From: Bacteroidaceae bacterium
GTDB taxonomy: Bacteria > Bacteroidota > Bacteroidia > Bacteroidales > Bacteroidaceae
Assembly: GCA_017617635.1 (NCBI GenBank)
Contig: JAFZVW010000030.1
Span: forward strand, 1-52,572
DNA length: 52,572 bases
Direction: 5' to 3'
Position numbers and translations under genes: made by a program. This document shows, piece after piece, positions 1 to 52,572 of this stretch; the first letter of the stretch is position 1; each line of letters starts with the position of its first letter. The notes under the pieces are model-generated. The model saw only the letters and a program-made list of their open reading frames with translations, was not told where the DNA came from and did not search any database.

Positions 1-816
1 GGTGTGCAGTATCGTCATCTGCTGGTGATAAAGGGCGGTGACAAGCGTATAGACTTTACTCCGCCGCATGATATTCCGCTGAAGCCCTGGCGCGAGTTTA
101 TGCCAAAGGCAGAGTGTAATGAGGCAGAGGAGACCTGCGCCTTGATAACCGACTTGATATACAAGTCACAGGCTTTGCTTAAATACCATCCGCTCAATAT
201 CCAGCGCGAGCATAACGGACAGGACCCAGCCAACAGCATCTGGCCGTGGGGTGGAGGCTACAAGCCGCAGATGCAGACGTTGGCTGAACAGTATCCCGAT
301 GAGATACGCCGTGGTTCGGTCATTACTGCCGTTGACCTGATTCGCGGTATCGGACGTTATGCAGGACTGCGTGTGATAGAGGTCCCTGGTGCCACAGGTC
401 TGTGGGACACCAATTATCATGGTAAGGCAGATGCTGCCATTCGGGCACTGAAGGACGGCGATGACTTTGTCTATGTTCATATCGAAGCCTGTGACGAGGC
501 AGGACACGACGGTGATCTGGAGCTGAAACTGCGTTGCATCGAGAATCTGGACAAGCACGTGGTAGGTCCGATTATGGAGTATGCCGAGAGATGTGCTGCC
601 CATGGCGAACCGATTTCGGTTGCCCTTTTGCCGGATCATCCAACGCCTGTTGAATACCGCACACATACTGCCGAGCCTGTGCCGTTCGCAATATGGTATT
701 CTGATATCGAGTCAGATAATGTGCAGACATTCGACGAGGATGCTGCCAAGGACGGAGCCTACGGCCAGCTGCAAGGCGACCAGTTCATAAAGCTTTTTAT
801 GAGTAAAAACGGTTAG
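1..816 (+). CDS. apgM: Cofactor-independent phosphoglycerate mutase, C-terminal part (5' truncated)
   Basis: Interconverts 3- and 2-phosphoglycerate in glycolysis (family knowledge). The frame is already open at base 1, so the N-terminal part lies outside the window; about 271 residues remain of a family usually near 400. Alkaline-phosphatase-superfamily metal-site motifs are visible: an EACDEAGHDGD segment near residue 160 and a LLPDHPTP segment near residue 209. It ends 41 bases before thrC, and this spacer carries a tandem TAAATNGTAAAT-type repeat. The archaeal-type (ApgM) assignment rests on overall similarity of the visible segment; the missing N-terminus holds the phosphoserine region. 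Confidence 0.88.
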   Translation, partial: GVQYRHLLVIKGGDKRIDFTPPHDIPLKPWREFMPKAECNEAEETCALITDLIYKSQALLKYHPLNIQREHNGQDPANSIWPWGGGYKPQMQTLAEQYPDEIRRGSVITAVDLIRGIGRYAGLRVIEVPGATGLWDTNYHGKADAAIRALKDGDDFVYVHIEACDEAGHDGDLELKLRCIENLDKHVVGPIMEYAERCAAHGEPISVALLPDHPTPVEYRTHTAEPVPFAIWYSDIESDNVQTFDEDAAKDGAYGQLQGDQFIKLFMSKNG

Positions 817-825
817 AGGTTGCAC

Positions 826-857
826 AGTAAATAGTAAATGGTAAATTGTAAATATAG
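826..857 (+). repeat. AT-rich tandem repeat upstream of thrC
   Basis: The short spacer before thrC consists of degenerate units of the form TAAATNGTAAAT (for example AGTAAATAGTAAATGGTAAA). The same word family occurs twice inside the thrC reading frame at 1220-1264 and 1590-1640. It runs up to the ATG at 858. Confidence 0.6.
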
Positions 858-2207
858 ATGAAATACTATAGTACAAACGGAGCGGCTCCTGTCGCTACAC
901 TTGAGAAGGCAGTTGTCAGGGGACTTGCTGAGGACAAAGGACTGTATATGCCCGAGCGCATCAAGCCACTGGGACAGGACTTCTGGGATAATATTGACCG
1001 GATGTCGTTTCAGGAGATTGCATATCAGGTTGCCGACTGCTTCTTCGGTGAGGATGTAGATGCCGATAGTCTGAAGAAGATTGTCTATGACACCCTTTCA
1101 TTTGATGTTCCTGCCGTCCGTGTGAGCGATAACATCTATAGCCTGGAGCTCTTCCACGGTCCTACGCTGGCGTTCAAGGACGTCGGTGCACGCTTCATGG
1201 CCCGCCTGCTACAGTATTTCGTAAATCGTAAATCCTCAAATAGCAAATCCTTAAATCGTAAATGTATCAACGTCCTTGTCGCCACCAGCGGTGATACGGG
1301 TTCGGCCGTTGCCAACGGTTTCCTGGGTGTGGACGGCATTCACGTCTATGTGCTGTACCCCAAGGGCAAGGTCAGCCCTATACAGGAGTGTCAGTTTACC
1401 ACTCTGGGACAGAACATAACAGCCATTGAGGTTGACGGAGTATTTGACGACTGCCAGGCTCTGGTCAAGCAGGCCTTTATGGACGAGGAACTGAACGGGC
1501 ACATGAAACTGACATCAGCCAACAGCATAAATGTCGCACGTTTCCTGCCACAGTCATTCTACTATTTCTGGGCCTATGCTCAGCTGAAGAAAATTGTAGA
1601 TAACAAATCTTTAAATAGTCAATCCTCAAATCCTCAAATCGTCTGCTGTGTTCCCAGCGGCAACTTCGGCAACATCTGCAGCGCACTGTTCGGTAAGCGC
1701 ATGGGATTGCCCATCAAGCGCTTCATTGCCGCCAACAATGCAAACGACATCTTCTTCCAGTATCTGCAGACGGGTCAGTACAACCCCAAGCCCAGCGTTG
1801 CTACTATTGCCAATGCAATGGATGTCGGTGATCCCAGCAATTTTGCACGTATATTTGACCTGTATGGTGGGGAGCATGCAGCAATATGTGCCGACATCAG
1901 CGGTGCAACATACACTGATGCCCAGATTGCCGAAACAATGCGCCAGTGTCTGAAGGAGACAGGCTATCAGCTTGATCCTCACGGCGCCTGCGGCTATCAG
2001 GCACTGAAGGACGGATTACGCGAAGGTGAAGTGGGCTTCTTCCTCGAGACCGCCCATCCTGCCAAGTTCAAGCAGGTGGTGGACGAAATATGTGGCGTTG
2101 ATGTAGCAATACCCCAGCGTCTGCAGGCCTTCATGAAAGGCACGAAACAGTCAGTCGCCATGACCAGCGACTTTGCCGCGTTCAAAAAGTTCTTGTTGAA
2201 GGAATAG
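858..2207 (+). CDS. thrC: Threonine synthase
   Basis: PLP enzyme converting O-phosphohomoserine to threonine, cytoplasmic. The cofactor lysine is Lys107 in HGPTLAFKDVG, and the SGDTGSAVANGF phosphate-binding motif follows. The gene contains two low-complexity stretches, around residues 121-136 (Asn/Ser/Lys/Arg) and 244-261 (Asn/Ser), absent from my memory of relatives, which are roughly 430-435 residues long against 449 here. The DNA of these stretches is built from the same TAAATCGTAAATCC-like repeat that precedes the gene, so repeat DNA has apparently been accommodated in frame, probably in surface loops. The rest of the protein looks intact, so I consider it functional. Confidence 0.95.
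   Translation: MKYYSTNGAAPVATLEKAVVRGLAEDKGLYMPERIKPLGQDFWDNIDRMSFQEIAYQVADCFFGEDVDADSLKKIVYDTLSFDVPAVRVSDNIYSLELFHGPTLAFKDVGARFMARLLQYFVNRKSSNSKSLNRKCINVLVATSGDTGSAVANGFLGVDGIHVYVLYPKGKVSPIQECQFTTLGQNITAIEVDGVFDDCQALVKQAFMDEELNGHMKLTSANSINVARFLPQSFYYFWAYAQLKKIVDNKSLNSQSSNPQIVCCVPSGNFGNICSALFGKRMGLPIKRFIAANNANDIFFQYLQTGQYNPKPSVATIANAMDVGDPSNFARIFDLYGGEHAAICADISGATYTDAQIAETMRQCLKETGYQLDPHGACGYQALKDGLREGEVGFFLETAHPAKFKQVVDEICGVDVAIPQRLQAFMKGTKQSVAMTSDFAAFKKFLLKE
1220..1264 (+). repeat. In-frame AT-rich repeat inside thrC (copy 1)
   Basis: Units such as GTAAATCGTAAATCC, CAAATAGCAAATCC and TTAAATCGTAAATG follow one another and are translated as an Asn/Ser/Lys-rich stretch just before the strand leading to the SGDTGS motif. 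It shares words with the intergenic repeat at 826-857. Confidence 0.65.
1590..1640 (+). repeat. In-frame AT-rich repeat inside thrC (copy 2)
   Basis: A second run of the same word family (AACAAATCTTTAAATAGTC, then AATCCTCAAATCCTCAAATC) is translated as DNKSLNSQSSNPQ between a conserved helix and the strand leading to the VPSGNFGN motif. Confidence 0.6.
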
Positions 2208-2238
2208 TTCCAGTGGAGCAGAGCTCCGTTAAAACGTA

Positions 2239-2286
2239 GTTCCATGTGGCTTTGCCACGATAAACAATTGTAAAACAATATGGAAC
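2239..2286. terminator. Nested hairpin between convergent thrC and anti-sigma gene
   Basis: GTTCCAT (2239-2245) pairs with ATGGAAC (2280-2286), and inside it GTGGC-TTT-GCCAC (2246-2258) forms a second perfect stem. It lies between two convergent genes, where a bidirectional terminator is expected, but there is no strong T tract. Confidence 0.4.
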
Positions 2287-2310
2287 CACTATTTGACAAC
2301 TCTGGAAAAA

Positions 2311-2742
2311 CTATTTGACTCTCTTCGTCATCGTCAGTACGTTCGTGCCGTTTACATACTGGTACGAAACGCTGTCCATAAGCTGACGTACCAGGAAAAT
2401 ACCCAGGCCGCCAATCTCGCGTTCCTGTGCAGACAGCGTAGTATCTGCATCCTTGGCCTGTGTCGGGTCAAACTGTACTCCCTGGTCCTTGAGTGTAAAT
2501 GTAAGCAGGGTATCGTCCTTCTCCCTTACGGCCTTGACATCCAGTGTAAAGGTGTACTCCCTGCCGTCCTGTGGATAGGCATAGTTTATGACATTTACGA
2601 CAACCTCCTCCAGTGCCACGTTCAGGTTAAAGGATACCTTGAGATTGCAGCCCGTAGCCTGGCACAACGCTTCCAGAAAACCCGGAATACGTTCCACCTC
2701 TTCGGTCCTGTTAACCAGTGTCAGTGTATCGTTGTATGTCAT
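2311..2742 (-). CDS. RsbW/SpoIIAB-like anti-sigma factor (serine kinase)
   Basis: A 143-residue protein made of a single GHKL ATPase domain. It shows an N-box (VALEEVVVNVINYAY, around residues 43-57), a G1-like segment (LKDQGVQFDP) and a G2 segment (GGLGIFLVRQLMDSV). In partner-switching systems such kinases bind a sigma factor or other effector and phosphorylate a STAS antagonist on serine (family knowledge). It is divergent from the STAS gene at 2864, with a promoter box for each strand in the 121-base gap, so the pair probably works together. No PP2C/SpoIIE phosphatase gene is visible nearby. Confidence 0.85.
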   Translation of the reverse strand: MTYNDTLTLVNRTEEVERIPGFLEALCQATGCNLKVSFNLNVALEEVVVNVINYAYPQDGREYTFTLDVKAVREKDDTLLTFTLKDQGVQFDPTQAKDADTTLSAQEREIGGLGIFLVRQLMDSVSYQYVNGTNVLTMTKRVK

Positions 2743-2762
2743 ATATTTTGCTTTCAGCGTTT

Positions 2763-2770
2763 CAAAGGTA
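2763..2770 (-). promoter_or_regulatory. Bacteroidetes -7 box for anti-sigma gene
   Basis: The minus strand reads TACCTTTG, matching TAnnTTTG, about 20 bases upstream of the ATG at 2742. No clear -33 TTTG partner is seen. Confidence 0.5.
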
Positions 2771-2812
2771 TAAAATTCTTTTTACTCGTGAGCTCACTTG
2801 GCGATTTTTTTA

Positions 2813-2820
2813 TATCTTTG
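2813..2820 (+). promoter_or_regulatory. Bacteroidetes -7 box for the STAS-synthetase pair
   Basis: TATCTTTG matches TAnnTTTG and lies 43 bases before the STAS start codon. It faces away from the anti-sigma promoter box at 2763-2770. Confidence 0.5.
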
Positions 2821-2863
2821 CCGTTGAAATTGAACAACCGGAACAAAGTTAATATATATATAT

Positions 2864-3166
2864 ATGGAATTGATTATCAAGAACAGCGGTGAAAAGGTAG
2901 TGGCTACCCTGAACGGTCGCCTGGATACAGCAGCAAGCGTCAAATTCGCTACTGACATGCAGCCCCTGCTGGATGCCGCAGACAAGCACATTGTACTGGA
3001 TTGTGAGAAACTCGAGTTCATCAGCAGCTCGGGCCTGCGTCTTTTCCTTACCCTGCGTAAGGCAACTATTGCAAAGGGCGGTGACGTAACAATACTGAAT
3101 GTTACTCCCGATGTCAAGCAGGTATTCACCATCACAGGCTTTTTCTCACTCTTCATTTTCGAGTAA
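2864..3166 (+). CDS. STAS-domain anti-anti-sigma factor
   Basis: A 100-residue single STAS domain (SpoIIAA/RsbV type). The phosphorylatable serine lies in the EFISSSGLRLF motif near residue 50; the usual DSSG is SSSG here, a pattern I associate with Bacteroidetes members. Expected role: it sequesters the kinase encoded divergently at 2742 when dephosphorylated, freeing that kinase's target. Its stop codon is followed at once by the ATG of a (p)ppGpp synthetase-like gene, so the two are probably translated together, suggesting a link between partner switching and alarmone signalling (inference). Confidence 0.88.
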   Translation: MELIIKNSGEKVVATLNGRLDTAASVKFATDMQPLLDAADKHIVLDCEKLEFISSSGLRLFLTLRKATIAKGGDVTILNVTPDVKQVFTITGFFSLFIFE

Positions 3167-3883
3167 ATGCAGGCAAGCCAGATTCAGGAAAGGCTTGAAC
3201 TGATGCGCTCCCTGGGAGGAGCGCCTGTAGAACAGTGCCGTCCTTTGGCCGACGATACTCTGCAGAATGTATCCCCCGTGGCAGAGGACCTGGGTTTGAA
3301 CAACATACAGCACGAGTTAGAGGACCTCAGCGTCAGGTACGGCTATCCCGAAGACTACAAGGAGATAAAGCACCTGATGCAGGAAAACGAGGCCATGTGC
3401 CAGATAATGTTCAAGACCTTTACCCTCCCCATCCGCAGTATGCTGGATTCAATGGGCCTGGAGTACGAACTCAAGTTCCGCATGAAAGGCATCTACAGCA
3501 TCTGGCGCAAGATGAGAGTCCGCGGTCACCTGTTTGACGACATCATGGACCTGTTCGGCGCACGCATCGTATACAAGCCCATGACTGCCGAGCAGCTGCA
3601 GACAGTAACTCCGCTCATTGTAGACCCCGACATGGATTCCGAGCGCCTTACATGCTGGCGCATCTACAATGTCATCACATCCCTTTACCGACCACATCCC
3701 GACCGCATACGCGACTGGATTACACACCCCAAGCCCTCGGGCTACCAGGCACTCCAGGTTACAGTAATGGGGCCCGACTGCAACTGGATAGAAATACAGA
3801 TACGCAGTCAGCGCATGGACGACATAGCCGAACGCGGCGATGCCGCCCACTGGAAATACAAACGCGAAACAAAAGCTTTGTAA
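3167..3883 (+). CDS. Stand-alone RelA/SpoT synthetase-domain protein
   Basis: A 238-residue protein covering only the (p)ppGpp synthetase part of a RelA/SpoT homologue. The ATP-binding motif RMKGIYSIWRKM is at residues 105-116, the catalytic Asp in DLFGARIV is near 128, the GTP-site segment is SGYQALQ, the catalytic Glu is near 209 in WIEIQIRS, and the C-terminal AAHWKYK matches RSH synthetases. There is no HD hydrolase domain and no TGS/ACT regulatory region. Residues 55-100 resemble the hydrolase-synthetase linker of long RSH proteins more than a small alarmone synthetase. It directly abuts the STAS gene. Expected activity: pyrophosphate transfer from ATP to GDP/GTP, with another gene needed for hydrolysis. 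Confidence 0.85.
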   Translation: MQASQIQERLELMRSLGGAPVEQCRPLADDTLQNVSPVAEDLGLNNIQHELEDLSVRYGYPEDYKEIKHLMQENEAMCQIMFKTFTLPIRSMLDSMGLEYELKFRMKGIYSIWRKMRVRGHLFDDIMDLFGARIVYKPMTAEQLQTVTPLIVDPDMDSERLTCWRIYNVITSLYRPHPDRIRDWITHPKPSGYQALQVTVMGPDCNWIEIQIRSQRMDDIAERGDAAHWKYKRETKAL

Positions 3884-3937
3884 TCCTTTTTTTTATAACT
3901 CTCAAACTTTATTAGTAAGAAAGTTTCGGCCCCAACA

Positions 3938-4020
3938 GGAACGAGGTTTTCATAGACAATCAAAACGGGGTTTTCGTTGGTAACCAAAACTAGGTTTTTG
4001 TCAGCAACAAAAACGAGGTA
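3938..4020. repeat. 24-bp imperfect tandem repeat
   Basis: Three full 24-base units (3938-3961, 3962-3985, 3986-4009) and a partial fourth share the core AAAACGRGGTTTTYG followed by a variable tail. They are contiguous with no unique spacers, so this is not a CRISPR array. The repeat occupies part of the 510-base gene-free stretch 3884-4393. Confidence 0.7.
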
Positions 4021-4096
4021 ACGTTTCTCCTGTGTCACAGGGCCCATGTTTTTGGGGCGTTCCCGATGGCATTATAACTATCTTTTTGTCTTTTTC

Positions 4097-4127
4097 TTTG
4101 CTCGTATTGAATAAATCGTTAAATTTG
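4097..4127 (+). promoter_or_regulatory. Full Bacteroidetes-type promoter before a structured RNA
   Basis: TTTG (4097-4100), 19 bases, then TAAATTTG (4120-4127) is an excellent match to the TTTG-N19-TAnnTTTG consensus. Transcription should begin near 4134, about 60 bases before the hairpin element at 4194-4351 and 260 bases before the ATG at 4394. Confidence 0.65.
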
Positions 4128-4193
4128 CTGACGTAAATCATACATAAACCCGCCTATGGCATAAACAAAAGGAGTTAGACATACATAAAGAAG

Positions 4194-4359
4194 CGTCCGC
4201 TTAGATTCTTGTTTCCGAAATTTCGCCAAAATCAAAGAAACATGCAAGAGTAAAAGCAAGGATGCTCACGCTGATAGCGTGGGCTTTTACTCGGATATAG
4301 CATGTTAGGTGTTTGGCGATACCTCGGAAACGTAGACGAATGAAGTCCACGTTTTTTTT
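4194..4359 (+). ncRNA. Candidate structured RNA or leader: long hairpin ending in a T8 tract
   Basis: One elongated stem is built from successive perfect helices: ATTC 4205-4208 with GAAT 4338-4341; GTTTCCGA 4211-4218 with TCGGAAAC 4324-4331; TCGCCAAA 4223-4230 with TTTGGCGA 4312-4319; ACATGC 4240-4245 with GCATGT 4300-4305; GAGTAAAAGC 4248-4257 with GCTTTTACTC 4283-4292; and CACGCT 4267-4272 with AGCGTG 4276-4281. Weaker outer pairing reaches 4194/4351, and eight T residues (4352-4359) follow directly, as in an intrinsic terminator. A good promoter lies at 4097-4127. It may be a small RNA, an attenuating leader of the gene at 4394, or a MITE-like palindrome; I do not recognise a named family. 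Confidence 0.6.
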
Positions 4360-4393
4360 GTACCCTTTTATAAACCTATAATATTAAACTATT

Positions 4394-5371
4394 ATGAAAA
4401 AATTAATTATTTCCTTGGTTGCACTAGTAATGGCAACCATGCTTTATGCTCAAAATGCAGAGAACATTTCCTCTCAGGCAATAGAGACTCCTGTCAGCTA
4501 TGCCTATCTGCCAGGTCAGAAATTCACATTGAAGTACAAGTTTTCCTATGACGGAGAGCAGTTTTACACCAATCTCCGATTCATCAAGGGCTCAGATAAT
4601 GTCTTTCAGGCAGGCGACAAAATTATCTTTAAAACCACGGAAGAAAAGGAAGTAATATTCTCTGTGGTTGAAAGTCAATTAGAAAAAAACGCTTCAGACT
4701 ACATTCCATTTGAAACATCCGCAGAGGAACTTTTTAATATGCAGAAAGGCATTCTGGACATTACATTTGTCAGGGACGGGAAAAGATACAGTCTTGAGCC
4801 AATAAACGACAAATATGCAGACACAAAAAATAACATCAAGAAAATAACTGCTGCCGCCAATGAGTTAGAATATCAAAGAAGTTTAACTAAAAAGAGTAAC
4901 AATGCAGCTGGGGAGCTTAAAACAATTGCCCCAAAATTCTATAACAGAATTTATTTAGGTTATTCACCAACTAATGACGGGTGTGATTTTCTGAACATAG
5001 GTTACACTGGAGGTATTCGTTTGGCGAAGTCAAAAAACACTCCATATTTGCAGTTCGGTGCCCAGTTTGACTGGGAAGTTGCACCAAACGACAAAAGCGA
5101 GCTTTCAATCTCTCTTCCTATAGATATCTCGTGGAGATGTTATGTAGGACAATCGAATGTTGCTATTTCTCCTTTCGCCGGTGCAATCTTTAGAATTAAC
5201 CCAAGACATTCTACCGAAGACGGTATGCTTTTGCAGCCTGGATTTGAAATTGGCGCAAACCTGGACTATAAGAGATTCTATTGCGGTGTTCTTTATCACA
5301 TGGAGTTCTTTACAAGAGAGGGCTTAGGTCATATCAGAGGTATTGCTCTCAGAGTGGGATGCAATTTCTGA
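4394..5371 (+). CDS. Secreted protein with probable C-terminal beta-barrel, unknown function
   Basis: A 325-residue protein with a clear signal peptide (residues 1-20, ending in LYAQ). The middle has charged coil-like segments; from about residue 185 it alternates short aromatic-rich strands and ends in RVGCNF, with a terminal Phe typical of outer-membrane barrel proteins. I do not recognise a family. It stands alone, downstream of the hairpin RNA element with no obvious promoter of its own after the T8 tract, so its expression may depend on read-through (inference). A stem-loop at 5398-5427 follows. Confidence 0.7.
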   Translation: MKKLIISLVALVMATMLYAQNAENISSQAIETPVSYAYLPGQKFTLKYKFSYDGEQFYTNLRFIKGSDNVFQAGDKIIFKTTEEKEVIFSVVESQLEKNASDYIPFETSAEELFNMQKGILDITFVRDGKRYSLEPINDKYADTKNNIKKITAAANELEYQRSLTKKSNNAAGELKTIAPKFYNRIYLGYSPTNDGCDFLNIGYTGGIRLAKSKNTPYLQFGAQFDWEVAPNDKSELSISLPIDISWRCYVGQSNVAISPFAGAIFRINPRHSTEDGMLLQPGFEIGANLDYKRFYCGVLYHMEFFTREGLGHIRGIALRVGCNF

Positions 5372-5397
5372 GTGCTTCTTTGTGTACTGAAATAATG

Positions 5398-5427
5398 GAA
5401 ATCCCTTGCCACATGGCAGGGGATTTC
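5398..5427 (+). terminator. Stem-loop after the secreted-protein gene
   Basis: GAAATCCC pairs with GGGATTTC around an inner TGCCA/TGGCA helix, 26 bases after the stop codon. Only a weak T run follows. Confidence 0.55.
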
Positions 5428-5494
5428 TGTTGATGTGGGTGCCATAGCACAAAAGATTTTGTATGGTCTTGAAATCCTGCGTCTATACCCCCAC

Positions 5495-5610
5495 TTTCGT
5501 AAATCAGTTACTTTTCTTTCGTAAACCTACTGGTTTTCATTCGTAAATCTACTGGTTTTCTTTTGTAAGCATATTGGTTTAGATTTCTCGCGCTACTGGT
5601 TTATGATTTT
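5495..5610. repeat. 22-24-bp tandem repeat, about five copies
   Basis: Units start near 5495, 5517, 5540, 5562 and 5585 and follow the pattern TTTCGTAAAYCTACTGGTTTTC. The first three are closest to each other and the last two more diverged. They fill most of the 323-base gene-free stretch 5372-5694, flanked by a stem-loop on each side. No spacers are present. Confidence 0.7.
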
Positions 5611-5628
5611 CGCTAACCGCCAAACGAT

Positions 5629-5661
5629 AAGTGCCTGCTGGATGTTTTCCAACAGGCGCTT
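5629..5661 (-). terminator. Stem-loop after the beta-helix gene
   Basis: AAGTGCCTG-C-TGG pairs with CCA-ACAGGCGCTT around a six-base loop, 34 bases past the stop codon of the minus-strand gene ending at 5695. A short T-rich stretch follows on the minus strand. Confidence 0.5.
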
Positions 5662-5694
5662 GTTATAGTATGGCCGAGTAATAGGTTGTAGATT

Positions 5695-7554
5695 TTATTT
5701 GACCAAAACCTTCTTGTTACCTTTTATATATAGACCTTTCCTGGATGGTTTGTCGCTGAGACGGCGGCCTTGCAGATCGTACAAATTCTGAACCTTTGAA
5801 TCATTGAACTCTTTCACCTCATCAACGCCAGTGGGGTCGTCAATGGTTGTGCCGCAGATGCTGCACTTGCCTTCCGCCACCTGGTGCTGCTCGGCCTGGA
5901 ACTCTGTGTTGCAATACTTACACTGCTCGGTATGGGTGTCGGTGGACTTATTGCCGCTGATGGCGTAGGTGTGGTTAGGGTGTGTACACTCGCTGACGAT
6001 GACTTCTGTGTTCTGGGTCATGAGATACAGTTTGTCTTTGTCGAAAAGGGTGCCGTCAGAGGTCATGGCACACATACCGCTGGCAACGGTGAATTTGCTC
6101 CAGCCGTGGTCTTTCTCGTCAAAATCACTACTGCCGAAAGCTGTTGCATCTGTCTCGTCGTATTTTTTTGTATAGGCCTTGATAGTGCCGCCATTCAGTT
6201 GTATGCTGGTCACCTTGGCACCGCCACTGAAACCTGCGCCAATGCCGGCAGCATATTCATAGTCGTCTATCATGTGTTCATGTTCGGCAGCATAAGCTTC
6301 CACGTTGCCGCCATTGATGATTATTTCACCTGAATCCTGCATATGTCCGCCTCCGATGCCGGCTCCACTCAGTCCGCTTATGGCTTTGACGGTGCCTCCG
6401 TTGATGGTGATGCGACCGCAAAAATCGCTATTCTTCGTCTCGATTTCTGTGCCAGATTCATCAAGTCTCATTGGCTCGCCGGAGCCAGAACCGATACCTG
6501 CAGCCTTGAACCCTCCGTTTGCCGTGACAATGCCGTCGTTGATGACAATATCCTTGTGGCAACGGTAGTATCCGCCACCGATGCCAGCTGCCTCAGATCC
6601 ACCGTTCGCCGTCACTTCACCACCGTCAATAGTGATGACGCCGCCATCGCCCTCTGGGTAACTCCAACCGTCCGTAGCACAACCACAGCCTATGCCTGCA
6701 CCATCGGAGCCTCCTGTGGCTGTGACGATGCCGCCACTGATAGTCACGGTCTTACCTGAGGCAAAGTTTCCGCCACCAATACCGGCTGCAAGGCTACCAC
6801 CCACGGCAGTCACTTCGCCACCGTCTATGGTGATGTCTCCTCCATCTATGACAACATAGGAAAAACCATTCTCACCGTCGCCGCTACCGATACCAGCAGC
6901 TTTTCCGCCACCATAGGCTTTGACGTTTCCGCCATGGATGACGACCTGACCGCTTGAACTGTTGTTGCCGCTGCCTATGCCGGCACCATAGTGACCACCA
7001 GTAGCGTTAACGGTGCCACCTAGTATTTCAACCAGTGTAGCCATCTTCTCCGAACCGCCGCCTATGCCGGCTGCGTATTCACCACCGTAAGCCGTAATAT
7101 TTCCGCCACAGATGTAGATGTTGCCGCTGTTTCCGTTCGACTTGATATTGCCTATGCCGGCACGGTTTTTCTCCTTTCCGTCGGCTGTCAGCATTCCATT
7201 GTTCTCTTTCTGACCGCATATCTTCAATGTCGCACCCTCAGGCACTTCAAGATATTTGGTAATCAGTATGCAGTTGTCACAGAGGATGAGGGTCACCGTA
7301 CCACCGGCAACGGCGAGATGGTCAGGTTTGGTTTCGCCAACGACGAAGTCACCGCTGACGTAATATGCCCCGTCGGCATCTAGTGTCGTAGTACTGCTGG
7401 TGATCAGGGTGGCATTAACGGTCTTTTCGGTCTCCACCACTTTCTTGTTCTCACTGTCCCATGTACGTTCCACATAGGTCACTTGTTCGCCAGCCCATAC
7501 ACAACTGACTGCCGTCAGCAACAGGGCGAGGATGGCAGATAATCTTTGTCTCAT
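5695..7554 (-). CDS. Glycine-rich beta-helix surface protein with T9SS-like tail
   Basis: A 619-residue secreted protein: signal peptide 1-21 (ending SCVWAG), then from about residue 120 some ten repeats of the form GG-x-V-x-A-x-GG followed by AAGIGGG and I-x-I-x-GG, as expected of a right-handed parallel beta-helix. Near residues 520-570 lies a Cys/His-rich segment (CTHPNH, CKYC, CSIC) that could bind zinc. The end (LYDLQGRRL, then KGLYIKGNKKVLVK) resembles type IX secretion C-terminal signals. It begins 19 bases after the purA stop and may be read from the same transcript. Likely a surface adhesin or carbohydrate-associated protein; no catalytic motif is seen. Confidence 0.75.
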   Translation of the reverse strand: MRQRLSAILALLLTAVSCVWAGEQVTYVERTWDSENKKVVETEKTVNATLITSSTTTLDADGAYYVSGDFVVGETKPDHLAVAGGTVTLILCDNCILITKYLEVPEGATLKICGQKENNGMLTADGKEKNRAGIGNIKSNGNSGNIYICGGNITAYGGEYAAGIGGGSEKMATLVEILGGTVNATGGHYGAGIGSGNNSSSGQVVIHGGNVKAYGGGKAAGIGSGDGENGFSYVVIDGGDITIDGGEVTAVGGSLAAGIGGGNFASGKTVTISGGIVTATGGSDGAGIGCGCATDGWSYPEGDGGVITIDGGEVTANGGSEAAGIGGGYYRCHKDIVINDGIVTANGGFKAAGIGSGSGEPMRLDESGTEIETKNSDFCGRITINGGTVKAISGLSGAGIGGGHMQDSGEIIINGGNVEAYAAEHEHMIDDYEYAAGIGAGFSGGAKVTSIQLNGGTIKAYTKKYDETDATAFGSSDFDEKDHGWSKFTVASGMCAMTSDGTLFDKDKLYLMTQNTEVIVSECTHPNHTYAISGNKSTDTHTEQCKYCNTEFQAEQHQVAEGKCSICGTTIDDPTGVDEVKEFNDSKVQNLYDLQGRRLSDKPSRKGLYIKGNKKVLVK

Positions 7555-7573
7555 CTGTCTTTATTAATTGGTT

Positions 7574-8845
7574 TCAGTTCATTTCTATTGTCTGGGCGCG
7601 GTCGGGGCCTACGCTGACGATGGTGATGGGGCGTTCCAGGGCGCTCTCCAGGTACTTGATGTAGTTCTGGAAGGCTTCGGGGAACTGGTCCTGTGAGGTC
7701 ATCTGCGTCAGGTCGGTCTGCCATCCGGGGATATCCTCGTAGACGGCTTGCCAGCCTTCGGTGTCGTAAGGCATTGTGGTTGTGCGCTGGCCGTTCTTCT
7801 CGTATGCAACGCAAGCGCGTATTGTCTCGAATGTATCCAGGACGTCGCTCTTCATCATAATCAGCTGTGTAACGCCGTTTATCATGATTGCATATCTGAG
7901 GGCAACGAGGTCTATCCAGCCACAGCGACGGTTGCGTCCTGTGACAGCTCCGTATTCGTGACCTATCTCGCGTATCTTGTCGCCAATCTCGTCAAACAGC
8001 TCAACGGGGAATGGTCCGCTGCCTACACGTGTGCTGTAGGCCTTGAATATGCCGAATACCTCGCCAATCCTGTTGGGGGCGACGCCCAGTCCTGTGCATA
8101 CGCCACCTGTGCAGGTATTGCTGCTGCTTACGAAGGGGTATGTGCCATGATCGATGTCGAGCATTGTTCCCTGTGCACCCTCGGCAAGTACGTTCTTGCC
8201 TTCCTCCAGTGCCTGGTTGATTTCAATCTCGGTGTCTGTGATGGGGAACTGGCTCATGTACTGTATGCCTCGCATCCACAGTGCCTCTTCGTCTGTGATG
8301 TCGTAGTCGGTGTAGTGGAGGTCCCTGAGAATCTGTTCGTGGCGGGCTTTCAGCGTCTCGTACTTTTCCTGGAAGTTCTGCTGTATGTCACCTACGCGCA
8401 GACCTGTGCGGCTTGCCTTGTCGCTGTATGTGGGGCCAATGCCCTTGCCTGTGGTGCCGACCTTGTTCTTGCCCTTTGCTGCCTCGTAGGCGCGATCCAG
8501 AACGCGGTGCGTGGGCAGGATGAGGTGTGCACGGCGGCTGATGTGCAGACGGCTCTTCAGGTCATAGCCGGCACTTTCCAGCTCCTGTGCCTCTGCCATA
8601 AACAGGTCGGGTGCAATTACGCAGCCGTTGCCGATTATGTTCAGCTTGCCTTCGTCAAAAATACCGGACGGTATTGAACGGAGGACGAATTTCTTACCTT
8701 CGAAGATAATGGTGTGTCCTGCATTGGGACCACCAGCAAAGCGTGCTACCACGTCGTATTGCGGTGTGAACACATCAACGACCTTACCTTTGCCTTCATC
8801 GCCAAATACTATGCCTAAGAGGGCATCAACTTTTCCTGTACTCAT
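7574..8845 (-). CDS. purA: Adenylosuccinate synthetase
   Basis: Joins IMP and aspartate with GTP, the first committed step to AMP. Full length (423 residues). Visible motifs: the GTP-binding GDEGKGK near residue 15, GGPNAGHT near 39, GTTGKGIGPTY near 130 and GAVTGRNRRCGW near 300. The loop before GDEGKGK is GIVF instead of the usual G-Q-W; the catalytic Asp and the GKGK element remain. A repeat-rich 78-base spacer separates it from the upstream alkylation-repair gene, and the beta-helix gene follows closely. Confidence 0.96.
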   Translation of the reverse strand: MSTGKVDALLGIVFGDEGKGKVVDVFTPQYDVVARFAGGPNAGHTIIFEGKKFVLRSIPSGIFDEGKLNIIGNGCVIAPDLFMAEAQELESAGYDLKSRLHISRRAHLILPTHRVLDRAYEAAKGKNKVGTTGKGIGPTYSDKASRTGLRVGDIQQNFQEKYETLKARHEQILRDLHYTDYDITDEEALWMRGIQYMSQFPITDTEIEINQALEEGKNVLAEGAQGTMLDIDHGTYPFVSSSNTCTGGVCTGLGVAPNRIGEVFGIFKAYSTRVGSGPFPVELFDEIGDKIREIGHEYGAVTGRNRRCGWIDLVALRYAIMINGVTQLIMMKSDVLDTFETIRACVAYEKNGQRTTTMPYDTEGWQAVYEDIPGWQTDLTQMTSQDQFPEAFQNYIKYLESALERPITIVSVGPDRAQTIEMN

Positions 8846-8854
8846 AGTTTATAG

Positions 8855-8938
8855 ATTAATTCTTAATTCTTAATTCATAATGCATAATTGGATTAACCGC
8901 TAATCTTTTAACCTTTTAACCTTTTAATTTTTCAATTC
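8855..8938. repeat. AT-rich short tandem repeats upstream of purA
   Basis: Two adjoining simple arrays: TTAATTC repeated several times ending in CATAATGCATAATT, then TTTTAACC repeated three times. They lie between purA and the repair gene, and the array runs into the 3' end of the latter. No promoter consensus is obvious inside. Confidence 0.5.
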
Positions 8939-9469
8939 CTGCATTGTTGCCTGGACGGCTTTGCGCAGGGGCATGGGAGCGTCTGCGCCTATGCTTGCTG
9001 CATGATCGCGCAGTTCCTGCTCCGAGCGTTCCATCAGTCTGCCTCCCTCGCGTAGCAGGCGGCAGATTGTCAGCCAGCCGCACAGTGACGGAAGGTAATC
9101 GCCGCGTGCAATCTGTTCGAAGGCGAAGCTTGTCGCCCATTTCTGCGGGTATACCAGTTCCATTGACATGAGGGACGCTTCCTCGGTTGTCTTGAACTCC
9201 TGTGCCCAGATGTCTGCGACCTGGGGCAGGAACTGGTCCTTTGGTGTCAGGAGTATTGCCAACAGGCGGCTCTCGCGTACATTCTCGTTCCACAGTTGCT
9301 GAGCCAGTCGGCGGTCCTGCTGGAATTGGGAGGCAATGCTGCGGAGGCGCGGCAGTTCGATGCCCCAGATTACGTGATACGGCATTCCTGCATCACGCAT
9401 CGCTTTGCCGGCTATGCCGTTCATATTGGCACGCAACTCCTTTTTTATATTATTAATAGTCTCTTCCAT
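8924..9469 (-). CDS. DNA alkylation repair protein, AlkD-like HEAT-repeat family
   Basis: A 181-residue helical protein resembling AlkC/AlkD-type alkylpurine repair proteins (WIxxELPRLRSIA near the N-terminus, LLPQVADIWAQE-like helices). I place the start at the ATG at 9469 (MEETINN); an upstream in-frame codon at 9490 would deepen the overlap with the preceding gene. Even so it overlaps the 3' end of the dipeptidyl peptidase gene by 17 bases, implying translational coupling. Family members remove 3- or 7-alkylpurines; which lesion this one acts on cannot be told from sequence. Confidence 0.8.
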   Translation of the reverse strand: MEETINNIKKELRANMNGIAGKAMRDAGMPYHVIWGIELPRLRSIASQFQQDRRLAQQLWNENVRESRLLAILLTPKDQFLPQVADIWAQEFKTTEEASLMSMELVYPQKWATSFAFEQIARGDYLPSLCGWLTICRLLREGGRLMERSEQELRDHAASIGADAPMPLRKAVQATMQELKN

Positions 9470-11369
9470 ATCGCAGCATCTGTTCGTCATACGTCTCGGT
9501 GTAGTCTACGGCTACGTCTGTAATGTTGCCGTCATTGTCCCTGACCAGTGTATATACGGGATTGATGAATCCCTTGTACGGAGCAAGGTCCAGTGTCTTG
9601 TATCGCTGCAGCATCTCGGCATGCAGTCCGGGGTCAATCCTTACTCCGTATGTCTCAACTATATCGCGTGCCGCTGCAGCGTCTCCGGTACTCTTGATAC
9701 GCTGAATCTCTGCCAGCAGCTGTGCAACCTGTTTCCGCAGTGCGTCGTAGTCGCTGATACGCAGGACGGTCTTTCCGTTCTCCTTCACAAGCTGCATTGC
9801 ATTGCCGTTGTGCAGGCACCAGTTGCCTATAAGTGCACGGTTGCGCATGTGTGCTTCCTCGATGTCGCACCCTGGATTGATGCGTACCAGCTGGGTCATG
9901 ATGCCGTTCATCATGTATGTGTAGTAGTTGGCCTTCCATGCATCGGGGGTGGGGGTGAGGCCAAGCTCATACATCCTGGCGTCTGCTATGTAGTACAGAC
10001 CGAACAGGTCTGCACGTGCTTCCTCGATAGTGCTTGCATACACCCCCAGTGCATCGGCATCCACACCTGGCAGTATCTGTCCGCTGCCGTGACCGAGACA
10101 CTCGTGCAGGTCGGTATGCAGGTCGTCGCACTTGTCACCATACATATTTATAATGTGGCGTATGTCCTTGTCCGGAATGAACTCCTCGCGGAAGCCGCTT
10201 TCCCTGGCAGCCTTGCTGTATGCTTCGGTCAGGTTGCCTATTGTTACGCTCTTGCTTCCGTGCACGGCACGAATCCAGTTGCTGTTGGGCAGGTTGATGC
10301 CTATGGCGCTGCTGGGATACAGGTCACCTCCAAGCATGGCTGCCTGTACTACGCGTGCTGTTACACCGCGGCAGTCCTTGCGCTTGAAGCGTTCGTCCAC
10401 AGGGCTGTTGTCTTCGAACCATTGTGCATTGTTGCTGATAATCTCGGTGCGTTGCGTTGCTTCGCGGTCCAGAATGTTCACATATCCTTCCCACGAGGCC
10501 TTCAGCCCCAGCGGGTCGCCGTAGACTTCGGTGAATCCGTTTACGAAGTCAATACTGCCCTCTGTCTCGCCAACCCAGCTTATGGTATATTCGTCGAACT
10601 TTTCCAGCGACCCCGTGCGGTAGAATTCCAGCAACAGGTCGATGTTTTTCTTCTGCAGTTGTGTCTGTGCGTATGTCCGTGCCGTTTCCAGCTCGTTGAC
10701 AATAAGGTGGATTTTAGAACCGTACAGACCGTCCATGCAGTATGTGTTTTCCCTTAGCTTTCCGTCCTTGTCCCGTTCCAGGCGGCTGTTCATCCCGTAC
10801 ATTACAGGCCGGTCGGGATTGGCGGCAGTGCTCTTTTGGGCGGCATAGTATTCCTCTGCCTCTTTCTGCGTGATGCTTTCGTCGTAATAGTTGCATGCCG
10901 AGCCTTTCAGCAGGTCGTCGCCTTTCTGGCATACGCGCTTGGGCATTATGTCTGGATTGGTGATTATGTCCGTCAGCCGTGCAACGTCTTTCTCGGTAAG
11001 CCGCGCATCGCGCCTGTCAGCCGGAACGGCTTCCCAGGCTTCGGTAAGCCATTGTCTGGTGAATGACGGCTGGAACTTGTCGGTGGAGTAGTGGTGATGT
11101 ATGCCGTTTGCGAACCATACCTGCCTGAGATATGTCATGAAGGCCTGCCACTGTACGCTGTCGTGACTGACGGTGCTGTACTGCAGGATGTTTTCGAGCA
11201 GGTAGCGTATCTGCAGGTTGTACTTGCCGTTCTGGTCCCACAGTATGTCCCTGCCGTAAAGCGAAGCCTGTGCCAGATGGTATGTATACAGTTTGTCCCT
11301 GAGCGACAGGGTTTCGAAAGCCGGAACCTTGTAGCGAAGCAGTTCGATGTCGGCAAAGCGTATCTCCAT
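9453..11369 (-). CDS. Dipeptidyl peptidase III (M49 zinc peptidase)
   Basis: A 638-residue metallopeptidase that removes dipeptides from peptide N-termini. The hallmark HEXXGH is HECLGH at residues 422-427, followed by GSGQ; the second zinc motif EEARAD is at 449-454. There is no signal peptide, so it should be cytoplasmic. Its start overlaps by one base (TAATG) the stop codon of the AraC-type regulator, and its end overlaps the AlkD-like gene, so the three form a tight operon. Confidence 0.93.
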   Translation of the reverse strand: MEIRFADIELLRYKVPAFETLSLRDKLYTYHLAQASLYGRDILWDQNGKYNLQIRYLLENILQYSTVSHDSVQWQAFMTYLRQVWFANGIHHHYSTDKFQPSFTRQWLTEAWEAVPADRRDARLTEKDVARLTDIITNPDIMPKRVCQKGDDLLKGSACNYYDESITQKEAEEYYAAQKSTAANPDRPVMYGMNSRLERDKDGKLRENTYCMDGLYGSKIHLIVNELETARTYAQTQLQKKNIDLLLEFYRTGSLEKFDEYTISWVGETEGSIDFVNGFTEVYGDPLGLKASWEGYVNILDREATQRTEIISNNAQWFEDNSPVDERFKRKDCRGVTARVVQAAMLGGDLYPSSAIGINLPNSNWIRAVHGSKSVTIGNLTEAYSKAARESGFREEFIPDKDIRHIINMYGDKCDDLHTDLHECLGHGSGQILPGVDADALGVYASTIEEARADLFGLYYIADARMYELGLTPTPDAWKANYYTYMMNGIMTQLVRINPGCDIEEAHMRNRALIGNWCLHNGNAMQLVKENGKTVLRISDYDALRKQVAQLLAEIQRIKSTGDAAAARDIVETYGVRIDPGLHAEMLQRYKTLDLAPYKGFINPVYTLVRDNDGNITDVAVDYTETYDEQMLRYGRDY

Positions 11370-11803
11370 TATTTCTTCTTGTTTTTATCCTCCGCCATGC
11401 TTAATCGATACTCCATGGGCGTCATGTTGTTCATGCGGAAAAATGCAGCGTAGAAACTCTGGCGGCTGGAAAAACCGGTGTAGATTCCTATCTCCTCGGC
11501 CGACATGTCGGCGAAGTGCTTGTCCGTCAGCATATACATCGCCTCGCGAATGCGGAATGAATTGATCAGCTGCGAGAAGTTGTCGCGGAAACGCAGATGT
11601 GTCACGGCGCTGATGTAGCGTGTGTTGTGACCGATCTCCTCTGCCATGCGTGCAGCGGTGTATGTCGAGTCGCGATACTTCTTCTCCACAACGAACTTGA
11701 GCATAATCTGTTCGTATATCCTGTCTACGGTCTCGGGCTTCAATGCCGAGATATAGTTTGCAGCCCTTTCTTTCTTTTCACCGATATTGTATTTCTTCTT
11801 CAT
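11369..11803 (-). CDS. AraC-family DNA-binding protein, helix-turn-helix domain only
   Basis: A 144-residue protein with an AraC-type double helix-turn-helix (residues about 40-136; the second helix pair reads SAEEIGIYTGFSSRQSFYAAFFRMNNMTPMEYR in context). It lacks a ligand-binding domain and has a basic N-terminus (MKKKYNIGEKKER). Such short proteins often form the C-terminal output of Bacteroidetes regulators (family knowledge). It is translationally coupled to the peptidase gene through TAATG and may control its own operon (inference). Confidence 0.85.
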   Translation of the reverse strand: MKKKYNIGEKKERAANYISALKPETVDRIYEQIMLKFVVEKKYRDSTYTAARMAEEIGHNTRYISAVTHLRFRDNFSQLINSFRIREAMYMLTDKHFADMSAEEIGIYTGFSSRQSFYAAFFRMNNMTPMEYRLSMAEDKNKKK

Positions 11804-11848
11804 TGTATGGATATAAGGTTCCTGTTATTGTATATATCTTATCCGATT

Positions 11849-14374
11849 TCACTCCAACCCCAGCTGCATTTTGATTTTGGCCAATTGCATCAGGGTATCC
11901 CGCTGTTTCTCCTCTTCTGCGACTATGTTTCGTTCCACGTCTGTGATCTTTGCGTCCAGCTGGTCAGCGGTCAGCGTGCCGGTGTCTATCTGCAAACCAA
12001 CGATTTCAGCCTGCAGGGCCTTTACCGTCTGTTTTTCAAGCAGGGTGTCAATCATATTCTGGCGAATGCGCTTGCGCTTCTCCGTCCAGTCGACGTCCTG
12101 GGTCAGCACCTCGCTCAGTTCCTGATACTGGACAGGCGGATGGTTGACATTGTAGGCTTGAATCCACATATCCACGCGGGACTGCTGGCTGCGTGCCTGT
12201 TCGTCCAGGCGGCTACCTGTCTGGCGCAGCCCTGACAGCGTGCCTTTCTGAAGATTGCGCCTGGCAATTAGCTGCTCCATGGTATTCTGTGTATTCTCCA
12301 AACGGTGTCTGGCATCCTGCATGTGCATAATTCTGTTTTCCAGGACGGCACTTGTGTCCCTGTCGCTAAGCAGCGATTCACGATGACCGTTAATGCGCTT
12401 TATTCCGTCAGCAATGCGTGTGCTTTCCTCGCGAAGCATTTCCTGTGTCTTAGCCACCTCGGTGATAATATCCTTTATCATTGACTGCTGAACATGAAGC
12501 CCTTCGACAACAAGCTTCTCGTCAACCAGCTTTCTGTTGATATCCTGCCATTCGTCGAGCATCAGGCGCAGCGTACTGCGCAGTTGGGTTGGACTTTCCT
12601 GCCATTTGCGATACCATTCGGGCAAGGTGATTGTCGTCATCAGCTGGTCATACAGCTGCTGGTAACGTTCGTCAAGCGTCTTGATGACGGCATTCAGGTA
12701 TCCGACACGCTCAGTTATTATCTGGCATGCGGTGTTGGCATCAACCATCCGGACGGTCAATTCGTCCTTCTGTTCCTCCAGTTTCTCCGCCTGTTCGCTC
12801 AGAACGTCAATCTGAGTGGTGTGATAATTAAACTCCTTCAGTTCGGCAGTAGCCGTCTGCAGTTCGCGCTGTGTATTGTCAAGCAATTGGCGAATCGTAG
12901 CAGTACGGGCCTTGGCATCCGTGCTGGGTAAACATTCCTGGAATGTTGCATCCAGCGTCGAGTACACGCCCCATTCCTTTACGTCCTCGCTTTGGCGCAG
13001 GCGCACAATCTCCAGATTCTGCTGCTCGGCAACCAGCTGTCCCATGGACTTTGTCAGTTTGTCATGCAGTTGGCTCAACTGGTTCTTCTTTACATTAAGC
13101 TCCAGCGACATCGTCTCGAACTCGCTGCGCATATCGCTTATCAGTTTGCTTTGCTCCAGCATCGTGTCGCTGTGGAAAGGGTGGTGTGTCGAACCGCAGA
13201 CCGAGCATGCCGTACCCTCGCTCAGGTCAGCACGCAGCTGAACCACGTTCTGGCTCTTGCTTATTGTCAGGCTGTACTCGCGGTCCTTGACCTGACGTCG
13301 CAGGTCCCCGACCTTTTCCGTCAGTTCCTGCTCGTTGTGCAGGTCATATTCTATCTGCTGGTTCATGCTGTTTATCAGCAGCGTCTTCTCCTCGATAGTA
13401 GCATAGCCTGTTGCAATGCGTTTCCACAGACTTTGCGCCGACAACAGCATCTGTATACGAGTCTTCAGCTCCAGGACCTTTTCCTGAACGTCATAGCTCT
13501 GCATGTTGCGGATATTGGTACGGTGTATGTTGATTTCGTCCTGCAGATTCTGTATTTTCCTGTTTACGTCCGTCAGCTGTATTCTGACATTGCCCAGTAT
13601 GTCTTTCTGCATTGTCAGTTCGTCTGCATGTCTCTGGAGTTCGTCAGTGTTGCGTTTTTTCTCCTGCTCTCTGCTCTCCATGTTGTTCAGCAGTTCCAGC
13701 ACCTGATCCATGTGCTCCAGCATATTCTCGTGGATTTCCATTCCATGACGGCGCCCCTGTAAATGATTCAGACGCTCTTCTGCCGCTTCGGTTTTTTGCG
13801 CAAGGCTTTCGTTCCGCCTTTTCAACTCACCCATATGCAGCTCGTTTGCACTTATGTTCTCATGCACGCGTCCATTCATTTTCTCCAATGTCTCATTCTT
13901 GCCGTCCAAGGCGCATACTTCAAGCAATGTGCAGCAGGTGTCCATGAAACTGCTCTCGGATTCGTTCAGGTAATCCTCGCTTTCCTTCAGTGAAGTGCGT
14001 TGCTCGTCGATCTGCCGGTCGGTATCATGCATCTCCTGCTCCAGGGCATTGCCGTAGCGTCTGTTTTCTGCAGCCTCGTCGTTAAGCATCTGCATACGCA
14101 GGAACGGAACCATTATGCCCTCGAATGTCTCGAAGCGCTCCAACTCATTAGCCTCACGGCTCATGGTCGACAGTTCCTTGTTCAGCTCATACAGGTGTTT
14201 AGAGTGCTCTTGCTGTGCTGAGAAAAGATCGTGGTAACGTGAAAGATTATTACGTTGTGCATGCAGGCGCTTCAGCGTTTCGTCGATATTGCGGAGTTTT
14301 GACTCCGTCAGCTTCATCGTCTCGCGCATACGCTGCTGCTGTGCAGCGGCAAGTTCGGGATGGTCTGTTGTCAT
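11849..14374 (-). CDS. SbcC/Rad50-like coiled coil with zinc hook but no ATPase heads
   Basis: An 841-residue, almost entirely coiled-coil protein. Near residue 390, the midpoint, lies ACSVCGSTHHP, matching the CPVCGS-HHP zinc hook of SbcC/Rad50. The N-terminus begins directly with coiled coil and shows no Walker A (GxxxxGKS/T). The C-terminus (ending KMQLGLE) shows no ABC signature or Walker B. Both arms appear complete, so this is not a simple truncation of one head. I start at the ATG at 14374, because the in-frame GTG at 14395 overlaps the promoter box. No SbcD nuclease neighbour is seen. Function unknown; a hook-dimerising scaffold is one possibility. Confidence 0.75.
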   Translation of the reverse strand: MTTDHPELAAAQQQRMRETMKLTESKLRNIDETLKRLHAQRNNLSRYHDLFSAQQEHSKHLYELNKELSTMSREANELERFETFEGIMVPFLRMQMLNDEAAENRRYGNALEQEMHDTDRQIDEQRTSLKESEDYLNESESSFMDTCCTLLEVCALDGKNETLEKMNGRVHENISANELHMGELKRRNESLAQKTEAAEERLNHLQGRRHGMEIHENMLEHMDQVLELLNNMESREQEKKRNTDELQRHADELTMQKDILGNVRIQLTDVNRKIQNLQDEINIHRTNIRNMQSYDVQEKVLELKTRIQMLLSAQSLWKRIATGYATIEEKTLLINSMNQQIEYDLHNEQELTEKVGDLRRQVKDREYSLTISKSQNVVQLRADLSEGTACSVCGSTHHPFHSDTMLEQSKLISDMRSEFETMSLELNVKKNQLSQLHDKLTKSMGQLVAEQQNLEIVRLRQSEDVKEWGVYSTLDATFQECLPSTDAKARTATIRQLLDNTQRELQTATAELKEFNYHTTQIDVLSEQAEKLEEQKDELTVRMVDANTACQIITERVGYLNAVIKTLDERYQQLYDQLMTTITLPEWYRKWQESPTQLRSTLRLMLDEWQDINRKLVDEKLVVEGLHVQQSMIKDIITEVAKTQEMLREESTRIADGIKRINGHRESLLSDRDTSAVLENRIMHMQDARHRLENTQNTMEQLIARRNLQKGTLSGLRQTGSRLDEQARSQQSRVDMWIQAYNVNHPPVQYQELSEVLTQDVDWTEKRKRIRQNMIDTLLEKQTVKALQAEIVGLQIDTGTLTADQLDAKITDVERNIVAEEEKQRDTLMQLAKIKMQLGLE

Positions 14375-14392
14375 TATGGAATATCTTTTGCA

Positions 14393-14400
14393 CAAAGATA
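14393..14400 (-). promoter_or_regulatory. -7 box for the coiled-coil gene
   Basis: The minus strand reads TATCTTTG (TAnnTTTG), 19 bases before the ATG at 14374. It coincides with the alternative upstream GTG, which is therefore unlikely to be the start. Confidence 0.5.
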
Positions 14401-14443
14401 CAAAATTTTTACATAATACACAGCATCATTCAAATACTTTTCA

Positions 14444-14451
14444 TACCTTTG
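14444..14451 (+). promoter_or_regulatory. -7 box for hisS
   Basis: TACCTTTG matches TAnnTTTG and lies 31 bases before the hisS ATG. With the minus-strand box at 14393-14400 it makes a compact divergent promoter region. Confidence 0.5.
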
Positions 14452-14482
14452 CACTAAAATTAATAAGAGATTTTTCGTACAA

Positions 14483-15856
14483 ATGAAACCAGGAATACCC
14501 AAGGGAACCCGTGATTTCGGTGCTGCCGAGATGGCACGTCGCAACTATATTTTCGATACAATCCGCAGCGTATATTCGTTGTATGGCTTCACTCAGATCG
14601 AGACTCCTGCAATGGAAAACCTCTCGACACTGATGGGCAAATACGGCGAGGAGGGCGACAAACTGCTGTTCAAGATTCTCAACAGCGGAGACTTCCGTAG
14701 CGACATTCCTGCTGACGAATGGACTGGCAAGACATTGGGACAGCTGACCAGTGCCCTCAGCGAAAAGGGCCTGCGTTACGACCTGACCGTACCATTTGCA
14801 CGCTACGTTGTACAGCACCGCGATGAGTTGCAGTTCCCATTTCGTCGCTACCAGATACAGCCAGTATGGCGTGCCGACCGTCCGCAGAAGGGCCGTTACC
14901 GCGAGTTCTATCAGTGCGATGCCGACGTAGTTGGCAGCGATTCGCTGTTAAACGAGGTCGAACTTATGCAGATTATCGATACCGTATTCAGTAAGTTTGG
15001 AATCCGTGTCTGCATCAAGATCAACAACCGCAAGATACTCTCGGGCATTGCCGAAATCATAGGGCAGGCTGATAAGATTACCGATATTACTATCGCTATC
15101 GACAAACTTGACAAGATAGGACTTGATAATGTCAATGCCGAGCTTGTCAGCGCAGGTATCAGCGAGGAAAACGTACAGAAACTACAGCCTATAATACAGC
15201 TCACTGGCAGTAATGCTGAGAAGATTGCCGTCATGCGAGAATGCCTTGCCGGTAGCGAGATTGGGCAGAAGGGCCTGGACGAAGTGGAATATGTTTTAAG
15301 GACTCTGGGTTCTCTGGGCACTCCGGGTTCTCTGAGAAACCAGCTTGAACTGGATCTTACCCTTGCCCGCGGCCTCAACTATTATACAGGCTGCATCTTC
15401 GAGGTCAAGGCCCTGGATGTGCAGATAGGCAGTATTACAGGAGGCGGCCGATACGATAATCTCACAGGCATATTCGGTATGCCCGGACTTTCTGGCGTAG
15501 GCATCTCGTTCGGTGCCGACCGCATCTATGACGTCCTTAACCAGTTGGATTTGTATCCCGAAACAGTACGCACTGCAACACAGGTGATGTTTGTCAACTT
15601 CGGTGAGAAGGAAACGTGCTACCTGATGCCTGTCATTGCCCGACTGCGCGAAAACGGCATACGTGCCGAGATATACCCCGATGCAGTTAAGATGAAGAAG
15701 CAGATGCAGTATGCCAATGTCAAGGCTATCCCGTTTGTTGTACTTGCAGGCGAGAACGAGATGCAGAGTAATACAGTAACACTCAAGAATATGGCAACCG
15801 GCGAGCAGACACAGCTCACCGCCCAAGAGCTTGTAGAGAGCCTATGTGGGGCATAA
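14483..15856 (+). CDS. hisS: Histidyl-tRNA synthetase
   Basis: Class II synthetase, 457 residues, charging tRNA-His. Motif 2 region ([29 protein letters not shown]) and histidine signatures ([10 protein letters not shown] and [12 protein letters not shown]) are clear. Just before [12 protein letters not shown] is an odd stretch, [14 protein letters not shown] (residues about 272-286), encoded by near-direct repeats of CTCTGGGTTCTCTGGG. This looks like repeat DNA kept in frame in a surface loop between the catalytic core elements. The stop overlaps the start of the hemolysin-III-like gene by 13 bases. Confidence 0.96.
15297..15341 (+). repeat. In-frame GC-rich repeat inside hisS
   Basis: GGACTCTGGGTTCTCTGGG is followed at once by CACTCCGGGTTCTCTGAG, two imperfect copies of one unit, translated as [14 protein letters not shown]. 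Confidence 0.55.
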
Positions 15857-16458
15857 ACGAACGCGGAAATACATGGACACACCTGACGGGTGTCGTATTT
15901 GCACTGTCTTCGGTCTGGATGGTGTGGCCCGCTGTGGGCAAAAGTTGGGAGATGGCATTCGGAGTGATATTCTTCATTGTCGGAATGTTTATCATGTATC
16001 TCTCCAGCTCACTTTACCATTGGGTAAAACCAGGTATGGCCAAGAACGTACTGCGACGTCTTGACCATATCAGTATTTATTTGATGATTGCCTGCTCGTA
16101 CACTCCCATCTGTGTCGGGGTTGTAGGCGGTTGGGTAGGGTGGACTCTGTTTGGGGTTCAGTGGGCAATAGTACTTGCAGGCACTTTCTACAAGATTTTT
16201 GCTTTCGGCAAATACCCCAAACTTTCCCTTGCAATCTATCTCGTCATGGGATGGAGCGCCCTACTTGTAGCACCGCAGGTGTTCAGCCGGCTTTCTGCCT
16301 GGGCTCTTGTATTCCTGTTAGCCGAAGGCATCTTCTATACCGCAGGCACATATTTCTTCTCACACGACGACCGTAGGCATTTCCACGCCGTCTGGCACAT
16401 TTTCGTGTTGCTCGGCTCTATAGCACACTGGAGCGTCGTGATGTGCCTTATACTCTGA
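15844..16458 (+). CDS. Hemolysin III / PAQR-family membrane protein
   Basis: A 204-residue protein with about seven membrane segments. The family motifs SSSLYHW (near residue 56), [17 protein letters not shown] (near 75) and the C-terminal [16 protein letters not shown] (near 180) supply the conserved His/Ser/Asp residues of the putative metal site. The start at 15844 overlaps the end of hisS by 13 bases. The biochemical role is uncertain; the family includes proteins tied to membrane lipid homeostasis as well as the name-giving hemolysin. It ends 13 bases from the convergent clpB. Confidence 0.9.
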
Positions 16459-16471
16459 TTTTCCCCTGTCT

Positions 16472-18541
16472 TCAGTTGTGGAATACAATGCTACCGCCTT
16501 TGGCTTCCACCTCTATAGGTTTCGTACGGTCTATCGTACCGGCTATCAGGGAACTGCTCAGATTGTTAAGCAGCAGGTGCTGGATAGCACGTTTGACGGG
16601 ACGTGCACCGAACTCAGGACTATAGCCCTCCCTGGCCAGTATGTCCACAGCCTCTTCGCTCACGTTCATAGTGATATCGTTATCCTTCAGGCGCTTCTGG
16701 ATGATTGAAAGCTGAAGTTTGACTATTTCGCGTATCTCGCTCTCGTTCAGAGCTGTAAACGTGATGATTTCGTCAACACGGTTCAGAAATTCGGGACGCA
16801 CCGTCTGGAACAGCTGCTCGCGGGTATAGTTGCTCGTCATGATGATTAGTGTGTTCTTGAAATTCACAGTGCGTCCTTTGGAATCCGTAAGACGACCGTC
16901 ATCCAGTACCTGAAGCAAGGTGTTGAATACATCTGGATGAGCCTTCTCGATCTCGTCGAACAATACTACGCGGTAAGGCTTGCGGCGCACAGCTTCGGTC
17001 AGTTGACCGCCTTCGTCATACCCTACATATCCTGGAGGCGTACCTATCAGACGGGTTACGCTGAATTTTTCCTGATACTCACTCATGTCTATGCGCGTCA
17101 TCATCTGCTCGTCATCGAACAGGTAGTCAGCCATAGCACGTGCCAGTTCAGTCTTACCCACACCAGTAGTACCCAAGAATATGAACGAGCCTATTGGACG
17201 TTTGGGGTCCTGCAGTCCTGTACGGCTGCGGCGCACTGCATCGCTCACGGCGCGGATGGCCTCGTCCTGACCAATCACGCGCTGGTGCAGTTCTGCTTCC
17301 AGGTTAAGCAGTTTCTCACGCTCAGTAGCCTGCATCTTGGCGACAGGTATTCCTGTCCATCGAGCTACAATCTCTGCAATGTCCTCGCTTGTGACTTCCT
17401 CGCGCAGCAGCTGTGAACCCAGGGCAGACAACTGCGAATCCATATCCTGCAGCTGCTTTTCCAATTCGGGTAGCTTACTGTATCGTATTTCTGCAACACG
17501 GGCATAGTCACCCTCGCGCTCACGGCGTTCAGCCTCCTCTTTCAGCGACTGCTGCTGAGCCTTGATGTTCTGTATCTTCTCGGCTTGTGACTTCTCCTGC
17601 TCCCACTGCTTCTTCATAGTTGTCAGCTCGGTATTCACTGTTTTCAGCTCCTCATCGATGCTGGCCAGCTTCTCCTTGTCGTTCTCGCGCTTTATTGCTT
17701 CGCGTTCAATTTCCAACTGTTTCTCACGACGCATCAGTTCGTCCAGTTCCTCTGGAACACTGTCGCGTTCCATACGAAGGTGTGCTGCTGCCTCGTCCAT
17801 CAGGTCGATAGCCTTGTCAGGCAGGAAACGGTCTGTAATGTAGCGGTGGCTAAGGCTTACTGCAGCAATGATGGCATCATCCTGTATACGTACGCGATGA
17901 TGCTGCTCATAACGCTCCTTAAGTCCACGCAGTATGCTTATGCTGTTTGCTACATCCGGTTCGTCAACCATTACCGTCTGGAAACGGCGCTCCAGAGCCT
18001 TGTCCTTCTCGAAGTACTTCTGGTATTCGTTCAGTGTTGTTGCACCTATGCTGCGCAACTCACCACGTGCCAGCGCAGGTTTCAGAATATTGGCCGCGTC
18101 CATTGCCCCCTGTGTCTGGCCTGCACCTACCAGAGTGTGAATCTCGTCAATGAAAAGGATTATCTGCCCCTCGGACTTTGTAACCTCGTTTATGACACCC
18201 TTTAGCCGCTCCTCGAATTCACCTTGGTATTTGGCACCTGCAATCAGTGCACCCATATCCAGCGAATACAACTGCTTGCCTTTTAGGTTTTCTGGCACAT
18301 CACCTCGCAGTATACGGTGTGCCAGCCCCTCGACGATAGCCGTCTTGCCCGTACCCGGTTCGCCTATCAGGATAGGGTTGTTCTTGGTGCGTCGGGACAG
18401 TATCTGCAATACGCGGCGTATCTCCTCGTCACGTCCTATTACAGGGTCCAGTTTGCCGTTTTTGGCATCCTGAACCAGATTGCGCGCAAAGCGTTCCAGG
18501 GCATTCCCCTCGCTCTGCTGTTGGTTAAAAGAATTCTGCAT
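16472..18541 (-). CDS. clpB: ClpB-type disaggregase lacking the N-terminal domain
   Basis: A AAA+ chaperone that, with DnaK, extracts proteins from aggregates. Present: NBD1 (Walker A GEPGTGKT, Walker [11 protein letters not shown]), the coiled-coil M domain (about residues 255-380) and NBD2 (Walker [20 protein letters not shown], arginine-finger segment RPEFLNR, C-terminal GARPVKRAI). It is 689 residues against about 860 for ClpB because the Clp-N domain (about 150 residues) is missing and no gene for it lies upstream. A second gap sits in NBD2: only about ten residues separate MTSN from RPEFLNR, where E. coli ClpB has about 30. The start codon lies in an inverted repeat (18534-18600). Confidence 0.92.
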
Positions 18542-18600
18542 AATTGTGAAGTTTTAGTGGTTATACTCTTTGCCAACCCTACTTCAACAATTATGCAGAA
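18534..18600 (-). promoter_or_regulatory. Inverted repeat enclosing the clpB start codon (RNA thermometer candidate)
   Basis: On the minus strand TTCTGCATAATTGTTGAAGT (from 18600) can pair with ACTTCACAATTATGCAGAA, which contains the clpB ATG (18541-18539): 19 base pairs with a single bulged U and about 28 bases between the arms. Inside the loop GGTT can pair with AACC. The AUG would be fully buried in the folded mRNA. An alternative reading is a DNA-level operator, since a TTTG-N21-TAATTGTTG promoter-like arrangement overlaps the 5' arm. Confidence 0.55.
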
Positions 18601-18653
18601 CTTGCCTTTCTGGTCAAATTGTCGCTAAAAAGGACGTTGTGTCATATCATTGC

Positions 18654-20858
18654 TCATTCCCAGATATTACTTTTGTCGTATGCCTTTCTGGTCATTACCT
18701 TTGTCAAGAGGAATGTGCTCATAGGCAGACCGGCTTCGTTCACAACATTTGCACGTGTGTAGGGCTGCCACGCGTAGCGCACTTTCCTGGCATCCTTTAC
18801 CTCGGGACATACCAGATATATGCTGTTATCCTCAATATACGCCCTGGCGGGGTGGAATATTTCGTCGTCACCGGCTATCTCAAATACACGCGGCTCCTTG
18901 CCGTCACTGGTCTTCAGTCCACGGTTGTTGCGCATCACCAGCATCGTCGTGTCGCTACTCATCTTTACGGCGCTGCGTATGATCGGACCAGTTTCCAGTA
19001 TCCTGTAGTGCTTGTATTCGTTATACAGAGCACGCAGGGCCATACGCTCGCCCACTGGACGTTTCTGGCGCGGATGCACATCCAGGCTGTCGCCCACGTC
19101 ACTTGTTACAACCATGTGTGCATAATGGTAGTCGAGCTTGCGCTGGTGGTCACGGAACCACGTCCATTGAGGGCGGTTCAGACTTGACAGCTGTGCATAT
19201 ATGAAGCGCATATTGCGGTTGTTCCATGCCTTGCGCCAGCTCTTTGTCATCAGGTTCCATAGTTTTCCGTGCGTAGTGAAATTATGTGCATTGCTCTCGC
19301 CCTGATACCATATAATACCGTCCACAGGGACATCTTTCAGCTTGGCTATGCTTGCCTCGTACAGATAGCATGGCTGATACGGATGGCGCTGAAGGTATGC
19401 ACCTGTCAGTTCGCCTGTGCTATCCCGCTCAAACTCCTGCTTTATAGTACTCCAACCGATATTCTTCATGGCTCGGTTGCGCACCCAGGACTGGATAAAG
19501 TCATTCTGTGTCCAGTTACGCAGTATTGACGGGAACTCTTTCTCCAGCGACTCACGGTCTATCCAGCTTTCTATGCCGCTGCCTCCGATCGCATTGCAGA
19601 TAATTCCCACGGGGCATTGCAGAGAATCCTGCAGCATACGGGCAAAATAATATGCTACGGCACTTAAGTCAGGCGCATTCTCCTTGCTCAGATATTCCCA
19701 TTTGGCATCCTTATAGTATTGCAGGTGGTTCACGCTGTCCAGTGCCTCGCGACTCCATGTGTTATTATTTGTAAGCCAGCGTTCGCGCAGGTTCAGTATA
19801 CGGATATCGGGGTTTTCTCCCTTTGCCTCTATATCGCTTTGGGCTTTCCGGAAATCAGCATCATGTTTCAGTTCAAACGACATGTTGCTTTGTCCGCTTG
19901 CAAGCCATACCACACCTGCGACGATGTCCGTAAGCGTAATCTGCTCTTTGGATCCGCCTTTAAGTTTCCTGCTGCTAACCTGCAGAGTGTACGTCCCGCC
20001 CTTCTCCAGCTTGTCTATGTTAACCTCCCACTTGCCGTCCAGGCCAGTGGTGTCACGCAGAACCTGACTGCCAATTCTAACCGTAACCTGTATGCCGGCA
20101 TCAGCAGTACCGCGCAATGCAATAGGCTTGCCGTACGGCAGTACCATACCGCTTGTCCAGTATTCAGGTAGTTTCAGACCTCCGAAGTCGCCTGTAATAC
20201 CCTCGTATACCGTGTGTGCAATTATACCGTAGCCTTCGCGCGAAGGATGCAGGCGGTCGGGGAACAGGTCGGGACGGTGGTGAAGGGGAGTGTAGAAGTC
20301 GATCAGTTGGGCGTTGGCAAGATCGGCCACTTTGCGGATATGGTCCTGAATTTCGTAGAACCACTGGCGTGTACCGCTGTCATAACGGTGATGACGGTCA
20401 CTTATGGGCGACAGTAGAGCCATGATAATACGACACTTGGGATTGCTGTGCCTCACAGAATCAATCAGTGCCAGGTAATCTGTAATGAAATCATCCCTGT
20501 AGCATGGCCATGCACTTGGATCGGTATCATTTATACCCAGGTGGATTACTGCAATATCAGGATGGAACGCCATCATATCACGAAATTCCGGCTGTGTCAT
20601 ATACGGACGGTGTCCCTTCCTCAGTAACGTAGCACCACTTCTGCCAAAACGCCCCACCAAGTATTTCTCGCCCAGCATTGCCTGCAGTTGGGTAGGGTAC
20701 GAATCCCGTACAGGATCCTTCACTCCAATACCGTACGTAATGCTATTGCCTATGCATGCCACACGAGTCACACCTTTCTTTATATCACTGTTCTTTCCTG
20801 CGGCACATGTTGTCAGCGTCGCCATCAGTATAATAAATACCAAAGTCAGTTTTTTCAT
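18654..20858 (-). CDS. Secreted SGNH esterase fused to sialate O-acetylesterase-like domain
   Basis: A 734-residue secreted carbohydrate esterase. Signal peptide about 1-22 (MKKLTLVFIILMATLTTCAA; a Cys is present but the lipobox is imperfect). Domain 1 (about 30-240) is a GDSL/SGNH hydrolase with CIGNSITYG, GINDT and the DRLHPS Asp-His pair. Domain 2 (about 245-734) resembles sialate O-acetylesterases, with ASGQSNM and IWYQGESNA. The two active sites could remove acetyl groups at different positions from host or plant glycans (inference). I place the start at 20858, since the upstream in-frame ATG at 20915 overlaps the promoter box. Confidence 0.88.
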   Translation of the reverse strand: MKKLTLVFIILMATLTTCAAGKNSDIKKGVTRVACIGNSITYGIGVKDPVRDSYPTQLQAMLGEKYLVGRFGRSGATLLRKGHRPYMTQPEFRDMMAFHPDIAVIHLGINDTDPSAWPCYRDDFITDYLALIDSVRHSNPKCRIIMALLSPISDRHHRYDSGTRQWFYEIQDHIRKVADLANAQLIDFYTPLHHRPDLFPDRLHPSREGYGIIAHTVYEGITGDFGGLKLPEYWTSGMVLPYGKPIALRGTADAGIQVTVRIGSQVLRDTTGLDGKWEVNIDKLEKGGTYTLQVSSRKLKGGSKEQITLTDIVAGVVWLASGQSNMSFELKHDADFRKAQSDIEAKGENPDIRILNLRERWLTNNNTWSREALDSVNHLQYYKDAKWEYLSKENAPDLSAVAYYFARMLQDSLQCPVGIICNAIGGSGIESWIDRESLEKEFPSILRNWTQNDFIQSWVRNRAMKNIGWSTIKQEFERDSTGELTGAYLQRHPYQPCYLYEASIAKLKDVPVDGIIWYQGESNAHNFTTHGKLWNLMTKSWRKAWNNRNMRFIYAQLSSLNRPQWTWFRDHQRKLDYHYAHMVVTSDVGDSLDVHPRQKRPVGERMALRALYNEYKHYRILETGPIIRSAVKMSSDTTMLVMRNNRGLKTSDGKEPRVFEIAGDDEIFHPARAYIEDNSIYLVCPEVKDARKVRYAWQPYTRANVVNEAGLPMSTFLLTKVMTRKAYDKSNIWE

Positions 20859-20912
20859 GATATTTGTTTTAATTAAATAGTCAGATACTTGCTTTTGTTC
20901 TGTTCTCCCTGC

Positions 20913-20920
20913 CAAATATA
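20913..20920 (-). promoter_or_regulatory. -7 box for the esterase gene
   Basis: The minus strand reads TATATTTG (TAnnTTTG), 55 bases before the chosen ATG at 20858. It supports the downstream start. Confidence 0.45.
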
Positions 20921-21065
20921 TAATATATTTTCAAAAATACCATTCCACATGCAAAGTTTTATTTCAAATAATGTACACGTGACTATTTTATCACGAGTGA
21001 GAAATTCTCCCTGCTCCCAAATATCGTAATTAACCACAATGTAACTAATTAATTTTTCGTATTTG

Positions 21066-21097
21066 TTTGCTTGTGAGATATTTTTTTTGTAAATTTG
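21066..21097 (+). promoter_or_regulatory. Promoter of hppA
   Basis: TTTG (21066-21069), 20 bases, then TAAATTTG (21090-21097) matches the Bacteroidetes consensus with correct spacing. The start codon follows 55 bases later. Confidence 0.65.
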
Positions 21098-21151
21098 TGG
21101 GAATATTTGTGAATTCTAAACTGAAACATTATAACCTAAAATCTAAAAACA

Positions 21152-23344
21152 ATGATTATTCCTTATGCTTTTTGGCTGGTGCCGGTTGCTTCGGTAGTGG
21201 CGCTGGGTATGGCGTTCTGCTTCTTCCGTTCCATGATGGCTGCGGACGAGGGTTCGCCTCGTATGCGTGAAATTGCAGGCTATGTTCGTAGCGGTGCAAT
21301 GTCGTATTTGAAACAGCAGTACAAGGTGGTGACTATCGTCTTTGTTGTGCTGGCTGTTATCTTTGCCTTTATGGCTTATGTACTGAAATGGCAGAATCCT
21401 TGGGTTCCGTTTGCATTCATCACAGGTGGTTTCTTCAGCGGCTTGGCAGGCTTTTTCGGTATGAAGACTGCTACGTATGCAAGTGCCCGTACAGCGAATG
21501 CTGCCCGCAAGAGCCTGGACGGTGGATTGAAGATTGCCTTCCGCTCTGGTGCTGTGATGGGTTTGACGGTGGTAGGTCTTGGTTTGCTGGATATTGCTAT
21601 CTGGTTCCTGATTTTGAGTCAGTTCTACGAGGGTGACAAGATGGCATTGATAACCATCACTACGACTATGCTGACATTCGGCATGGGTGCTTCGACACAG
21701 GCGCTGTTCGCACGTGTAGGCGGAGGTATATATACAAAGGCTGCGGACGTTGGTGCTGACATCGTGGGTAAGGTCGAGGCGGACATCCCTGAGGATGATC
21801 CGCGCAACCCTGCAACCATTGCAGACAACGTGGGTGATAACGTGGGTGACGTTGCCGGCATGGGTGCCGACCTGTATGAAAGCTACTGCGGCTCTATCCT
21901 GTCTACCGCTGCCCTTGGTGCTACTGCTTTTGCGATGAGCGGCGATATGCAGATGAAGGCTGTGATTGCTCCGATGCTGATTGCTGCCGTGGGTGTCTTC
22001 CTGAGCATCTTTGGTATTTATCTCGTACGCACCAAGGAAGGTGCTACGATGCGTGACCTGCTGCGTTCGTTGGCTGTGGGAACCAATATTTCTGCAGTGC
22101 TTATTGCTGTTGCGACTTTCGCAATATTGTATTTATTAGGTATAGATAATTGGCTGGGGCTTTCGTTTTCGGTAATCTCTGGTCTTGCTGCTGGTGTAGT
22201 CATCGGACAAGCTACGGAGTACTATACAAGTCATTCGTACAAGCCTACCCAGAAAATCTCAGAGGCTGGTCTTACGGGGTCTGCTACGGTTATTATCAAA
22301 GGTATCGGTACCGGAATGATTTCGACTTGTATTCCGGTTGTTACAATAGGTGTTGCTATCATGCTTAGCTACCTATGCGCCAACGGATTTGATATGAATT
22401 TGACTGCCGAGGCTCTGTCACACGGTCTGTATGGTATTGGTATCGCTGCCGTGGGTATGCTTTCTACATTAGGTATTACGCTGGCTACTGATGCGTATGG
22501 TCCTATTGCCGACAACGCTGGTGGTAACGCAGAGATGAGCGAGTTGGGCGAGGAGGTGCGTCATCGTACTGATGCCCTGGATGCCCTGGGCAATACTACT
22601 GCTGCTACGGGTAAGGGTTTTGCGATCGGTTCTGCTGCGCTCACGGCACTTGCCCTGCTTGCATCGTATATCGAAGAAATCAAGATTGCTATGGAGCGTA
22701 CTGGCACGACATTGACAAACCTGAAGGGTGAGGTAATCGCTGCTGCTGATGCTACGATTCCTGACTTTATGAACTATTTCCAGGTAAACCTGATGAATCC
22801 TCGTGTTCTGGTGGGTGCGTTTATAGGTGCTATGGCTGCATTCCTGTTTTGCGGTCTTACTATGGAGGCTGTAGGACGTGCTGCACAGAAAATGGTTGAA
22901 GAGGTTCGCCGTCAGTTCCGTGAAATCAAGGGCATACTTGAGGGTACGGGTACTCCCGACTACGGCTCATGCGTGGAGATTTCAACTCGTGCCGCCCAGC
23001 ACGAGATGATTTTCCCCTCGTTGCTGGCTATCGCAATTCCAATTATCGTAGGTGTCGTACTTGGCGTCGCAGGCGTGCTTGGCTTGCTGGTAGGCGGCCT
23101 GGCTGGCGGCTTTACTTTGGCTGTGTTCATGGCCAATGCCGGCGGTGCATGGGACAATGCCAAGAAGATGGTCGAGGAAGGCAACTTTGGTGGTAAGGGC
23201 TCGTTTGCCCACAAGGCAACAATCGTGGGTGATACGGTTGGCGATCCGTTCAAGGATACCAGCGGTCCTTCGCTGAACATCCTGATCAAACTTATGTCTA
23301 TGGTCAGCATCGTGATGGCAGGTCTTACGGTTGCCTTCTCGTAA
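21152..23344 (+). CDS. hppA: Membrane-bound ion-translocating pyrophosphatase
   Basis: A 730-residue integral membrane enzyme coupling PPi hydrolysis to cation export. The core signature runs through GGIYTKAADVGADIVGK, EDDPRNPATIADNVGDNVGD and AGMGADLYESY (about residues 190-245), and the second metal/PPi site lies near the C-terminus (GDTVGDPFKDTSGPSLNILIK). The position diagnostic for potassium dependence reads GNTTAATGKG (Ala, not Lys), so the enzyme should be K+-dependent (established correlation). Bacteroidetes relatives pump Na+, or Na+ and H+; which applies here is inference. It has its own promoter and a strong terminator. Confidence 0.95.
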   Translation: MIIPYAFWLVPVASVVALGMAFCFFRSMMAADEGSPRMREIAGYVRSGAMSYLKQQYKVVTIVFVVLAVIFAFMAYVLKWQNPWVPFAFITGGFFSGLAGFFGMKTATYASARTANAARKSLDGGLKIAFRSGAVMGLTVVGLGLLDIAIWFLILSQFYEGDKMALITITTTMLTFGMGASTQALFARVGGGIYTKAADVGADIVGKVEADIPEDDPRNPATIADNVGDNVGDVAGMGADLYESYCGSILSTAALGATAFAMSGDMQMKAVIAPMLIAAVGVFLSIFGIYLVRTKEGATMRDLLRSLAVGTNISAVLIAVATFAILYLLGIDNWLGLSFSVISGLAAGVVIGQATEYYTSHSYKPTQKISEAGLTGSATVIIKGIGTGMISTCIPVVTIGVAIMLSYLCANGFDMNLTAEALSHGLYGIGIAAVGMLSTLGITLATDAYGPIADNAGGNAEMSELGEEVRHRTDALDALGNTTAATGKGFAIGSAALTALALLASYIEEIKIAMERTGTTLTNLKGEVIAAADATIPDFMNYFQVNLMNPRVLVGAFIGAMAAFLFCGLTMEAVGRAAQKMVEEVRRQFREIKGILEGTGTPDYGSCVEISTRAAQHEMIFPSLLAIAIPIIVGVVLGVAGVLGLLVGGLAGGFTLAVFMANAGGAWDNAKKMVEEGNFGGKGSFAHKATIVGDTVGDPFKDTSGPSLNILIKLMSMVSIVMAGLTVAFS

Positions 23345-23368
23345 TGGCAACATAGTCCTTTTGGCAAT

Positions 23369-23407
23369 AAAAAGAGAGCAGTTCTTTTGAATTGCTCTTT
23401 TTTTTTA
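23369..23407 (+). terminator. Intrinsic terminator of hppA
   Basis: AAAGAGAGCA pairs with TGCTCTTT around TTCTTTTGAA and is followed by a T9 run. It lies 24 bases after the stop codon. Confidence 0.85.
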
Positions 23408-23408
23408 T

Positions 23409-23416
23409 TAATTTTG
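23409..23416 (+). promoter_or_regulatory. -7 box for ileS
   Basis: TAATTTTG matches TAnnTTTG, directly behind the hppA terminator and 41 bases before the ileS ATG. Confidence 0.5.
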
Positions 23417-23457
23417 CACGCGATTTTGGAATTTAGAATAAAAAATGACTAAGATAT

Positions 23458-26400
23458 ATGGGTAAGTTTGCCAAGCACGAAAAGCTGAACTTGAGCGAGG
23501 TTAATCGCGAGGTGTTGGCGAAGTGGGATGAGGAAGATGTATTCCACAAGAGTATAACGGAACGTGAGGGCTGTCCTTCGTTCATTTTCTTTGAGGGTCC
23601 TCCTTCAGCCAACGGTCATCCCGGTATTCATCATGTCCTGGCACGCAGCATCAAGGATGTGTTCTGCCGTTTCAAGACAATGAAGGGCTACCAGGTGAAG
23701 CGCAAGGCCGGATGGGATACGCACGGTCTGCCTGTGGAGCTGGGTGTCGAGAAGGAACTGGGCATCACCAAGGAGGATATCGGCAAGACAATAAGCATTG
23801 ACGAGTACAACCGCAAGTGCCGTGAGAATGTGATGATGTACACGAGCGAGTGGACGGACCTGAGTCACAACATGGGCTACTGGGTTGACATGGAACACCC
23901 GTATATCACTTACGACAACAAGTACATTGAGAGTCTGTGGTGGCTGTTGAAGCAACTGTACGACAAGGGTCTGCTGTACAAGGGCTATACGATACAGCCT
24001 TACAGTCCTGCCGCAGGTACGGGTCTGTCGTCGCACGAACTGAACCAGCCAGGTTGTTACCGTGACGTGAAGGACACTACGGTAACGGCACAGTTCATGG
24101 TGGTCCCCCAGCAACTCCCCCGAGGGGGAGCTGACAAAGCCTTCTCTTGGGAAGGTTTGGATGGGGCTCCGGTATATATCCTGGCTTGGACGACGACGCC
24201 GTGGACGCTGCCGTCGAATACGGCATTGTGTGTCGGTCCCAAGATTGACTACGTTGCTTTGAAGGGCAGGAACCCGTATACTGACGAGGAGGCTGTGTAT
24301 ATCGTGGCTGAATCGCGTATGTCGGCTTACTTTACGGCTGAGGAGGGAAAGGAACTGGAAATTCTGTGGCGTGGCAAGGGTACCGACCTGGTAGGTCTTC
24401 GCTACGAGCAGCTGTTCCCATGGATTAAGCCTTGTGCGCTTGAGAACGGTGAGATTGTCGTCAAGTCGGACGAGGCTTTCCGTGTGATTCCGGGTGACTA
24501 TGTTACTACCGAGGACGGTACGGGTATCGTGCATATTGCTCCGACTTTCGGTGCGGATGACGCCAAGGTTGCCAAGGATGCGGGCATTCCGAGCCTGTTT
24601 GTGGTTGACAAGGCGGGCGACACTCGTCCTATGGTGGATTTCACGGGCAAGTATTTTGTTCGTGAGGATATGGATCCTGTGTTCTTTGAGAAGTGTGTTG
24701 ACAAGGATGCGTATGCAAGGCACGAGGGTTCGTTCGTGAAGAATGCCTACGATCCGAAGTACAATGTAGGCGGCAAGTACGACGAGAAGGCAGCTGCCAA
24801 GGATATGGATCTGAATGTGCTGATGTGCATCGAGATGAAGGACGAGGGTACGGCTTTCAAGATAGAGAAGCATACGCACAACTATCCTCATTGCTGGCGT
24901 ACGGACAAGCCTGTGCTGTATTATCCCTTGGATAGTTGGTTCATCCGTTCGACGGCTGCCAAGGAGCGTATGATGGAGCTTAACAAGACCATACAGTGGA
25001 AGCCCGAGAGTACGGGTACGGGTCGTTTCGGTAAGTGGTTGGAGAACCTAAATGACTGGAACCTGAGCCGTAGCCGCTATTGGGGAACTCCGCTGCCTAT
25101 ATGGCGCAACCGTGAGACGCGCGAGGAGATTTGCATCGAAAGCCTTGAGCAGCTGTATGCCGAGATTGAGAAGGCTGTGGCTGCCGGTGTGATGCCGTCC
25201 AACCCGCTGAAGGAGAAGGGCTTCGTTCCGGGTGATATGTCGCAGGAGAACTACGACAGGATTGACCTGCACCGTCCGTACGTCGACCAGATTTGGCTGG
25301 TTGGTGAGAGCGGTGCCGTACTTAAGCGTGAGCTTGACCTGATTGACGTGTGGTTCGACTCGGGTGCCATGCCTTATGCGCAGATTCACTATCCGTTTGA
25401 GAACAAGGAGCTACTGGACGGCCGCAAGTGCTATCCTGCCGACTTCATTGCCGAGGGTGTCGACCAGACGCGCGGATGGTTCTTTACGCTGCATGCCATT
25501 GCGACTATGGTGTTCGACAGCGTTGCCTACAAGGCTGTGATATCTAACGGATTGGTATTGGATAAGAACGGTTTGAAGATGTCCAAGCATCTGGGAAATA
25601 CGGTTAATCCTTTCGAAGCCATTGACCAGTATGGCAGCGATGCCGTGCGCTGGTATATGATTACGAACTCGCAGCCTTGGGACAACTTGAAGTTTGATAC
25701 TGACGGTGTCAAGGAGGTGACGGGTTCATTCTTCGGCAAGTTGTACCAGAGCTATTCGTTCCTGGCAATGTATGCGAATGTTGACGGCTGGTGCTACGAG
25801 GAGCCTGATGTTCCTGCTGCAGAGCGTCCTGAGATGGACCGCTGGATATTGTCTTCGCTGAATTCGCTAGTGCGTGAGGTGGAGTCTTGCTATGAGGCGT
25901 ATGAGCCTACACGTGCAGGACGTCTGATTCAGGCATTTGTCATCGACAATGTCAGCAATTGGTTTGTGCGTCTGTCTAAGAAGCGTTTCTGGGGCGATGA
26001 TATGACGATTGACAAGCTGTCGGCTTACCAAACGCTGTTTACCTGTCTTGAGACGGTTGCACGCTTGATGGCTCCGATTGCTCCTTTCTATGCCGATATG
26101 CTGTATCGCGACTTGCATGAGGCTTGCGGCGAGAAGGATGTCAAGAGCGTGCATCTGGCTGAGTTTCCGAAGTGTGACTTGTCGTTGATTGACTTGGAGC
26201 AGGAATTGCGTATGTCGCTTGCCCAGCAGATAACGAGTATGATTCACTCTCTGCGTAAGAAAGAGCAGATTAGCGTCAAGCAGCCTTTGCAGCGTGTTGC
26301 TATTCCGGCTTTGGATGTTGAGCAGCAACTGCGCATCGAAGCTATGAGCAGGCTTATCCTGGACGAGGTTAACGTCAAGGAGATTGAATTTGTAGAGGGC

Positions 26401-26892
26401 GACGGAATGCTGGTCAAGAGGGTTAAGTGTAACTTCCGTACGATGGGCAAGAAGTTCGGCAAGCAGATGAAGGCTGTCGCCGCTGCCGTTGCTGCCATGT
26501 CGCAGGAGCAGATTTCTGTACTGGAGGGCGGTAGCGTTACTCTTGACGTCGAAGGCCAGAATGTTGTTATCGAACTGGAGGATGTTGAAATCTATAGCGA
26601 GGATATTCCGGGTTGGAGTGTGACGAATCAGGGTACGTTGACTGTTGCCCTTGACCTGACGGTGACCGAGGAGCTGCGTCTTGAGGGACTTGCCCGTGAA
26701 CTGATACGTTCCGTTCAGCAGTTGCGTAAGGACAGCGGGTTTGAGATTTCTGACCGTATTGTGCTGACTTTGCCTGACTCAGATGATAACCGTGCGTGCC
26801 TTGCTTCCAACCGTGACTATATTGCAAGCCAGGTGTTGGCTAACGAGATAGTCGTAGAGGGTACGGAGATAAAGGTCAGCAGGATAGGGTAG
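23458..26892 (+). CDS. ileS: Isoleucyl-tRNA synthetase
   Basis: Class I synthetase of 1144 residues. The HIGH-type motif reads GHPGIHH (near residue 53), the CP1 editing domain contains AWTTTPWTLPSNTALCVGP, and KMSKH follows near 705. At residues about 215-237 (PQQLPRGGADKAFSWEGLDG), where the chain enters the editing domain, the DNA (24103-24167) forms a cruciform-like palindromic element typical of intergenic repeats yet stays in frame. The core motifs are intact, so the enzyme is probably functional. lspA starts 13-19 bases downstream; the dksA-like gene I recall between these two genes in Bacteroides is absent. Confidence 0.97.
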   Translation: MGKFAKHEKLNLSEVNREVLAKWDEEDVFHKSITEREGCPSFIFFEGPPSANGHPGIHHVLARSIKDVFCRFKTMKGYQVKRKAGWDTHGLPVELGVEKELGITKEDIGKTISIDEYNRKCRENVMMYTSEWTDLSHNMGYWVDMEHPYITYDNKYIESLWWLLKQLYDKGLLYKGYTIQPYSPAAGTGLSSHELNQPGCYRDVKDTTVTAQFMVVPQQLPRGGADKAFSWEGLDGAPVYILAWTTTPWTLPSNTALCVGPKIDYVALKGRNPYTDEEAVYIVAESRMSAYFTAEEGKELEILWRGKGTDLVGLRYEQLFPWIKPCALENGEIVVKSDEAFRVIPGDYVTTEDGTGIVHIAPTFGADDAKVAKDAGIPSLFVVDKAGDTRPMVDFTGKYFVREDMDPVFFEKCVDKDAYARHEGSFVKNAYDPKYNVGGKYDEKAAAKDMDLNVLMCIEMKDEGTAFKIEKHTHNYPHCWRTDKPVLYYPLDSWFIRSTAAKERMMELNKTIQWKPESTGTGRFGKWLENLNDWNLSRSRYWGTPLPIWRNRETREEICIESLEQLYAEIEKAVAAGVMPSNPLKEKGFVPGDMSQENYDRIDLHRPYVDQIWLVGESGAVLKRELDLIDVWFDSGAMPYAQIHYPFENKELLDGRKCYPADFIAEGVDQTRGWFFTLHAIATMVFDSVAYKAVISNGLVLDKNGLKMSKHLGNTVNPFEAIDQYGSDAVRWYMITNSQPWDNLKFDTDGVKEVTGSFFGKLYQSYSFLAMYANVDGWCYEEPDVPAAERPEMDRWILSSLNSLVREVESCYEAYEPTRAGRLIQAFVIDNVSNWFVRLSKKRFWGDDMTIDKLSAYQTLFTCLETVARLMAPIAPFYADMLYRDLHEACGEKDVKSVHLAEFPKCDLSLIDLEQELRMSLAQQITSMIHSLRKKEQISVKQPLQRVAIPALDVEQQLRIEAMSRLILDEVNVKEIEFVEGDGMLVKRVKCNFRTMGKKFGKQMKAVAAAVAAMSQEQISVLEGGSVTLDVEGQNVVIELEDVEIYSEDIPGWSVTNQGTLTVALDLTVTEELRLEGLARELIRSVQQLRKDSGFEISDRIVLTLPDSDDNRACLASNRDYIASQVLANEIVVEGTEIKVSRIG
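24103..24167 (+). repeat. REP/MITE-like palindromic element translated within ileS
   Basis: CTCCCCC-GA-GGGGGAG (24115-24130) is a perfect 7-bp hairpin, followed by AGCCTTC/GAAGGTT around TCTTGG. Outer CCCC (near 24106) can pair with GGGG (near 24163), closing a two-hairpin cruciform. Composition is sharply unlike the surrounding gene. It is read in frame as about 22 residues. Confidence 0.65.
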
Positions 26893-26911
26893 AACCGGAT
26901 TCTATTTGCAG

Positions 26912-27532
26912 GTGAAGAAAAACAGGATCAGGAATCAGTTTATGGCATCGGTAGTCCTTATATTGGGCATTATCGGTGTTGACCAGTGTGTCAAGATATG
27001 GGTCAAGACGCACATGGCTCTGCATGATGTAATAGATATTACCGGTTGGTTCAAGATAGCCTTTGTCGAGAACAACGGAATGGCTTTTGGTATGGAGTTG
27101 GTGGACAAGATATTCCTGACATCGTTCCGCATAGTTGCCGTAGTGTGGATTATGTGGTACATGACGCGTGTTATCAGACGCGGTACGGGATGGATGTATG
27201 TTGTGTGCCTGACCATGATTCTGGCTGGTGCTGCGGGTAATATCATCGACTGCATGTTCTATGGTATGATATTCAATAATCCACCTTCTCCTCTGGTTGC
27301 AGAATTCGTATCGTGGGGTTCTGGTTACGAGTCGCTGTTTTATGGGCGTGTCGTGGATATGCTTTATTTTCCTCTGGTCGAGTGGACGTGGCCTGACTGG
27401 ATGCCTGTATGCGGAGGGAATGATTTCATTTTCTTCTCGCCCATATTCAATATTGCCGATGCCAGCATCACATGCGGTGTTATTGCGCTGATCCTGTTTT
27501 GCAGGAAGTATTATCTGAAGTCTGGTAGTTAA
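26912..27532 (+). CDS. lspA: Lipoprotein signal peptidase
   Basis: Aspartyl peptidase II that cleaves prolipoprotein signal peptides in the inner membrane. Four membrane segments are visible. The catalytic aspartates are in GAAGNIIDC and FNIADASI, and the NNGMAFG motif is near residue 53. At about 206 residues it is longer than the E. coli enzyme because of an insertion between the two Asp motifs, as in other Bacteroidetes. No ATG is available; I prefer the GTG at 26912 (KKNRIRNQF follows) over the TTG at 26906. It sits right behind ileS and before a DUF4296 lipoprotein gene. Confidence 0.92.
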   Translation: MKKNRIRNQFMASVVLILGIIGVDQCVKIWVKTHMALHDVIDITGWFKIAFVENNGMAFGMELVDKIFLTSFRIVAVVWIMWYMTRVIRRGTGWMYVVCLTMILAGAAGNIIDCMFYGMIFNNPPSPLVAEFVSWGSGYESLFYGRVVDMLYFPLVEWTWPDWMPVCGGNDFIFFSPIFNIADASITCGVIALILFCRKYYLKSGS

Positions 27533-27544
27533 TTCTTTTGTCCG

Positions 27545-28498
27545 GTGCGTCGTATCCTACTGATTCTATCCGCAGTTGTCCTGGTGTTTGATTCGTGTCG
27601 TGACGGGATTCCGGGTGGCGTGCTTTCCAGAGGGGAGATGGAGGATGTGCTGGTTGACTACCATCTGGCAGAGGCTATGGCTGAGCAGATGCCGGGTGAC
27701 CGTGACGAGAATACGTACCTGATGGTTGAAGCTGTGCTGAGGAAGCATAATGTTACCCGTGCGGAACTTGATTCATCGCTTGTATACTGGTGTCGTAACT
27801 CTGAGAAATTCAAAGATATATACTTGAATGTCTACAAACGTCTGGATGTTATGGCGCAGGATGTAGGTGTAGAGCATCAGGAACAGAGCATGTATTCGAA
27901 CTTGAAGACTGAGGGAGATACTGCCAACGTGTGGACGCTGAAGACTCATGCCTTGCTTTTGCCTAATGAATTGGACAATATATATGCGTTCACGTTGGAT
28001 TCGGATACGACCTACCATCCGGCAGACAATCTGATGTGGGCGTTTGAGACGTTGTTCTTTTCTGCCTATGGTGCTGATGAGGCCTATGCACTTTTGTGTG
28101 TTACTTTTGAGAATGACAGTATTGCGGGTGTTTCTCAGCGTCTGGGCGGAAACGGTCCGCATGAGGTCCGCTTTGCGTGTCCTGAGAAGTTCCGCAAGCA
28201 CAGGATAAGGAATATTTCGGGTAACATCTATCTTCCTATTTACAAGGACGGTTTTGGCTGTCTGGCTGTGAACAGAATGGTAATGGTACGTTATCACAGA
28301 AAGGGTGTGACGGAATCTGAAAAAGGAGAGGCGTTTCTGCCGGATACGCTTCTCTCACTGAAAGCCTCGGGCAAGGGTGTCGTGGACAGTGCGAATGTCC
28401 GTCTTGCTCCGCATGACATACGCGGTGACAGGGCCAAGCAGCATACTATCGATATTGTCAAGGAGAAACCCATTCGCGCAATACGCAGGCACAGATGA
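27545..28498 (+). CDS. DUF4296-type lipoprotein
   Basis: A 317-residue protein starting at GTG, with a signal sequence ending in a lipobox-like VFDSC (Cys18), so probably membrane-anchored. The N-terminal part (EMEDVLVDYHLAEAMAEQ, residues about 30-48) and following helices match DUF4296, which in Bacteroidetes typically follows lspA (family knowledge). Function unknown. It overlaps the next small ORF by ATGA. Confidence 0.8.
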   Translation: MRRILLILSAVVLVFDSCRDGIPGGVLSRGEMEDVLVDYHLAEAMAEQMPGDRDENTYLMVEAVLRKHNVTRAELDSSLVYWCRNSEKFKDIYLNVYKRLDVMAQDVGVEHQEQSMYSNLKTEGDTANVWTLKTHALLLPNELDNIYAFTLDSDTTYHPADNLMWAFETLFFSAYGADEAYALLCVTFENDSIAGVSQRLGGNGPHEVRFACPEKFRKHRIRNISGNIYLPIYKDGFGCLAVNRMVMVRYHRKGVTESEKGEAFLPDTLLSLKASGKGVVDSANVRLAPHDIRGDRAKQHTIDIVKEKPIRAIRRHR

Positions 28499-28656
28499 AG
28501 ACCGGGTGGAACAGAATCTGCTTCCCTGACGGGAGTGTCGTCGAGGGGCCTGTCGTAGTCGTCCTTGATTGCTCGGGTATGATGTCGTGCTGGTATCCTT
28601 TGGCTGAGGAGGAGGCTATGGTTGAATGGCGAGGGGGAACTTTTTGGGTTAAATAA
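28495..28656 (+). CDS. Small conserved-looking ORF, 53 residues
   Basis: Begins in an ATGA overlap with the DUF4296 gene and encodes 53 residues (starting MKTGWNRICFPDGSVVEG, ending MVEWRGGTFWVK). The pattern of beta strands ending in a G-x-F-x-V segment resembles the small N-terminal sheet of amidohydrolase-like proteins, and I recall short proteins of this kind at the same place in Bacteroides, but this is from memory. Translational coupling argues that it is expressed. Confidence 0.5.
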   Translation: MKTGWNRICFPDGSVVEGPVVVVLDCSGMMSCWYPLAEEEAMVEWRGGTFWVK

Positions 28657-28721
28657 TGTTCATGTTCGCGCGTGTACATTAATAATTTAGGCTTTTTCTT
28701 GCTTATTTCATGTTTTTTGCA

Positions 28722-28729
28722 TAATTTTG
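28722..28729 (+). promoter_or_regulatory. -7 box for gyrA
   Basis: TAATTTTG matches TAnnTTTG and lies 62 bases before the gyrA ATG in an AT-rich 135-base spacer. Confidence 0.5.
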
Positions 28730-28791
28730 TACGGAAATGACGTATTTATGCGTCTATTATTTGAATTGCTAAAAACTAATTATATCTATCA

Positions 28792-31287
28792 ATGGAAGAT
28801 CGTGAAAGAATAATCCCGGTTGATATCGAATCGGAGATGAAAAAGAGCTACATCGATTACTCAATGAGTGTGATAGTGGCTCGTGCGTTACCTGATGTGC
28901 GTGACGGTTTCAAGCCTGTTCATCGCCGTATTCTGTATGGTATGGAAGGCTTGGGTAATACTCATAACAAGCCTTATAAAAAGAGCGCACGTATAGTAGG
29001 TGAAGTATTGGGTAAGTATCATCCGCATGGTGACAGTTCGGTATATGGTGCTCTGGTCCGTATGGCGCAGGAATGGAATATGCGCTATACGCTGATTGAC
29101 GGTCAGGGTAACTTCGGTTCGGTGGACGGTGATGGTGCTGCTGCCATGCGTTATACCGAGGCACGTCTGAGCCGTATGGGCGAGGAGATGATGCAGGATC
29201 TGGAGAAGGAGACGGTTGACATGACCAATAATTTTGATGATACCCTGCAGGAACCTACTGTTATGCCTACGCGTATCCCTAATCTACTGGTGAATGGTGC
29301 TACGGGTATTGCCGTGGGTATGGCTACGAATATCCCGACGCATAATTTGGGTGAGGTTATTGATGCGAGTGTTGCCTTTGTGGACAATCCTGAGATGGAC
29401 AGTGCTGCCCTAATGGATTATATTAAGGGTCCTGACTTCCCTACTGGTGCCTATATCATGGGTATACAGGGCATAAAGGATGCCTATGAAACTGGTCGCG
29501 GCCGTATCATTATGCGCGCAAAGGCTGACATCGAGGTCGGCGAGCTGCATGACAAGATTGTCATCACCGAGATTCCATACGGTGTGAATAAGGCTCAGTT
29601 GATTGAGTATATTGCGGATCTTGTCAAGGAAGGTAAGATTGACGGTATAAGCAATGCCAATGACGAATCAGACCGCGAGGGTATGCGTATCGTAGTGGAT
29701 GTGAAGCGTGATGCAAATGCGCGTGTTGTGTTGAACAAGCTGTTCAAAATGACTCCGCTGCAGACAAGCTTCAGCGTAAATGCGATTGCCTTGGTCAAGG
29801 GTCGTCCGCGTCTGCTGACGCTGCGTGACTGCATCAGCAACTTTGTCGAGCATCGCCATGATGTGGTTATCCGCCGCACAATGTATGACAAGAGAAAAGC
29901 TGAGGAGCGTGCCCATATATTGGAGGGTTTGATTATTGCAAGTGACAATATCGACGAGGTCGTGAAGATTATCAGGGCAAGCAAGACCCCTGCTGATGCC
30001 CAGACAAATCTGGAACAGCGTTTCGGTCTGGATGAGCTGCAGAGCAAGGCTATCGTCGAGATGCGTCTTGCACAGCTGACCAATATGCGGCAGTTGGATC
30101 TGCATAACGAGTTCGAGGAATTGCAGAAGAGGATTGCCTATTTCAACGAGATACTGACCAACGACGAGCTTTGCCGCAAGGTAATCAAGGACGAGTTGTC
30201 GGAGGTGAAGGAGCAGTATGCCGATGAGCGTAAGACTGAGATTATGCCGAGTGCTGAGGAATTCAACGCAGAGGATTTCTATGCTGACGACGAGGTTGTG
30301 GTTACAATAAGCCGCATGGGTTATATCAAGCGTACTCCTCTTGCTGAGTTCAGGGCTCAGGGACGCGGCGGTATCGGTTCGAAGGGCTCTGCTACGCGTG
30401 ATAATGACTTTATCGAGCATATATACACAGGTACAATGCATAACACGATGATGTTCTTTACAAGTCGTGGCCGCTGCTATTGGTTGCGTGTATATGATAT
30501 CCCCGAGGGTACGAAGGCTACGAAGGGACGTGCTATCCAGAATATTCTGCAGATTGAATCGGGTGATACTATAGAGGCCTGTTTGCTGATACGTAAGCTT
30601 CAGGATGCTGAGTTCTGCCAGAACCACTATGTAGTATTTGCTACAAAGCATGGTATCGTGAAGAAGACCCGTCTGAAAGAATACAGCCGTCCGCGTGCCA
30701 ACGGTGTGAATGCCATCGTGATACGTGACGAGGATCGTGTGATTGCTGTGAATCTGACAAACGGTTCGGACGAGATTGTGGTTGCCAACCGTAATGGCCG
30801 TGCCGTTCGTTTCAACGAGGATCAGGTTCGTGTGATGGGTCGTGTAAGTACCGGTGTGAAGAGTATTATTCTGGATGCCGATGATCCCGAGGACGAGGTT
30901 ATCGGAATGGCAGTTGTGAATGACCCCGAGAATGAGAACATTCTTGTGATGAGTGACAAGGGTTGGGGCAAGTATACCAGTGTTGAGGCTTACCGCAAGA
31001 CAAGCCGTCATGCAAAGGGTGTGAAGGCAATGAATCTTGTGGATGAGAGTAAACTTATTACACTGCAGGTTGTCAAAGAGGATGATGACCTTATGATTAT
31101 TAACAAGAGTGGTATAACTATCCGTATGCATGTGGATGTCATAAAGGAGACTAAGAACCGTGCTACGCAGGGTACGAAGGTTATCGAGTTGAAGAAGCGT
31201 AATGACAGCATCAGCCATGTGTGTGTCGTTCCCCGCAGCGAGGAAGAGGACGAGACTCAGGATAATACGGAAGAAAATGATCAGTAA
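28792..31287 (+). CDS. gyrA: DNA gyrase subunit A
   Basis: The 831-residue breakage-reunion subunit. Active-site Tyr121 is in AAMRYTEARL; the quinolone-resistance region reads HPHGDSSVYGALVRMAQEW, with Ser at the E. coli 83 position and Gly at the 87 position. The C-terminal beta-pinwheel includes a GyrA-box-like QGRGGIGSKG. The acidic tail (EEEDETQDNTEENDQ) is typical. It is followed after 24 bases by a chain of signalling and helicase genes on the same strand. Confidence 0.97.
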   Translation: MEDRERIIPVDIESEMKKSYIDYSMSVIVARALPDVRDGFKPVHRRILYGMEGLGNTHNKPYKKSARIVGEVLGKYHPHGDSSVYGALVRMAQEWNMRYTLIDGQGNFGSVDGDGAAAMRYTEARLSRMGEEMMQDLEKETVDMTNNFDDTLQEPTVMPTRIPNLLVNGATGIAVGMATNIPTHNLGEVIDASVAFVDNPEMDSAALMDYIKGPDFPTGAYIMGIQGIKDAYETGRGRIIMRAKADIEVGELHDKIVITEIPYGVNKAQLIEYIADLVKEGKIDGISNANDESDREGMRIVVDVKRDANARVVLNKLFKMTPLQTSFSVNAIALVKGRPRLLTLRDCISNFVEHRHDVVIRRTMYDKRKAEERAHILEGLIIASDNIDEVVKIIRASKTPADAQTNLEQRFGLDELQSKAIVEMRLAQLTNMRQLDLHNEFEELQKRIAYFNEILTNDELCRKVIKDELSEVKEQYADERKTEIMPSAEEFNAEDFYADDEVVVTISRMGYIKRTPLAEFRAQGRGGIGSKGSATRDNDFIEHIYTGTMHNTMMFFTSRGRCYWLRVYDIPEGTKATKGRAIQNILQIESGDTIEACLLIRKLQDAEFCQNHYVVFATKHGIVKKTRLKEYSRPRANGVNAIVIRDEDRVIAVNLTNGSDEIVVANRNGRAVRFNEDQVRVMGRVSTGVKSIILDADDPEDEVIGMAVVNDPENENILVMSDKGWGKYTSVEAYRKTSRHAKGVKAMNLVDESKLITLQVVKEDDDLMIINKSGITIRMHVDVIKETKNRATQGTKVIELKKRNDSISHVCVVPRSEEEDETQDNTEENDQ

Positions 31288-31311
31288 CAATTAACCTAAT
31301 ATTAAGCGATT

Positions 31312-32706
31312 ATGAAAAAGTTCTTATGTTGTGTTGCCATGCTGGCACTTGCTGCCGGCATGATGGCTCAGACTCCAGAGGATAAGGAGGCTGCCAAAGC
31401 TGCAAAGAAGGAGGCTGCTGCCAAGCAGAAGGCCGCTAACGCATTGGTGTCTGCTGCTATTGAATACGATACTCAGATTCAAACATTGAATGCTGAGATT
31501 CGTGCTGAGCAGGCAAAGGGTAACAACAGTAACGACAGGTTGATTATCGAGGACCAGGAGAAACTTGAAAAACTGAGCGTCGAGGGACTAGACAAGGCCA
31601 ACGAGGCTTTAGCTACTGGTTTAGTACCCGAGAAGAAGCTTTTTGAGGTATATCGTGCTTTGGACGACATGTCTACCATAATTATCAATAACCAGTTGCA
31701 GTATTTCCAAAACGACAGGGAAAAATTTGACGTGAATGTTTTCGGCAAGGGTGTATATGGCTTGTGCGAGGGTTGTCATGGTGAAATTACCTGTGGTAAC
31801 AAAAAGGATGAGATGCAGTTGCTGAGCATCAAGAATGCTGAACTGAAGCTTTCTTCGTCCAATCTGTATCTTGCATACCTGTGCCAATTCAATATTATGG
31901 ATAAGAAACTGGAAGAGGCCTGCAAGGCTTTGGATGCATATGTCAACTATGCCAAGTCTTATCCCGAGGTTGCTGAGGCTGAGGGCGTGAAGAATCCAAA
32001 GGAGTCTGTTGCCAAGCATGCATTTAATGTGTATCTTACTGCTTCGAATGCCAAGAACTTTGATATTATGGCAAAGTATTATGATTTGGCTCTGCAGTAT
32101 GATGATGAGGCAAGTCGTAATTTTGTAATCGGTTCGCGTGCACAGATTCTGAAGCAGTCGGGAAAGACTGACGAGTGGATTGCCGAGCTGAAGAAGATTA
32201 TCAGCGAGAATGCTAGTAACGATGCCGGCGAGAATGCCATGCAGCAGTTGATGGGTTATTATTCCCAAAAAGAAAACAAGGATGAGGTTAAAGTTTATAC
32301 AAGTGAGCTGATAGCAAAGTATCCTGATAATAAAACTGCCAACTATTGTCGTGGCTTTGCCATGTATAGTATCAAGAACTACCCCGAGGCCATTAAGTAT
32401 TTCCAGAAGGCTGGTGAGTTGGATCCTTCGTATCTGGATGCATTTTACAATTGTGGCTACTGCTGGTACGAGATGGGCTTGGACAAGGCCCGTGCAGTGT
32501 CTGGCAAGGGCATGAGGACGCAGGCTCAGGTTAATGCTGCTGAGGCAGAGGTTAAGAAGTGTTTCAGAAATGCTCAGCCATATTTTGAGAAAGTTCGTGA
32601 TGCCGAGCCGGAAAAGCCGGATCGTTGGGCTCGTCCTTTGCAAACTATCTACAAGAATACTGGTAATGCTGCCGGTGCAAAGGAGATGGAGCAATATACA
32701 AAGTAA
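31312..32706 (+). CDS. Secreted TPR-repeat protein
   Basis: A 464-residue protein with signal peptide 1-20 (MKKFLCCVAMLALAAGMMAQ), a lysine/alanine-rich segment, then alpha-helical tetratricopeptide-like repeats; the clearest is NYPEAIKYFQKAGELDPSYLDAFY near residue 365. A short cysteine cluster (GLCEGCHGEITCG, near 150) is unusual. Probably periplasmic. Its stop codon directly precedes the ATG of a second TPR protein, so they are co-translated and perhaps partners. Confidence 0.8.
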   Translation: MKKFLCCVAMLALAAGMMAQTPEDKEAAKAAKKEAAAKQKAANALVSAAIEYDTQIQTLNAEIRAEQAKGNNSNDRLIIEDQEKLEKLSVEGLDKANEALATGLVPEKKLFEVYRALDDMSTIIINNQLQYFQNDREKFDVNVFGKGVYGLCEGCHGEITCGNKKDEMQLLSIKNAELKLSSSNLYLAYLCQFNIMDKKLEEACKALDAYVNYAKSYPEVAEAEGVKNPKESVAKHAFNVYLTASNAKNFDIMAKYYDLALQYDDEASRNFVIGSRAQILKQSGKTDEWIAELKKIISENASNDAGENAMQQLMGYYSQKENKDEVKVYTSELIAKYPDNKTANYCRGFAMYSIKNYPEAIKYFQKAGELDPSYLDAFYNCGYCWYEMGLDKARAVSGKGMRTQAQVNAAEAEVKKCFRNAQPYFEKVRDAEPEKPDRWARPLQTIYKNTGNAAGAKEMEQYTK

Positions 32707-33858
32707 ATGCATAGATTTGGCATTATACTTATATTCTTATTCTTTGGTATAGGTCTTCAGGCAGCCAAAAAGGTAACCGTGAAGACCCGTATCAAGGAAG
32801 CTTATGCTGCAGTCAGGACAGCCAGCGGTCAGGAAAAGATTGAGGGGATACTGCTTGACAGTATTTCAAAACCTGGTGTTTCCGATGCCTTGCGTGCAGA
32901 GGGATACTATGTGTGTGCGCTTTTGGAGCAGAGTATTAACGAGGACCTGAACCAGAAGGCTTATCTAAAACAGAAACTGGATACATTCAGAATGTTCAAG
33001 TCCGTATATATGATGTACAGATTTGTTCAGAAATGTGATTCTGTCGATTTTGCAAGACGGTATGTGAAGAAGGGTAGTAGATTGCTGGCGCCTCATCGTG
33101 TAAATCTCTTGGGTGGAGGCAAGTTCCTTCTGAAAAAGGACAAATGGGCTGATGCCTATAGTTATTTTGATATGTATCTGGCAACGATGAGGAATGAACC
33201 CGATTCTGTTCTCGGTCTTGTTTCGTGCTGGGCAGTTGTCTGTGCAATGAATGAGAATAAGCCATATGATGTCCTGAAACATGTTCAGTCGTCAATTGAC
33301 TATGGCAGTAGCGAGGACCGTGCCGTTCTTATGGAATATAAGTGCCGTTCCTACGCTGCCGTAGGTGACAGCGTAAACTGGGTGACATGTCTGAGAGAAG
33401 GTATGAGGGCTTATCCTAAGTATGATTACTTCTTCCTGAATCTTATTGACTGGGATATTCGCCATGACCGTCTGGAAGAAGCTACGGCAATGACTGATTC
33501 GCTAATGTTATTGGATTCCGAGATTCCGAATTTCTGGTTTGCCAAAAGTATGATAGCGTTGAGCAGGCATAAATATGACGAATGTATACATATGAGCGAC
33601 GAGTGTCTGAAACGTGACCATAACTATGCAGATGCATGGTATAACAAGGGCGTTTCGTTGTTGAATCAGTCTTTGGCAGAGAAGGATAGCCGCAAGGTCC
33701 TGTCTTTGTTGCAACTTGCTGAGGAACCAATGGAAATGGTCCGTAAACTGCAGCCTCAGGCGGTTGAACGCTGGGGCAGGCCGCTATACAGGATTTATCT
33801 GAAACTGAATCGTGGCGAGAAATTTGAGGAGATAGATCGTATTCTTTCTGCGAACTAA
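32707..33858 (+). CDS. Exported TPR-like helical protein
   Basis: A 383-residue protein with an N-terminal signal sequence (MHRFGIILIFLFFGIGLQA) and helical repeats, including a TPR-like HKYDECIHMSDECLKRDHNYADAWYNKG near residue 290. It shares an ending pattern (ERWGRPLYRIYLKL) with the preceding TPR protein (DRWARPLQTIYKNT), so the two genes look like diverged duplicates. It lies 15 bases before the sensor kinase frame. Role unknown; supplying a periplasmic input to the kinase is an inference. Confidence 0.75.
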   Translation: MHRFGIILIFLFFGIGLQAAKKVTVKTRIKEAYAAVRTASGQEKIEGILLDSISKPGVSDALRAEGYYVCALLEQSINEDLNQKAYLKQKLDTFRMFKSVYMMYRFVQKCDSVDFARRYVKKGSRLLAPHRVNLLGGGKFLLKKDKWADAYSYFDMYLATMRNEPDSVLGLVSCWAVVCAMNENKPYDVLKHVQSSIDYGSSEDRAVLMEYKCRSYAAVGDSVNWVTCLREGMRAYPKYDYFFLNLIDWDIRHDRLEEATAMTDSLMLLDSEIPNFWFAKSMIALSRHKYDECIHMSDECLKRDHNYADAWYNKGVSLLNQSLAEKDSRKVLSLLQLAEEPMEMVRKLQPQAVERWGRPLYRIYLKLNRGEKFEEIDRILSAN

Positions 33859-33873
33859 ACTTTACGGATAACA

Positions 33874-36800
33874 ATCAAACTGATACTGCACATATTAATT
33901 GTTGTATTCGGATTTGTTGCAGTCTTTTCTTCGTGCACCAGCCGTGATACATCTGAGCCTGATACATTAAACAGTCGGGCCTATGCCTCGCGTTATTCTG
34001 ACTGTGAGTTGTCCAAGCAATACGCAAGGAGGGCTTTTGATTTAAGTTCGGGATATGTGGACGGTCAGGCCCAGGCACTGAATCATCTTGCTTTCGTCGC
34101 GTATCATGAGATGCGTTTTTCCGATGCTCTTAATCTTCTGGACAGTGTCTATATTCTGACTAATAATCAGGTCGAACTGCTTTGCGCTGACGTTATGCGT
34201 ATGAAGATATCGCAGCGTACTGGCGACCAGAGGATATTCTACCGTGCCTGGCATAATGCAGGAAACCGTACAAAGCGTATTTCGCAGGAAACGGAGCATC
34301 TGTCACCTGCTTCGCTCAGCAGAATGGCATATGCTACAAATGAGATGCATATCATTGCTAGTACTTATTATTATTATAACAGTCAGGATTCTTTGTCACG
34401 TGCCGAGATTTATTACGTTGATCCCCAGGTTACGTCAGTGCGTGATACGAGTGAATGGATTTCATATCTGTATATGCTGGGTACCGGCGGTTTTATTTCC
34501 GGCGACAGCGTGACTGTGGCAGTTGAGGAGTTTGACAATCTGATGCATGCGTATACAGTTGCCAGGAAGACGAATAACCTTTATTTCCAAGCCAATTGCC
34601 TGCAGGCGCTTGCCCTTGCACTTGAGAAGCCTGAGCAGCAGATGCTGATTCGTGAACACCGTTCGGGGGCGTTGAATTTTATCAGTTCGATAGTTGAGGG
34701 GTATTATGAGTATGAGATGCCGCATGGCAAGTCGGCTTTTGATGACAGTTCCCCATTGGCTTTAATGAGGATGTCAAGGGATATCTTCCGCTTTTATGGA
34801 GATATTTTTCAGGAGGTTAACGTACTGAGAACGGAGAGTGAACTGCTCTTCAACAAGGGCTATTACGACGAATGTGTTGCCTTGCTTGATACGGCATTGA
34901 CATTGATTGAAATTCAGCATGAGCGCGATTCGCTTCGCGTGCCTTACTGGGAAGCAAGGATATACGAGCAGCTTTCAATGAACTACAGTGCACTGGATGA
35001 TACATGTCAGGCATTGGCTTACAGAAAAATGTATCTTGAGCGTCTGGATAATATGCGTCAGGATTTGGAGGAAGGAGCGCGTGCTGATGAACTTGCTCAA
35101 TATAACAAGATTCTGTTTTTGCGTCTGAGTCTTGTCGGGATTGTTGCTATCCTCGTGATTCTTTCTTTTTGGATGCTGGTCAGGTACGTGAACCGCAAAG
35201 GACGTATTCAGTTTGATGAATTGATTGACAGACTTGAGGTCTTGAAGGAAAGAACGAAGGAGACTGAAGGACGGCTGGAATATGAGAAGTTGTCGTATAT
35301 CGAACGTCGTGCCAAGGTTTCGCTTGCAGAGAGTGTTGTTCCGTATATCAACAGAATGCTGCACAGCAATGATTCGGATTACGTTATAGAACTGGCTGAT
35401 AAGATAACGGAGTTGAATGATTTGTTGACACGCTGGATTCAGGTAAGGCAGGGTCGTCTGTCGATGAACATATCCACATTTGCATTGCAGCCTATTCTGG
35501 ATACACTTGCCAAGAATAAACCTACGTATCAGAAGAAAGGTGTTGAATTTCATGTTCCTTCAACAGATGTACAGATGAAGGGCGACAATGTATTGACATT
35601 GTTTATGCTTAACACTTTATGTGACAATGCCCTGAAGTATACTCCTGAAGGCGGGCGTATTGCCATTGAGGTCGGAACAACGGATTCGTATGTTGAGGTG
35701 TCGGTTGTTGACAGCGGCTGCGGCTTGAGTGAGAACGACGTCGACATCATTAATAATAGTAAGGTATGGGATGCCAAGAGTATAGGCACTAAGGAACACA
35801 AGGGATTCGGGTTCGGATTGATGAACTGTAAGGGCATCATTGGTCACATGAAGAAGATGTCATCCAGATTCCAGTGTTGTGATTTCGGCGTCGATAGCAA
35901 GATAGGAAAAGGTAGCAGGTTCTGGTTCCGTCTGCCACGTGTCCTTATGCTGCTATTATGCGCTTCAATCCATCTGTCGTCATTTGCCGATGGCCTTTCA
36001 GCATCGGATAAGAGAACTCTCCAAGAAAGGCGTGAACAATTGAATGAGTTGAGTGTTTCTGCATTGAACCGGCATCAATGGGATTTGTATCGTACATATA
36101 ATGATGAATATATAAGGGTTCATCGCCAGCTTACAGCAGATCCAGACCTTCCTGTGTATGCAGCCAGGCTTCATTCTCTGGAAAGCGAGGCACGTTGGGC
36201 TTTGATTTTTACTTTTCTGCTGGTAACTGCCTCGGTCTTTGCCTTTATAATCACTGTAAGGCTCTCCAGACGTAAGCGTGACATGCTGGTAAGCCACGAG
36301 GAGGATATTACAATACAAAGCGAGCAACTGAGCAGAATACAGTTTGAACTTGACCGCTTGCATGTATATAATCAGGTTTTGGACAATTGTCTGTCTACCA
36401 TCAAACATGAGACAATGTACTATCCTGCCCGTATCCGTCAGATGGCTTCTGCAGATGATTCGGATGCGGGGGAACTTAAACAGCTGGAGAATTATTACAA
36501 TGATGTCTATACGTTGCTGCTTATTCAGGCGCAGCATCAGACATCATTGAGGATGTCGCTGGACAGGAATGTCTATGCTGAGCTTGTTTCCCGTGTAAAG
36601 GCGGCTGTAAAGAATGTGGCTGAATCGGCATGCATTGATTTCAGTAATGTCGATATAGACATATCAGAGATTGATCATGACAGGATAATGGAATTGCGTA
36701 TGAAAGTCAGAGGCGTTGATATTCCCGAAAATATGTTTACACCTGATGGAGGCAATACTGATGCCTTGGTTGCCCGTGAAATTGTCAGGATGCACGATGC

Positions 36801-36888
36801 TGCATGTGGACATCCAGGGTTGAGACTATATGTTGAAAATAATGAAATAATAATAACATTATGGAAAAATTCAAAGTTATTATCGTAG
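33874..36888 (+). CDS. Lipoprotein-type sensor histidine kinase, DUF5112/DUF5113-like architecture
   Basis: About 1004 residues. The frame is open from the stop codon at 33856 and encodes a perfect lipoprotein signal (KLILHILIVVFGFVAVFSSC, Cys21) if translation starts at ATC 33874; the first ATG/GTG/TTG (TTG 34009) would delete it. Order: helical-repeat sensor, TM1 (about 413-435), coiled coil, GHKL ATPase with N-box NTLCDNALKYTPEGG (about 580), DSGCGL and GFGFGL (about 646), TM2 (about 690), short loop, TM3 (about 775), then a helix with STIKHETMYYPARI, where His845 is the likely phosphoacceptor. No His is seen in the usual place before the ATPase. It overlaps the response regulator by 28 bases. 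Confidence 0.8.
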   Translation: MKLILHILIVVFGFVAVFSSCTSRDTSEPDTLNSRAYASRYSDCELSKQYARRAFDLSSGYVDGQAQALNHLAFVAYHEMRFSDALNLLDSVYILTNNQVELLCADVMRMKISQRTGDQRIFYRAWHNAGNRTKRISQETEHLSPASLSRMAYATNEMHIIASTYYYYNSQDSLSRAEIYYVDPQVTSVRDTSEWISYLYMLGTGGFISGDSVTVAVEEFDNLMHAYTVARKTNNLYFQANCLQALALALEKPEQQMLIREHRSGALNFISSIVEGYYEYEMPHGKSAFDDSSPLALMRMSRDIFRFYGDIFQEVNVLRTESELLFNKGYYDECVALLDTALTLIEIQHERDSLRVPYWEARIYEQLSMNYSALDDTCQALAYRKMYLERLDNMRQDLEEGARADELAQYNKILFLRLSLVGIVAILVILSFWMLVRYVNRKGRIQFDELIDRLEVLKERTKETEGRLEYEKLSYIERRAKVSLAESVVPYINRMLHSNDSDYVIELADKITELNDLLTRWIQVRQGRLSMNISTFALQPILDTLAKNKPTYQKKGVEFHVPSTDVQMKGDNVLTLFMLNTLCDNALKYTPEGGRIAIEVGTTDSYVEVSVVDSGCGLSENDVDIINNSKVWDAKSIGTKEHKGFGFGLMNCKGIIGHMKKMSSRFQCCDFGVDSKIGKGSRFWFRLPRVLMLLLCASIHLSSFADGLSASDKRTLQERREQLNELSVSALNRHQWDLYRTYNDEYIRVHRQLTADPDLPVYAARLHSLESEARWALIFTFLLVTASVFAFIITVRLSRRKRDMLVSHEEDITIQSEQLSRIQFELDRLHVYNQVLDNCLSTIKHETMYYPARIRQMASADDSDAGELKQLENYYNDVYTLLLIQAQHQTSLRMSLDRNVYAELVSRVKAAVKNVAESACIDFSNVDIDISEIDHDRIMELRMKVRGVDIPENMFTPDGGNTDALVAREIVRMHDAACGHPGLRLYVENNEIIITLWKNSKLLS

Positions 36889-37583
36889 AGGATGTACAGC
36901 TTGAGCTAAAGGGAACGGAACAGATTTTCCGTTCGGATATTCCCGAGGCTGAAATCATAGGTACGGCTCAGAATGAATCGGAACTTTGGAAGCTTATGCG
37001 TCAGGATAAGCCTGATTTGGTTCTTCTGGACCTGGGGCTTGGAGGCAGTACTACTGTAGGTGTGGATATTTGCCGTCAGCTCCGTGACAGATATACTGAT
37101 CTTAAGATATTGATTTTTACTGGCGAAATCCTGAACGAGCGTTTGTGGATTGAGGCACTTTCTGCAGGTGCCGATGGTATTATACTGAAGACTGGTAACC
37201 TTTTGCAGCGTGATGATGTTCAGCTGGTTATGAACGGTCGTCGTCTGGTCTTCAATGAACCTATTCTTGAGAAGATTATGGTACGTTTCCGTAAATCTGT
37301 GTTGAATGAGGTTCAGCAGGATGATGCTCTGATAGATTATGAAATTGATGAGTATGACGAGCGTTACCTGCGTCATTTGGCTCTTGGCTATACCAAGGAT
37401 ATGATTGCAAATCTGAAGGGTATGCCATTCGGTGCCAAATCATTGGAAAAGCGCCAGACAGACCTTATAAACCGTCTGTTCCCAGGCAATGAAAGAACTG
37501 GCGTAAATGCAACCCGACTTGTTACGCGTGCATTGCAGTTGCATATACTGGATCTGGACAATCTGAAGGCTGACCCGGAATAG
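36861..37583 (+). CDS. Response regulator, REC plus LuxR-like helix-turn-helix
   Basis: A 240-residue regulator. The receiver shows the acidic pair E10/D11, phosphoacceptor Asp57 in LVLLDLGL, the Thr in IFTGE and the Lys in ILKTG. The C-terminal part (about 165-235) contains a helix-turn-helix-like region (YLRHLALGYTKDMIANLKG, SLEKRQTDLINRLF). It overlaps the kinase gene by 28 bases and is followed one base later by a membrane protein, so it is the cognate partner. DNA targets cannot be read from sequence. Confidence 0.88.
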   Translation: MEKFKVIIVEDVQLELKGTEQIFRSDIPEAEIIGTAQNESELWKLMRQDKPDLVLLDLGLGGSTTVGVDICRQLRDRYTDLKILIFTGEILNERLWIEALSAGADGIILKTGNLLQRDDVQLVMNGRRLVFNEPILEKIMVRFRKSVLNEVQQDDALIDYEIDEYDERYLRHLALGYTKDMIANLKGMPFGAKSLEKRQTDLINRLFPGNERTGVNATRLVTRALQLHILDLDNLKADPE

Positions 37584-37584
37584 A

Positions 37585-38028
37585 ATGGACGAGATCTTGC
37601 GTAACATCTGGCTCAGGGGTGCTGAGAATACGGCAAGTGTGTGGCTTGTGTATTGTATTATGCTGCTTAGTACAATCGGCAGTTTTATATTCAGCGGTTT
37701 GTATAAACTGAAAAACCGCGATGCTTTGTTGGCTGCCATATTGGTGGCATTTGCCGGTATGGTAGGTGTGATATTGACGGCTGTTGTTCCGACAAGTCCT
37801 CTGCTGGGAGTTACGGGTACGCTTTTTCCTTCTCCATGGTCTCACGGCCTTTTCCCGGTGTTATGCATGCTGTCTATAACCGTATCGCTCACTTATGGAC
37901 TGGTTGCAGGTACAATTCATTCCTTGTATGATGTGCTACGTATGGTCAGTTATGGCGTATCCCGATGGTCTTGGGTCGTTATTCTTGTGATGACTGTTAC
38001 ATTCATTTTATCTGTAATTCCGTCATGA
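37585..38028 (+). CDS. Four-helix membrane protein of unknown function
   Basis: A 147-residue hydrophobic protein with probable membrane helices at about 18-38, 47-67, 90-110 and 125-145. I recognise no family. It starts one base after the response regulator and overlaps the helicase by ATGA, so it belongs to the two-component operon and could be an accessory or output membrane component (inference). Confidence 0.7.
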   Translation: MDEILRNIWLRGAENTASVWLVYCIMLLSTIGSFIFSGLYKLKNRDALLAAILVAFAGMVGVILTAVVPTSPLLGVTGTLFPSPWSHGLFPVLCMLSITVSLTYGLVAGTIHSLYDVLRMVSYGVSRWSWVVILVMTVTFILSVIPS

Positions 38029-40289
38029 ATCTTAGTGAACTGAATCCAAGCCAGCGTGAAGCTGTAGAATATAACGACGGACCTTCTTTGGTGATTGCCG
38101 GAGCCGGTTCGGGCAAGACGCGTGTACTGACATACAAAATTGCATATTTGTTGGAGTCAGGCTATAAGCCATGGAATATACTGGCTCTTACTTTTACTAA
38201 CAAGGCTGCAAAGGAAATGCGTTCGCGTATTGCCGTACAGGTTGGCGAGGAAATTGCCGCAGGTCTTTGGATGGGTACATTCCACAGTATTTTTTCCCGC
38301 ATCCTGCGGCGTGAATTCAACCGTATCGGCTTCGCTTCTGATTTTACGATATATGACTCCCAGGACAGCGTCTCCTTGCTAAAAAGTATAATCAAGGAAA
38401 TGCAGTTGGATGACAAGACATATAAACCTAGGAGTATTGCTGCAAGGATATCGAATGCCAAGAACCGTCTTATTATGCCGGAGGCATATCGGAATGACAG
38501 AGGTATATACGAATCCGATTCTTATTCCAGGGTACCGCGTACAGGAGAGATATACCAACGGTATTGGAACAGATGCAAGATGTCGAATGTGATGGATTTT
38601 GATGACTTGCTACTCTATACATGGCTGTTGTTCAGGCAGAATCCAGATTTAGTTCGTGATTACGAGGAAAGGTTTAAATTCGTGCTGGTTGACGAGTATC
38701 AGGACACTAACTATGCACAGCATCAGATAATCTGGCTTTTGACTCAGCATAATATGCGTGTTGCCGTAGTAGGTGATGACGCACAAAGTATTTACAGTTT
38801 CCGTGGCGCCAATATTGATAACATACTGCGTTTCCAGGAACTCTACAAGGGTGCAAGACTTTTTAAGCTTGAGGAAAACTACCGTAGTACGCAGACTATC
38901 GTACAAGCTGCCAATTCCCTGATCCATCATAATAACGGACAGATTCATAAGGATGTGTATTCGCGTAAGGATATGGGTGAAAGGATTTCGCTATTGGAGA
39001 CTTATTCGGATATTGACGAGGCGACTGCCGTAATACGCTGTGTACGTGAATTTCATAGGAATGAGCAGATTCCCTATTCGCAAATGGCCATCCTTTACCG
39101 TACTAATGCACAGAGCCGCCCGTTCGAGGAGGCTATTCGCAAGAACTCAATACCTTATATTATTTTCGGGGGATTGAGCTTTTATCAGCGAAAGGAAATC
39201 AAGGATGTTATCGCATACTTCAGACTTGTTGTAAACCCACATGACGAGGAGGCGTTAAGACGTATTATTAACTATCCTGCCCGTGGTATCGGTCAGACAA
39301 CACTTGACAAGGTTTTTGCTGCTGCAAACCGGCAAAGCGTTTCTCCATGGGAGATACTGAAAACCCCTGAGGCAATAGACGTGAACGGTGCAACGCGTAC
39401 TAAGATTGAACGCTTCACGTCGCTGATAGAATCATTTGTCAAACATGTTCGCGAGTCAGATGCCCATACGCTTGCAGTTGAAATTGTAAGCAGAAGCGGT
39501 ATACAGTATGAAATAAACAGTGGTACTGACGTAGAAGATATCTCCAGGAAGGAGAATCTGCAGGAATTGCTGGATGGCATCGCCGGTTTTGTGGATGAGC
39601 ACCAGCAAGGCGGGCAAGGTGTTCTTTTGCAGGATTATCTTCAAGAGGTTTCACTGTTGAGTGATATTGACCAAGGAGGCAATTCGGGTGAGGATCGTCT
39701 TACGCTTATGACGGTACATTCTGCCAAGGGCTTGGAATTCCGTGTAGTCTTTGTGGTCGGAATGGAGGAGACTTTATTTCCCAACCAGTTATGTATGGAT
39801 ACCGTACGCGGTCTTGAGGAGGAACGCAGGTTATTCTACGTTGCCATTACTCGTGCGCAAGAGTATCTTCTGCTGTCAAATGCAAAGAGCCGTTTCCGTT
39901 TTGGTAAGACAGAGATATGCAAACCGTCACGTTTCCTGAGTGAGATAGATCCGCGTTTCCTGCAGCGTACAAACGGAAAGGGCAGGGTACAGGCAGTAAC
40001 TCCTGTTCCATCAGGTATTGATGCCCGCAGATTCAGGAAGATTTCTTCAATAAAGCCTAATGTGACGGCAAAGCGGGAAGTCGCCGTGTTACCGTCAGCA
40101 CCAACTGTGTCGCAGGACTCTAATACTTCCGACGTTGTTGTTGGCAGCCGTATTCTGCATGACCGTTTCGGCTTGGGTTCTGTTACGGCTGTATCGGGAA
40201 TTGGCATGGATAAAAAAGCAACAGTCATTTTCGACAATGTCGGTCAAAAACAACTGTTGCTGCGTTTTGCCAAGTTCAAGGTTGTATAG
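38025..40289 (+). CDS. UvrD/PcrA-type 3'-5' DNA helicase
   Basis: A 754-residue superfamily 1A helicase. Motif I is AGAGSGKT (near residue 26), motif II DEYQDTN, motif III GDDAQSIYSFRGA, motif IV/V TVHSAKGLEF, motif VI VAITRA. The last 50 residues (VGSRILHDRFGLGSVTAVSG, ending LLLRFAKFKVV) form the Tudor-like module through which PcrA/UvrD binds RNA polymerase. I choose the ATG at 38025, which overlaps the preceding stop codon as ATGA; an upstream in-frame start at 37965 would overlap that gene by 64 bases. Confidence 0.93.
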   Translation: MNLSELNPSQREAVEYNDGPSLVIAGAGSGKTRVLTYKIAYLLESGYKPWNILALTFTNKAAKEMRSRIAVQVGEEIAAGLWMGTFHSIFSRILRREFNRIGFASDFTIYDSQDSVSLLKSIIKEMQLDDKTYKPRSIAARISNAKNRLIMPEAYRNDRGIYESDSYSRVPRTGEIYQRYWNRCKMSNVMDFDDLLLYTWLLFRQNPDLVRDYEERFKFVLVDEYQDTNYAQHQIIWLLTQHNMRVAVVGDDAQSIYSFRGANIDNILRFQELYKGARLFKLEENYRSTQTIVQAANSLIHHNNGQIHKDVYSRKDMGERISLLETYSDIDEATAVIRCVREFHRNEQIPYSQMAILYRTNAQSRPFEEAIRKNSIPYIIFGGLSFYQRKEIKDVIAYFRLVVNPHDEEALRRIINYPARGIGQTTLDKVFAAANRQSVSPWEILKTPEAIDVNGATRTKIERFTSLIESFVKHVRESDAHTLAVEIVSRSGIQYEINSGTDVEDISRKENLQELLDGIAGFVDEHQQGGQGVLLQDYLQEVSLLSDIDQGGNSGEDRLTLMTVHSAKGLEFRVVFVVGMEETLFPNQLCMDTVRGLEEERRLFYVAITRAQEYLLLSNAKSRFRFGKTEICKPSRFLSEIDPRFLQRTNGKGRVQAVTPVPSGIDARRFRKISSIKPNVTAKREVAVLPSAPTVSQDSNTSDVVVGSRILHDRFGLGSVTAVSGIGMDKKATVIFDNVGQKQLLLRFAKFKVV

Positions 40290-40299
40290 CCATACAACC
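40280..40299. terminator. Perfect hairpin between convergent helicase and mscL genes
   Basis: GGTTGTAT-AGCC-ATACAACC is a perfect 8-bp stem overlapping the helicase stop codon. It has no T tract, so any terminator role would need a partner factor or would act bidirectionally. Confidence 0.4.
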
Positions 40300-40321
40300 C
40301 ATCTTGTTGTCAGGTTCCTGC

Positions 40322-40765
40322 TTATGCTTTCTTCTTCAGCAGATCACGGATTTCGGTAAGCAGAACTTCTTCGTTGCTAGGCTTTGGTTCCGGCTCCGGA
40401 GCAGGTGCTTCCTCCTTCTTCCTGTTTAATTTGGCGATGCCCTTAATCATCAGGAAGATACAGAACGCGATAATCAGGAAGTCAAGTATGTTCTGAAGGA
40501 ACTGTCCGTATGCAAATACAGATGCACCAGCTTCCTGAGCCTCGGCCAACGTATTGTATGCCTTGTCGTCCGAGAGGTTTACGAACAGATTGGTAAAGTC
40601 AATACCTCCGGTGGCAAGACTGATAACCGGCATCAGAATGTCTCCAACCAGCGAAGTTACGATTTTGCCAAACGCACCACCGATGATAACACCGACAGCC
40701 ATGTCCATGACATTACCCTTCATTGCGAAGTCTTTGAAATCTTGCAAAAATGAACATTTTGCCAT
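40322..40765 (-). CDS. mscL: Large-conductance mechanosensitive channel
   Basis: A 147-residue inner-membrane channel releasing solutes on hypo-osmotic shock. It shows the MscL N-terminus ([35 protein letters not shown] in context, with the pore helix starting near residue 15), a second helix ([18 protein letters not shown], about 90-107) and a C-terminal helical bundle after a Pro/Glu-rich linker ([10 protein letters not shown]). Convergent with the helicase gene. Confidence 0.95.
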
Positions 40766-40849
40766 AGTAATTGATTTTTAGGGTTAATAATTCGTTTGTA
40801 TTGGTTAAAATATTTATCTTTCACAATTGCGAAATTAAAAAGAATTTTA

Positions 40850-40857
40850 TAAATTTG
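40850..40857 (+). promoter_or_regulatory. -7 box upstream of the tiny lipoprotein ORF and gapA
   Basis: TAAATTTG matches TAnnTTTG. Transcription should start around 40863-40866, only a few bases before the ATG at 40869. Confidence 0.5.
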
Positions 40858-40868
40858 CGCAGAAAACA

Positions 40869-40970
40869 ATGAGAAAAGTATCCATACATAAAAAAAATGC
40901 AATAATTATGTTGATAATGACACTTATTGCAGTAGCATGCAAGAGCAGTCATTATTGTAATTGTGGATAA
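40869..40970 (+). CDS. Predicted 33-residue lipoprotein or leader peptide upstream of gapA
   Basis: The ORF encodes a basic start (MRKVSIHKKN), a hydrophobic core (AIIMLIMTLIAVA) and a lipobox AVAC at Cys24, leaving a mature tail of only ten residues (CKSSHYCNCG) with three cysteines. It starts 11 bases after a -7 box and ends 51 bases before gapA, so it is at the very 5' end of the gapA transcript. It may be a genuine small lipoprotein or a regulatory leader peptide; conservation would decide. Confidence 0.5.
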   Translation: MRKVSIHKKNAIIMLIMTLIAVACKSSHYCNCG

Positions 40971-41021
40971 AGTATAAGAGTTAACAAATCATATTTTATA
41001 ACAATTTAAATTTTTAAACCA

Positions 41022-42053
41022 ATGGCAACAAAAGTAGCTATTAACGGCTTCGGTCGTATCGGTCGCCTCGCTTTCCGTCAGATGTTCGAGGCTGAAGGTT
41101 ATGAAGTAGTAGCAATCAATGACCTGACATCTCCAAAGATGTTGGCTCATCTGCTGAAGTATGATACAGCACAGGGTGGTTTCGCAGGCAAGTTTGGCGA
41201 AGGTAAGCACACTGTCGAGGCTGGTGAGTCTTCTATCATCGTTGACGGCAAGGAGATTACAATCTATGCTAAGCCTAACGCTGCAGAACTCCCATGGGGT
41301 GAGCTGGACGTAGATGTTGTTCTGGAGTGCACAGGTTTCTACACATCCAAGGAGAAGGCTTCTGCTCACCTGACAGCCGGTGCCAAGAAGGTTGTTATCT
41401 CTGCTCCTGCAGGTAACGATCTGCCCACTATCGTATACAATGTTAATCACAAGACTCTGACAGCTAACGATAAGATTATCTCTGCTGCTTCTTGTACAAC
41501 TAACTGTCTGGCTCCAATGGCTGCTGCCCTGCATGCCTATGCTCCAATCCAGAGCGGTATCATGAGCACAATCCATGCCTATACAGGTGACCAGATGATT
41601 CTGGACGGCCCACAGCGCAAGGGTGACCTGCGTCGTTCACGTGCCGGTGCTCAGAACATCGTTCCTAACTCAACAGGTGCTGCCAAGGCAATCGGTCTGG
41701 TTATTCCTGAGCTGAACGGCAAGCTGATCGGTTCTGCACAGCGTGTTCCGACCCCAACAGGTTCTACAACTATCCTCGTAGCTGTTGTCAAGGGTAAGGA
41801 TATTACCAAGGAAGGCATCAATGCTGCCATGAAGGCTGCTCAGACAGAGTCTTACGGTTACACCGAGGACGAGATTGTTTCTAGCGACGTTATCGGTATG
41901 AAGTATGGTTCTCTGTTCGATGCAACTCAGACAATGGTTGCCAAGATTGACGAGGATACATATCAGGTTCAGGTTGTTTCTTGGTACGACAACGAGAACA
42001 GCTATACTTCTCAGATGGTACGTACAATCAAGTACTTCAACGAGAACTGCTAA
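41022..42053 (+). CDS. gapA: Glyceraldehyde-3-phosphate dehydrogenase
   Basis: A 343-residue NAD-dependent glycolytic enzyme. It shows the Rossmann motif NGFGRIGR (residues 8-15), catalytic Cys158 in [12 protein letters not shown] and His185 in [10 protein letters not shown], plus the C-terminal [15 protein letters not shown]. Codon use is markedly uniform, as expected of a highly expressed gene. It has a strong terminator downstream. Confidence 0.98.
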
Positions 42054-42085
42054 TAACCGGTATATTTAATCGTTATTACTTAATT

Positions 42086-42114
42086 AAGCCTGGAGGTTTA
42101 CCTCCGGGCTTTTT
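42086..42114 (+). terminator. Intrinsic terminator of gapA
   Basis: AAGCC-T-GGAGGT-TT-ACCTCC-G-GGCTTTTT: a GC-rich stem with a T5 run, 33 bases after the stop codon. Confidence 0.88.
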
Positions 42115-42135
42115 CAAATAAAAATACGTTATCCT

Positions 42136-42885
42136 GTGTACGATATTGTTACTGTTTTAGGTCCTACGGCCTGTGGCAAGACTTCTTTTGCTGCTCATCT
42201 TGCAAAAGAGATGGGGAATGCGGAAATCATTTCAGCGGACAGTCGAATGGTGTACCGCGGAATGACTATCGGCAGCGGCAAGGATTTGAAGGACTATGAT
42301 ATCAAGGATTCAAATGGTAATGTCGTTCATATACCATACCATTTGATTGATATCTGTGAGGCGGGATATCGTTTTAATGTATATGAATTCCAGTGTGCTT
42401 TCCAGAATGCATATATGGATATCATGGCCAGGGGTAAGTATCCTATAATGTGTGGCGGAACAGGATTGTATATTGAAAGCGTCCTGAAAAGCTACGAACT
42501 TGGAAATGTACGTTTTCCGAAACGTAACAGCCTGAACATAGGCTTGAAGATAGACCGCGAATTGCGTCGTGAGAAGATTTCTAATCGTCTGAAGGCACGA
42601 CTTGCCGAAGGGATGATAGATGAAGTACGCGGACTTCTTGAAACCTTGCCCCCCGAGCGTCTTATACGTTATGGTCTGGAATACAAATACGTTACCTTAT
42701 ATATAATAGGTGAGCTTACATACGACGAAATGTTCCGCCAGTTAGAGATTGCCATACATCAGTTTGCCAAAAGGCAGATGACGTGGTTTCGTGGTATGGA
42801 AGAGCGTAGGGGTATACCGATTCACTGGATAGATGCAACTGCCCCTATGGATGAGAAAGTCAGGATGGTGCTGGATTTGTTCTAA
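42136..42885 (+). CDS. Short MiaA-type tRNA dimethylallyltransferase
   Basis: A 249-residue protein starting at GTG. P-loop GPTACGKT (residues 9-16), the ADSRMVYRGMTIGSGK segment in place of the usual SADSRQ-YRGMDIGTAK, and GGTGLYIES match MiaA, which prenylates A37 of tRNAs reading UNN codons. It is about 50 residues shorter than typical MiaA: between GLYIESVLKSYEL and LNIGLKIDRELRREKI the insertion domain is nearly absent. The C-terminal KRQMTWFRG is conserved. I recall Bacteroidetes carrying two MiaA-like genes, so this may be the second, reduced copy. Substrate uncertain. Confidence 0.75.
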   Translation: MYDIVTVLGPTACGKTSFAAHLAKEMGNAEIISADSRMVYRGMTIGSGKDLKDYDIKDSNGNVVHIPYHLIDICEAGYRFNVYEFQCAFQNAYMDIMARGKYPIMCGGTGLYIESVLKSYELGNVRFPKRNSLNIGLKIDRELRREKISNRLKARLAEGMIDEVRGLLETLPPERLIRYGLEYKYVTLYIIGELTYDEMFRQLEIAIHQFAKRQMTWFRGMEERRGIPIHWIDATAPMDEKVRMVLDLF

Positions 42886-42894
42886 TAGCCGGTT

Positions 42895-43596
42895 CTATCC
42901 CATCTTGCTGATTCTTTCAAGTTCCCTTATATTCATAAAGGCTATCTTGCGTCCGTCGATGGCAACCAGTTTTTCGCTGGCGAATGCGCTTAGTGTGCGG
43001 ATGGCGTTTGATGTTGTCATGTTGGACAGATTAGCAAGATCTTCGCGAGACAGGTAGATGTTCAGTGTAGTACCGTCTTCCTCCAATCCATAACTGTCCT
43101 TTAGAAATAGCAGGCTTTCGGCCAGACGTCCACGGATGTGCTTTTGTGTAAGGTTTACCGTGCGCTCGTCGCTGACGCCTAGATCCTGTGCCAGCCTTTG
43201 GATGAAGAACCATGCGAAGGCCGCATTGCTTTGCATGAAATCTGTCAGGATTTCCAGTGGAATCTTCAGCATAATACATGGCTCGAATGCAGCTGCGGCT
43301 GTAATGAAAGGCTCGTCAGCCACATAGGCTCTGTAGGCAAAGTATTCAGGTGCATTCAGTACGCGTATTATCTGTGGTCTTCCGCCTACACCGTCCTTGT
43401 ATATCTTGACCTTGCCGTCCACCAGGCAAAACATGTAGCGGGGCTTTTCGCCCTCTTTGTAGATTACCTCGTTTTTCTTGCATTTGACCAAAGTGATGTT
43501 TTCTTCAATAACGGCTCTCTGTTCAAGAGTCAATGTAGACAGCATATCTTCGATTTTGCTGAGATAATCGTTTATTTTTACTACTCGTTTAGCCAT
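42895..43596 (-). CDS. Crp/Fnr-family transcriptional regulator
   Basis: A 233-residue protein: cyclic-nucleotide-binding-like beta roll (about 25-135, with VIYKEGEKPRYMFCLVDGKVKIYK) and a C-terminal winged helix (about 150-230, with LSREDLANLSNMTTSNAIRTLSAF). The cAMP-contact residues of E. coli Crp are not conserved, and there is no Fnr-type N-terminal cysteine cluster. Start chosen at the ATG at 43596. It is transcribed away from the glycogen operon with facing promoters in a 124-base gap, so it may control that operon (inference). Confidence 0.88.
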   Translation of the reverse strand: MAKRVVKINDYLSKIEDMLSTLTLEQRAVIEENITLVKCKKNEVIYKEGEKPRYMFCLVDGKVKIYKDGVGGRPQIIRVLNAPEYFAYRAYVADEPFITAAAAFEPCIMLKIPLEILTDFMQSNAAFAWFFIQRLAQDLGVSDERTVNLTQKHIRGRLAESLLFLKDSYGLEEDGTTLNIYLSREDLANLSNMTTSNAIRTLSAFASEKLVAIDGRKIAFMNIRELERISKMG

Positions 43597-43626
43597 CAAT
43601 TACAGCCATATATATGTTATACGGCA

Positions 43627-43657
43627 CAAAATTACAACTTTTATATATTTATACAAA
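43627..43657 (-). promoter_or_regulatory. Promoter of the Crp-like gene
   Basis: The minus strand reads TTTG (43657-43654), 19 bases, then TAATTTTG (43634-43627), a full consensus match 31 bases before the start codon. Confidence 0.6.
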
Positions 43658-43677
43658 GTGTTTTATATCAAAATGTT

Positions 43678-43685
43678 TAACTTTG
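43678..43685 (+). promoter_or_regulatory. -7 box for the glycogen operon
   Basis: TAACTTTG matches TAnnTTTG, 36 bases before the debranching-enzyme ATG. No TTTG at the expected distance, so activation by a regulator is plausible. Confidence 0.45.
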
Positions 43686-43720
43686 AATAGCAAAAAGTTC
43701 TATTTAATATAATATTTTCT

Positions 43721-45664
43721 ATGAGTTATTTACGATTTGACAAGACTCTTATGACGAATCTTGAAGACAGTCTTCCCAAGGAAGTCCTGCGTTCTAATCG
43801 TTCGGGAGCCTATTCCTGCTCAACAATTGTTGACTGTAACACTCGTAAGTACCACGGACTTCTTGTAGTTCCTGTGCCTGAGTTGGATCAGGAGAATCAT
43901 GTTCTTCTTTCCAGTTTGGATGCAACAGTCATCCAGCATGGTGCCGAATTCAACCTGGGACTGCACAAGTATGGAGGTGATAATTTCTCACCGCGTGGTC
44001 ACAAGTACATTCGTGAATTTGATTCGCTTCAGGTCCCGACAACCATCTATCGTGTAGGTGGTGTTATTCTGAAACGCGAACAGATGTTCCAGCATTTCGA
44101 GAATCGTATCATTATCCGCTACACACTGGTTGACGCGCATAGTGAAACGACTTTGCGACTGCAGCCCTTCCTGGCCTTCCGTAGTGTTCGTGAGTACACT
44201 CATGAGAACAGCCTTGCCTCACGCGAGTATGATGTTGTTGAGGGCGGAATCAAGACATGTATGTACGAGGGTTATCCCGATTTGTACATGCAGATTGACA
44301 AGAAGAATGAATTCGTATATGCTCCTACCTGGTACAAAGGTGTTGAATACCCCAAGGAGCAGGAGCGCGGTTATGCCAGCAACGAGGATCTGTATGTTCC
44401 CGGATATTTCGAATTCAAGATCAAGAAAGGCGAAAGCGTAGTCTTCAGTGCCGGCCTTACGGAGATTGAAACCAAAAAACTGGCCGAGCTTGCTGAATTT
44501 GAGGTAAATATCCGTACTCCTCGCGACAATTTCTATAACACATTGGTCAACAGTGCACACCAGTTTATCGTACACCGTGAGCATGAGGACTATGTGTTGG
44601 CAGGTTATCCTTGGTTCAAATGCCGTGCGCGTGACCAGTTCATAGCACTTCCAGGTCTTACTCTTACCAATAACGAGTTGAAGAAATATGACGATGTGAT
44701 GGAAACTTCGGAAAAAGCCATCCGTTCGTTCATGAAGGGCGAGGAACCTGGCGTAAGCATTCAGGAAATTGAACAGCCGGATGTTCTTCTCTGGGCAGTA
44801 TGGTGTATCCAGCAATACGGCAAGTTTGTCTCTATGGACGAGTGCATCAAGAAGTATGGCAAGCTGGTAGAGGATATAATGGAGTGGCTCCGTGGCAACA
44901 ATCATCCAAATCTGAAGGTAATGGAGAACGGGCTTGTCTATAGCGAAGGCCGCGACAAGGCTGTCACATGGATGAACTCAACAGCCAATGGACGTCCGAT
45001 AGTTCCGCGTACCGGCTATATTGTCGAGTTCAATGCACTTTGGTATAATGCCCTGAAGTTTGCAGTTGACATTTGTACCCACGTAGGTGATGCCAAGAAT
45101 GTCAAGATGCTGAGCGAGCAGGCAGAAAAAGTCGGTCGCAGCTTCAATGCCATGTTCTGGAACGAACACGGCTATCTGTGTGACTATTGCGTTGACGGAT
45201 ACCGCGATTACCTTGTACGTCCTAATATGATTTTTGCCGTTGCATTCGATCACAGTCCTTTGGACAAGAAACAGCAGAAGAGTGTCCTGGATTATTGTAC
45301 CAAGGAGCTCATTACACCAAAGGGTATGCGATCACTCTCACCAAAGAGCAGCGGATATAACCCGATGTATGTCGGCCCGCAGGTACAGCGTGACTATGCA
45401 TATCACCAGGGTACAGCATGGCCTTGGTTGGCAGGCTTCTATATGGAAGCTACGCTCAAGGTGCATAAATACAGCCGCGTAAGCTATGTAGACCGTCTGT
45501 TGGTCGGCTACGAAGAGGAACTCTTCTACCATTGCATCGGTACCATTCCCGAGTTATTCGACGGTAATCCGCCGTTCCATGGACGCGGTGCCATCTCGTT
45601 TGCAATGAATGTAGCCGAGATCATGCGTGTTGTTAAGTTACTTGACCAATACAATGAATATTAA
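43721..45664 (+). CDS. Glycogen debranching enzyme (amylo-alpha-1,6-glucosidase, GH133-like)
   Basis: A 647-residue cytoplasmic enzyme. The N-terminal domain (about 20-240) begins with the RSGAYSCSTIVDCNTRKYHGLL motif of archaeal/bacterial debranching enzymes; the C-terminal (alpha/alpha)6 barrel (about 280-640) carries YPWFKCRARDQFIALPGL and the late QGTAWPWLAG. It hydrolyses alpha-1,6 branches. First gene of a three-gene alpha-glucan cluster, separated by 17 bases from the glycosyltransferase. Confidence 0.9.
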   Translation: MSYLRFDKTLMTNLEDSLPKEVLRSNRSGAYSCSTIVDCNTRKYHGLLVVPVPELDQENHVLLSSLDATVIQHGAEFNLGLHKYGGDNFSPRGHKYIREFDSLQVPTTIYRVGGVILKREQMFQHFENRIIIRYTLVDAHSETTLRLQPFLAFRSVREYTHENSLASREYDVVEGGIKTCMYEGYPDLYMQIDKKNEFVYAPTWYKGVEYPKEQERGYASNEDLYVPGYFEFKIKKGESVVFSAGLTEIETKKLAELAEFEVNIRTPRDNFYNTLVNSAHQFIVHREHEDYVLAGYPWFKCRARDQFIALPGLTLTNNELKKYDDVMETSEKAIRSFMKGEEPGVSIQEIEQPDVLLWAVWCIQQYGKFVSMDECIKKYGKLVEDIMEWLRGNNHPNLKVMENGLVYSEGRDKAVTWMNSTANGRPIVPRTGYIVEFNALWYNALKFAVDICTHVGDAKNVKMLSEQAEKVGRSFNAMFWNEHGYLCDYCVDGYRDYLVRPNMIFAVAFDHSPLDKKQQKSVLDYCTKELITPKGMRSLSPKSSGYNPMYVGPQVQRDYAYHQGTAWPWLAGFYMEATLKVHKYSRVSYVDRLLVGYEEELFYHCIGTIPELFDGNPPFHGRGAISFAMNVAEIMRVVKLLDQYNEY

Positions 45665-45672
45665 TAAGGAGG
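45665..45672 (+). promoter_or_regulatory. Unusual strong Shine-Dalgarno before the GT4 gene
   Basis: TAAGGAGG lies nine bases before the ATG at 45682. Such a canonical ribosome-binding site is rare in this window, where most starts have none. Confidence 0.6.
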
Positions 45673-45681
45673 ACGACAGCA

Positions 45682-46989
45682 ATGAAAGTTTTAATGTTCG
45701 GTTGGGAGTTTCCTCCTAAGATTTACGGAGGTCTCGCAGTAGCATCTTACGGTATTACAAAGGGACTGAGCCTTCAGGGTGATGTAGAGACGACATTCTG
45801 CATGCCTAAGCCATGTGGTGATGAGGAGAAGTTCCTGAAGATTGTCAATATGAGCCAGGTTCCGGTAGTATGGCGTGATGTCAATTACGACTGGATCAAG
45901 GATCGCTTTGTAGGTCATACGGCAGAGGACTATTATCGTTTCCGCGACCATCTTTATGCAGATTTCAACTATCTGCAGGGTTTGGACGATATGGGTTGTA
46001 TCGGTTTTGCCGGCGGTTACCCCAGTAATCTGCATGACGAGATAAATAATTTCAGTATAATTGCCGGTGTTCTGGCACGTAGCGAGCAGTTTGACCTGAT
46101 TCATGCCCATGACTGGCTGACATTCCCCGCCGGTGTACATGCCAAGATGGTCAGTGGCAAGCCTTTGTGCATACATGTCCATGCAACAGACTTTGACCGT
46201 TCTCGCGGCAAAGTCAATCCTACCGTATATTCAATAGAGAAGAACGGTATGGATCATGCTGACTGTATCATGTGTGTGTCCGAGCTTACACGTCAGACCG
46301 TTATCAACCAGTATCATCAGGATCCCCGCAAGTGTGTTGCAATGCACAATGCCGTATATCCTTTGAGTCAGGAGTATCTGGATATTGTTCCCAACAAGAC
46401 TCCCGGTGAAAAGGTTGTGACATATCTGGGTCGTATAACAATGCAGAAAGGTCCTGAGTATTTCGTCGAAGCTGCAGCCAAGGTATTGCAGCGTACCCGC
46501 AATATTCGTTTCTGCATGGCAGGTTCGGGTGATATGATGAATGCAATGATTCAGCTGGCTGCTGAACGCGGTATCGCCGACCGTTTCCACTTCCCTGGTT
46601 TCCAGCGCGGCAAGCAGGTATACGAGGCTTACAAGAACTCGGATGTCTTTGTAATGCCTTCAGTATCCGAACCCTTTGGTATTGCTCCGCTCGAGGCCAT
46701 GCAGTGCGGATGCCCGTCAATCATTTCCAAGCAATCCGGATGCGGAGAGATTCTGGATAATGTCATCAAGTGTGACTACTGGGATATTGATGCAATGGCC
46801 GATGCAATGTACAGCGTATGTACCAACGAAGGCCTTTACGAGTATCTGCGCGATGAAGGCATCAAGGAAGTTGACCGTATTACATGGGAGAAGGTTGGCC
46901 TTCGAATCCGCGAATGCTACAACCAGCTCACAAGCCGCGGCTATTTCAACAACGATGACTATCTCAATGCGGTAAAGGGTATTAAATAA
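45682..46989 (+). CDS. GT4-family glycosyltransferase (glycogen/alpha-glucan synthase-like)
   Basis: A 435-residue GT-B enzyme. The N-terminus MKVLMFGWEFPPKIYGGLAVA carries the nucleotide-sugar loop KIYGGL; HAHDWLTFPAG is near residue 140; the C-terminal domain has LGRITMQKGPEYFVEAA and the retaining-enzyme E-x7-E motif in SEPFGIAPLEAM (near 332). Its position between a debranching enzyme and a GH57 amylase points to synthesis of a storage alpha-glucan from a nucleotide glucose donor. Donor identity cannot be seen from sequence. Confidence 0.9.
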   Translation: MKVLMFGWEFPPKIYGGLAVASYGITKGLSLQGDVETTFCMPKPCGDEEKFLKIVNMSQVPVVWRDVNYDWIKDRFVGHTAEDYYRFRDHLYADFNYLQGLDDMGCIGFAGGYPSNLHDEINNFSIIAGVLARSEQFDLIHAHDWLTFPAGVHAKMVSGKPLCIHVHATDFDRSRGKVNPTVYSIEKNGMDHADCIMCVSELTRQTVINQYHQDPRKCVAMHNAVYPLSQEYLDIVPNKTPGEKVVTYLGRITMQKGPEYFVEAAAKVLQRTRNIRFCMAGSGDMMNAMIQLAAERGIADRFHFPGFQRGKQVYEAYKNSDVFVMPSVSEPFGIAPLEAMQCGCPSIISKQSGCGEILDNVIKCDYWDIDAMADAMYSVCTNEGLYEYLRDEGIKEVDRITWEKVGLRIRECYNQLTSRGYFNNDDYLNAVKGIK

Positions 46990-47033
46990 GTGATAAATAA
47001 ATAAAGTCTAATAGAATAAAGTCATATAAAACG

Positions 47034-48419
47034 ATGAAACAGATTTGTTTATATTTCGAGATACATCAGCCAGTGCATCTGAAGAGATACCGTTTCTTTG
47101 ATATCGGTAAGGATCACTATTACTATGATGATTACGAGAACGAGCGTTCTATCCGTGAGACAGCAGAAGGCAGCTACGTTCCTGCGTTGAACACCATCCT
47201 GGAAATGTGCAAGGCCGATACAGCCTTCCGTCCGACATTCTCACTCTCGGGTGTCGCAATCGAAATGCTTGAGCAGTATGCTCCTGAGGTAATTGATTTG
47301 CTTGCAGAGATAGCCAAGACCGGTCAGGCAGAGTTCCTTGCCGAGCCTTACAGTCACGGATTGGGCTCCCTGGGCAACGAGGCAAGCTTCAAGGACGAAG
47401 TTAAGCGCCAGGCAAAGCGTATGAAGGAACTCTTCGGTCAGACTCCTAAGGTAATCCGCAACTCCAATCTGATTTACAACGACGAGATTGGCTCTATTGC
47501 AGCAGAGATGGGCTACAAGGGTATCTTTGTCGAGGGCGCCAAGCATATTCTCGGTTGGAAGTCACCGCACTATGTATATTCATGCGCTGCAGACAACCGT
47601 ATCAGTGTCCTGATGCGTGACTATAAGCTCAGTGACGACATCTGTCTGCGTTTTTGCGATGCAAGCTGGAGCGAATATCCACTTATGGCAGACAAGTACA
47701 TTGGCTGGATTGCAGGTCTTCCCGAAGGTGAAAACGTCATCAACATCGGTATGGAACTTTGTGCAATCGGTATGTTCCAGCCACTCTCCAGCCATATTCT
47801 GGACTTCATCAAGGCCTTGCCGGCATGTGCCCGTGAACGCGGCATCAGTTTTGCCACTCCAAGCGAGATTATCTCAAAGAACAAGGCAGTAGGTCCAATC
47901 GAGGTTCCATACGCAATGTCGTGGAATGACGAAGAACGTGACACCAGCGGCTGGTTGGGTAACACCATGCAACGCGAGGCCTTTGCCAAGTTGTATGATG
48001 AGAAGCTGGTAGGTCGTATACTGGCATGCAAGGACCGTCGTATCAAGCAGGATTGGGACCGTTTGCAGGCAACCAACAACTTCCAGTACATGACGACCAA
48101 AGCTCAGGCAGTTCCTATGTTGCGTGCCAATTACGACAGTGCATTCGATGCCTTCACTAACTATATGAATATAATTGGCGATTTCCTGAAACGCGTCAAG
48201 GATATGTTCTCGGAGCAGGTTGAAAATGATGAGCTCAATGCCCTGTATACACAGATTGCCAATCTTGGTGATGAACTGAATGTCAAGGACAAGGAAATCA
48301 GTACTTTGCGTGCACGTCTCGAAAAGTTTGAGGGCTCTGAACCAGCCAAGAAGGCACCAGCCAAGAAAGAACCAACTAAAAAGACAGTTACCAAGAAAGC
48401 TGCTGCAGCTAAGAAGTAA
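47034..48419 (+). CDS. GH57-family alpha-amylase/glucanotransferase with lysine-rich tail
   Basis: A 461-residue protein. The family-start motif YFEIHQPVHLKRYRFF and late SGWLGNTMQREAF place it in GH57. The strand holding the catalytic Glu reads NIGMELCAIGMFQP (Glu241) rather than the DYETFGEHQ I expect of Bacteroidetes relatives, so activity may be altered. Residues about 385-435 form a coiled coil, and the last 30 (AKKAPAKKEPTKK, then TVTKKAAAAKK) are Lys/Ala/Pro-rich like a histone H1 tail. Last gene of the glycogen cluster, with a terminator 18 bases after its stop. Confidence 0.88.
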   Translation: MKQICLYFEIHQPVHLKRYRFFDIGKDHYYYDDYENERSIRETAEGSYVPALNTILEMCKADTAFRPTFSLSGVAIEMLEQYAPEVIDLLAEIAKTGQAEFLAEPYSHGLGSLGNEASFKDEVKRQAKRMKELFGQTPKVIRNSNLIYNDEIGSIAAEMGYKGIFVEGAKHILGWKSPHYVYSCAADNRISVLMRDYKLSDDICLRFCDASWSEYPLMADKYIGWIAGLPEGENVINIGMELCAIGMFQPLSSHILDFIKALPACARERGISFATPSEIISKNKAVGPIEVPYAMSWNDEERDTSGWLGNTMQREAFAKLYDEKLVGRILACKDRRIKQDWDRLQATNNFQYMTTKAQAVPMLRANYDSAFDAFTNYMNIIGDFLKRVKDMFSEQVENDELNALYTQIANLGDELNVKDKEISTLRARLEKFEGSEPAKKAPAKKEPTKKTVTKKAAAAKK

Positions 48420-48437
48420 TCTGTTCTTTCCCTATAC

Positions 48438-48469
48438 AAGGAACCATTTCCGTCAAGGAATGGTTCCTT
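48438..48469 (+). terminator. Terminator of the glycogen operon
   Basis: AAGGAACCATT and AATGGTTCCTT form an 11-bp perfect stem around a 10-base loop, followed by a T-rich stretch. Confidence 0.8.
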
Positions 48470-48490
48470 GTGATTTTATTTGTTTAAAAG

Positions 48491-48958
48491 ATGAATAAAA
48501 GACTGATCTCTATTCTTGCTTTGTTGCTCCCGTTTGCAATTGCAACAGAATGTATTGCACAATCCAGCCAATCGGGCAATAAGGCACACCGGAAAGTAAA
48601 TTCGTATGCTGCAAGGTATATTACTGCAGCAGATTCAACATATCTGGACGCACTTCATATGGGAGAGCCACATCTTGTGTGGTGTACGTATTACGGCAAG
48701 TCCTGGCACGGACGTCGCACGGCAAGCGGAGAGCGTCATAACATGAATGACTATGTCTGCGCGCATCTGTTCTTGCCGTTCGGTACACGTATCAAGTTAC
48801 GCAACCCTAAGAACGGCAAGGAAATCATTGTCAAGGTCAATGACAGGGGACCTCATAGCAAGAAAAACAAACTGGATCTCAGTTATGGTGCTGCACGCGA
48901 CCTGGGTTTCATTCGTGCAGGTGTCTTTCAGTTAGAGATGACGGTCTTGGGAGATTAG
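48491..48958 (+). CDS. RlpA-like septal ring protein / lytic transglycosylase
   Basis: A 155-residue exported protein with signal peptide about 1-23 (ending IAQ). The double-psi beta-barrel carries the RlpA signature: YYGKSWHGRRTASGE, the SFGTRIKL-like LPFGTRIKLRN, and VNDRGPH with the catalytic Asp, then LDLSYGAARDLG. There is no C-terminal SPOR domain. RlpA proteins cleave naked glycan strands in the septum of some bacteria. Its 3' end overlaps the convergent small gene by 27 bases. Confidence 0.9.
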   Translation: MNKRLISILALLLPFAIATECIAQSSQSGNKAHRKVNSYAARYITAADSTYLDALHMGEPHLVWCTYYGKSWHGRRTASGERHNMNDYVCAHLFLPFGTRIKLRNPKNGKEIIVKVNDRGPHSKKNKLDLSYGAARDLGFIRAGVFQLEMTVLGD

Positions 48959-49213
48959 TTTAGCACGTTTTGCCTTCATATCTGCAATAGTCGCATCATC
49001 CAGGATTACTATTGCACCCCGCTCAATGGCTGCGTACAGGTCTTCTTCTCCAAAGGCTTTTCCTTGAACATTGAAGTCGCTGATGTTGAATTCATAGTTT
49101 ACGCGCAGGTTATGCCTTATCATTTTCTGCTGGAAACGTGTACCCGAATTCTTGCGTCTTAACAGTTTTGCAATAGCCTTTATCTCGGATTCCGAGAATT
49201 TGTTTCTTCCCAT
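48932..49213 (-). CDS. Small conserved Bacteroidetes protein, unknown function
   Basis: A 93-residue, charged, probably cytoplasmic protein (MGRNKFSESEIKAIAKLLRR, RFQQKMIRHNLRVNYEFNISDF, GKAFGEEDLYAAIERGAI). I recall similar short proteins across Bacteroidales but no function. It has its own promoter box and overlaps the 3' end of the RlpA gene tail to tail, so its transcript may act antisense to rlpA. Confidence 0.75.
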   Translation of the reverse strand: MGRNKFSESEIKAIAKLLRRKNSGTRFQQKMIRHNLRVNYEFNISDFNVQGKAFGEEDLYAAIERGAIVILDDATIADMKAKRAKLISQDRHL

Positions 49214-49233
49214 CTGTATATTTATTTCTCATG

Positions 49234-49241
49234 CAAAGATA
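49234..49241 (-). promoter_or_regulatory. -7 box for the 93-residue protein gene
   Basis: The minus strand reads TATCTTTG (TAnnTTTG), 21 bases before the ATG at 49213. Confidence 0.5.
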
Positions 49242-49261
49242 TGGAAATAATTTCTTTTTTA

Positions 49262-49269
49262 TACCTTTG
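49262..49269 (+). promoter_or_regulatory. -7 box for the fusion gene
   Basis: TACCTTTG (TAnnTTTG) lies 33 bases before the ATG at 49302. Confidence 0.5.
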
Positions 49270-49301
49270 TAGCCAAACTATATACGCTAAGCATCTTATC
49301 T

Positions 49302-51506
49302 ATGATAATTATCCCGTATAGTATAACTCATCGCGATGCGTGGAACGACTTCGTAGCCGGCAGCAAGCAGGGTACGTTTCTGCTGAATCGTAATTTCATG
49401 GACTATCATGCCGACAGGTTCTTCGACTGCTCGATAATGATCTGTCAGGCTGATGATGACAAGGGTGCTTATACATCCACAGAGCAGAATTTCGGTGATA
49501 TTATTGCAGTAATGCCTGCCAATTGGATAGAGGAGACCCAAACCGTCGAATCTCACGGCGGTCTGACATACGGAGGTCTGCTTACCAGGGAGGACATAAC
49601 CGAAACAGAGGTTCTGCAGGTTCTGCAGGCAGCCTTTACATACTATCGTGAAATGATGGGAGCCCGTGTCCTGCTATATAAGCCTATACCTTATATATAT
49701 AGCACTCTTCCCAGTGGCGAAGACCTGTATGCATTATTCCGAGCCAATGCCCAGCTTTCCCGCCGTCTGGTCAGTTCTGTTGTAGACATGCGGCACCAGC
49801 TGAGAATGAGCGCATTACGCACCAATGGCGTAAAGAAAGCACTTGCCAGTGGTTTCTACATCGACCGTATGCAGGAGGGAGACCGCGAAACGCTGAATGA
49901 ATTCTGGGTACTTATGGAAGATATGCTCATGCGTCACCATAAGGCCAGTCCTACCCATACCGTTGACGAAATCAGTCTCCTGATATCGCGCTTCCCCCGT
50001 GAGATCAAGGTATATATCGTACGTAATTCGTCCCTGCGCATAGTAGCCGGTGTCATAGTCTTTGAAACCGGAAGCGTTGCCCATGTACAATACATTGCCA
50101 GCAGTACCGAGGGTATTGAAAACGGTGCTCTCGACCTCCTGTTCCGTCATCTGATTACCGAGCGTTACAAGAACATGGATTACCTGGATCTCGGTACAAG
50201 CAACGAGGCACATGGGCATATCCTTAACGAGGGACTTATTGCTAAGAAGGAAAGCTTTGGCGGACGTGCTGTCTGTTATGACACCTATCGCGTAATGTTG
50301 GACGAACCAGGTATTGCCACCATGTGTGACTTGCATAAACCAAAGGATAAAAAGAAACAGATTAAATACCTGGACTTAAAAAAGTTAAACCATACTTACG
50401 AACCATATCTCTCATACGAGATCAATCGTGTGACACAGAGCGGTTTTTATCTCCTCGGACAGGAAAACCAGCGCTTCGAACAGACGTGGAAAAACTATGT
50501 CCGTACCCGTAACTGTGTACTGACCGGTAATGGTCTTGAGGCTCTTGTGCTTATCCTCAGGGCCTATATGCAGCTTAATGGATGGAGACGCGGTGACTAT
50601 GTTCTTGTCCAGGGCAATACCTATATTGCGACAGTAATGGCAATTCGCGAGGCAGGTCTGACTCCCGTCCTTTTTGATCCTGCCTACCATCCTGTGCACG
50701 GAATGCCGATGCTGGATTATGACCATATCGGGCGTATTCTTGCCAAATTGGATTCCTCGCATTCCCTGCGTGCCATTATGCCGGTGCATCTTTATGGAAG
50801 AGTATGGGATATGGATAATGTACGCAAGTTTGCATCACTTCATGACATAAAAGTAATCGAGGATGCCGCACAGGCACATGGGGCAGAAATCAACGGCGTA
50901 CGTGCAGGAGCTTTGGGCGACGCAGCCGGATGGAGTTTCTATCCGGGCAAGAACCTTGGAGCTCTGGGTGATGCCGGCTGCGTTACAACCAATGACGATA
51001 AATTGGCAGACCTGATTCGTACAATGGCAAATTACGGTAGCCGCGAGAAGTATGTCAACGAGGTTGAAGGAATGAACAGCCGCGTGGACGAAATCCAGGC
51101 AGCAATTCTCACTGTCAAGTTCCCCTATCTGAATATCGAAAACAAACGTCGCCGCGAAATAGCAGACCGTTATATGACCGGTATTGACAATCCTCTGATT
51201 AAGCTCCAGCAACGACCTGGTAATCCCGAGGAAAATGTATGGCATATATTCCCCGTGTATTGCGCTGAGCGCGATAAGCTGCAGGCATATCTCAAGGAGA
51301 ATGGGGTAGAGACGCTGATACATTATCCTATCCCGCCGCACAGGCAGGCTTCACTTCATGGCGAAGGGAAACTCCTGATTCCCGAAAGTCTTCCTGTGAC
51401 TGAAAAGGAAGCAAGGGAAGAACTCTCGCTACCTGTTTCACCTGTAATGTCCAATGACGATGTAGATAGCGTCATCGCCCTCTTGAATCGTTTTGTGGCA
51501 CAATAG
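49302..51506 (+). CDS. FemAB/GNAT-like acyltransferase fused to DegT/DnrJ/EryC1-type aminotransferase
   Basis: A 734-residue two-domain protein. Residues about 1-335 resemble the FemAB-like GNAT fold (GGLTYGGLL near 87, [12 protein letters not shown] near 305). Residues about 355-734 are a PLP-dependent sugar aminotransferase: [11 protein letters not shown] near 443, [17 protein letters not shown] near 520, Lys550 in [14 protein letters not shown] as the Schiff-base residue, and the C-terminal HYPIPPHRQ. Probable product: an N-acylated amino sugar nucleotide for surface glycans, amination and acylation being done by one chain (inference). It stands alone. Confidence 0.88.
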
Positions 51507-51530
51507 TATACGGATACATCCCCACGTTTA

Positions 51531-51579
51531 TCTGCACTCGCTCACGAAGCCTGTGCGGATTTTTTTTTGATTTATTTCC
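51531..51579 (+). repeat. Direct repeat 1, terminator-like
   Basis: TGCAC and GTGCG enclose TCGCTCACGAAGCCT and are followed by T9. It closely matches the copy at 51951-52003 and serves as the probable terminator of the fusion gene, 24 bases after its stop. Confidence 0.7.
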
Positions 51580-51590
51580 TGTAATCTGTT

Positions 51591-51917
51591 TTGTTGCAAG
51601 AAAATGAGAATGACTACATCTGTCTGACCGATATGGCCAGATATAAAGATAAGCAGCGTACGGACTACATTATCCAAAACTGGTTGCGTTCTCGCAGCAC
51701 AATTGAATATCTTGGTGTGTGGGAGCAATTGCACAATCCCAATTTTAATCCCATCGAATTCGATGGGTTTAGAAACCAAGCTGGGTTGCACTCTTTTAGT
51801 CTTGTCCGTTACGATGTCTTGCACCGCATGGCTGAGGAACAGCTAAAGGTTCTCAACGAGCAAAATGCAGAATATCGCTTTAAAAAACTGACGAGTAGCA
51901 CGGACTTAATAGAGTAA
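51591..51917 (+). pseudogene. KilA-N domain gene remnant
   Basis: The 108-residue frame begins only at TTG after an in-frame stop at 51582. It shows the KilA-N core (NDYICLTDMARYKD, TDYIIQNWLRSRSTIEYLGVWE, FDGFRNQAGLHSFSL) and then jumps to a C-terminal-like segment (DVLHRMAEEQLKVLNEQN). The middle of the domain (the usual GRYGGTYAH and FASWISPEFK region) and the N-terminus are gone, so this is probably a deletion remnant of a phage-type gene. It lies exactly between two direct repeats. Confidence 0.65.
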
Positions 51918-51950
51918 CAGAGTTTCAACCTCTCCCAGAGATTCTGATAA

Positions 51951-52003
51951 TATCCGCACTTGCTTATGAAGCCCGTGCGGATTTTTTTTTTGATATAATT
52001 TTC
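51951..52003 (+). repeat. Direct repeat 2, terminator-like
   Basis: CCGCAC-TTGCTTATGAAGCCC-GTGCGG followed by T10 forms a good intrinsic terminator. It shares most positions with 51531-51579, including the tail after the T run (TGATATAATTTTC against TGATTTATTTCC). Confidence 0.75.
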
Positions 52004-52034
52004 ATTCCATCATCAACTTTTCCTTAAATTTTAT

Positions 52035-52042
52035 TATTTTTG
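52035..52042 (+). promoter_or_regulatory. -7 box of the rod-like RNA
   Basis: TATTTTTG matches TAnnTTTG. No TTTG is seen at -33. Transcription would start near 52049. Confidence 0.5.
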
Positions 52043-52049
52043 CAATTGC

Positions 52050-52376
52050 ATCTGCCCGCTGTGGCTATGAGGCACACTGTGGTGTGTGGAGTCATTGGGT
52101 GGAGCACTACATATTGAAAGGCGTTACTGACGCTTTGTTTTTGGACTCTTCGAACTACCACAATCGAAATAGCAATCCAAGACAAATGCAGGGGTGACTG
52201 CCACGGGGTGTAGTATATACTCTCCGTAGTGTGCTGCGAGGCTCGTGTAGCCTCAACGCACACTTTACGGGTGTCTATATACTCCAACGTGGGTGTTTAC
52301 TCTGTTTGTTCTTTTGCTATTGGCTGTGGTAGGCCAGAAGAGTGGGACAGGCAGAAGTTAAGCACCCACTCTTTTT
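52050..52376 (+). ncRNA. Candidate rod-shaped structured RNA, about 325 nt
   Basis: No plausible gene lies in 51918-52572. From 52145 to 52343 successive helices form one rod: ACTCTTC 52145-52151 with GAAGAGT 52337-52343; CTACCACA 52155-52162 with TGTGGTAG 52325-52332; AATAGCAA 52168-52175 with TTGCTATT 52314-52321; AAGACAAA 52179-52186 with TTTGTTCTT 52305-52313 (one bulge); CCACG 52201-52205 with CGTGG 52288-52292; GTATATA 52213-52219 with TATATAC 52276-52282; CCGTA-TGTGC 52224-52234 with GCACA-TTACGG 52258-52270; GAGGCT 52238-52243 with AGCCTC 52249-52254. A smaller hairpin region (52072-52136) precedes it. Length and shape recall 6S RNA or a retron-type ncRNA, but I recognise no signature of either. 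Confidence 0.55.
52338..52376 (+). terminator. Terminator of the rod-like RNA, competing with its closing helix
   Basis: AAGAGTGGG (52338-52346) pairs with CCCACTCTT (52364-52372), and T residues continue to 52376. The left arm also forms the outermost helix of the rod (52337-52343), so the two pairings exclude each other. Confidence 0.65.
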
Positions 52377-52572
52377 GTATGTAGTAAACACATGAAATCA
52401 AACCAATCTGACTTTGGGTGTTTGTCAGAACAAAAAGAAAAGGACAAGGCAATAAAGAGTAACTGACAAACAATAATACGAGATTCATTTCACTTCTGGT
52501 GACATAGAACTGGAAAACTAATACAACGCAGAAGCAGAAACGATAATGACCTCGCACGAACAGCGTGGGGGA

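Follow-up and report, generated by a model that had tools for sequence, protein, structure and literature searches.

What is encoded in the last few hundred bases of the window, a stretch of 52,572 nucleotides that is the whole contig C58 of a Bacteroidaceae genome? The preliminary description, made from the letters alone, had drawn a rod-shaped RNA there, running from a promoter box to a T-tract hairpin in a gene-free region, and had likened it to 6S RNA or the ncRNA of a retron. The region is free of genes as far as it can be seen, but this is at least partly owed to the end of the contig at 52572: the sequence breaks off 143 bases past hairpin D, before the gene served by the leader. The rod itself is real. 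Positions 52145-52343 fold into a single interrupted rod of −89.2 kcal/mol, compared with −56.0 kcal/mol (sd 4.1) for 200 dinucleotide shuffles (z = −8.16), and none of the shuffles was equally stable; for the wider stretch 52035-52376 z was −5.1. The promoter box and the T-tract also held up, but the idea of a stand-alone RNA did not, since the rod forms the centre of a roughly 340-nt 5′ leader, which continues past the T-tract. The 3′ end had been set at 52376, which is too early, as P1 pairs across it and hairpin D lies beyond it (Table 1). According to its sequence, the rod region is best read as a new family of cis-acting RNA switch.

Table 1 Parts of the leader at the 3′ end of the window
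Feature	Position	Strand	Basis or partner
TAnnTTTG box (TATTTTTG)	52035-52042	+	sequence; box ahead of 140/152 homologues
P0, 5′-terminal hairpin	52048-52105	+	predicted fold of 52048-52376 and 52048-52435
P1 5′ arm (ACTACATA)	52106-52113	+	partner 52378-52385
P2 hairpin and adjoining GTTTTTGG	52117-52144	+	best-conserved block, basis of model R1
Rod, state I	52145-52343	+	z = −8.16 and covariation
H5 strand, basal rod helix (CTACCACA)	52155-52162	+	partner H3 at 52325-52332
Strand A	52188-52205	+	state I partner of B
Strand B	52288-52309	+	partner A (rod) or C; covariation
GGC-H3-GCC	52322-52335	+	H3 strand and flanking 3-bp helix, nested within B:C in state II
Strand C	52347-52369	+	partner B (state II) or, partly, loop of D
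T-run (TCTTTTT)	52370-52376	+	directly 3′ of B:C
P1 3′ arm (TATGTAGT)	52378-52385	+	past T-run
Hairpin D	52407-52429	+	loop 52416-52423 complementary to C 52360-52367
Second switch domain, type beta, start only	52430-52572	+	likeness to L169; ended by contig end

The element matched no family of Rfam 15 at gathering score in the window, and a permissive search of 51500-52572 gave six chance-like hits, all far under the gathering scores. In 20 related loci only three tRNAs were found, all at a distance from the element. The preliminary description, which had recognized no known family, was right in this respect. The searched portions of the literature on Bacteroidetes and Prevotella structured RNAs, leaders, attenuation and restriction-modification, including PMC8040213, PMC11109978 and PMC7366714, do not describe the element; the supplements of PMC8040213 hold thousands of candidates, among which it may be listed without a name.

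Homologues are numerous and divergent in sequence. By BLAST, the genome of the window contains another copy that is 87% identical, and copies are present in 14 of 101 genomes, this one among them. Thirteen of these belong to the genus, the other one (G078) to a different family of the same order, and since its copy (L011/L027) is complete, a strict restriction to one family was discarded. A model, R1, was built from 16 sequences of the conserved 5′ block. Within the genus, 82 of 139 genomes had matches at E ≤ 0.001, up to seven per genome; the window's genome has five, all recovered with the full-length profile. At E ≤ 1e-5 there were matches within the family in 114 of 301 genomes, representing 21 of 30 genera, and across the class in two of 295 genomes, the window's own and one more of the family. 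R1 relies largely on sequence and the filters were strict, so distant copies may have escaped. Scanning named genomes with a pattern returned 92 stretches, and the 80 listed with names are mainly from Prevotella, Prevotellaceae, Bacteroidaceae and Bacteroidales MAGs, many of rumen origin. The isolates Prevotella communis E15-14 and Prevotella sp. ne3005, MN60 and HUN156 are among them, as is one MAG labelled Paludibacteraceae; in P. communis E15-14 (L140/L230) a C5-methyltransferase-like ORF comes after the leader. Finally, searching the fetched loci with a profile of 14 copies yielded 181 distinct copies, of which 158 span most of the profile; 60 of the fetched copies come from the higher part of the R1 matches listed for the genus.

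These copies lie in front of genes. After removal of 21 copies without an intact 3′ end, 160 remained, and from these, four at contig ends and three for which no ORF was called within 700 nt were set aside. For each of the remaining 153, the first downstream ORF of 80 aa or more was taken from plain six-frame calls, and 150 of these ORFs share the strand of the leader. The binomial p for this bias is about 1e-40, a value that assumes independent copies, which paralogues are not. The median distance from leader to ORF is 70 nt (151 distinct proteins). The TAnnTTTG box, which we take to be a Bacteroidetes-type promoter element, precedes 140 of 152 testable homologues, compared with 8.8% of shuffled stretches, at a median of 97 nt ahead of a conserved GCTTTG. 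The T-run has at least four T in 155 of 156 copies and at least five in 136 of 156. Judged by its sequence context, the element is thus in the 5′ leader of a gene, where an attenuator has to be. A simple promoter/terminator scan with a loop limit of 8 nt listed P2 and not B:C, whose loop is long (about 37 nt, partly folded). The portion of PMC7366714 consulted gives a median 5′ UTR of 32 nt for B. thetaiotaomicron, and by this measure a leader of more than 300 nt is unusual. Altogether, we are nearly certain that the element is a structured 5′ leader of a new kind.

Upstream of the leader, the window has two 40-bp direct repeats (51529-51568 and 51951-51990) that are 88% identical, each a hairpin with a T run. 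They flank a small KilA-N ORF (51591-51917), and the second one adjoins the promoter region of the leader.

The hairpin before the T-tract shares the 3′ strand of the rod, and the two are therefore mutually exclusive. Both folds were examined in a MAFFT alignment (A6) of leaders of the window's subtype: of 77 copies, seven were removed as more than 88% identical and L055 was dropped because its anchor was not found, which left 69. In state I (rod with P1, P2, D and C:D), 83.8% of the cells are paired compared with 77.1% after shuffling, none of 500 shuffles was as high, and 59 of 104 pairs have double changes. Partners slid by one to three columns are paired in only 35-49%; as the structure of the rod follows the prediction for the window itself, this comparison favours the rod over its slid versions. 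In state II (B:C with GGC:GCC), 92.5% of the cells are paired compared with 88.6% after shuffling, again with none of 500 shuffles as high. Homologues with compensatory changes thus exist, and for both folds. Since A and C compete for B, the rod and B:C cannot coexist.

The helices contribute unequally. The basal rod helix with H5:H3 has double changes in all 15 pairs, and B:C (94 and 97% of the cells paired) in 10 of 18. C:D is paired in 90% of the cells, with double changes in six of eight pairs, and the stem of D in 77%, with four of six. In A:B (helices 8 and 9, 90-92%) the changes are mostly one-sided; P2 (97%) shows little variation; the GGC:GCC helix (93%) has double changes in one of three pairs. 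P1, whose arms are inverted repeats, is paired in 84% of the cells and has double changes in three of eight pairs, its two inner pairs being weak. The middle helices of the rod (5-7) are paired in only 72, 55 and 49% of the cells, so that the drawn rod stands but not the conservation of each of its helices.

A further view comes from duplexes with exchanged partners (70 leaders): A:B, B:C, C:D, H5:H3 and P1 were significant, A:D, B:D and P1:D were not. Over 153 leaders of all subtypes, strand C matched the D region of its own leader strongly in 78%, compared with 31% for the D of other leaders and 11% for shuffled D, and a stem of 5 bp or more encloses the matching segment of D in 78%, compared with 38% with shuffled flanks. 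What the comparative analysis demonstrates is a 5′ leader in which B can pair with A or with C and in which C is complementary to the loop of D. Predicted energies place the two folds close to each other: in transcripts from P1 to the T-run the rod was favoured in 36 of 69 leaders and B:C in 33, at a mean cost of B:C of 3.3 kcal/mol (sd 3.9). For the window, the lowest-energy fold of 52048-52376 is B:C, that of 52035-52376 is the rod, with B:C in the centroid; the balance apparently hinges on the assumed start. Pairing of C gains 9.2 kcal/mol compared with 7.2 for shuffled C, which is a weak control. Two exclusive folds, one of them with a terminator-like hairpin and a T-run, as in an attenuator, are found in the first domain by covariation and in the second domain described below by sequence and prediction. 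The leader thus looks like a genetic switch, and very probably it has two states.

Two variants were seen among the copies. One (L147, 6570-6911) is a mosaic that combines the H5 strand of one subtype with the H3 strand of another, which breaks the basal helix. The other is a second subtype (GTCGCTATATATAG ... GTTCTTGA) with a short apical hairpin (L013, L019, L050, L056, L059-L062 and others) that by reading is mostly ahead of predicted lipoproteins or surface proteins and not of restriction-modification genes.

Of the 152 leaders for which a gene is present, 42 continue into a second domain, which is of type alpha in 27 and of type beta in 15. In alpha (24 aligned), the predicted fold is a rod followed by a hairpin before T-run and ATG, and the T-run ends at most 3 nt from the ATG in 24 of 27. 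An inner rod helix shows compensating variation (CG in 12 and GC in 12 at one pair). Double changes were seen in 11 of 47 pairs, none of them within the terminator hairpin, which hardly varies and is thus without covariation support. In beta, a CCCC..GGGG-T hairpin is present in 14 of 15. As read from the sequence, with pairs not counted, B2 (GGGCGUGG) is able to pair with C2 (CCACGCCC), and a GAA-H5 ... GGC-H3-GCC motif is common to domain 1 and alpha, with GCG..CGC in beta.

The doubled leaders have one type of gene behind them. By motif, a C5-methyltransferase follows 38 of the 42 two-domain leaders but only 7 of 110 single ones (Fisher p = 4e-24), a comparison made within one set. The remaining four are restriction-modification genes by profile, namely two C5-methyltransferases (L143, L142), a D12 adenine methyltransferase (L080) and a HaeIII-type endonuclease (L067), and therefore all 42 second-domain leaders precede restriction-modification genes. 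The window enters a domain of this kind: its positions 52391-52572 are 98.4% identical over 182 nt to L169, whose leader runs on to a C5-methyltransferase. The gene missing from the window is thus probably a C5-methyltransferase. At the L067 locus, the HaeIII-type endonuclease and a C5-methyltransferase-like ORF are preceded by a pair of leaders spaced by about 1 kb, of which the upstream one is incomplete at the 3′ end.

Taken over all leaders, the genes are more diverse. Pfam families were listed for the 151 first downstream proteins in two batches (23 of 23 and 25 of 28 families), and because families overlap on one protein the counts are not additive: 47 C5-methyltransferases (37 of 75 and 10 of 76), four N4/N6, two D12 and two Eco57I methyltransferases, three restriction endonucleases (two TdeIII, one HaeIII), five proteins with ResIII/SNF2 domains, seven acyltransferases, nine BspA-type LRR proteins, three DUF2971 proteins and several glycosyltransferases and esterases. 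Two helicase-like proteins have a distant likeness to defence helicases. The share of C5-methyltransferases varies with the sampling, from 6 of 79 copies obtained by model or BLAST to 38 of 73 obtained by a window-like pattern, so no claim is made here that restriction-modification genes follow the majority of leaders. From its sequence context, the leader appears to open many mRNAs of Prevotella from the rumen and of related bacteria, and these are often the messages of anti-phage or cell-surface genes.

Some loci have features of their own. Six single-domain leaders (L148, L152, L178, L180, L198, L202) are followed by a small conserved protein of about 90-106 aa (MAKYS/T..), which in L152 had no match in NCBIfam or PADLOC; the ORF after it in L202 looks like a C5-methyltransferase. 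In the chimeric copies L029 (= L018), L047, L240 and L022 (= L006), the leader is intact up to the middle or the apical part of the rod and then gives way to an open frame. By reading, the frames in L029, L047 and L240 have the appearance of restriction or methyltransferase genes without a start, and L022 is ahead of an ORF resembling a DNA methyltransferase. The breakpoints differ, and deletion, rearrangement or assembly error are all possible.

How could such a leader work? With a probability of roughly 0.6, we propose that it acts in cis, switching between its exclusive folds and thereby controlling the gene behind, and with similar reserve we lean towards transcription attenuation as the output. 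B:C would then be an intrinsic terminator that may form during transcription. As long as the rod holds, RNA polymerase would pass the T-run; after read-through P1 would close and D would capture C, keeping it off B. In the leaders of restriction-modification genes the second domain would repeat the plan with a terminator-like hairpin near the start codon, giving two checkpoints. Candidates for contact sites are the block of P2 and GTTTTTGG and the GAA / GGC-H3-GCC motif, which recurs. Against attenuation speaks that the 3′ arm of P1 and hairpin D sit beyond the T-run and thus cannot act ahead of the termination decision. The main difficulty is that B:C as terminator makes the rod ON in domain 1 and OFF in domain 2, which is awkward.

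This sign problem disappears if the same leader acts on translation or mRNA stability, the main rival of attenuation, with rod and C:D as OFF, since the complex would sit ahead of the start codon, and B:C as ON in both domains and with the T-run of domain 1 not being a working terminator. In line with this, the median gap between the end of D and the ATG is 17 nt (8 to 59) in the 19 leaders with a clear D match, and in some leaders (L127, L152 and L144, for instance) strand C is a better match to D than to B. Yet tandem leaders have a conserved D in domain 1 although about 200 nt or more separate it from the ATG, and all but one of the 156 copies have retained the T-run; we consider a translational or stability output rather unlikely. 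Processive antitermination through the operon, with the leader binding RNA polymerase or a NusG-like factor, would suit a large structured RNA right behind a promoter and the length of some first genes, and such systems typically act on surface and defence genes, but it would make the covarying exchange between B, C and D superfluous and is improbable.

Still further down the scale is a mobile DNA element that folds as a single strand, be it a MITE, the end of a transposon or a site of recombination. The presence of 87% identical paralogues within one genome and of mosaic and truncated copies would fit, but the orientation to the gene is fixed, the promoter box is conserved and the copies, far from being dispersed and identical as in a MITE, have diverged with compensatory changes. 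Moreover, BLAST of 52035-52400 against phage and plasmid records gave no match, nor did two exact 5′-block patterns, which miss variants, in viral contigs; a mobile element is thus very improbable. The likeness to 6S RNA or a retron ncRNA suggested in the preliminary description comes from the long interrupted rod and the promoter-like box of its own. The 6S models of Rfam did not match, the distribution is patchy with several copies per genome instead of about one, and the copies are tied to many different genes on the same strand; the Pfam families listed for the first proteins downstream include no reverse transcriptase. We give these two identities practically no chance.

The leader can also be set beside known systems. 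In trp-leader attenuators, strands 1:2 and 3:4 pair in alternative to 2:3, and A:B and C:D versus B:C correspond to this order, with a terminator-like hairpin before the gene that is clearest in the second domain. However, in domain 1 the T-run follows B:C and not C:D, D meets C via a hairpin loop, the leader exceeds 300 nt and is often doubled, and unsystematic inspection noticed no conserved upstream reading frame. Riboswitches, tandem ones included, are likewise large conserved 5′ leaders with a conserved block, alternative folds and several genes, but the leader described here has no Rfam match and the downstream genes share no pathway, so that there is no obvious metabolite. The processive antitermination RNAs put and EAR are also structured RNAs near the promoter of long accessory genes; in contrast, the leader has the exclusive folds B:C and A:B in addition to C:D, and a sequence relation was assessed through Rfam. 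Shared control of restriction-modification genes has a precedent in RptR, according to the consulted portion of PMC12255303 a repressor protein and shared regulator of such genes, whereas a conserved leader RNA is proposed here.

It is tempting to speculate that the leaders form an RNA regulon of immune genes, in which the switch, doubled to two checkpoints on restriction-modification genes, reads a common cell state such as phage takeover or a new host. This idea is tentative and rather doubtful at present. If true, the regulon would set when DNA methyltransferases, restriction enzymes and surface-modifying proteins are made. To our knowledge, the timing of restriction-modification genes is known mainly through proteins, for example repressors and C proteins. 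A leader RNA on these genes would place control of bacterial immunity at the level of RNA, in a group of bacteria that is abundant in the rumen, and with the exact strands for mutation and compensation (A, B, C and D) named, this can be tested directly.
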